Source of the DNA: Spiroplasma platyhelix PALS-1
Lineage (GTDB): Bacteria; Bacillota_I; Bacilli_A; Mycoplasmatales; VBWQ01
NCBI RefSeq assembly: GCF_021496725.1
Contig: NZ_CP051215.1
Span: 620,001-684,000 of the forward strand
DNA: 64,000 nucleotides
Direction: 5' to 3'
Positions 1 to 64,000 of the stretch are shown here, piece by piece. Below the pieces are notes generated by a model. It searched no databases, was not told where the DNA came from, and saw only the letters and a program-made list of their open reading frames with translations. The position numbers and the translations under genes were made by a program. How positions within the stretch are numbered: the stretch's first letter is position 1; every line of letters starts with the position of its first letter.

Positions 1-54
1 TTAATGAGTGAAAAAGAAATTACAAAAATTTTAGAGGAATTTGATAACTTTTAA
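1..54 (+). CDS. C-terminal end of an upstream gene (partial)
   Basis: The window opens inside a reading frame that ends with TAA at 52-54. The last residues read SEKEITKILEEFDNF, an acidic helical tail with no recognisable motif. It lies 43 bases upstream of the DnaI-like gene in the same direction. In Firmicutes dnaI usually follows dnaB (replication initiation/membrane attachment), so this could be the end of a DnaB/DnaD-like protein, but that rests on gene order alone. Confidence 0.45.
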   Translation, partial: LMSEKEITKILEEFDNF

Positions 55-97
55 TTTAAAATATTAATAGTCAAATTACTTACTATAGGAGTATTTT

Positions 98-964
98 ATG
101 AAAAGTAATTTAGAGCAATTCCTAAAAGAAAATGAAGGCAATAAAGAATTAATTAATTTTATTGCTGATAATAAAATTAATGATCAGTTATTTATTGAAT
201 ATTATGATCTTTTTCAAGAATATGTTACTAGTTGTAACTTATGTAAAAAAAATGAAAATATTGTTAAATGCCAACAAAAAATTCAAGGTTACCGTTTGAA
301 ATTAAATATCAATACCAATCAAAAAGTTATAAGTTTTTTAACTGAATGTTCTCATACAATAAGTAATTTAAAGCAAAAAGAACTTAATGATAAATTTTTA
401 ATTCGTCATTATGATGATGCTTTACTATCACTTTCATGAAGTAAAGAATTTATTACTGCTGGTCGAGGTCGTCAAGAAGTTATTAGTTATTTAAAAACAT
501 TTCAACTAAAAACTAGCGCTCAGGGCTTATATTTATATGGTGATACAGGTGTTGGAAAAACTTACATCTTCATTTTACTAGCAAATAAATTAATTCAAAA
601 AAAGCATACTGTTTCTTTTATTTCTTGACCACAATTCGTCACTGAATTCAAATCAAACTTTGAAAATAAAAATGACAATATTAAAAAACTTGAGCAAATT
701 AAAAATTGTGACTTTTTATTTATTGATGACTTAGGTAGTGAATCAATTAGTCCTTGAGAACGTGATGAATTACTATTCTCAATTCTTAATGCCAGAGTTC
801 TACCTTTAAAAACTACTTTTATTAGTTCAAGCTACAATCTAAGTGACTTAGCACGTTGCTACAGACCACAAGCAAATAAAATTGAAGATACCAAAGTTAA
901 GCGTTTAATTGAACGAATTAAAAAATTAACCAAACCAATTGAGCTAACAGATTTTAAAAATTAA
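98..964 (+). CDS. dnaI: DnaI-like primosomal helicase loader (AAA+ ATPase)
   Basis: This 288-residue protein has the layout of the DnaI/DnaC helicase loader, which delivers the replicative helicase onto DNA at initiation. The N-terminal third is charged and contains CNLCKK, possibly a remnant of the zinc-binding region. The AAA+ domain has Walker A GDTGVGKT at residues 148-155 and Walker B FLFIDDLGSE with Asp210 and Asp211, followed by an arginine-rich C-terminus. UGA codons encode Trp (for example at 437-439). The start has an AGGAG-like ribosome binding site just upstream (TATAGGAGT). Length is close to Bacillus DnaI (about 310). Assignment to the family is firm; the exact partner helicase is not in the window. 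Confidence 0.8.
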
Positions 965-1037
965 TTTTTCTTATTCTCAGTAAAAAGAAAATCTCAAAAT
1001 TTTAGTGAAAAAACATTCAAAAAATAAGATATATTGC

Positions 1038-1043
1038 TATAAT
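1038..1043 (+). promoter_or_regulatory. Putative -10 element of the gap promoter
   Basis: A TATAAT hexamer lies about 55 bases upstream of the gap start codon in the dnaI-gap spacer. The matching -35 region is weak (TTCAAA at 1016-1021). An AAAGGAG ribosome binding site follows at 1081-1087. Confidence 0.4.
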
Positions 1044-1070
1044 ATAATTAATTGACTATTTTTTTGTTAA

Positions 1071-2102
<1,032 letters not shown>

Positions 2103-2120
2103 GCAAAACATCAACCTTAA

Positions 2121-2157
2121 AAAGTGCATCTTAATTTTTTATTAGGGTGCATTTTCC
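2121..2157 (+). terminator. Hairpin between gap and pgk
   Basis: AAAGTGCATC at 2121-2130 pairs with GGTGCATTT at 2146-2154 around an AT-rich loop, followed by a short T tract. It may attenuate read-through from gap into pgk. Confidence 0.5.
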
Positions 2158-2191
2158 TTATTTACAATCTTATTTCAAGGAGCAAAAAAAC

Positions 2192-3385
2192 ATGAATAAA
2201 AAAACATTAAAAGACATCAATTTTGAAAATAAAAAAGTGATTGTTCGCTTTGACTTTAACGTTCCAATTTCTGATGGCACAATCACTGATGATAAAAGAA
2301 TTAAAGCAACTCTAGCAACAATTAAATATCTTCAAGATCACAATGCAAAAATCATCATGCTTTCTCACTTAGGAAGAGTGAAAACAGAAGAAGACAAGCA
2401 GAAGAAAACTCTTGCACCAATTGCTAAGAAACTGGCAGAATTAGCTAATTATCCTGTTACTTTTATTGATGAAACTAGAGGCAAAAAACTAGAAGCAGCA
2501 ATCAATAATTTAAAAGCAAAAGACTTACTACTAATTGAAAACACTCGCTTTGAAGATTTAAATGGTAAGAAAGAATCAGGTAATGATCCTGAACTAGGGA
2601 CATATTGAGCAAGTCTAGCAGAAGTATTTGTCAACGATGCTTTTGGAACTGCTCATCGTGCCCATGCATCTAATGTTGGGATTGCCACTTATATTGGTGA
2701 TAGCTGCGTTGGTTTCTTAATTGAAAAAGAACTAACAATGCTAAACAAAATTGTTCTTAATCCAAGTAGACCATTTGTTGCAGTTTTAGGAGGAGCGAAA
2801 GTTTCAGATAAGATTGATGTCATCAAGCAACTATTAAATAAAGCTGACACTGTTATTATTGGTGGTGCAATGGCTTACACTTTTATGAAAGCTCTAGGTT
2901 ACAGTATTGGTAACTCACTAGTAGAAAACGATAAAATTGACTTAGCAAAAGAACTAATTGAATTAGGAAAAGAAAAATTAGTCCTACCAATTGACTATGT
3001 AACAGTAAGTGAATTTAAAGACATTCCAGGAACTAACACTAAAGATTGCAATATCGCAGACAATCAAATGGGGCTTGATATTGGAATTGAAACAGTAAAA
3101 TTATTTAATGCTAAACTACAAACAGCAAAAACTGTCTTTTGAAACGGCCCTGTTGGGGTTTTTGAAATGAACAACTTTGCTAGAGGAACAGAAGCAATTT
3201 GTGAAACTATTGCTAACTTAAAAGATGCCTTTACTTTAGTTGGTGGTGGCGATAGTGCTGCTGCTGTTGGAAAGTTCCACTATGAAGATAAAGTAAGCTT
3301 TATCTCTACTGGAGGAGGAGCTTCATTAGAATATGTTGAAGGTAAACCTCTTCCTGGGATTGAAGCAATTAAGAATAAATTATAA
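2192..3385 (+). CDS. pgk: Phosphoglycerate kinase
   Basis: The 397-residue protein is a full-length phosphoglycerate kinase, making ATP from 1,3-bisphosphoglycerate in glycolysis. Visible family signatures are [11 protein letters not shown] near the N-terminus, LSHLGR, the [14 protein letters not shown] segment, [19 protein letters not shown] (Trp from UGA) and the nucleotide-binding GGGDSAAAV plus STGGGASLE near the C-terminus. The start at 2192 is chosen because CAAGGAGC lies just upstream; an in-frame ATG at 2147 lacks such a site and overlaps the gap hairpin. The stop overlaps the next gene's start by one base. Confidence 0.97.
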
Positions 3386-4050
3386 TGAACTCCGATAGCA
3401 ACAGCATCTTCATTATTGTTAGTTTATTTCTTTTAGCAGTAGTTGGACTAATGTTAGTTATCCAACTAATTATTTGAGCAACTATTACTTTTGGTCTTAA
3501 AAAAAGTAAAGTTTCAAAAAGTGCTAATAAATCCTATCAAATCTTACTTAAAAAAGAACAATATGATGGTTCAATTAAAAAAGTAAAATTAACTTCTAAA
3601 TTCAACAACTATGATAAAAAAACTAATTGTCTCAAATTAAAGGTAAATGATTTTGAAGAAAAAACAATTTGAAATTGCTATCAAAATCTAATTAGTGTTC
3701 TGATGGTCAGATGAAAAAAAGCTAATCATAAAACACACCTAACCTTAATTGCTAGCACTTTAATTTTCTATCTTAGTGTTGTTATGACACTAGTTTGCAC
3801 TTTAATTTATTACATCAATCTTGAACATGGAACACTTGATACTATCAACACTACCTTGCTAAGTATTTTTAGTTTCATCACTTTAATGACAATAGTTTTA
3901 AGTTGATTAGTGTGAACTATGACTTATGAAAAAGTAAGAAAAGAACTAATTGAATTAACTGATACATTAGAAATTCCGAACCTAACAAAAGCAATAAAAA
4001 AAATTAGCGCTTATAAAACACTATTTCCTAGTTCCGAATTATTATTATAA
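3385..4050 (+). CDS. Membrane protein resembling YugP metallopeptidase but without the zinc motif
   Basis: The 221-residue protein is translationally coupled to pgk (ATG shares the A of the pgk TAA). It has an N-terminal transmembrane helix (about 9-34), a polar domain (about 40-120) and two more hydrophobic helices (about 125-150 and 160-185), then a charged tail. This order, together with NNYDKKTNCLKLK in the polar domain and VRKELIELTDTL near the end, resembles the YugP-type zinc-dependent membrane protease, where a DHYDPRT...RLS segment precedes HExxH. No HExxH is present: the region reads SVLMVRWKK. I infer a catalytically dead YugP relative. It faces a similar gene on the opposite strand. 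The family link is by eye and moderate at best. Confidence 0.5.
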
Positions 4051-4054
4051 GTAA

Positions 4055-4095
4055 AAAGCAGAGTTAAATATAACTAACTCTGCTTTATTTTTTTT
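4055..4095. terminator. Bidirectional terminator between convergent membrane genes
   Basis: AAAGCAGAGTTA at 4055-4066 pairs with TAACTCTGCTTT at 4075-4086 and is followed by a long T run; the minus strand also has a T run. It ends transcription from both sides and overlaps the stop codon of the minus-strand gene. Confidence 0.8.
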
Positions 4096-4897
4096 CGCTT
4101 TGAATCAAAATAATAATTTGTAAAATAAATCGCAATACTTCATAAATTGTTCTAACTAAGTAGTAAATAAACTTAACCTGGAAAATTCAACCAATTGCTC
4201 TAATTTCATTTGGTAGTAAAATCCCTTTTAAATTCTCAGTAATTTCTTTTCTTGATTTACTATAAAAAACTAACTGTGATAGTGAATAAAGAATTAAGAA
4301 TAAGGCTCCAAAAATTGAAAAAATAATCACAATAACATTAGAGTTACCACTAATAAATCCCGATCAATTAAGATACGGTGCTAAAGCAAAAATTGCAGCA
4401 AATACTAATGGTAGCAAAACAAAGATTAAAGAAATTTTTCTTGAAAAATCTCATCAAAAACTATTAAATCGTGTACTTTTTGAACTACTAATTGATCAAG
4501 TACTTTCCATTGCCATTGCTAAGCTATAGATTGAACTACGATGATAAGTTCAAGGTAATAATCTCAATGTTAGAGTGTTTTGACGAATAAGATAAGGATT
4601 TAAATAAAAGTATCTTGATTCAACATTTACTCGGTTAATTGAACCATCACCTGTACCACGAAACTTAATTCTTTTTGCATTCACACCGTATCGTTCTAAA
4701 TACATTTGTGAAAGTTGTCCTCCTGTTAAGTTAGCACTATTATCACGTTGAAATCAAGAATATTTAATTCAAGTAATAAATCAAATTATTGTTACAAGAG
4801 ATAAAATCAACCCAACAACACCAACAACTGAAGCAAAAACTATCAAACCCGTACTTCATGTTTGTGGATTATTAGGGTTAAAATCAGCTAAGTTCAT
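4085..4897 (-). CDS. Membrane protein resembling YugP metallopeptidase, degenerate active site
   Basis: The 270-residue protein has a transmembrane helix at about residues 17-43, a soluble segment, two central helices (about 155-178 and 185-212) and a hydrophobic C-terminus. The soluble part reads LSQMYLERYGVNAKRIKF...VESRYFYLNPYL...SSIYSLAMAMESTW, which aligns by eye with the YugP pattern of a mature-protease segment followed by AAHExGHA; here the two metal-binding His positions read Met and Trp while the Glu position is kept. It is therefore probably inactive. It converges on the similar gene at 3385-4050. The start is supported by GGAAGGA about 10 bases upstream. Confidence 0.5.
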
Positions 4898-5072
4898 ATA
4901 TGTTACATCCTTCCCAACTCTTAAAAGAGTTAATATTATAATTATATAATATAGCCCTGCAAAAGAAAAAACAATCATGAAAAATAACCGAAATAATGGA
5001 AGTAGTTGTTGAATTGAAATTTTTGAAATAATTCCTAATATCGGGTGAGAAAGTAACTAATAATGAAAGAAA

Positions 5073-5110
5073 AATGAAAAATCAGCTAATTAATTAGCTG
5101 ATTTTTCATT
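5073..5110. terminator. Palindromic terminator after the PP-loop ATPase gene
   Basis: AAAAATCAGCTAATTAATTAGCTGATTTTT forms a near-perfect inverted repeat with T runs on both strands. It overlaps the end of the minus-strand PP-loop gene. Confidence 0.75.
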
Positions 5111-5683
5111 AAAGAGTGCACATTCAACAACCATTGTATGATACTCACCTGCTTCACCAGATAAATCAATTGGTAGCTGCTTCAATTCTTCAATCAATTG
5201 TTTATCGATCACTTTTCCTACTAAAAGATTTTGATAGTCTGGATTGTTACTTCAAGTAATCTGAGCTTGGATTTTATAAGATAGTAATTTATTCATTAAA
5301 TTCATACGTTCTTTTTTTCATAATGGCCGAATAAATTTTAATTCATTATTCTTACAAGAATTCTCGATAATATTATTTGAATACCCAATATATTCAATGT
5401 CACCACTATAAATTGTTTTGATGTGATGCTTTTCTTTTAAATTTAAAAAAGCTTGCTTGTAACCTTCTTCATAAGGTTCTTCAACTTCAATAAACAACAA
5501 TGGAAGATTTAACTTCTTTGCTTGTTCTTTAATAATATAAATGGGATGTGCTTTAAAAGAATAATCATCAAAATCCTTTGGAACTAATGTTACTAAATAA
5601 TCAACTTTCTTTTCAAGTAGATGCAACACCAAGCAGCAATCTTTGCCACCTGTTCACAATAGTGCTTTTTTATTTTTTGCCAT
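5090..5683 (-). CDS. PP-loop ATP pyrophosphatase, Dph6/MJ0570-like
   Basis: The 197-residue protein begins MAKNKKALLWTGGKDCCL, an N-type ATP pyrophosphatase P-loop of the form SGGKD with Trp-Thr in front, and ends with GEAGEYHTMVVEC, the C-terminal signature of the diphthine-ammonia ligase-like family (GExGExHT). Members adenylate a substrate before amidation; bacteria lack diphthamide, so the substrate here is unknown. The gene lies 23 bases after fakA in the same direction and is probably co-transcribed with yloU and fakA. The start ATG follows an AGGGGTGAATGAA ribosome-binding region. Confidence 0.75.
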
Positions 5684-5706
5684 TTCATTCACCCCTGTTA
5701 TTTATT

Positions 5707-7368
5707 TTATTCAACAGCAAATAAAAAATTGTAAACATCTTGTTGACCATTAACAAATTCATACTCAATATCATAGTTTTCATCAAGAATTTTAGTGATA
5801 TTATAAATCTCTTCTGAAGTAACATTCTTACCTTTAAAGATTGTGATAATTTCTGCTGAATTTCAAATAATTGCATCAAATAACTTCTTCACTGTTATTG
5901 TTAGATTTTTATTTGAAGCATAAATTTTAATCTTAGCATCTTTTCTTAATGAACCTGCTGTCATATAGGTATTTTTCTTAATCTTAACATCATCAATCTC
6001 AACATCTCGATCAGCAACTGAAACATACCCATAAGAAACATTTTTAATTTCGCTTGTCATATTTTTATTATTTTCTTTGCTATTTAGACTTTGATTAAAA
6101 TTTAACGCTGCACGCATTCCTTGCGCAACATTCTTTGTTGGTAGAACAAAAATCTTTGATTTCTTTTCTAATTTTTTTGCTTGTTCAGCTGCTAAAAGCA
6201 AGTTACTATCATTTGGCATAATGTACACTACTTTAGCATCAACATTCTCAATTACCTTTAAAAAATCATCAGTTGAAGGGTTGACACGATTAGAATAAAA
6301 AATCGTCGCTGTCACATTTAATTCTTCTTTAAAAAAGTCCTCAATCCCTTTACCAGGAACACAAGCAACAAGCGCATACTCGTTGTTTAACTTTCTTGGT
6401 ACAGTAATTGTTGGAGCATGAGCTTTTGCTTGTTCAGTCATGTTTTCAATTTTAACTGTTAGAAACTCACCATACTTTTGCAAGTAATCTAACATTTGAC
6501 CTGGCTTTAATGTGTGCACATGAACTTTAATTAAACCTTGATCTTCAACAACAACTATTGATTGACCATCCATTGTTTCTAAATCAGTTCTTGTTTTAGC
6601 TAACTCAAAATCACTTTCGTTTACTTTATTTAATTTAATAATTACTTCTGTACAGTAACCAAATTCTTCTTGTTTGACTGAAAAATCAAACTTATTAGCA
6701 CCTGCTGCTGACAATTTCTTATTTAGAGTAATTGGTTTATTACGTGTTAAGCCATGCAACATTCCTTCAAAGATAATTACTAATCCAGCTCCACCTGAAT
6801 CTACAACACCAACTTTTTTTAAAATTGGTAATAAGTCAGGAGTAGTTTTTAATGATTCTTGCATTAACTGCAACAATTTCTCAAAAATAACAATTAAATC
6901 TTTTTCTTTAGCACAAACTTCATTAACTTTAGTTGCACCATCATTAATCACTGTTAAGATTGTTCCTTCAACTGGTTTCATAACTGCTTTATAAGCAAAC
7001 TCTTTGGCATTTAATAACGCTTTTAAGATATCAGCAGGCCTAAGAACCTCAGCATCTGCATAAGCTTTGTCATGAATGAAATCATGAAAAAATCCTCGAA
7101 AAATCTGCGATAAAATTACCCCTGAATTTCCTCTAGCACCCATAATTAAGCCACGAGTAAAAGTCATACCAAATTCTTTAAAACTTTTATATTCCTTACC
7201 ATTTAACTCTTTAATACCATTCATCATTGTTAAATTCATGTTTGTTCCAGTATCACCATCAGGCACAGGAAAAACATTTAATTTATCAACTTCATAGTGG
7301 TGATTATATAAATTATTTGCACCACTAATCAACATCATTTTTAAGATTTGAATATCAATCTTTTTCAT
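5707..7368 (-). CDS. fakA: DAK (DhaL) domain fatty-acid kinase, FakA/YloV family
   Basis: This 553-residue protein has the length and domain order of FakA: an N-terminal DhaL kinase domain and a C-terminal YloV-type domain. The ATP/Mg site is visible as PVPDGDTGTNM (about residues 35-44) and GARGNSGVILSQI; VDSGGAGLV closes the DhaL domain. FakA phosphorylates fatty acids bound by a FakB (DegV) partner so they can enter phospholipids via PlsX/PlsY, which fits an auxotrophic mollicute that takes up host fatty acids. The C-terminus continues past a UGA Trp codon at 5863-5865. It lies 10 bases downstream of yloU, the order seen in Bacillus (yloU-yloV). Confidence 0.9.
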
Positions 7369-7378
7369 TCACTACCAC

Positions 7379-7687
7379 CTAATAAATATCTTCTTCAATT
7401 AAATCAAAAACATTAACATTAATTTCAACGTTTTCTTTATGCTTACTAATTTTTTCAATAATATATTTAGCTTGATTTTGCACCTGACGCATTACTGATC
7501 AGATATTAACATAAGAAAAACAATTAATATTAATATTAACAATTCAACCTAAATTATTTTTATTAATATCAATCTTTAAATTATCATTTTTATTTTTAGC
7601 AATTGAGGCAACTCCTGGAACAGCCAAAACACTCTGTTTCAAAGTTTGATATATTTTTTCATGTTCCTTTTGATTAAAATCTTCCAC
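7379..7687 (-). CDS. yloU: Asp23/Gls24 (YloU) family protein
   Basis: This 102-residue protein starts with GTG, supported by TTGAGGTG seven bases upstream. It shows the Asp23/Gls24 pattern: QSVLAVPGVASIA early on, then alternating strands INVNCFSYVNI and a final helix ending IEEDIY. The family is of unknown biochemical role, linked in staphylococci to envelope stress. It is the first gene of the yloU-fakA-PP-loop cluster. UGA is used for two Trp codons. Confidence 0.75.
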
Positions 7688-7830
7688 TTGATTACACCTC
7701 AATCATTCAAGCCATATTATATTATACCGTAATATTTACCTTAATAAAATAGAATCAAATTGATAATTAGTCAATTTTTATACATGCATTATACTACATT
7801 AACTATTGTAAATTAAAATAGATAATATTA

Positions 7831-7870
7831 AAAAAGAACCTAGCATTTTCACAATGCTAGGTTCTTTTTT
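7831..7870. terminator. Rho-independent terminator after hpf
   Basis: AAAGAACCTAGCATT pairs with AATGCTAGGTTCTTT around TTCAC, with T runs on both strands. It lies just downstream of the minus-strand hpf gene. Confidence 0.85.
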
Positions 7871-7895
7871 TATCAATTTCTAAAATTTTTAAATA

Positions 7896-8330
7896 TTAGA
7901 CTTTATTGTCATAATCATTATATTCATCATTCACTGATGATAAATTTGATTCATCAAGTTCTTCAATTGTGTAATCAGAACTTATTTTTTGATCATTTTC
8001 TAAAATTGCTTCACCCGTACTAACAACACTCTTATTTTCAATTTGTGTCTTAAGGTGATTTAACTGCTGAGATAACGGATTAACTATTTGCTTAATCGCA
8101 ACATATAAATCATAATCTTTTATTTGTGATTGCAAATGTTTGTTAAATGGCAAACTAATATTAACAGTAATTTTATAAGTTCTATCAGGATAACTACGAA
8201 TTTCTACTTTTGCTCTAGTATCAGGTTTAATAAACTTTTTAAATCTTTCTAAACGTGCCAAGCTCTTTTCAATAGCCTTACTGATTGTTTCAGTAACTTC
8301 AAGATTTTTACCATGAATAGTGATAATCAT
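7896..8330 (-). CDS. hpf: Ribosome hibernation promoting factor, short form
   Basis: The 144-residue protein matches the RaiA/HPF ribosome-binding domain: MIITIHGKNLEVTETI at the start, a helix rich in Lys/Arg, KVEIRSYPDRTYKITVNISLP, then DLYVAIKQIVNPLSQQL. HPF occupies the decoding channel of idle 70S ribosomes. After about residue 105 there is only an acidic low-complexity tail (EELDESNLSSVNDEYNDYDN) instead of the C-terminal dimerisation domain of long-form Firmicute HPF, so direct 100S dimer formation by that domain is not expected. It stands alone, bracketed by its own terminator. Confidence 0.85.
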   Translation of the reverse strand: MIITIHGKNLEVTETISKAIEKSLARLERFKKFIKPDTRAKVEIRSYPDRTYKITVNISLPFNKHLQSQIKDYDLYVAIKQIVNPLSQQLNHLKTQIENKSVVSTGEAILENDQKISSDYTIEELDESNLSSVNDEYNDYDNKV

Positions 8331-8419
8331 TGCTACACCCCTTTACTTAAAAGTATTAAATAAATTTCCTACTAATATTTTCTCATAAAAAAGCATTTTA
8401 TAAAACCAAATAAAATTAA

Positions 8420-9826
8420 TTAACTAAAATCACGACGATTGAAGACATATCAACTAGTGCCCAGTAGTCCTACCCCTAAAAGTAAATAAACAGTAATTAA
8501 AGCTGGGAAATTAATAATCTTAGTAGTGCCACTACTAGTATCAACTTTATAATTATTATCATCCTTATCAAAAGCAATTAAATAAGGATCACCAGAATTT
8601 TGATACTCTAAGTTAGAAATATATAAAGCATTATTTTCTCCTCATGCTCCACTTCATAAATAAGATAGCTGATAAAAAATATTGAAATAACGCATAACTC
8701 TTTTTTGAGTAATCTTAGTATTAAAATTATCTAATTCATTTTGACTAATTGTCAAATTCAAGGCTTCAATAACATTATAAACACTATAATCAACATAATT
8801 TTTTGGAGCTATTACTATTCCTCCTGTACCATTACCTCTTCCTACATAATTTGAAGTCATTAATTCTTCATAACTTTGTTCTTTTCATTGGCGAAAAGCA
8901 TTAGAAAAACTATCAATATGTTTAAGTAAAGCAACTTCTTCATCAGAATATGCAGGATAATCTGCAGGCTTAGCAATAATTTTATGTACTTCTTCTTGTT
9001 CTCTCACTGGATCATAATAACTAGGATAAGCAGGAACATCAGGAATATTAGTGCTATAAACTTTTTTCATAATTGTTGAAATATCTGATTTGTAATTTGA
9101 ATTATTTAGTTGTCCTTCAAACCAAGTAATATCGTCACTAGTAACTTTCTTCTCAAAATCATGATAGACTGCTGTTGCATGTGATAATTCAAAATAAGTA
9201 GACGGAATAACAACTAAAGGTTCAATTGCTTGTGAAAAAACATTAATTAAAGCAGCAAAACCAACAGTAATTGCAATTGTTGCTTTACTATTTAAAACTA
9301 AAGACATCAATAAAACAATTGAAGTAAAAATTAAATCAAATAGTAAACCAATACCAAATAAAATTCCCATGTAAGGAAGTAAAGTTAAATAAACAACTGA
9401 ACCACCAATTCCTGGTATAGCTAATAGCAACCCTCCTAGAAGAATATTAAAGAAAAGAAAAGAAACAATTGTTACTTGAAAAGATAATCATTTTTCTGCT
9501 CAAATACGATTTCTACTAATTGGTTTTGAAACTAAGATTAATAAAGTTCCATCATCAATCTCATCACGAAAAATTTGTGTTGCTTTGACACCAATAAAGA
9601 TTAGCAACATTAAACTAATAAATACAGTAAAAGATAATATTTTTCAAGCTGGTAAAAACATTGATAAGACTAAATCCTTTGTTCAATCAATTTTTTGACC
9701 ACTACTAGTAAGTAAAGCAACTGGTAGTGATCAACTTAAACCTAAGACTGCTAAAGTAAGAGCAAAAATTACTCAAGTTGAAGGAGAAACTAAAATTTTC
9801 TTCAAAGTATAACGAAATATTGGCAT
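8420..9826 (-). CDS. ABC-2 type exporter permease
   Basis: This 468-residue membrane protein starts MPIFRYTLKKILVSPSTWVIF and has about six hydrophobic segments: one near the start, one at about 70-90, a cluster at about 115-200, and one before the C-terminus (TVYLLLGVGLLG). Between the last two lies a polar, probably extracellular domain of about 230 residues. FRDEIDDGTLLILVSKPISR, before the third helix, is typical of ABC-2 permeases of the NatB/YhaP-like type. Its ATG overlaps the stop of the ATPase gene, so the two are one translationally coupled exporter. The substrate is unknown. Confidence 0.8.
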
Positions 9827-10908
9827 TATTGTTTCCCTTTCTTTTGCGGTTTATTAGGATTATTTTCCATAACAATCTTTTCATACATTGACTGTAAATC
9901 AAGAATGTAAGGCTTTAATAATTTAATAGTTATCTTTGCCTTTAAAGCAATTGAGATAACTTGATTAATCTCTTCATCTTTTTTAATATCTACTAATAAA
10001 TGCTTTTCATATTTTTCAACCTGAAACTCTTTTGCTTCTAAAAGTTTTATTAATTTAGCATTATCACTAGTATTAAGTTCATACTTAGCTTTATCTTGCT
10101 TAACTGATCCATGATAAACAACCTTACTATAATTTAAAATAGTTACCTCATCAGCTAAAGCTTGTAATTCTGAAAGAATATGCGAAGAAATCAAAACTGA
10201 CTTTCCTTGCTTACGCAATTTTCTTAAATCATTAAATAATTCTGTTCGAGCAGTTGGATCTAAATTCGCTGCTGGTTCATCCAAAATTAAAATATCTGGA
10301 TTATTTAGTAATGATTGAGCAAGAAGAACCTTTTTCTTCATTCCTGAAGAATAAGCGTTAGGATTACGTTTTTTAAATTTTCATAGATTTAAATCTTTTA
10401 AAATTTCTTCACTTTTCTTTTTTGCTTGTTTGGTACTTAAACCACTAACTTCTCCCATTGATACTAAGTAGTCATAAGTGCTAATTCGTTTGGGAAATCT
10501 TGCTGCTTCTGGGATGTAACCAATATGTTTCTTTGCCGCTACTGTTCATGAATCTTGACCATGAACTAATAACTGTCCTGAAGTTGGAATCATTGCACTA
10601 ATTAAACATTTAATTGTTGTTGTTTTTCCACTACCATTTGGACCAATAAATCCATGAATTGTTCCCTTTTTAACTTTAATTGTTGCATTATCAACAGCAA
10701 CAAATTTTTTAAATTTTTTAGTGAAATCTTTAATGTAAATTGCGTAATCTGCATATTCTTTATTAACTTTTTTAGTTTTATGAGCATTAAAAATTTTGCT
10801 GATTTTTTCTTTAAAAGAAACTTTTTCACTCTTTTGTGCAGTAGTAAGGGTGGACGCTTTATTTTTAATTACCTGTTTACTAACAAGTTGATTTGATTGT
10901 TCTACCAT
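9826..10908 (-). CDS. ABC transporter ATP-binding protein (ABC-2 exporter)
   Basis: The 360-residue protein is a nucleotide-binding subunit: Walker A GPNGSGKTTT, signature SSGMKKKVLLAQ, Walker B ILILDEPAANLDP and a switch His in LISSHILSE. It has an unusual Lys-rich N-terminal extension of roughly 55 residues before the ABC domain and a C-terminal regulatory part of about 100 residues. It is coupled to the permease downstream by a TAATG overlap. Together they form a two-gene exporter whose cargo cannot be inferred. Confidence 0.9.
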
Positions 10909-11055
10909 TTATTTCTACCCTTTCTTTTTTACTGTTATATATTTTCTAATTTTACCCTAATATCTCAGCAAAAAAATATTTTTTTATGGTTTAAATTTTT
11001 CAATAAAAAAAATAAACTTTACTTAAAGTTTATTTTATTTCCAATATTTAAATAA

Positions 11056-11132
11056 TGGTGGGGCTAATTGGACTTGAACCAACGACCTCACGCTTATCAA
11101 GCGTGCGCTCTAACCAGCTGAGCTATAGCCCC
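11056..11132 (-). tRNA. tRNA-Ile (GAU)
   Basis: On the minus strand the sequence begins GGGGCTATAGCTCAGCTGG, has anticodon GAT flanked as CTTGATAAG, the T-arm GGTTCAAGTCC and ends in an encoded CCA. The acceptor stem GGGGCTA/TAGCCCC pairs fully. At 77 bases this is a complete tRNA-Ile. It is isolated, with no adjacent rRNA or other tRNA. Confidence 0.97.
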
Positions 11133-11193
11133 ATAGAAAAGCAACAAAAATATTATATATGCAATATTTTAGTAATGCAATCTTTTCTTAAAA

Positions 11194-11793
11194 TTAATTG
11201 GCACTAATTAAAAAACTATCTTTAAGGTAAGTAACATCAACTTCAGAATGATAGGGTAGAGTATCTTTTTCTTTTGCAAGATTGATAATAAAAGTTACTT
11301 TTAAATCATCACTTGTTTGCTTTAAAATTAAAAAATGATAAATTTTTTGTCACTGATAAATTAAATTGATTAGAGCAACTGGAACAACAATTTGATACTC
11401 CTTACTTGGAACAATCGCTAGTAATTTTGCTACTGCTAGATAATTTAATAATCCTTGCTGATAGCCTCTCATAAGATGCCCTACTCCTAATTTTGGTGGT
11501 TGAAAATAGCGTCTAACTAAAACAATAATATTAGTTAGTTGCTTTTCTTCTAGAATTTTTAAAATTGCAAATCCTGCTGATTTATTTGGTTCACCATCAT
11601 CATTGAATCTTTTAATTTGTTCTGGAAACCCAACAATATAAGCGTAACAATTATGTGTTGCTTTTTGATCTTGATGTTCCTGCAAAAAAGTTTCAGCTTC
11701 AGCAACATTAGTTATTTGATTGATAGAAACTTCAAATTTAGAATTTTTAATTGTGTACGATTTAGATCATAACTTCTGAGCAACAGTTTTCAA
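11194..11793 (-). CDS. YigZ/IMPACT family protein
   Basis: This 199-residue protein carries the UPF0029/Impact N-terminal domain: THNCYAYIVG, RFNDDGEPNKSAGFAIL and VVRRYFQPPKLGVGHLMRGY match the family signature (NDDGEPxGTAG and VTRYFGGxKLGxGGL). Bacterial YigZ is a ribosome/translation-linked protein of unclear biochemistry. The start is TTG at 11793: an AGGTAGG-like site lies upstream and the sequence before the first ATG (Lys-Ser-Tyr-Thr-Ile-Lys-Asn-Ser-Lys-Phe-Glu) fits the expected family N-terminus. UGA encodes Trp at residue 9. Confidence 0.85.
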
Positions 11794-11829
11794 TACTTTC
11801 GCCTACCTTATTAAATTATTTATTTACTA

Positions 11830-11866
11830 GAAAAAGAAAAAAGAGTTTTAATAAAAAAACTCTTTC
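11830..11866 (-). terminator. Terminator of the rplM-rpsI operon
   Basis: On the minus strand AAAGAGTTTT pairs with AAAACTCTTT and is followed by a T-rich tract. It directly follows the rpsI stop codon. Confidence 0.75.
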
Positions 11867-12276
11867 TAACGCTTTGAGAATTGTGGCGCTTTACGTGCTG
11901 CTTTTAATCCATATTTTTTACGTTCTTTAATTCTAGCATCTCTAGTTAGTAATGCATTAGCGCGTAACACATCACGATATTCTTTAGATACTTTCATTAA
12001 AGCTTTAGCAATAGCTAAACGTGCTGCTCCTGCTTGACCAGATTTTCCACCACCATCAACATTAATACGAACATCAAATTTTGTTAAAGTATCAGTTACA
12101 TTTAAAGGTAGTAACATATCTTTAACTAACAATTCTTGGGCAAAGAAAGTCATTGGTTCTACACCATTCACTAAAACACTACCTTTTGCAGCAGCATTTG
12201 TTAAATGAACACGTGCAACTGAACTTTTTCTTCCACCAGAACTACTATATGTAGTTAATTTATTAGTTGTTGCCAT
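11866..12276 (-). CDS. rpsI: 30S ribosomal protein S9
   Basis: At 136 residues it matches S9: YSSSGGRKSSVARVHL near the start, INVDGGGKSGQAGAARLAIAKAL in the centre and the conserved basic tail LLTRDARIKERKKYGLKAARKAPQFSKR ending in Lys-Arg, which reaches the ribosomal P site. It lies three bases downstream of rplM with its own AAGGAG site inside the end of rplM. Confidence 0.97.
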   Translation of the reverse strand: MATTNKLTTYSSSGGRKSSVARVHLTNAAAKGSVLVNGVEPMTFFAQELLVKDMLLPLNVTDTLTKFDVRINVDGGGKSGQAGAARLAIAKALMKVSKEYRDVLRANALLTRDARIKERKKYGLKAARKAPQFSKR

Positions 12277-12279
12277 TGG

Positions 12280-12723
12280 TTACTCCTTCTTTTGATCTAA
12301 CACTCAAACTTCAGGGTTTTGAGCTTGATGTTGATGTTGATCAGAATTATAAACATGTAAATGAGTTAATTGTTTTCTACCTAAAGTTGTGCTTGGAAGC
12401 ATTCCTTTAATAGCAATTTCAATTACTTCTGCAGCATTTTTATTTAACATGTCTTGAGCTTTACGCACTCTTAATCCACCTGGATATTGTGAGTGATTGT
12501 AATACTTCTTGTCTTGCAGCTTTTTGCCTGTTAGTTTAATTTTGTCAGCGTTAATAATAATAACAAAATCACCACAGTCAATATATGGAGTAAAGATAGC
12601 TTTATCTTTACCACGTAATTTTTTAGCAACTTCACTTGCTAAACGCCCTAAAACAATTCCAGTAGCATCAATAACATATCATTTTTTTTCAATGTTATCG
12701 AATTTCATAGTTGTTTGACGCAT
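12280..12723 (-). CDS. rplM: 50S ribosomal protein L13
   Basis: The 147-residue product begins [20 protein letters not shown] and contains [41 protein letters not shown] and the L13 signature [23 protein letters not shown] encodes Trp. It heads the conserved rplM-rpsI operon and has a promoter and a short structured leader upstream. Confidence 0.97.
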
Positions 12724-12737
12724 AATTTGCTTCTCCT

Positions 12738-12768
12738 TGAATTGTAACTTTACCGGGGCTACAATTGC
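12738..12768 (-). promoter_or_regulatory. Hairpin in the rplM leader, possible L13 autoregulatory element
   Basis: In the roughly 50-base 5' leader of rplM, AATTGTA (12740-12746) is complementary to TACAATT (12760-12766), enclosing a loop with CCCCGG on the minus strand. Firmicutes have a known L13 leader RNA motif in this position, so autogenous control is plausible; I could not compare it with the family model. Confidence 0.4.
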
Positions 12769-12782
12769 TTAAAGCATTAGTA

Positions 12783-12811
12783 ATTATACTCAATATTATT
12801 AATTAAAGCAA
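12783..12811 (-). promoter_or_regulatory. rplM-rpsI promoter
   Basis: On the minus strand TTGCTT (12806-12811) and TATAAT (12783-12788) are separated by exactly 17 bases, a good sigma-70 type promoter placing the start about 53 bases before rplM. Confidence 0.7.
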
Positions 12812-12966
12812 CCATAACTTAATTAAAGTCACATTTTTTTATAAAAAAATTATTTTTTAAAAATTAGTTTGAAAACCTATTTTTTAAATTTTTTTTATGT
12901 AAAATACAATTAATTAAGAAAGGGGTAAATTAATAAAATTTTGATTATAAAAAGGGGGTAAATTTT

Positions 12967-14151
12967 ATGAATCAAAAAACAATTGAACCATTAGTTGCTG
13001 AAAAAAATAAAGTTAAAACTCAAAGAACAAGTAAATATGAACTATTGCGTTTTTTAGGTGCTTTCTTTGTTCTAGCATTTCATTGTTTAGGTAGCAAGTA
13101 TACTTGAACATGATCAGTGTTTAATATTTTTTTAGTCGTACCAGTACCATTATTTATCATTTTAAGTGGCTTTTTCTTAGCTAATAGTAGCAAAGCAAAG
13201 ATTCTAAAATATTTATGAATGTTATTAATATTTTATTTAATAAATATTTTCATTTCTTTCTTTTTCTTTAAATATGATTTAATTCATGAAAATGCTCGTT
13301 ATCGTGTTAGTTGAGAATGAGTACTAGCATTTGGATGAGGACCATGATGATATTTTTGAACAATTCCAATCTTATACTTACTAGCACCCTTTCTTAATTT
13401 TGGTCTAAAATCAGTTAATAAATGATATTCATTAACATTTATTATTATTTTTTATTTCATCTGATTCTTTACAATGAATATAATTGTCTATCCACAAAGA
13501 TTAGTAGCTGCTGGACAAATTATTTTCTTTATGATTATTTATATGCTTGGTGCATGATGAAAACTTTATGGTGCACAACCAAAACCAAAAAATCTGACAC
13601 TAAAAATTGCAATTACTACTTTAGTTACAATTGAAGTAATCAACTTAATTTTATTTGCTACTTTAAAAGTTTCATTATTTACTATGGCGGCTAATTGAGT
13701 TGTTGGAGGATATGATAGCGTAGCAGAAGTACCTGCAACTTTTGCTAATAAAGATACAAGTCAACCATTCACTATTATTTCTGCTTTAGCAATATTCATT
13801 ATTTTTCAAAATTTAAAATGAAACTATAACTGATTTTTTAACTTCTTAGGAAAACTATCAGTACCAATTTTTCTTTATCATTTTGCATTTATGAATATTG
13901 TTAATGATACAATTGCACCAAATATTTTTGGCGGAATTGCTAATGCTGAAATAAAAGGTATTTTATCAACTTTATTAATTGCAGTGATCACTATCGCTTT
14001 TTCAAGCGTTATTATTTATCCAGTAGAATATGGTGTTGCTAAAGGTGTCTCATTAACTCATTATGTTATCAATAAATCTAAAGATTTTGTTTTTAAAAAC
14101 AAAAAAGTTAATGTTGAAGATAGCAAAAGCAATAAAAAAATTAAATTATAG
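12967..14151 (+). CDS. Acyltransferase 3 family membrane protein
   Basis: The 394-residue protein has about ten hydrophobic helices and the acyltransferase-3 (OafA/YrhL) pattern: KYELLRFLGAFFVLAFHC, with the catalytic-type His in the first helix, an Arg-containing first helix start, and LGKLSVPIFLYHFAFM near the C-terminus. Such enzymes move acyl groups onto extracytoplasmic sugars or lipids. UGA encodes many Trp residues. The C-terminus is a Lys-rich cytoplasmic tail. A second, divergent member is at 53397-54533. An AAAGGGGGTAAATTTT site precedes the start. Confidence 0.8.
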
Positions 14152-14156
14152 CAAAT

Positions 14157-14196
14157 AAAAAATAGTTCTAAGAATCCTTAGAACTATTTTTTATTT
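14157..14196. terminator. Bidirectional terminator
   Basis: AAATAGTTCTAAG pairs with CTTAGAACTATTT around AATC, with T runs on both strands, between two convergent genes. Confidence 0.85.
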
Positions 14197-14957
14197 TTAC
14201 CTTGTTGCTTATAAATAATTCAATTATATAAGGTTGTAAATCCCAAGACAATTAAACCAATTAAAACTAAAGCAATAATCAATCAAGCTCAACCTGCTAG
14301 ACCATAAGATTTGGTATGAATATTGATAAAGAAATATTGATAAGCAAATGCCTTACCAGCATTATAACGAAACTCACCACGAATCAACATCGTAACTAAT
14401 CAAACAATTGGATAAACATAAAATATAACAAGTTTTTCTTTTAAGAATTTTTTAGTTTCTAAAACTGATCCTTTTTCTTTATTCATAAAAGCTAAGAAGT
14501 AAACAATCATCACAATGGGAACAATCATATGTTCAACAACACTAGTAAATCAAAAAGAGAAACCTGTAATATTTATTTGTGTTGGAAGCAACATAGTATT
14601 ATAAATAAGTCCTGTAATGGTAATGAATGTTGTTACTCCTAATGCCATATATGGACCAAATCACTTACTCGTTTTCTTACCTTCTTGACTATGAAAGATT
14701 GCAGAAAGAAGAAATCATAAAGCAACAAAAATATTAGTTTGAATTGTAAAGTAAGAAAAGAAATTTAAGGTGTAGTCTCCTTTATCTTGAATAAATCATT
14801 CTCAATTTGGTGCTATTTCTTTCTCAGCATCAGAAACTGTAATTCCATTAATTAGCGGATTTAATCAATTATACAATAATGTTGCAATGAAAAATAAACT
14901 AAAAATAAGCTTAAAATAAAACTTTCAATCTGTTAGATAAGATTTAAAAACTTGCAA
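14184..14957 (-). CDS. Pr6Pr-family (FAR-17a/AIG1-like) membrane protein
   Basis: The 257-residue protein has six predicted membrane helices and the features of the Pr6Pr family: NFFSYFTIQTNIFVALWFL after the first helix, a helix with TFITITGLIYNTMLL, VVEHMIVPIVMIVYFL with a conserved His, and YPIVWLVTMLIRGEF. The function of bacterial members is unknown; animal relatives hydrolyse fatty-acid esters of hydroxy fatty acids. TTG at 14957 is chosen as start because AAAGGAG lies nine bases upstream and no ATG is near. Many Trp codons are UGA. Confidence 0.7.
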
Positions 14958-15033
14958 AATATATATCTCCTTTAACCTAAATTAACTAAATTATAACAAA
15001 GCAAAAATTAATTCTTACTTTCATGCTGTCAAT

Positions 15034-15062
15034 TTGACAAATATCTACATATCTACTATAAT
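15034..15062 (+). promoter_or_regulatory. Perfect-consensus promoter of rpsD
   Basis: TTGACA at 15034-15039 and TATAAT at 15057-15062 are separated by exactly 17 bases, a full sigma-70 consensus. It places the rpsD start at about 15069, leaving a leader of about 170 bases. Confidence 0.85.
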
Positions 15063-15068
15063 TAATTA

Positions 15069-15242
15069 GCAATTCACAAAAGCAGCAAATAAATATTATT
15101 AAGTCTAAAAAAGTTTTTCAATTTATATTTTGTTCTAATTGATTGAAAGTAATCTGAGCTGTTCAGACGAAAGAAAAACTCTCTTAATAAGGATTTATTA
15201 AAGTCTCTTTGTGTTTGTTTACGCACATAAGGAGGTTTTTTT
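15069..15242 (+). promoter_or_regulatory. Long structured leader of rpsD
   Basis: The 5' untranslated region is unusually long for this genome. AGTTTTTC near 15109 is complementary to GAAAAACT near 15170, a small CTGAGCTGTTCAG hairpin sits between them, and TAATAAGGATTTATTA forms another hairpin before the AAGGAGG site. In Bacillus S4 represses its own gene through the leader; a comparable role is an inference. Confidence 0.4.
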
Positions 15243-15854
15243 ATGGCAAGATATACAGGACCAATGTTTAAGAAATCAAGAAGATTAAGTTTTTCTGTTT
15301 TAGAATCAGGTAAGGAATTTACTAAAGGTAAGAAACGTACTTACGCTCCAGGTCAACACGGAGCAAAAAAAGTTAAACTTTCTACTTATGGTCAACAACT
15401 ACAAGAAAAACAAAAAATTCGTTTTACTTACGGTTTAAATGCTAGACAATTAAAAAATGCATTTAACAAAGCTAAAATGCAACATGGTGTTACTGGTACT
15501 AATTTATTAACTATTTTAGAATCAAGATTAGACAATATTGTTTATCGTTTTGGGTTAACTCTAACAAGAAATGGTGCAAGACAATTAGTAAATCATGGAC
15601 ATGTATTAGTTAATGGGAAGAGAATTGATATTCCTTCATACCAAGTAAAAATTAATGATATTATTACTATTGATGAAAAATCAAAGAAAAATGTTAAGAT
15701 TGTAGAAGCTTTACAAGTAAATGCTTCAACTCTACCATTTGTTGAATTTGATAAAAAAACATTCACTGGTAAGTATTTAAGAGCACCAATCAGAGAAGAA
15801 TTAAACTCTGACTTACAAGAAGCACTTGTAATTGAATCATATGGTCGTGCTTAA
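15243..15854 (+). CDS. rpsD: 30S ribosomal protein S4
   Basis: The 203-residue protein starts MARYTGPMFKKSRRLSFSV and contains the Firmicute-type YAPGQHGAKK, KQKIRFTYGLNARQL, then the S4 RNA-binding domain with SRLDNIVYRFGLTLTRNGARQLVNHGHVLVNGKRIDIPSY. S4 nucleates assembly of the 30S body. It is monocistronic, with a strong promoter, long leader and AAGGAGG ribosome binding site, and its own terminator. Confidence 0.97.
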   Translation: MARYTGPMFKKSRRLSFSVLESGKEFTKGKKRTYAPGQHGAKKVKLSTYGQQLQEKQKIRFTYGLNARQLKNAFNKAKMQHGVTGTNLLTILESRLDNIVYRFGLTLTRNGARQLVNHGHVLVNGKRIDIPSYQVKINDIITIDEKSKKNVKIVEALQVNASTLPFVEFDKKTFTGKYLRAPIREELNSDLQEALVIESYGRA

Positions 15855-15861
15855 GAAAACT

Positions 15862-15902
15862 AAAAATCGTTGTTAGTTAACTAACAACGATTTTTTTATT
15901 TT
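15862..15902 (+). terminator. rpsD terminator
   Basis: AAAAATCGTTGTTAG and CTAACAACGATTTTT form a near-perfect hairpin followed by TTATTTTTTTA. Confidence 0.9.
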
Positions 15903-15912
15903 TTTATATACT

Positions 15913-16068
15913 TTATTTATTTTCTAATGCTTTAATTCTATCTTCTAAAACATTAATTGTATTGATGACGATTTGATCATTATTTGCTCTCACTCTTGCT
16001 TCTGCATTTAATTGCTCTAATGTTGCATAAGTAACAAAAGTATCTGATTTTTTAGTTTCATTCCCCAT
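15913..16068 (-). CDS. 51-aa orphan member of the YATIxQLN family
   Basis: This short gene has a good AGAGGT ribosome binding site. Its product reads MGNETKKSDTFVTYATLEQL followed by NAEARVRANND and a leucine-zipper-like end INTINVLEDRIKALENK. The Y-A-T-(L/I)-x-Q-L-N-x-E-x-x-x-R-A-N-x-D core is the same as the N-terminus of the repeat proteins at 58281, 59965 and 63509. It has no signal peptide or membrane helix and could form a short coiled coil. It may be a free-standing copy of that module or a decayed remnant; the intact start, ribosome binding site and stop favour a real gene. Confidence 0.65.
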   Translation of the reverse strand: MGNETKKSDTFVTYATLEQLNAEARVRANNDQIVINTINVLEDRIKALENK

Positions 16069-16212
16069 TAATGTACCTCTTTCAAAATTTATAAATAAAA
16101 TACTTTAAACTATTTACCCTTTAGTTTAAGCAATTTAATTATTGCATCTCTTTTTATATTTGACATGTTTATTAAATAAGAATTTTAAAAACCAAATACT
16201 TAATAACATCCA

Positions 16213-17820
16213 CTATTCATGGAACACAAGATAATAGTGACGCTTTCCTTTTTTAATTAGTGTTATTTGTTGATTAATTGCTGCTTTTTTACTAATAACA
16301 ACATTCTCATCAGTCATTTTTTCACCGTTGACACTAATAGCTCCATCATTAAGTAAATCCTTCACTTGTCTTTTTGACTGACAAATTTTATTATCAACTA
16401 AAAGCGTTGCAAGATTTTGATCACTAACTTGTTTGATAATTGGCACATCTTTAAATATTGCTAAAATTTCTTGTGCTGTTAGTTGTTTGATTTCATCTTT
16501 AAATAATGCATTAGTAATTTTTAGCGCTTGAAAGTATCCGGGTAACTTATGAATAAAAATTGTCACCACAGCTGCTAGAATTTTTTGACCAATTCTTAAC
16601 TTAGGATTTTTTTGATGTAAATTCAAAATGAAAGCAATTTGATCTTCTTCAAAGAAAGTTAGCGCAGCTAGTAGTTTCTTTAAATCACTATCTTCTTGAT
16701 TGAAAAGAAATTGATAGAAATCATAAGTTGAAGTTTTTTCTGCTGCTAGAAAGATTGCTCCTTGTTCACTCTTACCAAATTTTTCACCGTTAGCTTTAGT
16801 TAGTAAATTAATTGTTAGCCCTGCTGCTTGTGAACTCTCACCAACTTTTTTTCTAATCAACTCAAGGCCAGTAGTGATGTTGCCTCATTGATCACTTCCT
16901 CCAGATTGTAAGAAACATTCTTCTTTAGTATATAAGTGATAAAAATCATAACTTTGTAGCACCATATAAGAAAATTCAGTATAAGAAATCCCAGTTTCTA
17001 AACGTTTAGCAACCATTTCTTTGCCCAACATTTGATTGATGTTGAAATCCTTTCCAACATCTCTTAAAAAATTAATAATATTAATTTGTCCCAATCAGTC
17101 ATTATTATTTAGCACTTTAATATTCTTAATGGCATTAGTTGCGCTGTGGCCTCATGTTAGTTCAGAAAACTGAACTCAAGCTTGAGTTCAAACTTTGATG
17201 TAACCTAGTAAGTCTGAGAAATTTAAATTTGCTAAATTTTCTTGTTGCTTTAAATAGTTGGGATCTAATTTTAAAATTTGATAGAATTCATTCAACTCTT
17301 GATTAGATAATCCAACTTCTTGCAGTGGTAAAGGTAATTTTTTTAAAACTGCAATTAAACTATTTTGATATTGTGCATTAGGATTGATACTTTTAAAAAC
17401 CATATCTAACATTTCATAGTCATTATTATTCAACAAATTAAACTCACGAATTAATTCTAAAGCATTAAAATCACTAGTAGCTTTATGGTTAACCAAACTT
17501 GTTAGTTGCTTACTAATTGATTTAAGATTATTTGCTAATTGTTCAGTATCTAATAAGTTACGCTCTTGACTCTTACCACTTGGATCACCAATCATCCCAG
17601 TTGCGCCTCCAACAAGAGCAATTGCTTGAAAACCAAATAAAGCAAATCTTCTTAATAAGATAATTTGCATTAAATTTCCTAAATGTAAAGAATCATTTGT
17701 TGGGTCAAAACCGCAATAAATTCCTTTTTGTAATTTTTGCGCATTTAAAATCTTGTCTGAATTACTAATGTCCTTCACGAGATTGCGTCATTTTAATTCA
17801 TCAATAATATTATTTGTCAT
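16213..17820 (-). CDS. tyrS: Tyrosyl-tRNA synthetase with a ~120-residue insertion
   Basis: The 535-residue enzyme charges tRNA-Tyr. Class I motifs are present: [15 protein letters not shown] (HLGN at 46-49), [13 protein letters not shown] at 71-83, VLNNNDWLG at 236-244, [12 protein letters not shown] near 304-314 and the KMSKS equivalent KFGKS at 347-351; an S4-type tRNA-binding domain ends the protein. Bacterial TyrRS is usually about 400-430 residues. The excess lies at about residues 111-232, between the GDPSGK segment and NNDWLG, where sequence normally runs on directly. The insert is helical and polar and includes [10 protein letters not shown], which looks like the following VLNNNDWLGQ. 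All key residues are intact, so the enzyme should work. Its function for the insert is unknown. Confidence 0.92.
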
Positions 17821-17838
17821 TTTTACTCCTAGTTAGTT

Positions 17839-18303
17839 CTATTTATCAAAAATTTCATCAAGAATTTCTGAAACAGTGCTAGTAGCATTAGTGTTACTAG
17901 ATTCATAATTCAAATCTTCTACAACACTAAGATCAAAATCAGAAATAGTTGATAGATCAGAAGTTTTTTCTAAATTGTCACGAAAATTTAAATAATTAGA
18001 AGGTAATGCAGCTTTAATCTCTTCATTTTCTTTTTGCTTGTGATATTGTCGTAAAACATCTGTATCTGTTTTTGAACTTTCTTGATATTGTTTTGCTTTA
18101 TCTATCTTAGTTTGAGCTTCTAGTTCTTCTTCAATTTGCTTTTCTAAATAATTTGTTTCTGTCAGACATTCATCATCTACTTTTTTTTCTTCATTCTTTC
18201 CAGGAACAACACGATTTTGATATTCATGACCAAACATTGGTGAGATAACTTCATCTAAAAATTGATCAGATTTTTTTTGATTGTTATTATTATTGATATC
18301 CAC
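17839..18303 (-). CDS. Acidic hypothetical protein
   Basis: A 154-residue soluble, highly charged protein starting at GTG 18303 behind AGAGGTG. It begins with an Asn run, has SPMFGHEYQNRVVPGKNEEKK, a central Glu/Gln-rich helical stretch (about 48-95) likely to form a coiled coil, and a Ser/Asp-rich end SEILDEIFDK. No membrane segment or known domain is visible. It lies 19 bases upstream of tyrS in the same direction and is likely co-transcribed. I do not recognise a family. Confidence 0.7.
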   Translation of the reverse strand: MDINNNNNQKKSDQFLDEVISPMFGHEYQNRVVPGKNEEKKVDDECLTETNYLEKQIEEELEAQTKIDKAKQYQESSKTDTDVLRQYHKQKENEEIKAALPSNYLNFRDNLEKTSDLSTISDFDLSVVEDLNYESSNTNATSTVSEILDEIFDK

Positions 18304-18376
18304 TATAGTTCACCTCTTTAATTTAATCAACTTTATTACTTATTATAACACTTTACGATTTTTATTAAGGACAATT

Positions 18377-18414
18377 AAAAAAAGAATGTCTCTAAATAAG
18401 ACATTCTTTTTTTA
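18377..18414 (-). terminator. Terminator downstream of the XRE regulator
   Basis: AAAGAATGTCT and AGACATTCTTT form a hairpin around CTAAATA with T runs on both strands. Confidence 0.85.
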
Positions 18415-18420
18415 AATATT

Positions 18421-18690
18421 CTACTCGAATCCTTCAGCAAAGAATTCCGCAATTGTTACATCCAACCCATGAATAATTTTAAAAATTGCTACTAATGAAA
18501 CATTTCTTGTTCCTCTTTCTGCATCTGAAATGTAATTTCGATGCAGTCCACTTACTTCACTTAATTTTTCTTGCGAAAATTTTTTACCTTTTTGATGACG
18601 TAACTGTTTCATTCTTCTGCCAAATGCTACTAAAAAATCTTTTCTTTGTAAATCTTTATTTTCAAACTCTCTATTAATAATATTAATCAT
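18421..18690 (-). CDS. XRE-family helix-turn-helix regulator
   Basis: An 89-residue DNA-binding protein whose body is one Cro/CI-type HTH domain: FGRRMKQLRHQKGKKFSQEKLSEVSGLHRNYISDAERGTRNVSLVAIFKIIHGLDVTIAEFF. The ERGTRNVS loop and ISDAE recognition helix are typical. There is no effector domain. Start 18690 is preferred over the in-frame ATG at 18714 because AGAGGTG lies directly before it. It follows whiA by 13 bases and so belongs to the hprK-lgt-trxB-whiA cluster. Confidence 0.88.
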   Translation of the reverse strand: MINIINREFENKDLQRKDFLVAFGRRMKQLRHQKGKKFSQEKLSEVSGLHRNYISDAERGTRNVSLVAIFKIIHGLDVTIAEFFAEGFE

Positions 18691-18703
18691 TCTACACCTC
18701 TTT

Positions 18704-19645
18704 TTAAAAAGCATCAGAAGTTAGATTGCTAACAATTTCGTGATACTTTTTCCTTAATTCCCTCATTAAATGATTAACCCCTGATTTTGTAATCATTTCT
18801 CCAGTTTTTTGATAGAACTCTTCACTCAATTCATTTAATGAAGCATCTTGATTAGCTAATCTAATATTAGCTAGAATTTGACATTTATCAGATAATTCAT
18901 TAAACCCATTAAGCTCTTTTATTTTATTAATCATTGCAATTTGCTTTAAACTAGCGTTAAAAGCTTTTTGTTGATTAGAAATATCAATATTGTTAAAACG
19001 ATTAATCGTATTCAGCAACTCTCTAGTAATTCTTTTTTCTTCAAAATTAAAAACTGCTTGTGGACAATCTAATAATTTCAAGAAATCAGAAATATCATTA
19101 GATCTTTTTAAATAAAGAACAAATTTATTTCTACGTTTAATAAACTTAAAATTTAATTTAAAGTTTTTTGCCAATAATTTTTGAACTAATCTGGCAAAAT
19201 TCATGCTATCAAATTGTAACTCCAAATGATAATTAGAAGTTTTTGGTGAATTGATACTTCCAGATACTAAAAAAATTCCAGCGATATATGCTCTAATACA
19301 ATGTTTTTTTATAATTTTATTTGCAAAATCAAAACTTTCATCTTGCAAACATAACTCATCAGTTATTTTATTAGTTAAATCTAATACTTCAATCAGGTAA
19401 CGATTAGTTTTTTGATATTTAATTGTTTTTATTCTAATATTACTTTCTTGAAATTGATTTTTCAACAAGGTAGCAATTAATTTAATTGTTGGTTTATGAA
19501 AACTAGCAATCTTAATTAAATTTTCACGACCATTATTACGTATTTTATTTAAACTAATAAAAGCTGAAAGCAACGATTTTTGGCAGCAATCTGCAAAAGA
19601 CTTTTGACAAATTTCGTCTTTTATCATCATAGTAAACGATGACAT
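18704..19645 (-). CDS. whiA: WhiA-family DNA-binding protein
   Basis: A 313-residue protein with the WhiA layout: a LAGLIDADG-like N-terminal region (RAYIAGIFLVSGSINSPKTSNYHLELQF) and a C-terminal HTH ending with SLNELSEEFYQKTGEMITKSGVNHLMRELRK, the family signature. ISNQQKAFNASLKQ matches the conserved linker. WhiA binds DNA and is linked to cell division in Firmicutes; mollicutes keep it. The ATG at 19645 has AGAGGTG at good distance; a GTG nine bases upstream overlaps that site. Gene order next to trxB, lgt and hprK is conserved. Confidence 0.93.
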   Translation of the reverse strand: MSSFTMMIKDEICQKSFADCCQKSLLSAFISLNKIRNNGRENLIKIASFHKPTIKLIATLLKNQFQESNIRIKTIKYQKTNRYLIEVLDLTNKITDELCLQDESFDFANKIIKKHCIRAYIAGIFLVSGSINSPKTSNYHLELQFDSMNFARLVQKLLAKNFKLNFKFIKRRNKFVLYLKRSNDISDFLKLLDCPQAVFNFEEKRITRELLNTINRFNNIDISNQQKAFNASLKQIAMINKIKELNGFNELSDKCQILANIRLANQDASLNELSEEFYQKTGEMITKSGVNHLMRELRKKYHEIVSNLTSDAF

Positions 19646-19672
19646 TAGTATCACCTCTTTATTTTACCTTTA

Positions 19673-20623
19673 TTAGTTCACATTATCAATATAGTTAATG
19701 ATATATTGTGCAGCAATGGCTCCATCATTTGTTGCAGTTACGATTTGTCGTAAATTCTTTTTTATGACATCTCCTGCAGCAAATAAACCAGGAATTTTCG
19801 TTTGACAAGTATCATCAACTAAAATATAACCTTCCTCATCACAAACACCTAAATGTCTTACAAACTCACTAATTGGATCACTACCAATATAAGGGAATAA
19901 AGCATCAGTTTTGATTTCACTAACTTCTTTAGTTTCTGTGTTTTCAATTTTTAATCCAACCACTTTATCAAGGTCACCCAGTACTTCAACAACACGATAA
20001 TTGACATGCATATTAATATTAGGATGATTTTTTACTCTTGCAACTGTCTTATCGTCTGCACGAAAACCTTCACGACGGTGAATTAAATTTAAATTATTAG
20101 TCATTCTTGTTAGATATAATGATTCCTCACAAGCAGCATATCCGCCTCCAACAACAGTGATTGTTTTATCTTTAAATAAAAAACCATCGCAAACACCACA
20201 ATAAGAAACACCCTTACCATAGTATTCATCTTCACCAGGAACACCAATTTTCTTTTCAACAGTACCTGTAGCAACAATCACTGCTTTGGCTGTTAATTTT
20301 TTGTTGCCCAGTAAATTGACTGTCTTGCTAGTATGATTAATATCATCGTCAATGCTAACAACTTCATCATAAATAACTTCAACATTTAATTTTTCAATTT
20401 GCTCATGCATCTTTGAAGCTAAAGTTTGACCATCAATAAAATCAAATCCTGGATAGTTTTCAACTTCTGAAGTTCTTGTCATTTTTCCACCAGGTAAAGC
20501 TTTTTCAATAATAACTGTTTTCAAATTAGCTCTTTGAGCATAAATTGCTGCTGTCATTCCTGCTGGACCAGCACCAATGATAATTAAATCATAATTATCT
20601 GTTGCTTTAATATTGCTTTTCAT
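19673..20623 (-). CDS. trxB: Thioredoxin reductase
   Basis: The 316-residue flavoprotein transfers electrons from NADPH to thioredoxin. It has the FAD-binding DLIIIGAGPAGMTAAIYA at the start, the redox pair SYCGVCDG (Cys142 and Cys145; the common form is CATC), NAD(P)-binding VVGGGYAACEE and GLFAAGDV near the end. Start 20623 follows AAAAGGGATG; longer in-frame starts lie inside lgt. The gene overlaps the end of lgt by 17 bases, so translation is probably coupled. Confidence 0.95.
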   Translation of the reverse strand: MKSNIKATDNYDLIIIGAGPAGMTAAIYAQRANLKTVIIEKALPGGKMTRTSEVENYPGFDFIDGQTLASKMHEQIEKLNVEVIYDEVVSIDDDINHTSKTVNLLGNKKLTAKAVIVATGTVEKKIGVPGEDEYYGKGVSYCGVCDGFLFKDKTITVVGGGYAACEESLYLTRMTNNLNLIHRREGFRADDKTVARVKNHPNINMHVNYRVVEVLGDLDKVVGLKIENTETKEVSEIKTDALFPYIGSDPISEFVRHLGVCDEEGYILVDDTCQTKIPGLFAAGDVIKKNLRQIVTATNDGAIAAQYIINYIDNVN

Positions 20624-21812
20624 ATAATCATCCCTTTTTTCTAAATTTTTTGCTTGCAATAAATTGTGCAAATACTAGTAACACGATTCCTAAAATAATT
20701 CATAAAACTGACACTAAAATAGAAGTTCGTACTGAACCAATCATCATGATATCACTTGCATAACGAAAAGGTTCTAAGATTACCCTAATAATACCATAAA
20801 AAATAAAGTATCCTGCTCCCATAGCACCTGTATAAGTTAACTTGTACTGATTAGGATTGTAACTTTGATTTAAAGGTGAAGCATCTTGATAGAACTTGTT
20901 AGTTATCTTTCTGAAAAAATTCTTTTGACTAACAAAAATCTTTTGTACACCATTCATTGTTGGAGTAACTTTAATTGCTTTAAAAGTTCTCAACTTAGTA
21001 TCTTTAATCAAAGACTTTTCTGGTTCAAAATCATAATAAGCTTTTTCTCAACATGATTTCTTTCATTTACGATAAGAATGAAGTTTTTTTACAACCTTTC
21101 AAGGTTGATAGTAGTCACTCTTAACAATTGGTTCTTTAATTCATAATGGTTGATATTTTTCTGCTTCAATCTTTCAAGGTTTCTTACTAAATCAAAATCC
21201 TATCTTAGGAAGAACAAAAATTAAAAATACTCATCCAACTAAAGAAGCAATTGATTCATATAAGAATAATGGATGTCGATAAACTTCAACATGATCATTA
21301 GGATAATGCAAATGATCATTAATTCATGATGGTAGTCATGGAAAAGCTTGACCAGTATCTCAACCTAAAATTTCTTGATTAAAAAAATTACCTCATCTTC
21401 CAATTGCTTGTCCTAACAAGATATTAGGTAAAATACAATCAAGATAAACTCACATTGAAATCTTATATTTTAAAGATGCTCGATAAAAAATAATTAATCC
21501 AACAATCAAGCCAGCAAAAATACCACCTTGAATTGCCATTCCACCTTGTCATACAGCAATCACATCAATAAAGCCATGAACCATATCTGTATGATTTAAA
21601 ACATACCAAAGTCTCGCACCTAACAAGCCACAAGGAATAATGATAAAAACAGATCCTTCAAGTGTTCGTGTTGGAATATTTCTACGATACATTTTAAATC
21701 ATGAAGAAAAAAGCACTACTAAAACTGCAATTCCCATTAAAATTGAATAAATATGAATTGAAGTTCCAGGAATATTCGCAATTGAATCGTTATATCCTGA
21801 AAAAATATGCAC
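20607..21812 (-). CDS. lgt: Prolipoprotein diacylglyceryl transferase
   Basis: A 401-residue integral membrane enzyme that adds diacylglycerol from phosphatidylglycerol to the lipobox cysteine of lipoproteins. Motifs include VWQGGMAIQGGIFAG, LGQAIGRWGNFFNQE (the Lgt signature with the critical Arg and Asn) and, after an insert, RVILEPFRYASD in the last part. A basic cytoplasmic insert of roughly 110 residues rich in Lys and Trp (about 215-325) makes it longer than the 260-290 usual for bacteria, as also seen in some mycoplasma Lgt proteins. The start is GTG at 21812 behind ATAGGTG. Many Trp are UGA. Confidence 0.93.
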
Positions 21813-21837
21813 TATTTAACACCTATATTCTTAATTT

Positions 21838-22785
21838 TTACTTACCATTTTTTAAATTTTCAACAACTTCTTGTTCAAATTGCACTGCACTATCTTCGCC
21901 AGCTTCTTTTAATTTCATACTGATAACAGCAGATGTAATTAAGTCAGCTAAATTTCTTCCTGAAGTAACAGGAAGTTTAATAGTTGGAATCTTAACATTA
22001 AAATATTGTTGAAACTTTAAATTAGTTCCTAAACGATCAATTTTATTTAAAGTGCTACTATTAGCACCAGCTAATTTAATAATCAGTTGAATTTGACTTT
22101 CAGGTAGAACAACATGATATCCATACATTTTTGTAACATCTAAAATACCAATTCCTCTAATCTCAATTAAATTTTTAACCATCTCATTACTGCGACCAAT
22201 AATCTTATTGTTAATTTTTAAGATTTCAATACTGTCATCTCCAATAAATAAATGACCATTACGGATTAATTCCAAAGTTGTTTCTGACTTACCAATCCCA
22301 CTAGCTCCCGTAATTAAAACACCATGACCAAAAATATTAACTAAAGTTCCATGTATACGAGTACCCGGAGCTAAATTTTCAGCAATATATAAAGTAACAG
22401 TATTTGCAAACTCAGAGCTGTCACCAAAAAATTGAATAATTACTACTTTACTTTCTAGTTTTTCAGCAATCTTACATAATTTTTGAGTATGCTTAAAATT
22501 TGGTGTCACAAAAATGGCAGGAATATGATCTTGTAAAATATTTTTAAAATGACTTTCATAAGTATCTGAACTTAAAGTATCAAGATACTCACTTTCTGTA
22601 CTGCTTAATAGGATTACTCTTCTTAAAATTGAAACTCTCTTGCTTTTAAAACCCATCAATTGTAAACCACCACGATTTACACCTGGGATAGTAATTAATA
22701 TCTTATTTAAATCTATATTTTTATTTTGATATAAAACTTTTAAATCAAATTTTTGAATAATATTTTTGATTGTAAAATTTTTCAT
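21838..22785 (-). CDS. hprK: HPr kinase/phosphorylase
   Basis: The 315-residue protein phosphorylates or dephosphorylates Ser46 of HPr, coupling sugar uptake to metabolism. The N-terminal domain has ITIPGVNRGGLQLMGF; the catalytic domain has HGTLVNIFGHGVLITG followed by the P-loop GASGIGKS at 160-167, then IEIRGIGILDVTKMYG, the HPrK signature. Its presence predicts a phosphotransferase system elsewhere in the genome. It heads the hprK-lgt-trxB-whiA cluster with 25 bases to lgt. Confidence 0.95.
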   Translation of the reverse strand: MKNFTIKNIIQKFDLKVLYQNKNIDLNKILITIPGVNRGGLQLMGFKSKRVSILRRVILLSSTESEYLDTLSSDTYESHFKNILQDHIPAIFVTPNFKHTQKLCKIAEKLESKVVIIQFFGDSSEFANTVTLYIAENLAPGTRIHGTLVNIFGHGVLITGASGIGKSETTLELIRNGHLFIGDDSIEILKINNKIIGRSNEMVKNLIEIRGIGILDVTKMYGYHVVLPESQIQLIIKLAGANSSTLNKIDRLGTNLKFQQYFNVKIPTIKLPVTSGRNLADLITSAVISMKLKEAGEDSAVQFEQEVVENLKNGK

Positions 22786-22915
22786 CTCTTCACCTAACGA
22801 CTATTATAATAACTAAATTATACTTTAAAATAAGGTCAAAAGTATCCTTTATTATTAAAATAATCAAGGATTTAATTATAACATATATTCTTGCTAATTC
22901 ACTATTATTTTCAGT

Positions 22916-24532
22916 CTAAGAGTGTTTTTTTGCTTTTAATTTTACTGTTGATTTCTTTGATGGTTCTTTCTTTTCAGTAACAGTTTCACCATGCTCTTTA
23001 TGAATTTTAAAGTTATCAGGAACATCAATTAATTTATCTTTATATTTAATTCAACTCTGAATCAAAATTGGAATTAAAATTAAGGACGAAACAAAATCAA
23101 TCAAGCCAAAGAAAAGGAAATAGAAAATTGAATTACCAGTTAAAGTCGCTACAAGATAGCCTAATCCAATCATTGGTAGAGCAATAGTAAATGCTCGTAA
23201 ACTATTAGTAAAGGATGCTAAAAGTGACTTATTAATTCCTTGATACAAAGTAAAACAAATTAAAGTAAAGGATGCAAAAGGATAAGAAGCAAAACTTAAA
23301 AGCAATCATCAACGATATTGTTGGACATATTCTTCTGGAAAAGCAAACATCAACATCATCTTGTCACCAACAGATGCCAACATAATCAAGACAAAAATAA
23401 ATCAAACAAAGAATAAAATACTACTACGCTTTAAAATTTGTCAAATTCGATTGTATTTTTTGGCGCCAAAATTATAAGCAATCACTGCTCGAGCACCTTG
23501 AGAGATTCCTGTTGCAGCAGAAAATATCAACCCCATTCATGGTGAAATAGACGACATCAATTCTTGTAAAATTGAAACGTTATTATCAATTTTCTGATTA
23601 GGTAAATTGACGACCAGACTCGTAGAAAGGAAAGAAACCACAACAAAAGAAACTCCAGCAATAAAGTTAGGTAGTCCTGCTTTTAAAAACAATCAAATAT
23701 TTTCAAATTTTAAATGAATTAAATTTGATCAACTAAATCTTGTGTAACTAGTTCTAAAACGAAAAACAATGATAAATCCTCAAATTACTTGTACTAATCA
23801 TGAAAAAACAGTTCCAAGCATTGCTCCTTGCATCTTTAAATGACATACTTTCATAAAAAAGATTGCTGCTCCACTATTGATTAAAACTGAAGTAACCATA
23901 ATCAGAACAATTCAACCCATTCTTCCTTCACTACGTAGTAAAGAAACAAAATAGTAACTTAAGAACATTAAAGGTGCTGCAAGCAACATTAAAAATGAGT
24001 AGTCTCAAGCTAAATAATTAGTAATTGGGTTATAAATTCCACCCATCTGACTCCTGATAAAGACGGAATTAAAGCCAGGAAAAATCAAACAAAATATCAT
24101 AAAAGAGATAAAAATTGAAAAGATAATTGTAAACGAAAAACCATTCCCAGTAATCTCATGCATCTTTTTTTCATTTCTTTGTCCAAAAGCAATTGAAAAA
24201 TTCATAGCACAACCCATACCTGCCATAACTGCAAAAGCAAACAGTAAATTATAAGTTTGAGTTGCATATTGCGTTGCAACATTAATAAAAATCTTCATTT
24301 CTTTAAGAGGGATGATATCTACTGTTGTACTTTTCATTTGATTATATAATGCAACATAAAATGGATCTGAACTTAAATCTCCAGCAGCAAATTGTAAAGC
24401 TAATGTCTTATCAATAATATTATAAAATCCTTGAATAAACATAATCAGAACAGTTGGGATACAAAAATATAAAATTGTTAGCCATGGTTTGCCATAACGT
24501 AATTTTTTCTCACGTTCTGTTAATAGATTCAT
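22916..24532 (-). CDS. MATE family efflux transporter
   Basis: A 538-residue multi-helix protein with the MatE layout of two six-helix bundles. LYFCIPTVLIMFIQGFYNIIDKTLALQFA at the start, GMGCAMNFSIAFGQRNEKKMHEITGNG in the first half and GATGISQGARAVIAYNFGAK-like sequence in the second are typical of mycoplasma MATE proteins. It probably exports cationic compounds or drugs using an ion gradient. The C-terminus is a Lys-rich cytoplasmic tail. A paralogue is at 49461-51089. The preceding 100 bases before hprK's terminator region contain nothing else recognisable. Confidence 0.88.
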
Positions 24533-24694
24533 ATCACTACCCTATTTCTTACTTCATCAAAATAAAATATCATGAAAATAATTAAAATTTTTTCATGAAA
24601 ATTTTTTCTTATTTACTATTCAATTTAATTATAAACTAGAATAAATTTCTTACTTTATTTATAACAAAAAATTAGTGATTAAACAAACTAAATT

Positions 24695-24723
24695 TTGACA
24701 AAAAAATTAAATCATTTTACAAA
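24695..24723 (+). promoter_or_regulatory. Putative promoter of the cobalamin-riboswitch/nrd operon
   Basis: TTGACA at 24695-24700 is followed after 17 bases by TACAAA (24718-24723), a weaker -10. It lies about 40 bases before the first helix of the riboswitch. The stretch 24533-24694 upstream is AT-rich and shows no gene. Confidence 0.45.
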
Positions 24724-24762
24724 TATAAATATTAAAAGTAAAATAACCTTACAACTAAAAAA

Positions 24763-24912
24763 TGAAAATTAGATGTTCGGGAAAAAGATGAGAATTCTTT
24801 GCTGTCCCAGCAACTGTAAAGCTGATGAACGTTAGATATACCATTGAAACAATTGTTTTGAGAAGGCTAACTAGTAAAATGAAGCCAAGCCAGTAGACCG
24901 GTCTAATTTTCA
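24763..24912 (+). promoter_or_regulatory. Cobalamin riboswitch aptamer
   Basis: The closing helix P1 is perfect: TGAAAATTAGA (24763-24773) pairs with TCTAATTTTCA (24902-24912). Inside are the conserved blocks of AdoCbl-type riboswitches in the right order: TTCGGGAAAAAGATGAGAAT, then the near-invariant GCTGTCCCAGCAACTGTAA (24811-24829), and the B12 box AAGCCAGTAGACCGGTC-like sequence ending at about 24903 (GCCAAGCCAGTAGACCGGTC). This is a strong match to the cobalamin riboswitch consensus. In all known cases ligand binding represses the downstream gene. Here the downstream operon is class I ribonucleotide reductase. Confidence 0.93.
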
Positions 24913-24956
24913 CAAAGTTACTATTCCTGGGGGTGAATATTTAATTATTTTAAATA

Positions 24957-24994
24957 ATTTTCATTATCTTTTTAATTTTAAAAATAATGAAAAA
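24957..24994 (+). repeat. AT-rich hairpin in the riboswitch expression platform
   Basis: TTTTCATTAT is complementary to ATAATGAAAA about 15 bases further on, with an inner TTTTTAATTTTAAAA pairing. It separates the aptamer from the terminator and may take part in switching. Confidence 0.45.
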
Positions 24995-25017
24995 ATAAAA
25001 TAATTTTAATTTCAACG

Positions 25018-25042
25018 AATGCCTCCTATAGGCATTTTTTAG
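25018..25042 (+). terminator. Riboswitch expression-platform terminator / Shine-Dalgarno sequestrator
   Basis: AATGCC (25018-25023) pairs with GGCATT (25031-25036) and runs into TTTTT, an intrinsic terminator just before nrdF. The loop strand CCTCC (25022-25026) is also complementary to the nrdF ribosome binding site GGAGG (25057-25061), and ATTTTTTA downstream can pair with TAAAAAAAT, so the same segment could alternatively hide the translation start. Confidence 0.7.
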
Positions 25043-25067
25043 TTAGTAAAAAAAATGGAGGAAAATA

Positions 25068-26090
25068 ATGATAGAAAATAAAAACAATTATTATCAAAAA
25101 TCTCTTTCACCATTGGAATATGCTAACAATGGATTTAAAGGCAAAATGCGTTCAGTAAACTGAAACTTCATTAATGATGATAAAGATTTAGAAGTCTGAA
25201 CTCGTGTAACACAAAACTTCTGACTACCAGAAAAAATTCCAGTATCAAATGATTTAACTTCATGAAAAAGTTTAACTTTTGAATGACAACAATTAGTTAC
25301 AAGAACATTTACAGGTTTAACACTATTAGATACAATCCAAGCAACTGTTTGTGATACAGCACAAATTCCTCATTCCTTAACTGACCATGAACAAGTTATT
25401 TATGCTAATTTTGCTTTTATGGTTGCTGTTCATGCTCGTGCATATGGAACAATTTTTTCAACTTTATGTTCTAGTGAACAAATTGAAGAAGCTCATGAAT
25501 GAGTTATCAATACAGAAAGTTTACAAAATCGAGCACGCGCATTAATTCCTTATTATTCTAATAAAGATCCATTAAAATCAAAAGTTGCTGCTGCACTTAT
25601 GCCAGGATTTTTATTATATGGGGGATTTTATTTACCATTTTATTTATCAGCTCGTGGTAAGTTATCAAACACTTCTGATATTATTCGATTAATTTTAAGA
25701 GATAAAGTAATTCATAACTACTATAGTGGTTATAAATATCAAAGAAAAGTTAAAAAACTTTCAATAGAAAAGCAACTAGAAATGAAAAAGTTTGTTTTTG
25801 AATTACTAAATCAATTAATTGATTTAGAAAAGAAATATCTAACAGAACTTTATCAAGGTTTTAATTTAGCAGAAGATGCAATTAGATTTAGTTTATATAA
25901 TGCTGGAAAATTCTTACAAAATTTGGGTTATGATTCACCTTTTACTGAAGAAGAAACAAGAATTGCACCAGAAATTTTTACTCAACTATCTGCACGAGCA
26001 GATGAAAATCATGACTTTTTTTCAGGAAATGGTTCATCTTATGTTATGGGAATTAGTGAAGAAACTGAAGATGAAGATTGAGAATTTTAA
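25068..26090 (+). CDS. nrdF: Ribonucleotide reductase R2 (NrdF), metal-free VPK variant
   Basis: The 340-residue protein is clearly NrdF: FTGLTLLDTIQ, YANFAFMVAVHARAYGTIFSTLC, GFLLYGGFYLPFYLSARGKLSNTSDIIRLILRD. In normal NrdF six residues (Asp, Glu, His, Glu, Glu, His) hold a dimetal centre. Here Asp88, His122 and His216 remain but the three Glu are Val119, Pro179 and Lys213. This Val-Pro-Lys set defines the NrdF2/class Ie proteins, shown in Mesoplasma florum to carry a stable DOPA radical on the tyrosine without metal; that tyrosine corresponds to Tyr126 here. The partner NrdI supplies superoxide for the one-time tyrosine hydroxylation. GGAGG precedes the start. First gene of the riboswitch operon. 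Confidence 0.96.
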
Positions 26091-26110
26091 TTTAAGGAGA
26101 AAAATAAAAA

Positions 26111-28723
26111 ATGCATAATGATGTAATCAAAGTTACAAATGAAAAAATAGTAAAACCTCAAGGAAAAATTTATATTGTTTACTTTTCATCAACTTCTAAC
26201 AATACTCATAGATTTATTCAAAAATTAGAAGTAAAAAATTCAAGAATTCCTTATGACATAAAAGAAGAAATCTTAGTTGATCAAGAGTATGTACTCATTA
26301 CACCAACTTATAGCGGTGGTGGTGAATTTAAAAGTGGCGCTGTTCCAAAGCAAGTAATTAATTTTTTAAATAAAAAACAAAATCGTGATCTTTGTCGTGG
26401 AATAATGGCTTCTGGAAACACAAATTTTGGTAATACATTTGCGATGGCAGGCCCAATTCTTTCAAAAAAATTAAATGTACCCCTACTCTATCAATTTGAA
26501 TTATTAGGAACTAAAAATGATGTAGAAACAATAAAAAATATTTTAGTAGATTTTTGAATAAAACCTGAAAATAAAAAAATTTCAACTCTATCAGGTAATT
26601 TTGAATCTGATGAATATATTACTCTAAATGCAAAAACAAAATTATTTGATTGAGATAAAGATAATTTTAAACTAGATTTTGCTGCAGCAAAATCTTATCT
26701 AAAAAATCACATTATCCCTAATTCAAAAAAATTTAATAGTACCAAAGAACGAATTGAATATTTAGTTAAAAATAAATATTATGATGAAAAAATAATAAAT
26801 AAATATTCAATTGCTAAAATTGAAAATTTAACAAACCAAGCTTATAGTTACAATCATTATTTTCCAACTTTTGTATCTGCTTTAAAATTTTTCAATGCTT
26901 ATGCTTTAAAAAGTTTTGATGGAAAAGAATATTTAGAAAATTATGAAGATCGAGTTATCATGAATGCGTTATTCTTTGGTGATGGCAAAATTAGTAAAGC
27001 AAAAAAAATCTTAAATGAAATAATGTTAGGTAGATTCCAACCAGCTACACCAACCTTCTTAAATGCTGGCAAAAAACAACGTGGTGAATATGTTTCTTGT
27101 TATCTTTTACGCATTGAAGATAACATGGAATCAATCGCTCGTGGTATTTCAACTTCTTTGCAACTTTCAAAATCTGGTGGCGGGGTAGCTTTATGTTTAA
27201 CAAATCTAAGAGAATGTGGTGCACCAATTAAAAATATTGCTAATCAAGCTACAGGTGTAATTCCAGTGATGAAAATTTTAGAAGACTCATTCTCTTATGC
27301 TAATCAATTAGGACAAAGACAAGGAGCAGGTGCAGTTTATTTAAATGCTCATCATCCAGATATTATGTCATTTTTAGATACAAAAAGAGAAAATGCTGAT
27401 GAAAAAATTAGGATTAAATCTTTATCTTTAGGAATAGTAATTCCAAATATCACTTTTGAATTAGCAAAAGATAATAAAGATATGGCACTTTTTAGTCCTT
27501 ATGATATTAAAAAAGTTTATAAAAAATCAATGACTGATATTTCTGTCACTCAAGAATATTACAAGATGTTGAATAATCCAAAAATTAAAAAAACTTTTAT
27601 TAGTGCAAGAAAATTATTTCAAACAATTGCAGAATTACATTTTGAAAGTGGCTATCCCTATTTATTATTTGATGATACAGTAAATAATCGTAATGCTCAT
27701 CCAGGTAGAATTGTTATGAGCAACTTATGTAGTGAAATTATTCAAGTTAGCACAGCTAGCAAATATAATAATGATTTAAGCTTTAAGCATATTGGCCAAG
27801 ATATTTCTTGTAATTTAGGAAGTGTTAATATCGCTAAAATGATGGAAAGTGGTAGTGAATTTTCCCAATCAATTGAAGAAGCAATTTATGCTTTAGATCA
27901 TGTTTCTAGAAATAGTAACTTATCTACTGCACCCTCAATTAAAGAAGGCAATAAAAACAATCATGCTCTTGGTCTAGGAGCAATGAATTTACATGGTTTT
28001 TTAGCAACAAATCATATTTTTTATAACTCTAAAGAAGCCGTTGATTTTACTAATATTTTCTTTTACACTATGGCTTATCATGCTTTTAAAGCTTCAAATA
28101 AATTAGCAGAGCATTTTGGTTCATTTGTTGAATTTAAAAATTCAAAATTTGCTGATGGTTCTTATTTTGATAAATATACTCAATGTGATAAGGAGAAATG
28201 AAAACCAGCTACAAAAAAAATTAAAGAATTATTTGATAAATATCAAATTGAAATTCCCACACAAAATGATTGAAAAAAATTAGTAACAAAAATTAAAACA
28301 ATAGGAATCGCTAATTCTCATTTAATGGCAGTAGCACCAACTGGTTCAATTAGTTATTTATCTGCATGTACTCCAAGTTTACAACCAATTGTATCTCCAG
28401 TTGAAGTTCGTAAAGAAGGCAAATTAGGAAGAGTATATGTTCCAGCTTACAAAATTAATGTTGATAATTTACCTTATTATTTGTCTGGAGCATATGAAAT
28501 TGGACCTAATCCAATTATTGATATCGCTGCAGCAGCACAACAACATGTTGATCAAGCAATATCATTAACTCTCTTTATGACAGACAAAACAACTACACGT
28601 GATTTAAATAAAGCTTATATTAAAGCTTTTAAGCAAGGCTGCTCATCAATTTATTATGTTCGCGTTAGACAAGAAGTTTTAGAAAATAGTGAAAATTATC
28701 AATGTGATGCTTGTGTTATATAA
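26111..28723 (+). CDS. nrdIE: NrdI-NrdE fusion: flavodoxin activator joined to ribonucleotide reductase large subunit
   Basis: One frame of 870 residues, without a stop when UGA is Trp. Residues 1-150 are Nrd[15 protein letters not shown] binds FMN phosphate (Ser26-Thr32), then [23 protein letters not shown] and [18 protein letters not shown]. From about residue 160 it is NrdE, beginning [15 protein letters not shown]. The R1 radical and redox cysteines are present: Cys330 (EYVSCYLL), Cys540 (MSNLCSEI) and Cys567 (ISCNLGSVN), plus the C-terminal pair Cys865/Cys868. No ATG occurs in frame between the NrdI end and residue 284, deep in NrdE, so a separate nrdE start is not evident. NrdI and NrdE are normally separate proteins. 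AAGGAG lies before the start, 20 bases after nrdF. Confidence 0.94.
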
Positions 28724-28787
28724 TTTATAAAATATATTTAAGTAAAAAATTAGTTGATAGAACAAGTTTCAGAAAAGAGGATTAAGA

Positions 28788-29972
28788 ATGATCAAACTAT
28801 TTAGTTTACTAACATCTATTACATTAGGTTCAACAGGAACAATTTCTGCTGCAACTTACATTTTAGAAAATAATCAAAAAAATGAAGTACCGCCTTGAAT
28901 CAATCAAATGATTCAAGGCAATCCAAATGAAATTAGTGTTGGCTATGATCATTACTTATTAGTTAACAAACATCAAGACAAGCAAGACTATTTTCAACAA
29001 AAAGATTGAATGGATTTTAATCAAAACAAAAACCTTTATCTCTACTTACCAGAAGCAAATAGTATTGATGAAGCAATTCAAAATGTGGTAGTTGATGATA
29101 GTGCAAAAACTTGAACTGTTGGAATTGAAACACCAATTACTTGAACAAAAATTAATAACACAACTTATACTAATAATAGATTTATTACTCAAGATACTTC
29201 TGTAGCTAACATTGCTTTAATGGAAAATGACAAATTTAAAGAAATTATAAATAGTAACAAATGAGATTCTCTAACAACGCAAGAAAAAGAAATGTTTAAG
29301 CAATATGGCAGTTTACCTTCTTCAAGACAAGGAAAAAGTCAAGATTGATGAAATACTAATCAATGAGAAAAAAACCTTTCAACAGAAAAAAATCTTGAAT
29401 CAAGTTGAGTTAAAGATAAAAATCAAAAATTTTCTCAATTAGATTTATACAACAGATGAATTAATCAATCTGTTATTGGCATGAATGTTCCATTAAGTTT
29501 GATTGAAAAAAATTCTTTTACTTTACAGCAAACTAAAATTAATCATCTTTTTCTGTTTCAAAGCACAATAAATCAAGTTTGAAACGATAAGAATGGAAAT
29601 CTAAAAAATATCTTTACTCCTCATTGAGGTTTCACTCTAAAAATTATTAATGATGGAAATACTCTTTTTAGAACACCACAAATAATTAATTTAAAAAATT
29701 CTTTTAAAGAAGAAGTTATTAATAATTATCTAAACCAAAAAAAATACTTTTCATTTAACAGTCAAGAAACTACTAAGTTTACAAATAACTATTTAACTGG
29801 TTATAAAAACTATCAATCTTTAAATATTCATTCTATTTTTGTAATAATTTCATCACTATTAATTCTATTCTTATTTATATTTTCTTTAAATTATTCAAGT
29901 AAATATTTAATCAACAGAAGAAAAAACACATCTCAGGAGCTAAATAATGAAAAAAGAAAAAAATCAATTTAA
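28788..29972 (+). CDS. Surface protein with N-terminal signal and C-terminal membrane anchor
   Basis: The 394-residue product starts with a secretion signal (MIKLFSLLTSITLGSTGTIS, about 1-22), has a long extracellular part rich in Asn, Lys and Trp (nearly all UGA) and ends with one transmembrane helix (about 343-365, SIFVIISSLLILFLFIFSL) plus a basic tail, i.e. a type I membrane protein. There is no lipobox Cys. I recognise no domain. It follows nrdIE by 64 bases with GAGG before the start and overlaps the DUF4430 gene, so it sits in the cobalamin-controlled operon. A role as a cobalamin-related surface receptor is inferred from context only. Confidence 0.85.
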
Positions 29973-30420
29973 AAATAAAAAAAATTTTTGAAGATGAGTT
30001 GCAGGTAGTTTATTTCTAATTTTATTTGGTACTTCAGCAATAATTAATATTGCTTATTTACCAAAATACTTTGTTCTAAAAAATCAAAATGAACTAGAAA
30101 AAAATCAATTACTAAATATTAATGTTTCTGCTTATAACGAAGAAAATGGTAGTACTAAATTATTTACTTATATATATCAAACAACTCAAAAAACATTAGC
30201 TAATTTAATGATACAAGATTCCAAAACTTTTTATTTAACTCACAATGGGACATGACTTGACGCAATTAGTTATTATAATAATCAAGAAAAACAAACCATC
30301 GCATCAAAAGATCCTTATTATTGAATGGTTTACAATAATGGTGAGATATCTGGTGTTGGAATTGCTGACTTGCTTATCCATAACGGTGATAAAATAGAAT
30401 TACGTTACCAACATTATTAA
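29947..30420 (+). CDS. Membrane-anchored DUF4430/transcobalamin-like protein
   Basis: The 157-residue protein has one N-terminal transmembrane helix (about 16-38) after a basic start, then an extracellular domain. The domain end DPYYWMVYNNGEISGVGIADLLIHNGDKIELRY matches the DUF4430 / transcobalamin C-terminal-like fold, where YW...NG...VG..D..+.+GD.+E.RY is characteristic; TWLDAISYYN matches the upstream TLLDAL-type segment. Relatives of this domain bind cobalamin in transcobalamin and intrinsic factor and occur in B12-regulated bacterial loci. It overlaps the preceding gene by 26 bases with AGGAG eight bases before the ATG. Last gene of the riboswitch operon; no clear terminator follows. Confidence 0.78.
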
Positions 30421-30576
30421 TAAATGAATTTTTATATGATAATCTTAGAAAATTTTACATAAATCTAACTAATTTTATAAAATTATGAAATGCTTAATTA
30501 TTAATCATTTATCTACAAAAAATCGCTCCTTGATATTATAATTTATTTAACTATTAAAAAAACAAGGAGAAAACAA

Positions 30577-31581
30577 ATGAAAAACACAAATATTAATATC
30601 TTCAAATTAAAAAGTAATGTTGATATTGATTCAATTGATATGTTTCAAGCTTGTTTAACTTATAATGCAAAATTTCAACCAATTATTGGTAAAGAACTAA
30701 ACAAATGACCAATATATCTTGCCTATTGAAATTCACTAGTCAAGAATGAAAAAATTACTAACTTTAAAGTTAAAACAACAATTGATAAACTAATCTTAGT
30801 TGGAGACTATATTGAATCACCAGTTAAAAATGCTAACAACAATCGAGTAATATTCTTACTTCATGGAGTTACTAACACAAGATACTGAATTTTCAAACAA
30901 GCTTATATCTTTTTAGAAGCAGGTTACAATGTTGTTTGATATGATGCTAGAAATCATGGGCAAAGCAATGCTGCACCAACAACATTTGGTAAAAAAGAGT
31001 CTCATGATTTACAAGATGTCATTAATTTAATTACTGATAAGTATCATCCTGAAAATATCATCCTTTATGGCTTCTCTTTAGGTTCTGCATCTGTAGTAAT
31101 GTGAAGTGAACTATATAATAAATTTCCTAGCAATGAAAAAGTTAGATTAGTAATTTGTGATTCAACTTTTGCAGAATTAGAACAAGCTTATATCGATAAA
31201 ATTCATAATCATACTTTTGTCCCAACTAATTTTATGGTTAATATTTTCCGTAAAACTATTAAAAAAACAACTGGCATCTCTGATCTAACGGTATTGAAAC
31301 CAATTAAATATTTAAAATATATTCCTAATATCCCAGCGTTATTCTTACATGGCAAGGCTGATAATTTTGTTAGTTACACTAATACTGAAGAACTCTATCA
31401 TGAAAAAATTCGCTATGAACAACCAGTAAAAAGTAAAATGTATTTAATTGATAAAGCACTCCATGGTCAAAGCTTTTTACTTGGCGACAATGGTGTCACT
31501 ATTTATGATGAATTCAATCAAAAGCATAAAGAACCACTTAGTACATTAGTTCTAACTTACATTGATCAACAATTAGTTTAA
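30577..31581 (+). CDS. Alpha/beta hydrolase
   Basis: A 334-residue serine hydrolase. Visible features: the oxyanion strand VIFLLHGVTNTRYW, DARNHGQS, the nucleophile elbow GFSLGS, an acidic residue in LFLHGKADNFVSY and the final His in DKALHGQSF. The overall pattern is the mycoplasma esterase/lipase-type with an N-terminal extension of about 75 residues. The substrate is unknown; membrane-derived esters are likely for such proteins. It has AAGGAG upstream, a TATAAT at about 30534 and its own terminator, so it is probably monocistronic and not part of the riboswitch operon. Confidence 0.85.
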
Positions 31582-31582
31582 A

Positions 31583-31625
31583 AAAAATAAAACTATGAAT
31601 AGTAATTCATAGTTTTATTTTTTAA
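31583..31625. terminator. Bidirectional terminator
   Basis: AAATAAAACTATGAAT and ATTCATAGTTTTATTT form a long hairpin around AGTA with T runs on both strands, between the hydrolase and the repeat protein. Confidence 0.9.
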
Positions 31626-31635
31626 TATTTAAGTT

Positions 31636-33819
31636 TTAGGCAGATGGATTTTCTCCTTCGCCTGGTTGTTCTGGATTAGTTGGAATAAGTTTATCTAATT
31701 TTTCATCCATTGATGTAAGTTTATCATTTACAGCAGTTTGATTAGCATCAATTTTTGCAATTAATGCTGCTTGATTAGCATCAATTTTCCCAATTAATGC
31801 TGTTTGACCTTCCTCAATCTTAGCAATTGAATCCGCCATACCTTGCACAGCAGTAGTATTTGCATCCACTTTATCTGATACTTGTCCAAGAGTTTCTGTC
31901 AATGCTGCTTGAGCTTGTTCAATCTTAGCAATTGAATCCGCCATACCTTGCACAGCAGTAGTATTTGCATCCACTTTATCTGATACTTGTCCAAGAGTTT
32001 CTGTCAATGCTGTTTGACCTTCCTCAATCTTAGTGATTGAATCCGCCATACCTTGCACAGCAGTAGTATTTGCATCCAATTTATCTGATATTTGTCCAAG
32101 AGTTTCTGTCAATGCTGCTTGATTTGCATCAATTTTATCATTCAATGCTGTTTGACCTTCCTCAATCTTAGTGATTGAATCCGCCATACCTTGCACAGCA
32201 GTAGTATTTGCATCCACTTTATCTGATACTTGTCCAAGAGTTTCTGTCAATGCTGTTTGACCTTCCTCAATCTTAGTGATTGAATCCGCCATTCCATCCA
32301 CTGAAGCCTTAGCTGCATCTACTTTCTCACCCATCGTTGCTTGACCTTCTTCAATCTTAGTAATTGAATCCGCCATACCATCCACTGAAGCCTTAGCCGC
32401 ATCTACTTTCTCACCCATCGTTGCTTGACCTTCTTCAATCTTAGTAATTGAATCCGCCATACCATCCACTGAAGCCTTAGCTGCATCTACTTTCTCACCC
32501 ATCGTTGCTTGACCTTCTTCAATCTTAGTAATTGAATCCGCCATACCATCCACTGAAGCCTTAGCCGCATCTACTTTCTCACCCATCGTTGCTTGACCTT
32601 CTTCAATCTTAGTAATTGAATCCGCCATACCATCCACTGAAGCCTTAGCTGCATCTACTTTCTCACCCATCGTTGCTTGACCTTCCTCAATCTTAGTGAT
32701 TGAATCCGCCATACCATCCACTGAAGCCTTAGCTGCATCTACTTTCTCACCCATCGTTGCTTGACCTTCTTCAATCTTAGTAATTGAATCCGCCATACCA
32801 TCCACTGAAGCCTTAGCTGCATCTACTTTCTCACCCATCGTTGCTTGACCTTCTTCAATCTTAGTAATTGAATCCGCCATACCATCCACTGAAGCCTTAG
32901 CTGCATCTACTTTCTCACCCATCGTTGCTTGACCTTCTTCAATCTTAGTAATTGAATCCGCCATACCATCCACTGAAGCCTTAGCCGCATCTACTTTCTC
33001 ACCCATCGTTGCTTGACCTTCTTCAATCTTAGTAATTGAATCCGCCATACCATCCACTGAAGCCTTAGCCGCATCTACTTTCTCACCCATCGTTGCTTGA
33101 CCTTCTTCAATCTTAGTAATTGAATCCGCCATACCATCCACTGAAGCCTTAGCCGCATCTACTTTCTCACCCATCGTTGCTTGACCTGCTTCAACCTTAG
33201 CAATTGAATCTGCCATTCCATCAAGTTTGTCAAGCTTATCTAGTTTGTCAAGTTTAGCAACTTTTTCAAGTAATAAAGCTTGATCTTGCCCAATTTTTTC
33301 TACTTCCTCAAGAATTTTTTCAGTGTTATATTCTTGTCTGCAACTAATTTTTTCAACAATTTTAGCAAGAGTACATACTACTTTGCTAGTTTTATCAACT
33401 AATTTACTAATTTCGCTAATATCACATTTGCTATCACAATCTTTTTTACAACTATCATTTTCATCAACAAGTTTAATAAGATTACAAATTATCTTACCAA
33501 GTTTGTCAACTGCTTTATTAATATCACAAGTAGCTTCGCAATCTTTTTTATTTTTGTCATTTTCGTTTTCACAACCAGATTGAACAAGAGTATTAACTAC
33601 CTTAGTAAGTTTGTCAATTACTTTACACATTTCATTAGTACTATCATCTACGATTTGATAATCGTCAACTCCAGTAATCATTTGATCAAGTTTAGAAACT
33701 ACTAAATCAAGTTTACCTACCATTCCATTAAGGTCATCAGTTTCATTCATTCTTCTTCCATCTTCAATATATTGTTTAGAATAAGGTGCATCTCCAGATA
33801 CTTTTATTAAGCGGCTCAT
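31636..33819 (-). CDS. Large coiled-coil repeat protein, no signal peptide
   Basis: The 727-residue protein starts MSRLIKVSGDAPYSKQYIED at 33819, behind a strong GGAGGG; an upstream in-frame ATG would place that site inside the gene. Residues about 30-170 hold two Cys-rich related blocks (KKDCEATCDINKAVDKLGKI and KKDCDSKCDISEISKLVDKT). Then come about eleven near-identical 28-residue units with core DGMADSITKIEEGQATMGEK, then degenerate units with TALTETLGQVSDKVDANTTA, ending PTNPEQPGEGENPSA. The heptad-like pattern predicts a very long coiled coil. No signal peptide, lipobox or membrane helix is visible. Function unknown; the repeats suggest size variation by recombination and a structural or surface/cytoskeletal role. 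Confidence 0.88.
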   Translation of the reverse strand: MSRLIKVSGDAPYSKQYIEDGRRMNETDDLNGMVGKLDLVVSKLDQMITGVDDYQIVDDSTNEMCKVIDKLTKVVNTLVQSGCENENDKNKKDCEATCDINKAVDKLGKIICNLIKLVDENDSCKKDCDSKCDISEISKLVDKTSKVVCTLAKIVEKISCRQEYNTEKILEEVEKIGQDQALLLEKVAKLDKLDKLDKLDGMADSIAKVEAGQATMGEKVDAAKASVDGMADSITKIEEGQATMGEKVDAAKASVDGMADSITKIEEGQATMGEKVDAAKASVDGMADSITKIEEGQATMGEKVDAAKASVDGMADSITKIEEGQATMGEKVDAAKASVDGMADSITKIEEGQATMGEKVDAAKASVDGMADSITKIEEGQATMGEKVDAAKASVDGMADSITKIEEGQATMGEKVDAAKASVDGMADSITKIEEGQATMGEKVDAAKASVDGMADSITKIEEGQATMGEKVDAAKASVDGMADSITKIEEGQATMGEKVDAAKASVDGMADSITKIEEGQTALTETLGQVSDKVDANTTAVQGMADSITKIEEGQTALNDKIDANQAALTETLGQISDKLDANTTAVQGMADSITKIEEGQTALTETLGQVSDKVDANTTAVQGMADSIAKIEQAQAALTETLGQVSDKVDANTTAVQGMADSIAKIEEGQTALIGKIDANQAALIAKIDANQTAVNDKLTSMDEKLDKLIPTNPEQPGEGENPSA
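32303..33226 (-). repeat. About eleven tandem 84-bp coding repeats
   Basis: Eleven copies of an 84-base unit lie head to tail inside the coiled-coil gene. Copies differ at only a few third-codon positions (for example GCT/GCC in the Ala-Ala-Lys stretch, ATTCCA/ATACCA), showing recent duplication or gene conversion. Confidence 0.93.
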
Positions 33820-34096
33820 ATTAAACCCTCCTTTGGTATAATTTCTTTTTTTACACATTGATTATATATATGGATTTTTTTATTGTCATATTAGCAACAA
33901 TAAGAAGTATGCTTTATCTTAATAAACTAAGAACAAAAAAGAAAAAAATATTAAAAAAGTATCTAAAAGCAATTAATTAAGCAAACTAATTGCTAATTTT
34001 TATCTTGAAAAAAATAACTTTCTCTTAACTATTTTTCATTTTTTGATTAAAATTAATAATACATAAAATCAAAATAAAGAAAGGGTTGGAAGTAAT

Positions 34097-35527
34097 ATGA
34101 AAATAGCAATTATTGGTGCTGGTGCAGCTGGGATGGGAGTCGCTAGTAAATTATCTAGAGAACACGAAAAACTAAATATTCATGTTTTTCAAAATCATAA
34201 CTATATATCACTTGGTGCATGTGGAATTCCATACTTTATTGCTAATGATTTTAAAAAACAAGCATTGCTAAATGCTAGAACAGTAAAAGATTTTAAAAAT
34301 GAACAGTACAAAAGCAAAATTCATTTTCATTTAAATCATAATGTTAACAATATTAACCCAGAAAAAAATGAACTTACTTATGAAAATAAAAAGAAAGAAC
34401 AAAAAACTTTTAAATATAAATATCTAGTAATTGCAACAGGAGCAAAACCTAATGTCTTCTCTCCTTTTGATCTACAATCCCAACCAAAAAACCTCTTTAC
34501 TGTTATCAATAAAGAAGACGCCATTAATATTAAAGCAATGATTAAAAATGCTCAAAAAATTGCTATCATTGGTGGTAGTTTTATTGGACTAGAAATGGCT
34601 GAAACATGTCTTAAATTAAAAAAATCTGTCACAATTATTGAAGTTAAAGACCGGTTAATGGCCAATGTTTTTGATCAAGAATTTAGTCCATTAATTTATA
34701 ATGAAATAACTGGTACAAACAAAGTTGAGAACAAACCAAAAAAATCAGAACATTATGCTAAAGTTCTTCTTAATACAACAGTTAATAAGTTAAATGTTAA
34801 AGATAATGTTATTATAAGTTTAGAAACTAATAATAGTAAACAAATTGATTGTGACTTAGTACTATTAGCATCAGGTTTCACTCCTAACACTAGTTTTCTA
34901 ACAAAAAACAATATCAAACTAGCAAAAAATAATGCTATAGTTATCAATGAATATGGAGAAGTTTTAATTGATAATACTGACAGTAAAGATAAAAATGTCA
35001 GAAAAATTGCTTATGAAAACATTTTTAGTGGCGGAGATTGTGCAACAATTATCAATCAAACTAATCAAACTAATAACTATTTACCTCTAGCAACTAGTGC
35101 AAACAAAATTGCACGTATAATTGCTAATAATATTATGTACCCTTATAAAAAAGAAGTTTGACCAGGAACACTTGGTGCTAGTATCATTAGAGTCAAACAT
35201 TTAGAACTTGCAAGAGTAGGAATTAAAGATGATTACTGAAAACCAGAAAACATTGCTAGTATCTTCATAAAAAACACTGATACTCCAACTTATTTTCCTT
35301 CTTCAAAACCATTATATTTAAAACTATTTTATGATAAGGTTTCTTATCAAATCCTTGGCGCTGAAATGGCTGGATACAATAAAGCAGTTTTAAGAATTGA
35401 TGCTTTATCAACAGCAATTTGAAATAAGATGGATGTAAGAGACTTACAGTATCTTGATCTAGTTTACGCACCCCCTTTTGCAACAACTACTGATATTATC
35501 CAGATTGCTGCTAGAAAAATAAAATAA
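34097..35527 (+). CDS. nox: NADH oxidase / CoA-disulfide reductase family flavoprotein
   Basis: The 476-residue protein belongs to the NADH oxidase/peroxidase group: FAD-binding KIAIIGAGAAGMGVA at the start, redox Cys42 in SLGACGIPYF, YKYLVIATGA, the NAD-binding IAIIGGSFIGLEMAE, and FAD-binding NIFSGGDCATI. The C-terminal dimer domain ends LDLVYAPPFATTTDIIQ, conserved in the group. A water-forming Nox regenerates NAD in fermentative mycoplasmas; CoA-disulfide reductase activity cannot be excluded. It is followed after 22 bases by a cation symporter gene with which it is probably co-transcribed. Confidence 0.88.
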
Positions 35528-35549
35528 AATTAGAAAGGAAACATCAATC

Positions 35550-37247
35550 ATGTATCTTAATGCTGATAATGATAACATTGATCTACTACGGGATTTTCTC
35601 GGAATCTCGCATTGAGAAAGTGTAGTAGCAATTATAATTTTCTTTGCTATTATCACTGCGTTATCAATTTTTATTAAAAAAACAAAAATTAAATTTCCCA
35701 TTCGGATTTTTATTGGACTTAGTTTAGGATTAGTTTTTGGAATTTCAATTCAAGCTATTACTGGCTTTAACAACAATAATATTACAAATCCAATTCTACC
35801 AGGAAATGTTGATCCACCAGTTGATAACCCCAACTATATTGAATGAGCTGGCCAAACTGCTCGTTGAGTAGAATTAATTAAAAATATTTTCATCACTGGA
35901 ATCACAATGCTAACAGTACCAATTGTCTTTTTAGCTATTGCACGAATTAGTGCTAAAAAATTAGCAGCTACTAATAAATTAGTTAAAATGTCTATTTCAG
36001 GAATTGCAATTTTATTAGTTAATGTTGCTGTTGCTTTCTGTATTGCTTTTGGTTTAGGAATGGTTTTTAAAATTGGTCAAAATTTTCAATTAAGTGCTGA
36101 AGGTAGCTATGACAAAACAAGTACCATTGGGTTACCAGCTTTAATTGCTGGATATATCCCTAATAGTTTTATTGGCATCTTTACGCAATTTCTAATCATT
36201 CCAGTTATTATCCTTGGTGCTTTAGTTGGTTATGCAATTAAAAAACTAACAAAAAGAAATGAAGCACAAATGGATAAAGCTCGTAACAGTCTAGAAATCA
36301 TGTGAAAAATTATTATCTCAATTCTAACAATGTTTATTAAAATAATGCCATTTGCTGTTATGAGTATGCTTGCTAGTGCTATTATAAATCAACCAATTGC
36401 CCGATTAGGTGATATTGGTATTATCATTGGTGTTGCCTACTTAGCATTAGTTATTACTTTCATTTGACACTTACTAACACTATACCTCTTTGGTGTAAAT
36501 CCTTGAGAGTGATTGAAAAAAGCACAAAGACCAATTGTTACTGGGTTCACATCACAATCATCAAATGCTGCTCTACCAATTGCGCTTGACTCTTTAAAAA
36601 ATGATTTAAAAGTAGAAGAAGAAGTAAGCGACACGATTATGCCACTTTCAACAACAATTGGTCTTAGTGGTTGTGCTGGTGTTCAAGCTGGAATTATTTT
36701 ATCTTTCTTATGATTCTCAGTCATCAATCAAGGTGACTTTCCACAATGAACTATTGCCTTATTATTTATTAATGGGTTAATCATTACTTTAATTGCTTCA
36801 TTGGGAATTGCTGGTGTACCTGGAACTGCTGCTGTTGTTACTGCTGGTGTACTTGGTGGGTTAGGATTTGGAGGCTATTATGCCTCAGTTTATGGAATTA
36901 TTGGTGCTTTAGATGGTTTATTTGATATGGGAAGAACTGCTGTTAATATTTCTGGAGGCCTGCAAGCAACGTCAATTGTTGCACGGCAAAATGATATGAT
37001 TGATGACGACAAACTCAATTTAAAAAATTATCCTTTCAAACCACTCTATCTATTAAATAAAAAATATGGTAAGAAAATTGAAAAAAGAAAAGCTAAACAA
37101 AAATCAATCAATGATTTAAGAAGCGAGTATCAAGTAAAAATCAACGAAATAAAACTAAAAAACAATGAACATAAAACTGTTGAAATTAAAAAACTAAAAC
37201 TTGAATTAAGAAATAAAATTAAAGTAATCAAAACAAATAAAAAATAG
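35550..37247 (+). CDS. Dicarboxylate/amino acid:cation symporter (DAACS family)
   Basis: The 565-residue protein is a glutamate-transporter-fold symporter: GITMLTVPIVFLAIARIS in the first half, the hairpin-loop motif FTSQSSNAALPIALDSL, PLSTTIGLSGCAGVQAG and GIPGTA-like GVPGTAAVVTAGVL with a final GLDGLFDMGRTAVN. It likely imports an acidic amino acid, dicarboxylate or cystine using sodium or protons. After the transport domain comes a Lys/Glu-rich cytoplasmic tail of about 70 residues predicted to be helical. Trp residues are UGA. Confidence 0.88.
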
Positions 37248-37255
37248 CCTTAAGG

Positions 37256-37270
<15 letters not shown>
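37240..37270. terminator. Bidirectional terminator
   Basis: AATAGCCTTAAGGCTATT is a perfect palindrome followed by TTTTATTTTTC and preceded by A-rich sequence, between two convergent genes. Confidence 0.85.
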
Positions 37271-40078
<2,808 letters not shown>

Positions 40079-40108
40079 AGATCATATCCTCTCTAATTAT
40101 TATAATTA

Positions 40109-40972
40109 CTAATCAATTAAATTCTTTCAGACACTCTTATCATCAGGATCTGCACCAATTCTTTTTTGTGGCAAATTATTAATTGCTGTAATTTCTTCTT
40201 CTGTTAGTGTGAAACTGCCAATATTAGGATTATCAATAATCCTTTTTGGTGTGACAGATTTTGGAATAATAATTTCATTTAATTGTCAAGCTCACTTTAA
40301 AGCAATCTGAGTTGTTGAAGTTTGATACTTCTTTGCTAAATCAACTAATAGTGGTATTTCATCTGTTTTACCACCCATCATAGTTCTTCAAGATGTCACT
40401 ACAATATCATTTTTCTGACAAAATTCAACAACATCTAATTGATTGAACCCAGGATGAGTTTCAATTTGGTTGACCATTGGCTTAATTTTCACTTGCTTTA
40501 AAAAGTCTTCTAAATGATGAACTTTAAAATTAGAAACACCAATTGCTCTAACCTTACCTGCTTGATAGGCTTCTTCTAAAAATTTTCAACATTGATAGCG
40601 ATTTTTAGTTGGTCAGTGCACTAAACATAAGTCTAAATATTCAACATCTAACCTTTTTAAAATTTCACTAAAAGCTTGTTTAGCTTTTTCATACTCATGA
40701 TCATCATTTCAAATTTTTGATGTAATGAAAATATCTGCTCTTTTTACTTCTGGATGTTTTGCTAGAAAATCTTTCAATGCTCGTCCAATTTCTGTTTCAT
40801 TTTTATAATATTGTGCAGTATCAATATGACGATAGCCATTCTCTAAAGCAACAAGTACTGCTTGATAGGCTTCATCTTGTTTATTCATTAAATAAGTTCC
40901 TAGACCAAATTGTGGCATCAGAACTCCATTATTTAATTTAATTTTGTGTGTTAGAATTTCTTCTCTTGTCAT
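40109..40972 (-). CDS. Aldo/keto reductase
   Basis: A 287-residue NADPH-dependent carbonyl reductase of the AKR5/2,5-diketogluconate-reductase-like group. Signatures: NNGVLMPQFGLGTYLM, GYRHIDTAQYYKNE with the catalytic Asp and Tyr, Lys in FITSKIW, His in CLVHWP, AIGVSNF and IIPKSVTP. The start at 40972 has GAAAGGAAG before it. It follows the P-type ATPase cluster in direction and may be co-transcribed with it (30-base gap). Confidence 0.92.
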
Positions 40973-41071
40973 AAAAATCTTCCTTTCTTTCAAGGCGATT
41001 CAACCTAAATTATTTGATAATATTATTATACTAAATTAATCATGCTAAGTCTTAGAATAAAAGAAGATAGC

Positions 41072-41878
41072 CTACTTTTTCTGACAATAAGCATAAAGAA
41101 AAGATAAAATTGTTGCTCCAACCAAGACATCATTTTGATTGTGGTCAGCAACATAGGGTAAAAAATTATCTAATAAAGCAAGTTTGTCACTAAAATATTG
41201 ATCGATTGTTCTTCCGATATCATTGTTTGAGATGACAGATTCTGGCTTTAAAACTTTTCAATAAGCATCATCATTTTTAATGAGAAACATTGTTTTCTTT
41301 GTAGCACCAATGCGATTGTTTTTATTTTTCTTATCTTTGTATTGCGGTAAATTGACCACAGCATCATTATTTCAGATATCGTAAACATCAAAAATTTTAT
41401 TGCGTTGAAAAAAGTAACTAAGCTTATCTTTATATTTTTTATCATCAAAAGAATAAGAGAGATAATTTTTCAATAAGTTGACTTCTGTTCTTGAACCTAA
41501 AAAGACTAGTGACTTGACATGATACTTTAATAATTTGTTGATTAGAAAACGATAAAAAATCATTTGAAATTCTAACAAATTATTAAAATCAGCAAACTTT
41601 TTTTCTTTTGGTAGCTGTGTCTTTGAAAATAAGCGTAATTTTTTACTAGCTAATTTAGCTGGTGTTAAATCTTCAGGTTTGTTGATAATTAAAAAAGCAA
41701 CCGAAAAAATTTTCTCAAGAAAGTCTTTTTTTGCTTGGGCTGGAAAATTATTTTTTTGAAAAGTACGGAAAGTTTCAAAATCAATAATTGCAATTGGATA
41801 ACTAATTTGCTTAAGAAACTTGCTAACTACCTTTTGATCAATCTCCAATTGAATGCCATTTATTTCAAATTCCTTCAT
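41072..41878 (-). CDS. DUF2779-like / DEDD exonuclease-fold protein
   Basis: The 268-residue protein carries an RNase H-like exonuclease pattern: AIIDFETFRTF (first Asp and Glu), a strand LVFLGSRTEVNLLKNYL and DVYDIW. This resembles the DUF2779 domain found in mollicutes, though those proteins are usually much longer and include a Cas4-like part. No other domain is visible here. Function could be RNA or DNA trimming, but catalytic completeness is uncertain because the third and fourth acidic residues are not obvious. It is downstream of nothing obvious and has an AAAGGAAT site before the start. Confidence 0.6.
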
Positions 41879-41943
41879 ATATTCCTTTCTTTCTAAACCC
41901 TAATCTATTGTTAATTATAAACCAATTACGAATTATGCTACTA

Positions 41944-41978
41944 AAAAAAGAATGAAAGTTAACTTTCATTCTTTTTAT
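41944..41978 (-). terminator. tuf terminator
   Basis: AAAGAATGAAAGTT and AACTTTCATTCTTT form a perfect hairpin with flanking A/T runs, immediately after tuf on the minus strand. Confidence 0.88.
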
Positions 41979-41991
41979 TTTTTACTGTTGA

Positions 41992-43236
41992 TTAAGCGAT
42001 AATCTTAGTAACAGTACCTGCTCCGACAGTTTTTCCACCTTCTCGAATTGAGAATTCTGTTCCATCTTCAAGAGCAACATTTTTTAATAACTTAACATCA
42101 ATTGTTACAGTATCTCCAGGTTGTACCATTTCTACTTTGTTCTTATCATCCATGTCAGTAATGCCATGAACTTCTCCAGTAACATCAGTAGTACGGAAGT
42201 AAAATTGAGGACGATAGTTAGCAAAGAATGGAGTGTGTCTTCCACCTTCTTCTTTTTTAAGAACATAAATTGTTGCTTTAAAGTCTTTGTAAGATTTTAC
42301 ACTGCCTGGTGCAACAACAATTTGTCCACGTTCAACGTCTTCACGTTTAACTCCTCTTAATAGTAATCCAACGTTATCTCCGGCTTGAGCTTGAGGTAAG
42401 ATTTTTTTAAACATTTCAACACCAGTTACGATTGTTTTAATTGTTTGTTTATCTAAACCAATAATTTCAACTTCTTCACCAGTCTTAATTCTTCCTCTTT
42501 CAATTCTTCCAGTAACAACTGTTCCTCTTCCTGAAATACTGAAAACATCTTCAATAGCTAATAGCAATGGTTTTTCTGTATCTCTAACAGGATCAGGAAT
42601 TTTTGTATCAACTGCGTCTAATAATTCACGAATTTTTTCTACTCATTCTGATTTTCCATCAAGAGCACCTTTAGCACTACCTTGGATAATACTTGCATTG
42701 TCTCCATCAAATCCGTATTCTGATAATAATTCGCGAACTTCAACATCAATTAGTTCAATCAATTCTGGATCATCAACCATGTCACATTTATTTAAAAATA
42801 CAACAATGTCTTTAACTCCTACTTGGTGAGCTAATAGTAAATGTTCACGAGTTTGTGGCATTGGTCCATCTGTTGCAGAAACAACTAAGATTGATCCATC
42901 CATTTGTGCAGCACCTGTAATCATATTTTTAATATAGTCAGCGTGACCTGGACAGTCAACGTGAGCATAATGACGTTTTGGTGTTTCGTATTCTACGTGA
43001 GCAGTATTAATTGTAATACCACGTTTTCTTTCTTCTGGGGCACGATCAATGTTATCGTAAGCAACATAAGTTCCTTTATATCCTTCACTTATATGATCAT
43101 GACAGAATTTAGTGATAGCAGCAGTTAAAGTTGTTTTTCCATGGTCAACGTGACCAATTGTTCCAACATTAACGTGTGTTTTATCACGGATAAATTCTTC
43201 TTTTGCGCCTGTTGTAGGTTTTTTAATTTCAGCCAT
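41992..43236 (-). CDS. tuf: Elongation factor Tu
   Basis: The 414-residue GTPase brings aminoacyl-tRNA to the ribosome. G1 GHVDHGKT at 28-35, DCPGHADY (G3), NKCDMVDD (G4) and GSAKGAL (G5), and the C-terminal barrel ending [10 protein letters not shown], are all intact. It is about 20 residues longer than most EF-Tu: [20 protein letters not shown] at the start instead of MAKEKFxRxKP and a longer loop at [19 protein letters not shown]. Start is supported by AGGAGGA. It follows fusA after a 140-base gap, so it may also have its own promoter. Confidence 0.97.
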
Positions 43237-43376
43237 TTCTTCCTCCTAAATTTCTAAAATGTTTCTTTTTGTTTTGATTAGTTTTTTTCCTTATTAATTA
43301 GCTTTTAGTATCTATTTTCCTAACTAAGAAACTAAAATAATTTTAAAGTAATTTTATTTAATATGCAATATTTATC

Positions 43377-45479
43377 TTACTTTTTTGAGATTCTTGATTT
43401 TTCATACTTACCAACAATTTCCTCAGTAACTGATTTTGGTGCTTCAGCATAGTGAGAGAAACTCATAGTGTATGTTCCTCTTCCTTGAGTCATTGAACGT
43501 AGTTCTGTAGCGTAACCAAACATTTCTCCTAATGGAACTTTACATTTGATTACTGAAGCATCTCCACGAGTTTCATCATTTTCAATTGTTCCTCGTTTTC
43601 CAGAAATCTTTCCAACAACAGCTCCATAATAGTCACCAGGAACAACAACTTCAACATCCATAATCGGTTCTAATAGAACAGGTTTGATTTTATCTTTATT
43701 GTCTTGCAATGCTTTTGAAGCAGCAATGTTGAAAGCACGTTCTGATGAGTCAACTGGGTGGAATGAACCATCATATAAAGTTGCCTTAACATCAATCACA
43801 GGATAACCGGCAATCAATCCATTTTCTAATGATTCTTCTAGACCTTCTTGTACTGGTTTAATATATTCTCTTGGAATTTTTCCACCAACAATTTTATCAA
43901 CAAATTCAAATCCTTTGTTTGGATTTGGTTCAAGTTTCATGATTACATGACCATACTGACCACGTCCACCTGATTGGTGAATATATTTTCCTTCAGCACG
44001 ATCGCAAATTGCTTTGATTGTTTCACGATAAGCAACTTGTGGGTTACCTGTGTTAGTTTGAACATTAAACTCTCTTGATAGACGATCAACTAGAATATCT
44101 AAGTGTAATTCACCCATCCCAGAAATAATTGTCTGACCAGTTTCATGATCTGAACTTACTCTGAAAGTTGGATCTTCTTCTGCTAGTTTTCCTAATGCTA
44201 AACTCATTTTTTCTTGGTCAGCTTTAGTTCTTGGTTCTAAAGCTAATGAGATAACTGGTTCAGGGAAAACCATTGCTTCTAAAATAATTTCATTCTTGTC
44301 ATCACATAAAGTATCACCTGTTGTTGTTGACTTCAATCCAACAATCGCGGCAATATCACCAGCATAAAGTTGATCAATATCTTCACGATGATTGGCATGC
44401 ATTTGTAAGATTCTTCCAACACGTTCTTTGTTATCTTTAGTTGAATTTAAGACATAAGAACTTGATTTTAATGTTCCAGAATAAACTCTAATAAAAGTTA
44501 GTCTTCCAACATAAGGGTCAGTCATCACTTTAAATGCTAGAGCAGAGAATGGTTCATCATCTGATGAATGTCTTTCTACTTCTTCGCCATTTGGTAGAAT
44601 TCCTTTAATTGCAGGAACCTCAAGTGGTGATGGTAGATAATCCACAACAGCGTCTAACATCAGCTTAACACCTTTATTTTTAAAGGCGCTTCCACATAAA
44701 ACTGGAAAGAATTCTGCTTGAATTGTTAGTTCACGAATTACTTTTTTAATCTCAGGAACTGAGATTTCTTGTCCTTCAAGATATTTTTCTAATAATTCAT
44801 CATTGTGATGAGCTAATTCTTCAATTAGCATTGCTCTTCTTTGATCAACTTCTGCTTTTAAATGATCTGGGATAGCAATCTCTTGATAGATTTCTTGTGG
44901 CTTACCATCAAAACTATACGCCTTTAAAGTAACCAAATCAATGATTCCCACAAAATCATTCTCTGCACCAATTGGTCATTGAATCGCAAATGCTCTTGCA
45001 CCCAAACGAGAATGTAATGTTGCAACTGAGTTTGCAAAGTTTGCACCAATCTTATCCATTTTGTTTGCGAAAACAATTCTTGGTACTTTATATTTTGTTG
45101 CTTGTCTTCAAACTGTTTCAGTTTGAGGTTCTACTCCTGATTGAGCATCTAATACTGCTACAGCTCCATCTAACACTCTTAAAGAGCGTTCAACTTCAAC
45201 AGTAAAATCAACGTGACCTGGAGTATCAATAATATTAATTCGATATTTATTGCTATCATGAGTTCAAAATGCAGTTGTTGCAGCAGATGTAATAGTGATC
45301 CCACGTTCTTGCTCTTGAACCATTCAGTCCATAGTAGCTGCTCCTTCGTGGACCTCACCAATTTTATGAATCTTACCAGTGTGGAAAAGGATTCTTTCTG
45401 TTGTTGTTGTCTTTCCTGCATCAATATGAGCCATAATACCAATGTTTCTTGTATTATTTAGCGAATATTCTCGGGCCAT
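43377..45479 (-). CDS. fusA: Elongation factor G
   Basis: The 700-residue translocase has the full EF-G domain set: GTPase motifs at the N-terminus ([23 protein letters not shown]), domain II ([24 protein letters not shown]), [25 protein letters not shown] in domain IV and AASKALQDN. Trp codons are UGA in the G domain. Part of the str operon, 13 bases after rpsG. Confidence 0.98.
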
Positions 45480-45492
45480 AATTTCTCCTTAA

Positions 45493-45963
45493 TTATCATT
45501 TATAGTGAGCAAAAGCTTTATTTGCTTCTGCTGCACGATGGATTTCATCACGTTTCTTAACTGCAGAACCATTTCCTTGAGCAGCATCAAAAATTTCTAA
45601 TGCTAACTTATCTTCCATAGTTCTACCATTTCTTATTCTTGCATAAGAAACTAATCAGCGAATTGCTAATGTAGTTTTTCGTGCTTCACTTACTTCAATT
45701 GGAACTTGGTAGTTTGCTCCACCAATTCTTCTTGTTTTAACTTCTAATTGTGGTTTGATATTTTCAATTGCTTTTTCAAAAACCTTTAAAGGTTCATCAT
45801 TAGCTTTTTCCTTAACGATGTCTAAAGCTTTGTAAACGATTTTTCGTGCTAAACTTTTCTTTCCAGATACCATAATTGAGTTAACTAATTGAGTTATCAA
45901 TTTTGATTCGTAAACTGGATCAAGAACTAATTCACGCTTGATTGCTTGATTTTTTCTACTCAT
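45493..45963 (-). CDS. rpsG: 30S ribosomal protein S7
   Basis: 156 residues with [54 protein letters not shown] and [15 protein letters not shown] as in S7. UGA supplies Trp in LAIRW and at the C-terminus. It lies 17 bases after rpsL. Confidence 0.97.
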
Positions 45964-45980
45964 TTTATAAACACTCCTTC

Positions 45981-46403
45981 TTAAGCCTTACTACTCTTAG
46001 GTTTTTTTGTCCCATATAATGAGCGACTTTGATTACGGTTGGCAACACCAGCAGTATCAAAAGTTCCACGAACAACATGATATCTAACCCCAGGAAGGTC
46101 TTTTACTCTTCCTCCACGAATTAAAATAATTGAGTGTTCTTGCAGGTTATGTCCTTCACCACCAATGTAAGCAGTTACTTCCATTGAGTTACTTAAACGC
46201 ACACGAGCATATTTTCTTAAAGCTGAGTTAGGTTTCTTAGGTGTCATAGTTCCAACACGAACAGCTACTCCACGTTTTTGAGGAGCACTAATCTTAGTTA
46301 CACGTTTTTCTAAAGTATTATATCCAACATTTAAAGCTGGAGATTTTGATTTATACTTTTTGATTTTTCGACCATTACGTACTAATTGATTAATTGTAGG
46401 CAT
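45981..46403 (-). CDS. rpsL: 30S ribosomal protein S12
   Basis: 140 residues: [79 protein letters not shown] and the C-terminal KKPK. The decoding-centre lysines (in [11 protein letters not shown] and GRVKDLPG) are wild-type, i.e. no streptomycin-resistance substitution is visible. First gene of the str operon. Confidence 0.97.
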
Positions 46404-46445
46404 TAATTAAATCTCCTTAATTATAAATTTTTTACATATTATTAT

Positions 46446-46465
46446 ATACACAACTCCGTGTGTAT
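46446..46465 (-). promoter_or_regulatory. Hairpin in the str operon leader
   Basis: ATACACA and TGTGTAT form a GC-containing hairpin within the roughly 75-base leader before rpsL. It could be a regulatory element for the operon; function not established. Confidence 0.4.
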
Positions 46466-46486
46466 CATAAAAACAGTCCAATAGAT

Positions 46487-46515
46487 ATAATACCGATAAA
46501 TACTATAATAGTCAA
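46487..46515 (-). promoter_or_regulatory. str operon promoter
   Basis: On the minus strand TTGACT (46510-46515) and TATTAT (46487-46492) are separated by exactly 17 bases, giving a start near 46480. Confidence 0.7.
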
Positions 46516-46658
46516 CCAAAATCTACTAAAATATTTCATTATTTTTAAATAAAAAAATTTAATATTTAAACTCATTTTTTTATAAATTAATCTCATTAGC
46601 AGTTGTATTAAAAATTTATAGACTTAAAATGTATCTAAGATATAAAAAGGGGGAAATA

Positions 46659-47207
46659 ATGAAAAAACATCTAGTGATTCTATCAAGCATTATTGGACTT
46701 GGATTTGGAACAATTGCTAACGCCATCAACACTCAAAAAAATAATTTAAAGATAAATATAAATCCTACTAGTCAAGAAATTAAATACTCAACAAATATTT
46801 TAAAATATGATGTATCAAATGGTAGCACTCAAAGTTTTCAATTAAACGATTTATTACCTTTACTAAAAAACTTAAAAAAAGAACACAAAGAAAAGAAAGC
46901 AAACTTAGAATTTGACAGATTTCCAAGATGAAATTTTATAGCTGATAACTCAGATATTTTTGGTGTTGGATGACTCTTTGAATCAAGCTTTACTCTTGTA
47001 GAATTAATTAATTCAGATTTTGTTCAATTTGAAAACATTTTAATGAATATATCAGGAACTCAAAAACTAATTACATTAAATCTTAACTATGAAATTTTAG
47101 GTATCTCTAAAAGTCTTGAATTAATTAACTACCAATCAGAAATTCTACCTTTAAAACAAGAACAAATGCAATCAAACTTTGAATTTATATATAATTGAAC
47201 TTTATAA
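46659..47207 (+). CDS. Small secreted protein
   Basis: A 182-residue protein with a clean signal peptide (MKKHLVILSSIIGLGFGTIA then NA, cleavage about residue 22) and no further membrane helix or lipobox. The mature part is polar, Asn/Leu-rich, with a short Lys-rich helix (KNLKKEHKEKKANLEF) and FIADNSDIFGVGWLFESSFTL. No known domain. AAAGGGGGAAATA precedes the ATG; an upstream in-frame ATG at 46629 would hide that site. It stands between the str operon promoter region and a terminator. Confidence 0.8.
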
Positions 47208-47212
47208 ATTAA

Positions 47213-47250
47213 TAAAAAAAACTTCTTAATTAAATTAAGAAGTTTTTTTA
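47213..47250. terminator. Bidirectional terminator
   Basis: AAAACTTCTTAATT and AATTAAGAAGTTTT form a perfect hairpin with A/T runs on both sides, between convergent genes. Confidence 0.88.
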
Positions 47251-47258
47251 AAATGAAA

Positions 47259-48899
47259 TTATGCTTGTCAACGTAGTTTTCATCCTGCAAATCCAATACA
47301 CACTGCAATGATAGCAAGTGATATTGGAATATATGCATAATAAATACTTTGGAAAACAAACTTACCATTTCAAGCTGCTAAGAATGGATCCAAACAGTAT
47401 TTGAATGGGTTAATGTAAGTAACATATTTTAAAATTTCACTATTAGTAATCATTTCAATTGGAACAAAACCTCCACTTAAAAAGGCTACTGGTAGATAGA
47501 AAACATTAGAAACTGCAATAAAAGATGTTGTTGATTTGAAAATTGAAGCAAACATCATTCCCAAACTGATTGAAGTGATGATTAAAATTATTAAAAAAGG
47601 AATTGTTGGTAGAATGTCACTTGGTAAAGCTACTACATTTCATCCAAATTTATGACCAAAGAAAATCCCTGCTCATAATAATGTTCATAGAAATGCTATC
47701 ATAATAAAAATAAATCCAATAAAGATAACTGAGATAACAAAGAATACTGGTTTGATATTTGTTGCACCAATTCTTTTCATCAGAACACTATTTTTAAATT
47801 CTAATATTGTCTGAGGAATAATAAAGATTCCTACCGACATAGCCTGCACCATACTAATTGAACCGACCAAACTATGAATTGGCAGAATTCCAGTATTAGG
47901 ATCAGCATCCATAGTACTAAAAGCAAATCCTTGTAAGAATAAAATCAAGATTGGGTAAGCTAATAAGAAGAATGGTACAAAGAAACCTTTATAGTAGTAC
48001 TTCAACATTAAAGAAATTAATGGTCAATTCTTGCCATAATCTTTATTTTCACTAATTAAGTGATCAACTTTGTTTTTCTTTTTCTTATTTGATGCTTTAT
48101 CTGCTTTTTCTTTAGCTTGCTTTTCTTCTTCTTCGTATTGTTTCTTTAAATCAGCTTTCTTGTTTTCTTCAAACATTTTTCAAGTATACTCATGAACTGA
48201 ACCATACTCTTTGATTAAATCCTTAACTTTTCCAGCATCTTTGATAACACCATTATGAACATAAATATATTTTTCACAAAAATCTTCAACTTCACTCATC
48301 ATATGAGTTACCAGAATCATTGCTTTCTTTTTCTTAACAATATTTTGTTTTAAGAAATCAAAAATTTGTGCACGAACTTCAATATCTAATCCTGTCGAAA
48401 CTTCATCTAAAATAACCAAATCAGGATCATGAATCACACTTAATAAAATATTTAAACGTTGTTGCTGTCCTCCTGATAGACCTTCAATAAATTTATTTTC
48501 AAAGCCATTAATTTGATAAGTTCTTAACAGTTCTTTTAATTGTGACTCTGACATTTCAATACTAAAGGTATGAAGATAATATTTAATCATATCCATAACA
48601 GAAATTCCGATTGGATACTTTGAATCTTGAAATTGCAAACCAATAACTAAATTATCTTGGCGAATAACTTCTCCTGAAGTAGGTTGTCTAATGCCACCAA
48701 TAATTTCACTCATAGTTGATTTACCAGAACCATTAGCCCCAATAATACCAATACGATCACCTGACTTAATAACAAAATCAATCCCATCTAAAGCAACTTT
48801 ATTCTTATACTTTTTAGTAACATTCTTTAGTTCAACTAAGGGTTTCTTTTTATCAAATGGTTTTCTTTTTAAACCTGTTTTTGTTGCTAATTTTGGCAT
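47259..48899 (-). CDS. ABC-2 transporter, ATPase and permease in one chain
   Basis: Reading UGA at 48180-48182 as Trp joins an ABC ATPase to a permease in one frame of 546 residues. The N-terminal half has Walker A GANGSGKS, signature LSGGQQQRLNIL, Walker B LVILDEVSTGLD and switch His LVTHMMSE. A highly charged linker (about 240-290, EEEEKQAKEKADKASNKKKKN) leads to six hydrophobic segments with an ABC-2 pattern (VLMKRIGATNIKP, LPVAFLSGGFVPIEM). ATPase-before-permease fusion resembles the ABCG half-transporter order. An earlier in-frame start at 48941 exists, but GAAGGG before 48899 and a -10-like TAAAAT near 48955 favour the shorter form. Confidence 0.82.
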
Positions 48900-49079
48900 T
48901 AATTTTTTCCCTTCATAAATAATAAAATGATTGTCTGACATATTTTATCATTTAAATAAAATGTTTGCGAAATTATTTAATTTAATTAAAGAAAAAACAA
49001 TTTTGCATTGTTATTTAAATCCTAAGTATATTTAAAGTACTCTGATATGCTTTAAAACCAACATTTATATTAATTTTGC

Positions 49080-49085
49080 TATAAT
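49080..49085 (+). promoter_or_regulatory. -10 element of the HU gene promoter
   Basis: TATAAT lies about 60 bases before the HU start in the spacer that separates the two divergent genes. Confidence 0.5.
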
Positions 49086-49146
49086 AAAAATGTGATTTAA
49101 ATATTAAATTATCTTCAATAAAACGAAAGGAAAGGGTTGAGTATTA

Positions 49147-49431
49147 ATGAAAAAAAATGATTTTTTTGAACAAACTAAAAAAGAATTAAATATGACTGAT
49201 AAACAATATCAAGAAGTAATTAATAAAATTTTTAGTAGTATTTCTGATTCACTAATCAAAGGTGAAAATGTAAAAATTAGAGGATTTGGAACATTTAAAA
49301 TAACAAACTATAAAGCAAGAAATGGAAGAAACCCAAAAACTGGAGAAAGTATTCGTATCCCTGCTAAAAGAGTTATTAAATTAAACGTTGCAAAAGACCT
49401 AAAAACTGAAGTTCAAAAATTTGAGTCATAG
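49147..49431 (+). CDS. hup: HU/IHF-family DNA-binding protein
   Basis: A 94-residue nucleoid protein: helices MKKNDFFEQTKKELNMTDKQ and YQEVINKIFSSISDSLIKGE, then KIRGFGTFKITNYKARNGRNPKTGESIRIPAKRVIKLN, the beta-arm signature that intercalates the DNA minor groove. It is slightly longer at the N-terminus than standard HU. Ribosome binding site GAAAGGAAAGGG. It is monocistronic with its own terminator. Whether HU or a specialised relative cannot be told. Confidence 0.9.
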   Translation: MKKNDFFEQTKKELNMTDKQYQEVINKIFSSISDSLIKGENVKIRGFGTFKITNYKARNGRNPKTGESIRIPAKRVIKLNVAKDLKTEVQKFES

Positions 49432-49433
49432 AA

Positions 49434-49466
49434 AAAAATGCTTAGTTAACTAAGCATTTTTTATTT
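49434..49466. terminator. Bidirectional terminator after HU
   Basis: AAATGCTTAGTTAACTAAGCATTT is a perfect palindrome followed by T-rich sequence, and overlaps the stop of the convergent MATE gene. Confidence 0.85.
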
Positions 49467-51089
49467 CTGTTTGATTCTTAAAACTTCAACCTCACGATTT
49501 TCAGTTTCAGGATTTGAAATTTCTTCTTCTGCAGGTTTTTTGATAAACCTTCGTACTTTACTAAAGGTATAAAGCAGAAGCGGTAGCAACACAAGAGCAG
49601 CAAATAAATCAATCAACCCAACCATCATATAGAAATAAAATCCATTACTTGTAGAATTAGCAATTAAGTATCCTAATCCCAAACATAATGTTGGCATAAT
49701 CACTGTTTTTTGTAAGCTGGCAAATAACGCAACTCTGCCATGATTGCTTCCTTGAAAAAAGATGATAGCAATAAAATGTAAAGTTGCTAATGGATAAAAG
49801 GCAAATTGCATGATTATGTAACTCTTGAAATGCTTAGCCATTGCCAAATCAACTCCAAAAGCATGCATCATATATTGTCCTGCTGTAATAACTAATAGTA
49901 AAGATATAGTTAAAAGAACTAACAATAAAATAATTAATCTTCAAATGATTTGTCAGACACGATAGTAATTCTTTGTTCCATAAACATAACCAACCAAACT
50001 TCTTGCTCCTTGACTGACACCAATAATTGGTGCATTAATTAAAATCAATCAAGGCATAATCCCACCATAAAGTTGAACATAAATTGGAATATTAGAATCA
50101 TTAGGATAGTCAGTTGGTGCAGGAATAGTATTAAGAATTTTTGTTGTGAACATAGCTAACATACTTTGAGCAGCACTTTCTAATAAAGCACTAATTCCAA
50201 TTAATAAAATTCCAAATACTAATGCCTTTTTTAACTTTAAGTTATTAAACTTAAATCGTAAATTAGAACCACTATAATAAATTAGCAAGAGTGCCATGAC
50301 AATAATTAAGAATCAAGAAATAATTGTTGCATATGCTGTTCCTGCCATTCCTAAGTTACCTGGGATAACAAAAATAAAGTCAAGCATAATATTAGTCAAA
50401 CAAGAAATCAAAATGATGACAATATTTGCAATTACTCGTCCCTCACTTCTTAATAAATTCAATCAAAAGTTACTGATAAATAATAATGGTGAACCTAAAA
50501 CTAGAATTCGAGAAAATCTAATTGCTTCTTTGTTGATGATATCCTTAATAATTGGATCAACAGCAGTACCACTACCTCCAGATTGAAAATTAATAATTAA
50601 AGGAATAAGAAAATACATTCCAAGTGTAAAAAATGCAGAAATGATAACTGAAGTTACAAAACCATTCCCAACATAATTAGACATTTTATCACTATTGTTC
50701 TTACCATAAGCAATTGAAAACTTAACTGAAGTTCCAATTGAAACTAACACTGAAAAAGCAATAGCAATTGAAGCAGGAACTGCAGCATAAGTCGTTGCAA
50801 TATTGATTATTTTTAAAGCTTCACTTGGAGGAATATCAATAAGATCTCGATAACGGCCAATAACATCTCCCCCACCTCATTGTGTAGCAATCCACTTATC
50901 AAAAATTTGATAAGTTGAAAAAATCACCATTGAGATAATAGTTGGGGTCACCATAATAAAAATGGCACTTCATGGATTATAATTAGTAAAAATATTTTGT
51001 CTTTTAAATTTTGCATCAAGACTTTTAGTTTTTTTAGCTTCTATTTTTTGTAGCTTTATCTGCTCATTTGATTTTTTGAATAAACTCAT
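49461..51089 (-). CDS. MATE family efflux transporter, second copy
   Basis: A 542-residue multi-helix transporter paralogous to the gene at 22916-24532. Shared features: TPTIISMVIFSTYQIFDKWIATQWGGGD, IGTSVKFSIAYGKNNSDKMSNYVGNGF in the first half and, on the minus strand near 50000, a GVSQGARSLVGYVYGTK-like segment in the second. About twelve helices are predicted; both ends are charged. The start could also be the in-frame ATG at 51101; ribosome binding sites are weak for both. Substrate unknown. Confidence 0.85.
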
Positions 51090-51209
51090 ACTTTTTTCCA
51101 TTCTGTTTCTAAATCAACTTAATTATATAATTCTTTGTATTTCTTTATTCAAATTTTCATTAAAATAAAAACTAATCAAAAAAATTGATTAATTTTTATT
51201 ATCTTTTTA

Positions 51210-51566
51210 TTAAATTCTGGTTTTAATTCATCATCTTACAACTAAGGCAAATCCTAAAATTATCAAGATTGGTGCTAAGACTAAAAGAAATAATAAAGCA
51301 ACAAAAACTTGAGAAAAAGGATGAGTCAAATAAGCATCTACCACTGCTTGGTCATCAAGACTAGTTCAATTAAATAATAAATCTTTCAAACTGTAATGAT
51401 TTAGTGCTCAAAACCCGTTTCCTAGATAAGAATCAAAACGATTAGTAAATTTTGCTGTTGGCAATAATATTAAGGCAATAACTATTAAAAGAAAAGTTAG
51501 AACTAAAAGAAAAATTCCAAATTTAAATCTTCAATCTAATAAAGAAACTTTATTGTTCTCTTTCAT
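51210..51566 (-). CDS. Small two-helix membrane protein A
   Basis: A 118-residue protein with transmembrane helices at about 15-37 and 88-110 and a polar extracellular loop (FTNRFDSYLGNGFWALNHYSLKDLLFNW). Short cytoplasmic ends are basic. It is preceded 15 bases upstream by a gene of the same architecture (51582-51968) and shares with it the loop core LGNGF. No known family. Co-transcribed with its neighbour by spacing. Confidence 0.7.
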
Positions 51567-51581
51567 CAACTAACCAAATTT

Positions 51582-51968
51582 TTAAGTATATAATCATCTT
51601 TTAAAGTAACCAAATGCTAATGCCAAAATACAAATACCACCAAAAGTTGGCAGCAGAATTATTAAGAAAACAATCCCAAATATTAATTGAATTAAAGGTG
51701 CAGAAACAAAACCAGCACCTGCTGAAAAGGAATTTTTAAAATCAGCATACCCTTGACTAGTTAGAAAAGGCGAAACACCATTTTTATACATCATCTCAAA
51801 TCCATTTCCAATTAAATTAGGACTTGTTGCAGCAGAATCTTTTGGAACAAAATTAGCTGTGCCAATTAAAATTAGTCCTAATACTAAAGCAACAAAACTA
51901 ACTACCAATGCAATGTAGCCAACTTTAATCCCTCAATTTTGTTTCTTAAATCATTTTAAAAAACGCAT
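51582..51968 (-). CDS. Small two-helix membrane protein B
   Basis: A 128-residue protein starting MRFLKWFKKQNWGIKV, with helices at about 18-40 and 92-120 and a loop FVPKDSAATSPNLIGNGFEM. The shape and the (L/I)GNGF loop core match the downstream 118-residue protein, so the pair probably arose by duplication. AAAGGAAGAG precedes the start. Function unknown; the MATE gene 120 bases further down may or may not belong to the same transcript. Confidence 0.7.
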
Positions 51969-52088
51969 TGATCTCTTCCTTTCTTTTAAATAACTTGTCT
52001 CAAACTTAATAACATATAAATTATACAAAAAACCATTCTGAAAAGAAAAGAAAATTTCAATAAACTTAAATTTATTAATTTTGATAAA

Positions 52089-52117
52089 TAAAAAAATCAC
52101 CTAAATGGTGATTTTTT
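52089..52117 (-). terminator. Terminator of the rplK-rplA operon
   Basis: AAAATCACC and GGTGATTTT pair around TAAAT, followed by T/A runs, immediately downstream of rplA. Confidence 0.8.
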
Positions 52118-52800
52118 TAGTCTTCAATTGTTACTTTAATTCCTGGTCCCATTGTTGTGCTGATACTAATATTTTTAATATATGCACCCTTAACAGTAGC
52201 AGGTTTTGCTTTTCTTAAAGTATTTAAAATTGTTTGATAGTTTGCTTTCAATTGATTTTCTGAAAAAGAAACTTTTCCTAAAATAACATGAATGTTACCA
52301 TTTTTATCAACACGATATTCAATCTTACCTTTACGAATATCATTAATTGCCTTAGCAACATCTGTTGTTACTGTTCCTAATTTAGCAGTTGGCATTAAAC
52401 CTTTTGGTCCTAAAATCTTACCAATCTTACCTAATTCTGACATAATTTCTGGAGTTGCAACAATGATATCAAAGTCAAGGAAACCACCTTGAATCTTAGT
52501 AATCATTTCTTTATCTCCTACAAGATCTGCTCCTGCAGCAATTGCTTCTTTTTCTTTTGTAGTTGTAAGTACTAATACCTTTTGAGTTTTTCCTGTTCCC
52601 TCTGGTAAAACAATTGATCCTCTAAGCATTTGTTCTGCTTTTTTTGGGTCAAGATTTAAACGGAAAACAGCTTCCACTGTTGCATCAAATTTTAAAGTTG
52701 ATGTTTGTTTTGCTAAACTAATTGCTTGTTCTAAAGAATAAACTGTTGTTCTATCTACTAATTTTGCTAATTCTTGAAATCTTTTACTTTTTTTAATCAT
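52117..52800 (-). CDS. rplA: 50S ribosomal protein L1
   Basis: 227 residues matching L1: [73 protein letters not shown] (the L1 signature) and [18 protein letters not shown]. It forms the mobile L1 stalk at the E site. It lies 11 bases after rplK. Confidence 0.97.
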
Positions 52801-52811
52801 TTTAATTCACC

Positions 52812-53249
52812 TTATTCTTCAACATTAATACCCATGTTTTTAGCAGTACCTGCAACAATTTTAATTGCAGCCTCTAAATCATAAGCATTTAAATCAGGCA
52901 TTTTAATTTTAGCAATTTCAGTAATTTGTTCTTTAGTTATTTTGCCAACTTTTGTTAACTTAGCATTAGAACTTCCTTTTTCTAATTTTAATAATTTTTT
53001 AATTAAAAAAGTTGTTGGTGGAGTTTTAATTTCGAACTTAAAATCCTTGTTTTTGAAAGCAATAATTTTAACTGGAATTGGAACTGGATTAGTTTCATCT
53101 TTTTGATCTTTAGTTTTGTCATTAAATTCACGACAAAACTTTGGCATATCAATCCCAAAAGAAGCTAAACTAGCACCAGGTTTTGCTAACCCAGCAGGTA
53201 ATTGAATTGTAGCAATTCGGTTAATATTTGGATCTTTAACTTGAGCCAT
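52812..53249 (-). CDS. rplK: 50S ribosomal protein L11
   Basis: 145 residues: IATIQLPAGLAKPGASLASFGIDMPKFCREFNDKT, FKFEIKTPPTTFLIKKLL and the RNA-binding C-terminal domain KVGKITKEQITEIAKIKMPDLNAYDLEAAIKIVAGTAKNMGI. The region expected to read PPVGPALGQ reads GASLASFG, so the first strand loop is divergent. Start 53249 is chosen because AAGGAGAAGG lies just upstream; the longer TTG start adds only two residues. Confidence 0.95.
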   Translation of the reverse strand: MAQVKDPNINRIATIQLPAGLAKPGASLASFGIDMPKFCREFNDKTKDQKDETNPVPIPVKIIAFKNKDFKFEIKTPPTTFLIKKLLKLEKGSSNAKLTKVGKITKEQITEIAKIKMPDLNAYDLEAAIKIVAGTAKNMGINVEE

Positions 53250-53345
53250 GAGCAACCTTCTCCTTTTTAGTTCTCACTGTGGTAATAACGATTAAATCTT
53301 CCACACGGCACTATTAAAATAGTACTGGTAAATAATAACATTAAT
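53250..53345 (-). promoter_or_regulatory. Structured leader of rplK-rplA
   Basis: The region before rplK contains AGTACTATTTTAATAGTGC, a hairpin, and further GC-richer sequence (CCGTGTGGAAG) unlike the surrounding AT-rich spacers. L1 operons are commonly autoregulated at the leader, so a binding site is plausible, but I cannot identify it with certainty. Confidence 0.3.
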
Positions 53346-53396
53346 CTAACAAATCTGCAATATTTTCTTAATTAAATAACCATTTATTGACTGAAA

Positions 53397-54533
53397 TTAT
53401 TTTTTAATTTTATTGGGACTTTTATTATATTTTCAGATTTTTACTCAAAAAGTTTTTCAACTTAATCAAATATAAGGCTTAAAAACAAAACGATCAAAAT
53501 TTTGTGTTGCTAGCACCAAAACTAAAGTAATAAAATAACAAAGTAAAATTGATAAAATTGTACAACTATAAAGATCAAGACTAGTAGTACGCATTATTGC
53601 TAAAGCTCATCCTCTTGGCAAATATGTACCATTATGAAGCACATAAATTCATCAACTTAAACCTGATCATCAATTAATAAAATTACTATGAAATTTAAAT
53701 CCTTTAAATATTAAAAAATAAAATCCTCCAGCTAAATATCATAAAGTATTTAAGTATGTTAATGCTGAATCACTATCATTTAATCATCATGCAAATGAAA
53801 AATTAATTAAATAAACAATGATAAGTCCTGCTAAAGCAAATAATTGTGTTTTTCAATTATATTGCAATCGTTTTTCTTTTTCTATTAAGTGTCAATATCC
53901 ACCCAAAATAGCAGCAAATAACACCACACCAAAAGTATATTCATCATCATAAAGTGAAAAATTATAGCTCAGTACTTTAATTAAAAGTGAACCAATTGTC
54001 GCCATAATAGTAATTAAAAAGAAAAATATTAAAATTCATTTTAGTAACTTCTTACCAGTCTCATAATTACTTTCTAAATAACTAGCAAAAAATGGAAAGA
54101 CTAAATAAATAAAAATAATTCCTCAAAAATATCAAAATCTAATCGAAAATAAATCTAAAATAATTTCACCAAAAAAATTGTTAAAAAATTGATTAATCGT
54201 GTAACCTTCAACAATTGAAGTAACAATTAAATAAATTGAAGCAATCAATATTCTTCAAATAACAATCTCTAAAGATAATCATAAAAAACGCTTAACTTTA
54301 TTCCCACCATTATTTCTAAGAATTAAAAAATATCCAGTAATAAAGGCAAATGAAAAAATTGCTGGTCAACTAATAATTCGACCCATAAGAACAAATAAAT
54401 TGTCATAAGGCAAAAAAGTAGGAATTTCATGAATGACAACAACAAAAAAGATTGATAAAATTCTTAATAATTCAATACCACTTTCGCGTGTCTTAATAGC
54501 ACTATTTTGTTTTATATCAAAAAAATCTATCAT
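53397..54533 (-). CDS. Acyltransferase 3 family membrane protein, second copy
   Basis: A 378-residue protein with about ten helices and the same family pattern as 12967-14151: ESGIELLRILSIFFVVVIHEIPTF, with Arg in the first helix and the His (VIHE) at its end, FSFAFITGYF, and WIYVLHNGTYLPRGWAL late in the protein. The C-terminus is a basic tail KIWKYNKSPNKIKK. The two proteins are divergent, so probably have different acceptors. Most Trp are UGA. No convincing ribosome binding site other than AAGGGG eight bases before the ATG. Confidence 0.78.
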
Positions 54534-54683
54534 TAAACCCCTTCAACTCTATTTCATCCTTACTAATTTAATTATATTGACTATTATACTTTTTTAAAAT
54601 ACTTTTTTTAAAAATCGCTAAAATGTTTACAATAAGTGACGATAAGAGTAAAATATTTAAAATTAAATTATACTTATATTAAC

Positions 54684-54689
54684 TATAAT
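54684..54689 (+). promoter_or_regulatory. -10 element of the guaA promoter
   Basis: TATAAT about 28 bases before the guaA start; ribosome binding site AAGGAG follows. The -35 region is not clear. Confidence 0.45.
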
Positions 54690-54716
54690 TTCTTTTAACA
54701 TATCAAGGAGAACTAA

Positions 54717-56255
54717 ATGAATACCCAAATAATTATTTTAGATTATGGAAGCCAATACACACAATTACTAGCAAGAAGAATAAGAGAATTGAATGTTTAC
54801 GCTGAAGTTGTATCATTTAACACAACCGCAAACGATTTAAAAAAATATCAAAATCTAAAAGGGATTATTTTATCAGGTGGTCCTTCAAGTGTTTATGCTA
54901 ATGATGCTTATAGTATTGATCAAGAAATTTTTAATTTAAACTTACCAATTCTTGGTGTTTGCTATGGCATGCAATTAATTACTGAAATTTTTGGTGGCAA
55001 AGTTGAACTAGCTAATAGTCAAGAGTTTGGCAAAGCCATTTTACATTTAGATAAACAAGAAAATAAATTATTTGAAAATGTGAAAAATGATTGCCAAGTA
55101 TGAATGAGCCATGCTGACCATCTAACTCAAATGCCAAAAGAATTTGTACAATTAGCTTATTCTGATAGTAGTGTTGCTGCTATTGCAAATTTAAATAAAA
55201 ATATCTATGGCATCCAATTTCATGCTGAGGTTACTCAATCAGAATATGGTATCCAAATGATTGAAAACTTTTTATTTAAAATTGCTAATTGTAACAAAGA
55301 TTGAACAATGCAAGAATTTATTAAAGAAAAAATTCAAGAGATTAAAACAACTGTTGGTAGTGAACAAGTAATTTTAGGGCTATCTGGTGGAGTTGATTCT
55401 AGTGTTGCTGCTGTCCTGCTTTCAAAAGCAATTGGCAAACAACTAACATGTATTTTTGTTGATACAGGTTTATTAAGAAAAAATGAAGCTGAAAATGTAA
55501 TGAATATCTATGCAAAAGAATTTGATATCAATATCAAATTAATTGATGCACAAGAACAATTTTATAATGCTCTAAAAGGAATTACTGATCCAGAAGAAAA
55601 AAGAAAAATCATTGGACATAATTTTATTGAAGTCTTCAACAAACAAGCGCAAGAATTGAACAACGCTAAATTTTTAGCACAAGGAACAATTTATCCTGAT
55701 GTGATTGAATCTTCATCAGAAGAACATAACTCAAAAACAATTAAGTCACATCATAATGTTGGTGGACTACCTGAAGATTTAAAATTTAGTCTACTTGAAC
55801 CTTTAAGAAACTTATTTAAAGATGAAGTAAGAAAAGTAGGTAGAGAACTAGGAATTCCTGATGTCATGATTAATCGTCATCCTTTTCCTGGACCAGGACT
55901 TGGTATTAGAGTTATTGGTGAAGTTACAAAAGAAAAATGTGATATCTTAAGAGAAGTAGATGATATCTTCATCAAAAAACTAATTAAAGAAGATTGGTAC
56001 AATAAAACATCACAAGCATTTGTTACTTTACTACCAGTCAAAACTGTTGGCGTCATGGGGGACAATCGTACATATGATTATGTTGTTGCTCTAAGATGTG
56101 TCAACACAATTGACTTCATGACAGCAACAACAACTCATCTACCTTGAGAATTTCTAGAAGAAGTTGTCAATGAAATAATTAATAAAGTAAAAAAAGTAAA
56201 CCGTGTAGTTTATGATATTACTTCTAAACCACCCGGAACAATAGAATGAGAATAG
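54717..56255 (+). CDS. guaA: GMP synthase (glutamine-hydrolysing)
   Basis: The 512-residue enzyme converts XMP to GMP. The class I glutamine amidotransferase domain has [11 protein letters not shown] and catalytic Cys82 in GVCYGMQ, with the His/Glu pair in FHAEV; the ATP pyrophosphatase domain has [13 protein letters not shown]; the C-terminal domain reads [12 protein letters not shown] and ends [21 protein letters not shown] encodes Trp at several sites, joining what would otherwise be three fragments. It is followed after ten bases by guaB, so the two form a GMP-making operon. Confidence 0.97.
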
Positions 56256-56265
56256 GAGGAAAAAA

Positions 56266-57735
<1,470 letters not shown>

Positions 57736-57754
57736 AGTAAACTAAAAAATATTC

Positions 57755-57790
57755 AAAAAAAGAACGATAAACATCGTTCTTTTTTTATTT
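57755..57790. terminator. guaAB terminator
   Basis: AAAAAAGAACGAT and ATCGTTCTTTTTT form a hairpin with a long T run directly after guaB. Confidence 0.88.
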
Positions 57791-57792
57791 CA

Positions 57793-57846
57793 ACGGGTTG
57801 ACTTTAATAATTGGTAGATAAAAACCACTTAAATTTTAAATTCAAA
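57793..57846 (+). repeat. 54-bp direct repeat, copy 1
   Basis: This 54-base element starting ACGGGTTGACTTTAATAATT is identical to 63070-63123. Both copies sit 62 bases before a 77-aa gene, right after a terminator. TTGACT within it could be a -35 box, but a -10 at standard spacing is not obvious. Confidence 0.9.
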
Positions 57847-57908
57847 TTAACTCTGTTAGAAAGGAAAAAAGATTAATTAAGTTTTGATAAAAATTTGGAG
57901 GTTTTAAT

Positions 57909-58142
57909 ATGAAAGCAAGCAAAAACTATTTCTTTGCAAGATATGATAGTAAAACTGATTATTGTCTTGGAGTTTATGAAACTATTGAAGAAGCGATACT
58001 AAAAGTTTATGGTTATCAAAAAAATCATCAAAAATATAAAATTGCAAAAAATTCAATCATTGCGTCCTACACGCAAGCAGCAAGAAAAGATGGCTACCGT
58101 AGAAGTGCACATGGAATTTGATACAAATTTCCTATTTCATAA
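57909..58142 (+). CDS. 77-aa conserved small protein, copy 1
   Basis: A soluble 77-residue protein beginning MKASKNYFFARYDSKTDYCL with a basic C-terminus (SYTQAARKDGYRRSAHGI then WYKFPIS, Trp from UGA). A strong GGAGG precedes the start. A near-identical copy is at 63186-63419. The residues YFFARYDSKTD and GYRRSAHGIWYKF suggest a small nucleic-acid- or ribosome-binding fold, but I know no family. Each copy is followed by a gene of the YATIxQLN repeat family. Confidence 0.85.
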
Positions 58143-58280
58143 AAAAAATTAAAATCTATTTTTATTGAAAAAAGTTCGCACACTCTTTTATCAAACAAAA
58201 ACTTAAAAATCAAAACTTTATCAATTCTATTTTTATTGTTAAATACTTATCACTCATAAAAATTAAAAAGGAGATAAAAA

Positions 58281-59054
58281 ATGCAAGAAAAATCAAATCT
58301 AACACAAGCTAATGATACATATGCCACAATAGATCAATTAAATAAAGAAATAAAAACTCGTGCAAATAATGATACTGTAATAATAAATACTGTTAATAGT
58401 CTATCCACAAATTATGAAAACTATAAAAAAACAAGTACTATAATCTTAAATAATAAACAAGATAGAACTGATAACTCTCTAAATACTACAGACAAAACTA
58501 TTGTTGGAGCCATCAATGAAATCAACTCCGACTACATTAAAGGCTCTGAACTAACTTCAGGAATTAAAGAAAATAGAGATGACATTAATGAAATTAAAGA
58601 AGACTATATTAAAGGATCTAAACTAACTGAAAGCATCGAACAAAATAAAAATAATATCAATGAACTTAGTGTACAAATGGCAAGTGTTGTTGATAAATCT
58701 TATATAGACGAATCAATTACTAAAATGATAAATCAATTCGAAACAAAAATATATACTAAATTTAAAGAAGCAAATGTTAATGACGATAAATATCTTTTTG
58801 ATGAGTATGATGAAACTTACTGACATCTCTTTGTTTTTGAATTTGAAACAATTACTAAAAAGAAAATTATTGGAGTATTAGAAAGACCCAGTAATCTAAA
58901 CTCTGAAATACCTAGTCATAATGTAGTTTTAGATTATTCTGCTACATCTTCATTAAATTTAATATTTACAGCTTCACAAAAAACATTAGAAATTAAAAAT
59001 TGACTCGAAACACGTAGAAAGATAAGCAAGATAACTATATATAGAAAGAAGTAG
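58281..59054 (+). CDS. YATIxQLN-family protein with one VGAINE unit
   Basis: A 257-residue protein: the shared N-terminal module (YATIDQLNKEIKTRANND, about 14-31), one LNNKQDRTDNSLNTTDKTIV-type repeat followed by GAINEI, a coiled-coil segment, and a C-terminal globular part starting DEYDETYWHLFVFEFETI that is shared with the gene at 63509. There is no signal peptide or membrane helix. The repeat resembles phage tail-fibre shaft sequence. AAGGAG lies before the start. Function unknown; adjacent to a lipoprotein-like gene and the large repeat protein. Confidence 0.82.
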
Positions 59055-59144
59055 TTTTCAATAAAAGAAATCAAACATAAAATTATATTAATTTTACCTT
59101 TATTTCTAAGTATCTATTATCCAATTTTTAAATTTAAATTATAT

Positions 59145-59150
59145 TATAAT
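59145..59150 (+). promoter_or_regulatory. -10 element upstream of the lipoprotein-like gene
   Basis: TATAAT about 60 bases before the TTG start at 59211 in a spacer of 156 bases; the -35 region is poor. Confidence 0.35.
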
Positions 59151-59210
59151 TAGCATATAATCGTACTTTAATTAAAGAAAATAAAAAATATAAGATGTAG
59201 GAGACTAATC

Positions 59211-59897
59211 TTGAATAAAAATAAAATACTTAAAATAACACTTTTAAGTTCAGCAATTCTTGCCTGTATAAGCATCCCAATAATTTTATACTTTACTATT
59301 GGACAAAAAGATACTAGTACTACAACCAAAATTAATCTACAAGAACAAAATGTTACTTCTCTAGCAGATGTTCAACATGCCATTTCAATAACAGAGCAAG
59401 AAGCAAATACAATAAAAAGTGATATTCAATCAAAAATAAGTACTAAAATGACTAGCTTAGGTCTAGAAGCAGAAACTGACTACACAGTTAGCAATATAGA
59501 TACTATTAAAAGTGGAGTTAACTTAACCAATGTTTCTGTCAATGTTAATAGTGTTAGCTCTAGCACAAAAGTTATAGGAAGTTTAATAGTAACTTTAAAT
59601 ATTAGAGAAAATATGAGTGATCGTTCAATTTCAACTATTAATGTTCCTACTGATGAATCAGAAAACTTAGGAGCAATGACTGCAGATAATATTCAACGTA
59701 ATATTATAGTTGGTGTTGATGATGCTCTAAATGAAGGTCAAACAAATCGCCTAAACATAGACTATGAAATTGTTAATTTAAGCTTAATTGTAAGTGGAGC
59801 AAAATTTAGTGACTACAGCACTCAAATAAGTGTTAGACCTATTACATCTAGCAAACATTTAACAGGAACATTTTCAATTAATTTCCAACTACAATAA
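59211..59897 (+). CDS. Lipoprotein-like surface protein with two related domains
   Basis: A 228-residue protein starting at TTG behind AGGAG. The N-terminus MNKNKILKITLLSSAILAC ends in a lipobox-like AILAC with Cys19, but hydrophobic residues continue (ISIPIILYFTIG), so a membrane anchor rather than a lipid anchor is also possible. Residues 40-228 hold two related domains with the strand patterns LTNVSVNVNSVSSSTKVIGSLIVTLNI and IDYEIVNLSLIVSG...HLTGTFSINFQL, similar to the lipoprotein-associated domain repeats of mycoplasma surface proteins. It lies between two repeat-family genes. Confidence 0.75.
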   Translation: MNKNKILKITLLSSAILACISIPIILYFTIGQKDTSTTTKINLQEQNVTSLADVQHAISITEQEANTIKSDIQSKISTKMTSLGLEAETDYTVSNIDTIKSGVNLTNVSVNVNSVSSSTKVIGSLIVTLNIRENMSDRSISTINVPTDESENLGAMTADNIQRNIIVGVDDALNEGQTNRLNIDYEIVNLSLIVSGAKFSDYSTQISVRPITSSKHLTGTFSINFQLQ

Positions 59898-59964
59898 ATA
59901 AAAAATAAACTTAATATTGCTTTTTTATTTTTAACCATTGCTTTTTCTCAAAAAAGGAGAAAAA

Positions 59965-62900
59965 ATGAAAGAAAAAATAGAACCCTATGTTGTCTATGCA
60001 ACAATAGATGATTTAAATAATGAAGCAAGAACCCGTGCAAACAATGATGGTTTGATAAATAATAGTCTTAATCTTTTATCAAACGACTATCAAAGTTTTA
60101 AAAGTACGACTAATGCTACATTAAATAATAAACAAAATAAAAATGATAATACATTAATTACAACTAATAAAACTGTTGTCGGAGCCATCAATGAATTAAA
60201 ATCAGTCAACGACACTCAAACAACAAACATCAATCAAAATACTGGTGACATCAATAATATTAAATCAGACTATATTAAAGCAAGTGATCTAGGAAACGAA
60301 CTAGATACTAAACAAGACAAAACTGATGATGGCCTAAACACGACCGACAAAACCGTCGTTGGAGCCATCAACGAAATCAAATCAGTCAACGACACTCAAA
60401 CAACAAACATCAACCAAAACACTGCCGATATAACTGAAATCAAAACAGACTATGTTAAAGGTTCTGATCTAGGTAACCAACTAGACATAAAACAAAACAA
60501 AACTGATGATGGCCTAAACACGACCGACAAAACCGTCGTTGGAGCCATCAACGAAATCAAATCAGTCAACGACACTCAAACAACAAACATCAACCAAAAT
60601 ACTACTAACATTAGCCAAAACACTAATGACATTAATCAAATCAAAACAGACTATGTTAAAAGTTCTGATCTAGGAAACGAACTAGATACTAAACAAGACA
60701 AAACTGACAATGAACTAAACACAACCAACAAAACCGTCGTTGGAGCTATCAACGAAATCAAATCAGTCAACGACACTCAAACAACAAACATCAACCAAAA
60801 TACTACTAACATTAGCCAAAACACTAATGACATTAATCAAATCAAAACAGACTATGTTAAAGGATCTGATCTAGGTAACCAACTAGACATAAAACAAAAC
60901 AAAACTGATGATGGCCTAAACACAACAATTAAAACAGTTGTAGGAGCCATCAACGAAATCAAATCAGTCAACGACACTCAAACAACAAACATCAACCAAA
61001 ACACTGCCGATATAACTGAAATCAAAACAGACTATGTTAAAAGTTCTGATCTAGGAAACGAACTAGATACTAAACAAGACAAAACTGATGATGGCCTAAA
61101 CACGACCGACAAAACCGTCGTTGGAGCTATCAACGAAATCAAATCAGTCAACGACACTCAAACAACAAACATCAACCAAAACACTGCCGATATAACTGAA
61201 ATCAAAACAGACTATGTTAAAGGTTCTGATCTAGGTAACCAACTAGACATAAAACAAAACAAAACTGATGATGGCCTAAACACGACCGACAAAACCGTCG
61301 TTGGAGCCATCAACGAAATCAAATCAGTCAACGACACTCAAACAACAAACATCAACCAAAATACTACTAACATTAGCCAAAACACTAATGACATTAATCA
61401 AATCAAAACAGACTATGTTAAAAGTTCTGATCTAGGAAACGAACTAGATACTAAACAAGACAAAACTGACAATGAACTAAACACAACCAACAAAACCGTC
61501 GTTGGAGCCATCAACGAAATCAAATCAGTCAACGACACTCAAACAACAAACATCAACCAAAACACTACTAACATTACCCAAAACACTAATGACATTAATC
61601 AAATCAAAACAGACTATGTTAAAAGTTCTGATCTAGGAAACGAACTAGATACTAAACAAGACAAAACTGATGATGGCCTAAACACGACCGACAAAACCGT
61701 CGTTGGAGCCATCAACGAAATCAAATCAGTCAACGACACTCAAACAACAAACATCAACCAAAATACTACTAACATTAGCCAAAACACTAATGACATTAAT
61801 CAAATCAAAACAGACTATGTTAAAAGTTCTGATCTAGGAAACGAACTAGATACTAAACAAGACAAAACTGACAATGAACTAAACACAACCAACAAAACCG
61901 TCGTTGGAGCCATCAACGAAATCAAATCAGTCAACGACACTCAAACAACAAACATCAACCAAAACACTACTAACATTACCCAAAACACTAATGACATTAA
62001 TCAAATCAAAACAGACTATGTTAAAAGTTCTGATCTAGGAAACGAACTAGATACTAAACAAGACAAAACTGACAATGAACTAAACACAACCAACAAAACC
62101 GTCGTTGGAGCTATCAACGAAATCAAATCAGTCAACGACACTCAAACAACAAACATCAACCAAAATACTACTAACATTAGCCAAAACACTAATGACATTA
62201 ATCAAATCAAAACAGACTATGTTAAAGGATCTGATCTAGGAAACGAACTAGATACTAAACAAGACAAAAACGATACTTCATTAGCAACATCTAATAAAAC
62301 TGTTGTTGGTGCTATCAATGAACTAAATACTATTAAAGTAAGCGACATTGACTTTGAAAGCTTCCAAGAAAGTGTTCTTCAATATCAAAATATTACAAAT
62401 AACGCTTTAAACAACAAGCAAGATAAATATGATGTTGATTTAACAACTTCAGATATAACTGTTGTTGGAGCTATCAATGAATTAAAAATAATTTCTGATA
62501 ACCAAACAACAAGCATCAATACTAACACTAATGATATAAATAACATTCAAACAAACTATATGAAAACTTCTACTGCAAATAGTGCTTTAGCTTTAAAACA
62601 AAATATCACTGATAACGCTCTAAACACAACAAATAAGACTATTGTTGGAGCCATCAATGAAATTAAAACAAGTGCTCAAATTTGAACTGCTGTTGGAACA
62701 AGTGTAAATGCAAGAACATGAAATTACAATTTAACAACCAATAAAAAATATCGAATTGCTTACAATTGAAGTGCAAGTGACACTACAAGTAAAATCTACA
62801 AAGAATTTACATGAACTGGAACTAATATCTCACTTGAAACTTATAGTGACACATTTCCTTCTATATACATTCAACTACTTAACCTTACTCTATTAGGTAG

Positions 62901-63006
62901 TGCAAATGTTGTTGAATTAATAGCAACAAGCACAGGAATTCAAATTAGTACTAAAATAGGTAGTTCAACAATTGGACGAATTATTGCGTTAGAACAAGCC
63001 TCTTAA
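59965..63006 (+). CDS. Large VVGAINE repeat protein, phage-tail-fibre-like
   Basis: A 1013-residue protein. Residues 1-60 are the family module (VYATIDDLNNEARTRANNDG). Then come fourteen VVGAINE/IVGAINE units, the central ones nearly identical, with linker TDYVKSSDLGNELDTKQDKT and two lengths, 60 and 67 residues, the longer having an extra TNISQNTN segment. The C-terminal 110 residues (WTAVGTSVNARTWNYNLTTN onwards) form an Ile/Thr-rich likely beta-structured domain ending GRIIALEQAS. Shaft-plus-tip organisation mimics bacteriophage tail fibres. No signal peptide. Start 59965 follows AAAGGAG. Repeats could give length variation. Confidence 0.88.
60350..62250 (+). repeat. Tandem 180/201-bp coding repeats
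   Basis: At least ten units of 180 or 201 bases repeat inside the large GAINE protein, many base-identical over more than 100 positions. The two unit lengths alternate irregularly, consistent with unequal exchange. Confidence 0.92.
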
Positions 63007-63033
63007 TCTCTTTCTAACTAAGTAAATAATAAA

Positions 63034-63066
63034 GCACTATTAGATATCTAATAGTGCCTTATTTTT
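63034..63066 (+). terminator. Terminator of the large repeat gene
   Basis: GCACTATTAGATATCTAATAGTGC is a perfect palindrome followed by CTTATTTTT. Confidence 0.88.
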
Positions 63067-63069
63067 AGT

Positions 63070-63123
63070 ACGGGTTGACTTTAATAATTGGTAGATAAAA
63101 ACCACTTAAATTTTAAATTCAAA
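63070..63123 (+). repeat. 54-bp direct repeat, copy 2
   Basis: Identical to 57793-57846 and again directly after a terminator and before a 77-aa gene. Confidence 0.9.
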
Positions 63124-63185
63124 ATAACTTGATAAGAAAGGAGAAATAAATATTAAGTTTTTATAAATTTTGGAGGTTTAAAAAC

Positions 63186-63419
63186 ATGAAAGAGAGTAAA
63201 AATTATTTTTTTGCAAGATATGATAGTAAAACTGATCATTGTCTTGGAGTTTATGAAACTATTGAAGAAGCAATACTAAAAGTTTATGGTTATCAAAAAA
63301 ATCATCAAAAATACAAAATTGCAAAAAATTCAATCATTGCGTCTTACACGCAAGCAGCAAGAAAAGATGGGTATCGCAGAAGTGCGCACGGAATCTGATA
63401 TAAATTTCCTATTTCATAA
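63186..63419 (+). CDS. 77-aa conserved small protein, copy 2
   Basis: Near-identical paralogue of 57909-58142, differing by only a few residues (MKESKNYFF, KTDHCL). DNA differences are mostly silent, so the protein sequence is under constraint rather than a fresh unselected copy. TGGAGG precedes the start. Followed by the next repeat-family gene. Confidence 0.87.
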
Positions 63420-63508
63420 AAGAAAACTAACAAAGACAAAAAATAAACTTAATACTAATTTTTACTTTTGATATTTGCTTTTTCTAGCAAATTAAAAGAG
63501 GAGCAAAA

Positions 63509-64000
63509 ATGAAAGAAAAAGCTAAAAAAATAAAAACCTTAAAACACAATACTCTAGAAAATTCTAATCTTGTTGCCTATGCTACAATAGAACAATTAAA
63601 TAATGAATCAAAATTGCGTGCAAATACCGATATCTTACTAAATAATAGTATTAATCTCTTATCAAAAGATTATCAAGATTATAAAACTACAAATGATCCT
63701 ATATTAAATAATAAGCAAAGTAAAATTGATACTTCATTAGCAACATCATCTAAAGTTATTGTAGAAGCTATTAATGAAATTAATGCACAAATTATTACTA
63801 CTGTTGATAAATCCTATTTAGATGAACAACATAAAATTTTACAAAATAATATTAATATTTTTATTGAATCAATTACTAAAATGATAGATCAATTAGAAGC
63901 AAAAATATATACTAAATTTAAAGAAGTAACTATTAATAATGACTGGTATTTCTTTGATGACTATGATGAAACTTACTGACATCTCTTTGTTTTTGAATTT
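63509..64000 (+). CDS. YATIxQLN-family protein (runs off the window)
   Basis: At least 164 residues. A basic start (MKEKAKKIKTLKHNTLENSN) precedes the family module YATIEQLNNESKLRANTD; one repeat remnant LNNKQSKIDTSLATSSKVIV follows, with GAINE reading EAINE, then a coiled coil and the shared C-terminal domain DDYDETYWHLFVFEF, where the window ends. Closest to the gene at 58281-59054. GAGGAG precedes the ATG. Confidence 0.82.

Follow-up and report, generated by a model that had tools for sequence, protein, structure and literature searches.

A cobalamin riboswitch precedes a ribonucleotide reductase operon of Spiroplasma platyhelix PALS-1, and we consider it likely, at a probability of roughly 85%, that this AdoCbl-type element serves as a transcriptional OFF switch of a class Ie reductase in a Spiroplasma-like mollicute. 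The analysis covered a 64-kb stretch of the forward strand, hereafter the window, to which all positions refer unless stated otherwise. The riboswitch class is already known (RF00174); its target and the lineage are new.

A cmscan search of the entire 64-kb window against 4227 Rfam families identified a full-length match to RF00174 (Cobalamin; model positions 1–189) on the plus strand at 24754–24920, scoring 90.2 bits (E 5.3e-21) against a gathering score of 31.5 bits; it was the sole riboswitch that the Rfam scan found in the window. The initial annotation had placed a cobalamin riboswitch at 24763–24912, stating that the core, the B12 box and a perfect P1 helix were all visible, and had proposed a check with the Rfam covariance models. 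All of these elements are present, the match lies above the gathering threshold, and 24763–24912 is exactly the span closed by P1, a perfect 11-bp helix formed by TGAAAATTAGA and TCTAATTTTCA (24763–24773 with 24902–24912) as seen upon inspection of the sequence. The aptamer contains the core GCTGTCCCAGCAACTGTAA and, by both covariance-model match and sequence check, the B12 box AAGCCAGTAGACCGGTC at 24887–24903. Its large P6-accessory region is typical of AdoCbl-type (Cbl-I) aptamers. When 17 mollicute riboswitches of the order were aligned, compensatory double changes were evident at 15 of the 34 predicted pairs. The element thus combines what defines RF00174, namely a score above the gathering threshold, a conserved core with its B12 box inside the span of P1, and a predicted L5–L13 kissing loop, and at the level of sequence it is confirmed as a real cobalamin riboswitch aptamer. 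The ligand of the nrdF riboswitch would be AdoCbl.

The leader runs on past position 24912 and comprises, in order, P13/L13, an intrinsic terminator, a Shine-Dalgarno sequence and the start of nrdF at 25068, all on the plus strand. The L5 strand CCCAG (24806–24810) is complementary to CTGGG in L13, the loop CTGGGGGT of the P13 hairpin (24922–24939), and a kissing interaction of this kind is predicted for every one of the 17 nrdF-linked leaders. L13 is also the predicted antiterminator strand. The terminator, recognized at 25017–25037 by a terminator scan and by folding (−8.6 kcal/mol, z −3.06), consists of an 8-bp stem followed by a T-run; one such element occurs in the leader vs 0.2 in shuffles, and it sits between the aptamer and the first gene, nrdF, as a transcriptional OFF switch requires. 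Its 5′ arm, TGCCTCC (25020–25026), is able to pair with L13 to form a duplex of −11.1 kcal/mol. Among the 17 nrdF-linked leaders, the 5′ arm of the terminator was the best target of L13 wherever a terminator was recognized, and the arm sequences vary by lineage (e.g., TGCCTCC, GCCCCA, ACATCC, CATCCC, TAGCCA and GACCA). The L13–terminator duplex was stronger within a leader's own sequence than with foreign leaders (permutation p 0.004, 11 representatives), single leaders being weak when compared with dinucleotide shuffles (p 0.02 to 0.48). A candidate promoter, TTTACA-17-TAAAAT (24716–24744, plus strand), matched the consensus at 10 of 12 positions about 10 nt 5′ of the aptamer; it is suggestive by position only, because equally good consensus matches are as frequent in shuffles.

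In the mechanism that we propose, a sufficient level of AdoCbl would allow the aptamer to fold and L5 and L13 to kiss, making L13 unavailable as antiterminator so that the terminator at 25017–25037 would form. The nrdF-nrdIE genes would then be left untranscribed and dNTPs would be supplied by the B12-dependent class II enzyme, NrdJ. When AdoCbl is absent, L13 would instead pair with the 5′ arm of the terminator, leading to read-through and to the metal-free, oxygen-dependent reductase taking over. We infer this direction of regulation, with AdoCbl switching the operon off.

The initial annotation had also claimed that a class I reductase lies under the control of the riboswitch, and the nrdF operon 3′ of the leader is in line with this, with the subtype now refined to class Ie (VPK). 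The first gene, nrdF (25068–26090, plus strand), encodes a small subunit of 340 aa (NF010572, 613.7 bits) whose best relative in the PDB is 6gp2 (E 3e-200), which we take to be the VPK enzyme of Mesoplasma florum and which has identical V/P/K replacements. In an alignment of the 17 riboswitch-linked NrdF proteins, every one has V, P and K in place of the three metal-ligand carboxylates, and the gene order nrdFIE is that of class Ie (VPK) systems. By its predicted protein, the regulated reductase is of class Ie, in the VPK metal-free subtype, and oxygen-dependent. The second gene (26111–28723, plus strand) encodes an NrdI-NrdE fusion of 870 aa, in which TIGR00333 (nrdI) matched residues 23–150 and TIGR04170 (NrdE) residues 168–870. 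The two genes are fused in seven of the eight family-f1 genomes with nrdE and separate in G312, of the same genus.

Close behind nrdI-nrdE are two further plus-strand genes. The first, orf394 (28788–29972), codes for a conserved secreted or anchored protein of 394 aa, for which a fold search returned no match at E ≤ 0.001; the second (29947–30420) codes for a membrane-anchored DUF4430 protein (PF14478, E 1e-8). Relatives of both are found directly 3′ of cobalamin riboswitches elsewhere in the order. The DUF4430 protein has its membrane anchor at the N-terminal end, and its structural model (pLDDT 88) was used for a Foldseek search, in which all 19 matches at E ≤ 0.001 were either 3u7z (DUF4430-type) or intrinsic factor, haptocorrin and transcobalamin. 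The sequence profile, searched against the PDB, matched gastric intrinsic factor only, at an insignificant E of 0.23. Judged by the model, then, the protein resembles the beta domain through which intrinsic factor and transcobalamin bind cobalamin; it may well bind B12, and is probably a B12-capture protein encoded on the same transcript as nrdF. Because of the gene spacing, orf394 and the DUF4430 gene are presumed to be cotranscribed with nrdFIE, and a search for a plus-strand terminator between the operon genes up to orf394/DUF4430 found none.

The remainder of the 744,499-base genome was examined for the use of B12. An nrdJ gene and B12 uptake through an ECF-CbrT system had both been predicted from the riboswitch, and both predictions held. 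Genome positions 725531–728071 encode an NrdJ of 846 aa, which scored 1318 bits with the equivalog HMM NF005991 (cut-off 854). A second cobalamin riboswitch (G000:C1:225745–225912, minus strand; 77.7 bits) is followed by a terminator and then by an ECF S component related to CbrT (6fnp; E 1.8e-8 with the single sequence and 8.7e-16 with the family profile). This S component had no Pfam or NCBIfam match and was placed via the PDB sequence; it is predicted to be part of a CbrT-like B12 importer. As for the suggested search for btuR/pduO, an adenosyltransferase of the CobA/BtuR type is encoded at genome positions 510115–510639 (166 bits), and the PduO type was sought in the genome and not found. 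Searches of the genome for B12-binding-domain enzymes and for QueG were likewise negative, which leaves NrdJ as the sole B12 enzyme identified among those searched. The second riboswitch would control the CbrT-like importer, and we therefore propose that B12 uptake rises at B12 shortage. With a riboswitch before the reductase, and nrdJ, an importer and a B12-activating enzyme in the same genome, the two routes to dNTPs are therefore probably swapped according to B12 supply.

The prevalence of this arrangement was examined in 320 genomes of the order. An above-threshold cobalamin riboswitch was present in 35 and an uninterrupted nrdJ in 36; a 37th genome, G316, exceeded the NrdJ cut-off with a match that is split across frames and was not counted as intact. 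The initial annotation had started from the view that mollicutes make almost no use of B12; as a refinement, the present genome does not stand alone in its B12 use. The first gene was nrdF for 17 of the 62 riboswitches examined, and behind most of the others come uptake genes that are CbrT-like, of the DUF4430 type or related to these. Where nrdE is present, the pairing of riboswitch and nrdF occurred in 13 of the 17 genomes whose nrdJ is intact vs 4 of the 124 in which it is not (Fisher p 6e-12, shared ancestry being ignored); counted by genus, the figures were 7 of 9 vs 0 of 23. Four nrdE genomes with intact nrdJ have no above-threshold riboswitch at nrdF. Conversely, the four riboswitch-nrdF genomes without intact nrdJ were G314, whose sister species have nrdJ, G315 and G316, in which nrdJ is frame-broken, and G196, which retains nrdJ fragments. 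Five related genomes that lack an intact nrdJ carry decaying cobalamin riboswitches, scoring below the threshold, at the corresponding site 5′ of nrdF (L175–L178 and L185). To judge by these genomes, the riboswitch-nrdF circuit is widespread in spiroplasma-type mollicutes. No cobalamin riboswitch was found at 20 nrdF loci of class Ib and Ie types, most of them outside Mollicutes.

Several other observations emerged from the survey. The nrdJ gene is in pieces, or carries stops or frameshifts, in G306, G308, G309, G310, G196, G315 and G316, an apparent recent loss in which some cases may be assembly errors. Of the 20 nrdF loci, that of Mesoplasma grammopterae carries a 2dG-I riboswitch instead (L095:1332–1395, 87 bits). 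A cobalamin riboswitch is located ~270–400 nt 5′ of a deoxynucleoside salvage operon at L059, L063, L066, L075, L080 and L087 (genomes G168, G172, G174, G165, G170 and G167, respectively); the operon contains genes for a PNP family protein, dNK, transketolase, a KDPG-type aldolase and deoxyribosyltransferase. A search for class I or II reductases in G165, G167 and G170 revealed none. In G166 (L077:1924–4146), a cobalamin riboswitch lies directly 5′ of an anaerobic class III reductase (NRDD), adjoining an ICE-like gene.

The Shine-Dalgarno sequence of nrdF, GGAGG (25057–25061), lies 3′ of the terminator and is complementary to CCTCC (25022–25026) within it, raising the prospect that the aptamer is real but acts mainly on translation, with the CCUCC of the leader hairpin pairing with the Shine-Dalgarno sequence and termination not being used. 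We consider this improbable, since the letters complementary to the Shine-Dalgarno sequence are not common to the relatives, whereas a hairpin with a T-run occurs between the aptamer and the Shine-Dalgarno sequence in most nrdF-linked leaders, with differing arm sequences. Slighter still is the chance that the riboswitch mainly serves the B12-capture genes with which the operon ends, the reductase genes being passengers; such a role would suit the relatives of orf394 and the DUF4430 protein that directly follow cobalamin riboswitches in many related genomes, but in 17 genomes nrdF comes first behind the riboswitch, mostly without capture genes downstream, and its pairing with the riboswitch tracks nrdJ.

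The sub-threshold remnants show that relics of this riboswitch are known in sister lineages, and the element studied here might in principle be another decayed or non-functional copy. To this reading we assign the least credence of all, given the 90-bit full-length match, the perfect P1, the intact core, kissing loop and terminator, and an intact nrdJ in the same genome. Transcriptional control of the class Ie operon thus remains the preferred reading.

The closest known parallel is nrdABS of Streptomyces, where, as cited in PMC4991794, a cobalamin riboswitch allows AdoCbl to control transcription (Borovok et al., 2006). Both have a cobalamin riboswitch 5′ of a class I reductase and a class II NrdJ in the same genome; the Streptomyces enzyme is of class Ia and from an actinomycete, whereas the present one is a metal-free class Ie enzyme of a mollicute with a probable B12-capture gene in the same gene run. 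In Mesoplasma florum, a 2′-dG-I riboswitch is located 5′ of nrdF (Kim et al., 2007, as cited in PMC12268651), which likewise places a riboswitch with transcriptional termination before a mollicute reductase gene, and the M. grammopterae nrdF carries the same family; that riboswitch senses the product deoxyguanosine, whereas the one described here would sense the cofactor of the alternative enzyme. Among cobalamin riboswitches functional in B. subtilis, 37 of 38 had a terminator (PMC9600662), and the present element shares with the RF00174 members of that study the aptamer, the L5–L13 kissing loop and the termination platform. The same source describes how the metE riboswitch silences a B12-independent isozyme when the B12-dependent one, MetH, is usable; the logic is the same here, but the enzyme pair is another. 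We found no open literature that joins Spiroplasma with a cobalamin riboswitch, or with a riboswitch and ribonucleotide reductase. A survey of the class Ie enzyme lists 93 Mycoplasmatales VPK genes and leaves riboswitches unmentioned (PMC11846895), and a 2009 survey of 17 mollicute genomes reported a cobalt transporter in none and 88% without nickel or cobalt use (PMC2667541).

Mollicutes have so far been counted as largely without cobalt and B12 use, and the 744-kb genome studied here holds a minimal, complete-looking B12 economy consisting of an importer, an adenosyltransferase, one detected enzyme and two riboswitches, in which B12 supply would be linked to which of two reductases is used, the class II enzyme or the metal-free one. 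A broader reading, to which we give even odds, is that a cobalamin regulon governs the whole dNTP supply of Spiroplasma-type mollicutes: it would set the choice between class II and class Ie here and act through the class III and salvage riboswitches in relatives, the membrane-anchored intrinsic-factor-like protein of the operon would capture host B12, and loss of nrdJ would be followed by decay of the riboswitch. The DUF4430 protein is a candidate surface B12 scavenger of insect-associated bacteria, and the series of intact, decayed and absent riboswitches in relatives that keep or lose nrdJ makes the evolution of the switch directly testable. Elsewhere in the window, the minus strand at 31636–33858 encodes a protein in which a coiled-coil repeat recurs many times in near-identical form (GMADSITKIEEGQ...KVDAAKASVD).

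Follow-up and report, generated by a model that had tools for sequence, protein, structure and literature searches.

A class Ie RNR operon behind a predicted cobalamin riboswitch in Spiroplasma platyhelix, probably a B12-repressed fallback for NrdJ

Background

Class Ie RNR does not need metal, and its VPK enzymes have been described in 128 genomes of Mycoplasmatales, nearly all with the gene order nrdFIE (PMC11846895). The role of these enzymes is usually argued from metal starvation; the genome studied here suggests a fallback which is switched by B12 and is itself free of both B12 and metal. Other B12-independent RNRs are found under the control of a B12 element, as it is the case for nrdABS of Streptomyces. 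The logic which we propose below has also been suggested for NrdDG and NrdJ in delta-proteobacteria (PMC545781). Two further features are already known: the kissing loop between L5 and L13 of cobalamin riboswitches (PMC9600662) and the vitamin B12 transporter ECF-CbrT, with structure 6fnp (PMC5997447). We have searched the open-licence PMC papers for a class Ie enzyme under B12 control and for a cobalamin riboswitch in Spiroplasma, and found neither, nor any B12-independent RNR so controlled in a mollicute.

We have analysed a stretch of 64,000 nt from S. platyhelix PALS-1 (NZ_CP051215.1, positions 620,001–684,000), which we call the window. Positions given without a prefix refer to it.

Results and discussion

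The NrdF protein

The nrdF gene is found in positions 25068..26090 of the + strand. Its frame is open in code 4, it codes for 340 aa and TGA is read as Trp seven times. The gene is recognized as a class Ie (VPK) R2 protein from its open reading frame, its structure matches and the alignment of its residues. The top PDB matches are 6gp2, 6gp3, 8bt3 and 8bt4 (E 3e-200, 667 bits), and its closest solved relative is NrdF of Mesoplasma florum (6gp2). No further NrdF was found by homology search in the genome, which is a single contig of 744,499 bases.

At positions 88, 119, 122, 126, 179, 213 and 216 the alignment gives D, V, H, Y, P, K and H. The aligned loci form three clean groups without intermediates: 66 loci, many of them duplicates of the same gene, have the VPK pattern D-V-H-Y-P-K-H; 63 have the canonical pattern D-E-H-Y-E-E-H; the other 9 are D-Q-H-Y-S-K-H (QSK). 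An earlier, sequence-only reading of this gene had claimed that the Glu ligands are replaced by Val119, Pro179 and Lys213, while Asp88, His122, His216 and Tyr126 are retained. The alignment agrees with it in every detail, and Glu, which that reading had named as a reason to give it up, is absent from all three positions. The likeness which it saw to the NrdF2/class Ie pattern of M. florum is well supported by the VPK signature and by the solved relatives (6gp2). Its numbering of Tyr126 and Lys213 also holds: in PMC8902622 the class Ie residues are numbered Asp88, Tyr126 and Lys213. Gene order is also that of the published enzymes (nrdFIE, PMC11846895), with nrdF followed by nrdI and nrdE as one fused gene.

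The assignment to the class Ie RNR beta subunits, VPK variant, is well supported by these residues and matches. By homology to 6gp2 and 8bt3, Tyr126 would carry a DOPA radical without metal. Since class Ie enzymes of the VPK type are well documented and widespread in Mycoplasmatales, the protein by itself is an ordinary member of its family.

The nrdI-nrdE fusion

The next gene, in positions 26111..28723 of the + strand, is a fusion of nrdI and nrdE with 870 aa in one frame without any stop (PF07972, TIGR00333, TIGR04170). The NrdI flavodoxin domain occupies residues 23–142 and a complete NrdE residues 168–870, which match TIGR04170 over its full length. In G001, which belongs to the same genus as the window, nrdI ends in NDGENE followed by a stop and translation restarts with MAKITTLSGN; the fusion has a short linker instead. 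Seven of the eight nrdF-bearing genomes of the family have the fusion. Its absence from G001 points either to two origins or to one split. We found no published NrdI-NrdE fusion in the open-licence PMC papers. An apparent fusion in Bifidobacterium from bees (L111, L112) was discarded. It arose only because TGA had been translated as Trp; in code 11 nrdI ends in a stop.

The fusion invites a bolder reading, which we hold only tentatively and think rather doubtful. The backup RNR would be fully cofactor-independent: repressed by B12, free of metal and with its activating flavoprotein NrdI tethered to NrdE, so that the DOPA radical would be generated or restored within the working complex and no separate activase would be required. 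A natural NrdI-NrdE fusion is in any case a tool for the study of DOPA formation.

The leader RNA

Upstream of nrdF there is a cobalamin (B12) riboswitch aptamer, RF00174, in positions 24754..24920 of the + strand. It matches the covariance model over its full length (1–189) with 90.2 bits (gathering 31.5, E 5.3e-21), over the curated threshold, and it ends 147 nt before the start of nrdF. Loop L5 (UGUCCCA) can be read from the sequence in 24803..24809 (+). The aptamer is followed in 24922..24939 (+) by the P13/L13 hairpin (UAUUC-CUGGGGGU-GAAUA). Its loop CUGGGGG is complementary to L5 as CUGGG/CCCAG, a predicted kissing loop. An intrinsic terminator, GAATGCCTCCTATAGGCATTT with a T-tract, is found in 25017..25041 (+), 30 nt before the ATG of nrdF (−8.0 kcal/mol); terminator-like matches are barely over chance in this region, 2 found vs 1.0 expected. 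Relatives likewise have a hairpin and a T-tract between the aptamer and nrdF, with different sequences. The kissing loop and the expression platform of a cobalamin riboswitch are thus present by prediction, from the complementarity and from the downstream terminator.

L13 has two predicted partners: L5 with −8.9 kcal/mol and the 5' arm of the terminator with −10.1 kcal/mol, the latter as an antiterminator. When each L13 is paired with its own terminator arm in eleven leaders, the energies add up to −93.7 kcal/mol vs a permuted mean of −62.8 kcal/mol (p 5e-5), in a test with hand-picked arms and with related leaders which are not independent. The pairing is weak in G005. Judging from these sequences, the pairing of L13 with the terminator arm tends to covary across relatives.

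A promoter-like TTTACA-17-TAAAAT lies directly upstream of the leader (24716..24744, +). It has 10/12 matches and is weak evidence: such sites are not over chance, 36 found vs 43.6 expected in shuffles.

A separate feature joins both ends of the leader. Its 5' end, AACTAAAAAATG in positions 24753..24764 (+), is the reverse complement of 25033–25044, which comprises the T-tract of the terminator and bases beyond it. The 12-nt match is perfect (shuffle p 0.005) and may form a long-range closing helix, with a pair probability of about 0.3–0.9. The same complementarity is found in G001, G003, G004, G006, G008, G174, G177, G185, G191, G204, G209, G216 and G217. It has 12 nt here vs 14–15 nt in G216 and G217, and its sequence differs between clades. 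The helix is predicted in the read-through mRNA of all seven leaders folded; in G000 and G001 it would rival the 3' arm of the terminator. Only some other B12 riboswitches have this arrangement, and single cases are mostly not significant alone.

Other B12 genes in the genome

The same genome has a B12-dependent class II RNR, NrdJ, in C1:725531–728068. It scores well over the cut-offs of both its profiles: 1318 bits for NF005991 (cut-off 854) and 562 bits for TIGR02504 (cut-off 400). There is also a CobA-type adenosyltransferase, PF02572, with 166 bits. Profile search did not find the PF01923 adenosyltransferase in the family, which might be taken as a gap; we dismissed it, since all nine genomes of the family have the CobA type. 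NrdJ may be the sole B12 enzyme of the genome, because no PF02310 B12-binding domain was found there by profile search.

A second cobalamin riboswitch, C1:225745–225912, precedes a 189-aa membrane protein (P0004) which is CbrT-like. Its family profile has a single PDB match, 6fnp (6fnp_A), the ECF-CbrT B12 transporter, with E 1.4e-13, which agrees with a relationship to CbrT. P0004 falls under the cut-off of Pfam ECF_trnsprt.

Distribution among relatives

We have surveyed 320 genomes of the order, and 104 of them have a class Ie-like nrdF with at least 73% identity. A cobalamin riboswitch over threshold is found 122–353 nt upstream of nrdF in 17 of these 104 genomes, which belong to seven genera and two families. 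An intact NrdJ is present in 13 of the 17, vs 4 of the 87 without a riboswitch at nrdF (p 4e-10, Fisher test, which ignores phylogeny). Three of the 17 have a broken NrdJ; when remnants are counted in, the figures become 16/17 vs 6/87 (p 4e-13, again ignoring phylogeny). The exceptions on one side are G075, G188, G218 and G302, which have nrdF and NrdJ without a riboswitch at nrdF. On the other side are G003, G004, G005 and G204, where the riboswitch is found at nrdF and NrdJ is absent or broken. G204 has NrdJ in fragments and a weaker riboswitch of 38 bits.

The sequence-only reading had the enzyme serve when the host withholds iron and manganese. We find no support for this. What precedes the operon is a cobalamin riboswitch, in a genome with NrdJ, CobA and a CbrT-like gene. 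One might still suppose that class Ie RNR is mainly a means of surviving such withholding and that the riboswitch is incidental or a fine-tuning device. The enzyme class is metal-independent (PMC11846895) and a canonical Fe/Mn NrdF was not found in the genome, as this would have it. However, the upstream cis-element belongs to a cobalamin-sensing family, its presence tracks NrdJ and no metal-responsive element was noticed, so we consider this explanation unlikely.

The four genomes with a riboswitch and a broken or missing NrdJ demonstrate that the element can outlive its purpose. It could then be a relic of ancestral B12 regulation here as well, with nrdF-nrdIE always on. We find this very improbable: the aptamer is full-length with 90 bits, and this genome has an intact L5, L13 and terminator as well as intact NrdJ, CobA and transporter genes. 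Relatives which have lost the B12 enzyme, and with it all or part of the riboswitch, constitute a comparative series.

NrdJ is missing from G192, G197, G198 and G199, which have only a sub-threshold cobalamin-like element at nrdF. This reduced element (L026, L027, L034 and L030 for G192, G197, G198 and G199) has a CCAGCACCTGT core and scores 24–27 bits. Its long variable arm is shortened; L13 and the terminator are intact. Among its columns 74% are invariant, vs 44–52% in the flanks. From its sequence, it may be a retuned riboswitch or one with a new ligand.

Across the order, B12 riboswitches precede the CbrT-like family, proteins of the DUF4430 type and class Ie nrdF. In one genome, G174, a cobalamin riboswitch is also found ahead of nrdD and nrdG, an anaerobic class III RNR (L081:2179–5239): two B12-independent RNRs are apparently controlled by B12 in one genome. 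Mesoplasma grammopterae has a 2dG-I riboswitch ahead of its class Ie nrdF (L097:5832–5895), in the same position as the cobalamin riboswitch of Spiroplasma. One operon appears to be wired to different metabolites, depending on the lineage.

Downstream genes and history of the locus

Two genes for membrane-anchored proteins follow the RNR genes on the + strand. The first, in 28788..29972, codes for 394 aa without any Pfam match; its relatives in G001, G174 and G185 (49%, 36% and 31% identity) are also found behind B12 riboswitches. The second, in 29947..30420, is a DUF4430 protein of 157 aa (PF14478, E 1e-8), with nothing useful in the PDB (best E 1). Its relatives are found behind B12 riboswitches, and in some of them a CbrT-like gene adjoins. 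The DUF4430 protein may act in B12 capture, a role which we do not extend to B12 binding.

Window positions 19673–24532 and L071:87–4950 of G001 have their upstream genes in identical order: thioredoxin-reductase-like, Lgt-like, HPr-kinase-like and MATE. At this locus G001 has a riboswitch ahead of genes related to those for the 394-aa and DUF4430 proteins; its nrdF is elsewhere, with its own riboswitch. The two riboswitches of G001 are 85% identical. In the window the RNR genes are placed between the riboswitch and the two downstream genes.

The riboswitch might therefore serve mainly the 394-aa and DUF4430 genes, presumably related to B12, with the RNR operon inserted by recombination. In G001 and G002 a riboswitch does precede relatives of both genes with no RNR between them, and in G001 the locus shares its upstream genes with the window. 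Against this, a separate riboswitch lies directly ahead of nrdF at another locus of G001 and in relatives from several other genera: the insertion does not account for the regulation of nrdF. As the main purpose of the riboswitch we give this explanation little credit; recombination may explain the origin of the arrangement in the window.

Farther downstream, the window contains a protein of 740 aa (31636–33858, −) made mostly of near-identical repeats (SITKIEEGQATMGEKVDAAKASVDGMAD...), coiled-coil-like. Another one of 1022 aa (59938–63006, +) has no convincing Pfam match and lies in the strongest AT-skew stretch of the window.

A probable fallback switched by B12

The riboswitch, NrdJ, the adenosyltransferase and the CbrT-like component suggest that the operon is regulated by a shortage of B12. 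We consider it highly probable that nrdF-nrdIE is a metal-free fallback for NrdJ, repressed by B12 and controlled by the riboswitch. The circuit which we infer comprises ligand binding, a direction of switching, DOPA formation and a switch of enzymes in the cell. With plentiful AdoCbl, the aptamer would bind it and the L5-L13 kissing loop would form; with L13 held by L5, the terminator hairpin would be free to form and nrdF-nrdIE would be off. B12-dependent NrdJ would then supply the dNTPs. When B12 is short, L13 would pair with the 5' arm of the terminator and transcription would read through, so that the class Ie enzyme could take over, without B12 or metal. An OFF switch is the simplest reading of the modelled leader.

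Comparison with known systems

The nrdJ-cbrS-cbrT-pduO cluster of Lactobacillus delbrueckii with its ECF-CbrT (PMC5997447) also has a CbrT-like S component, which is close to nrdJ in several of our relatives. It differs from the genome of the window, where the CbrT-like gene and nrdJ are apart, the adenosyltransferase is of the CobA type (PF02572, with PF01923 absent) and the S component is found behind a riboswitch. The class Ie RNR of M. florum (NrdF2/R2e-VPK; 6gp2, 8bt3) has the same seven active-site residues, the same gene order nrdF-nrdI-nrdE and a high sequence similarity. Our operon differs by the fusion of nrdI and nrdE and by the cobalamin riboswitch in its leader. Streptomyces nrdABS is alike in that a B12 riboswitch precedes an RNR which does not need B12, and NrdJ is present in the same genome. 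This is also the case for NrdDG and NrdJ in delta-proteobacteria (PMC545781): a B12-independent RNR is found behind a B12 riboswitch, in genomes with NrdJ. In S. platyhelix the enzyme under such control is a metal-free class Ie RNR, and its host is a mollicute.
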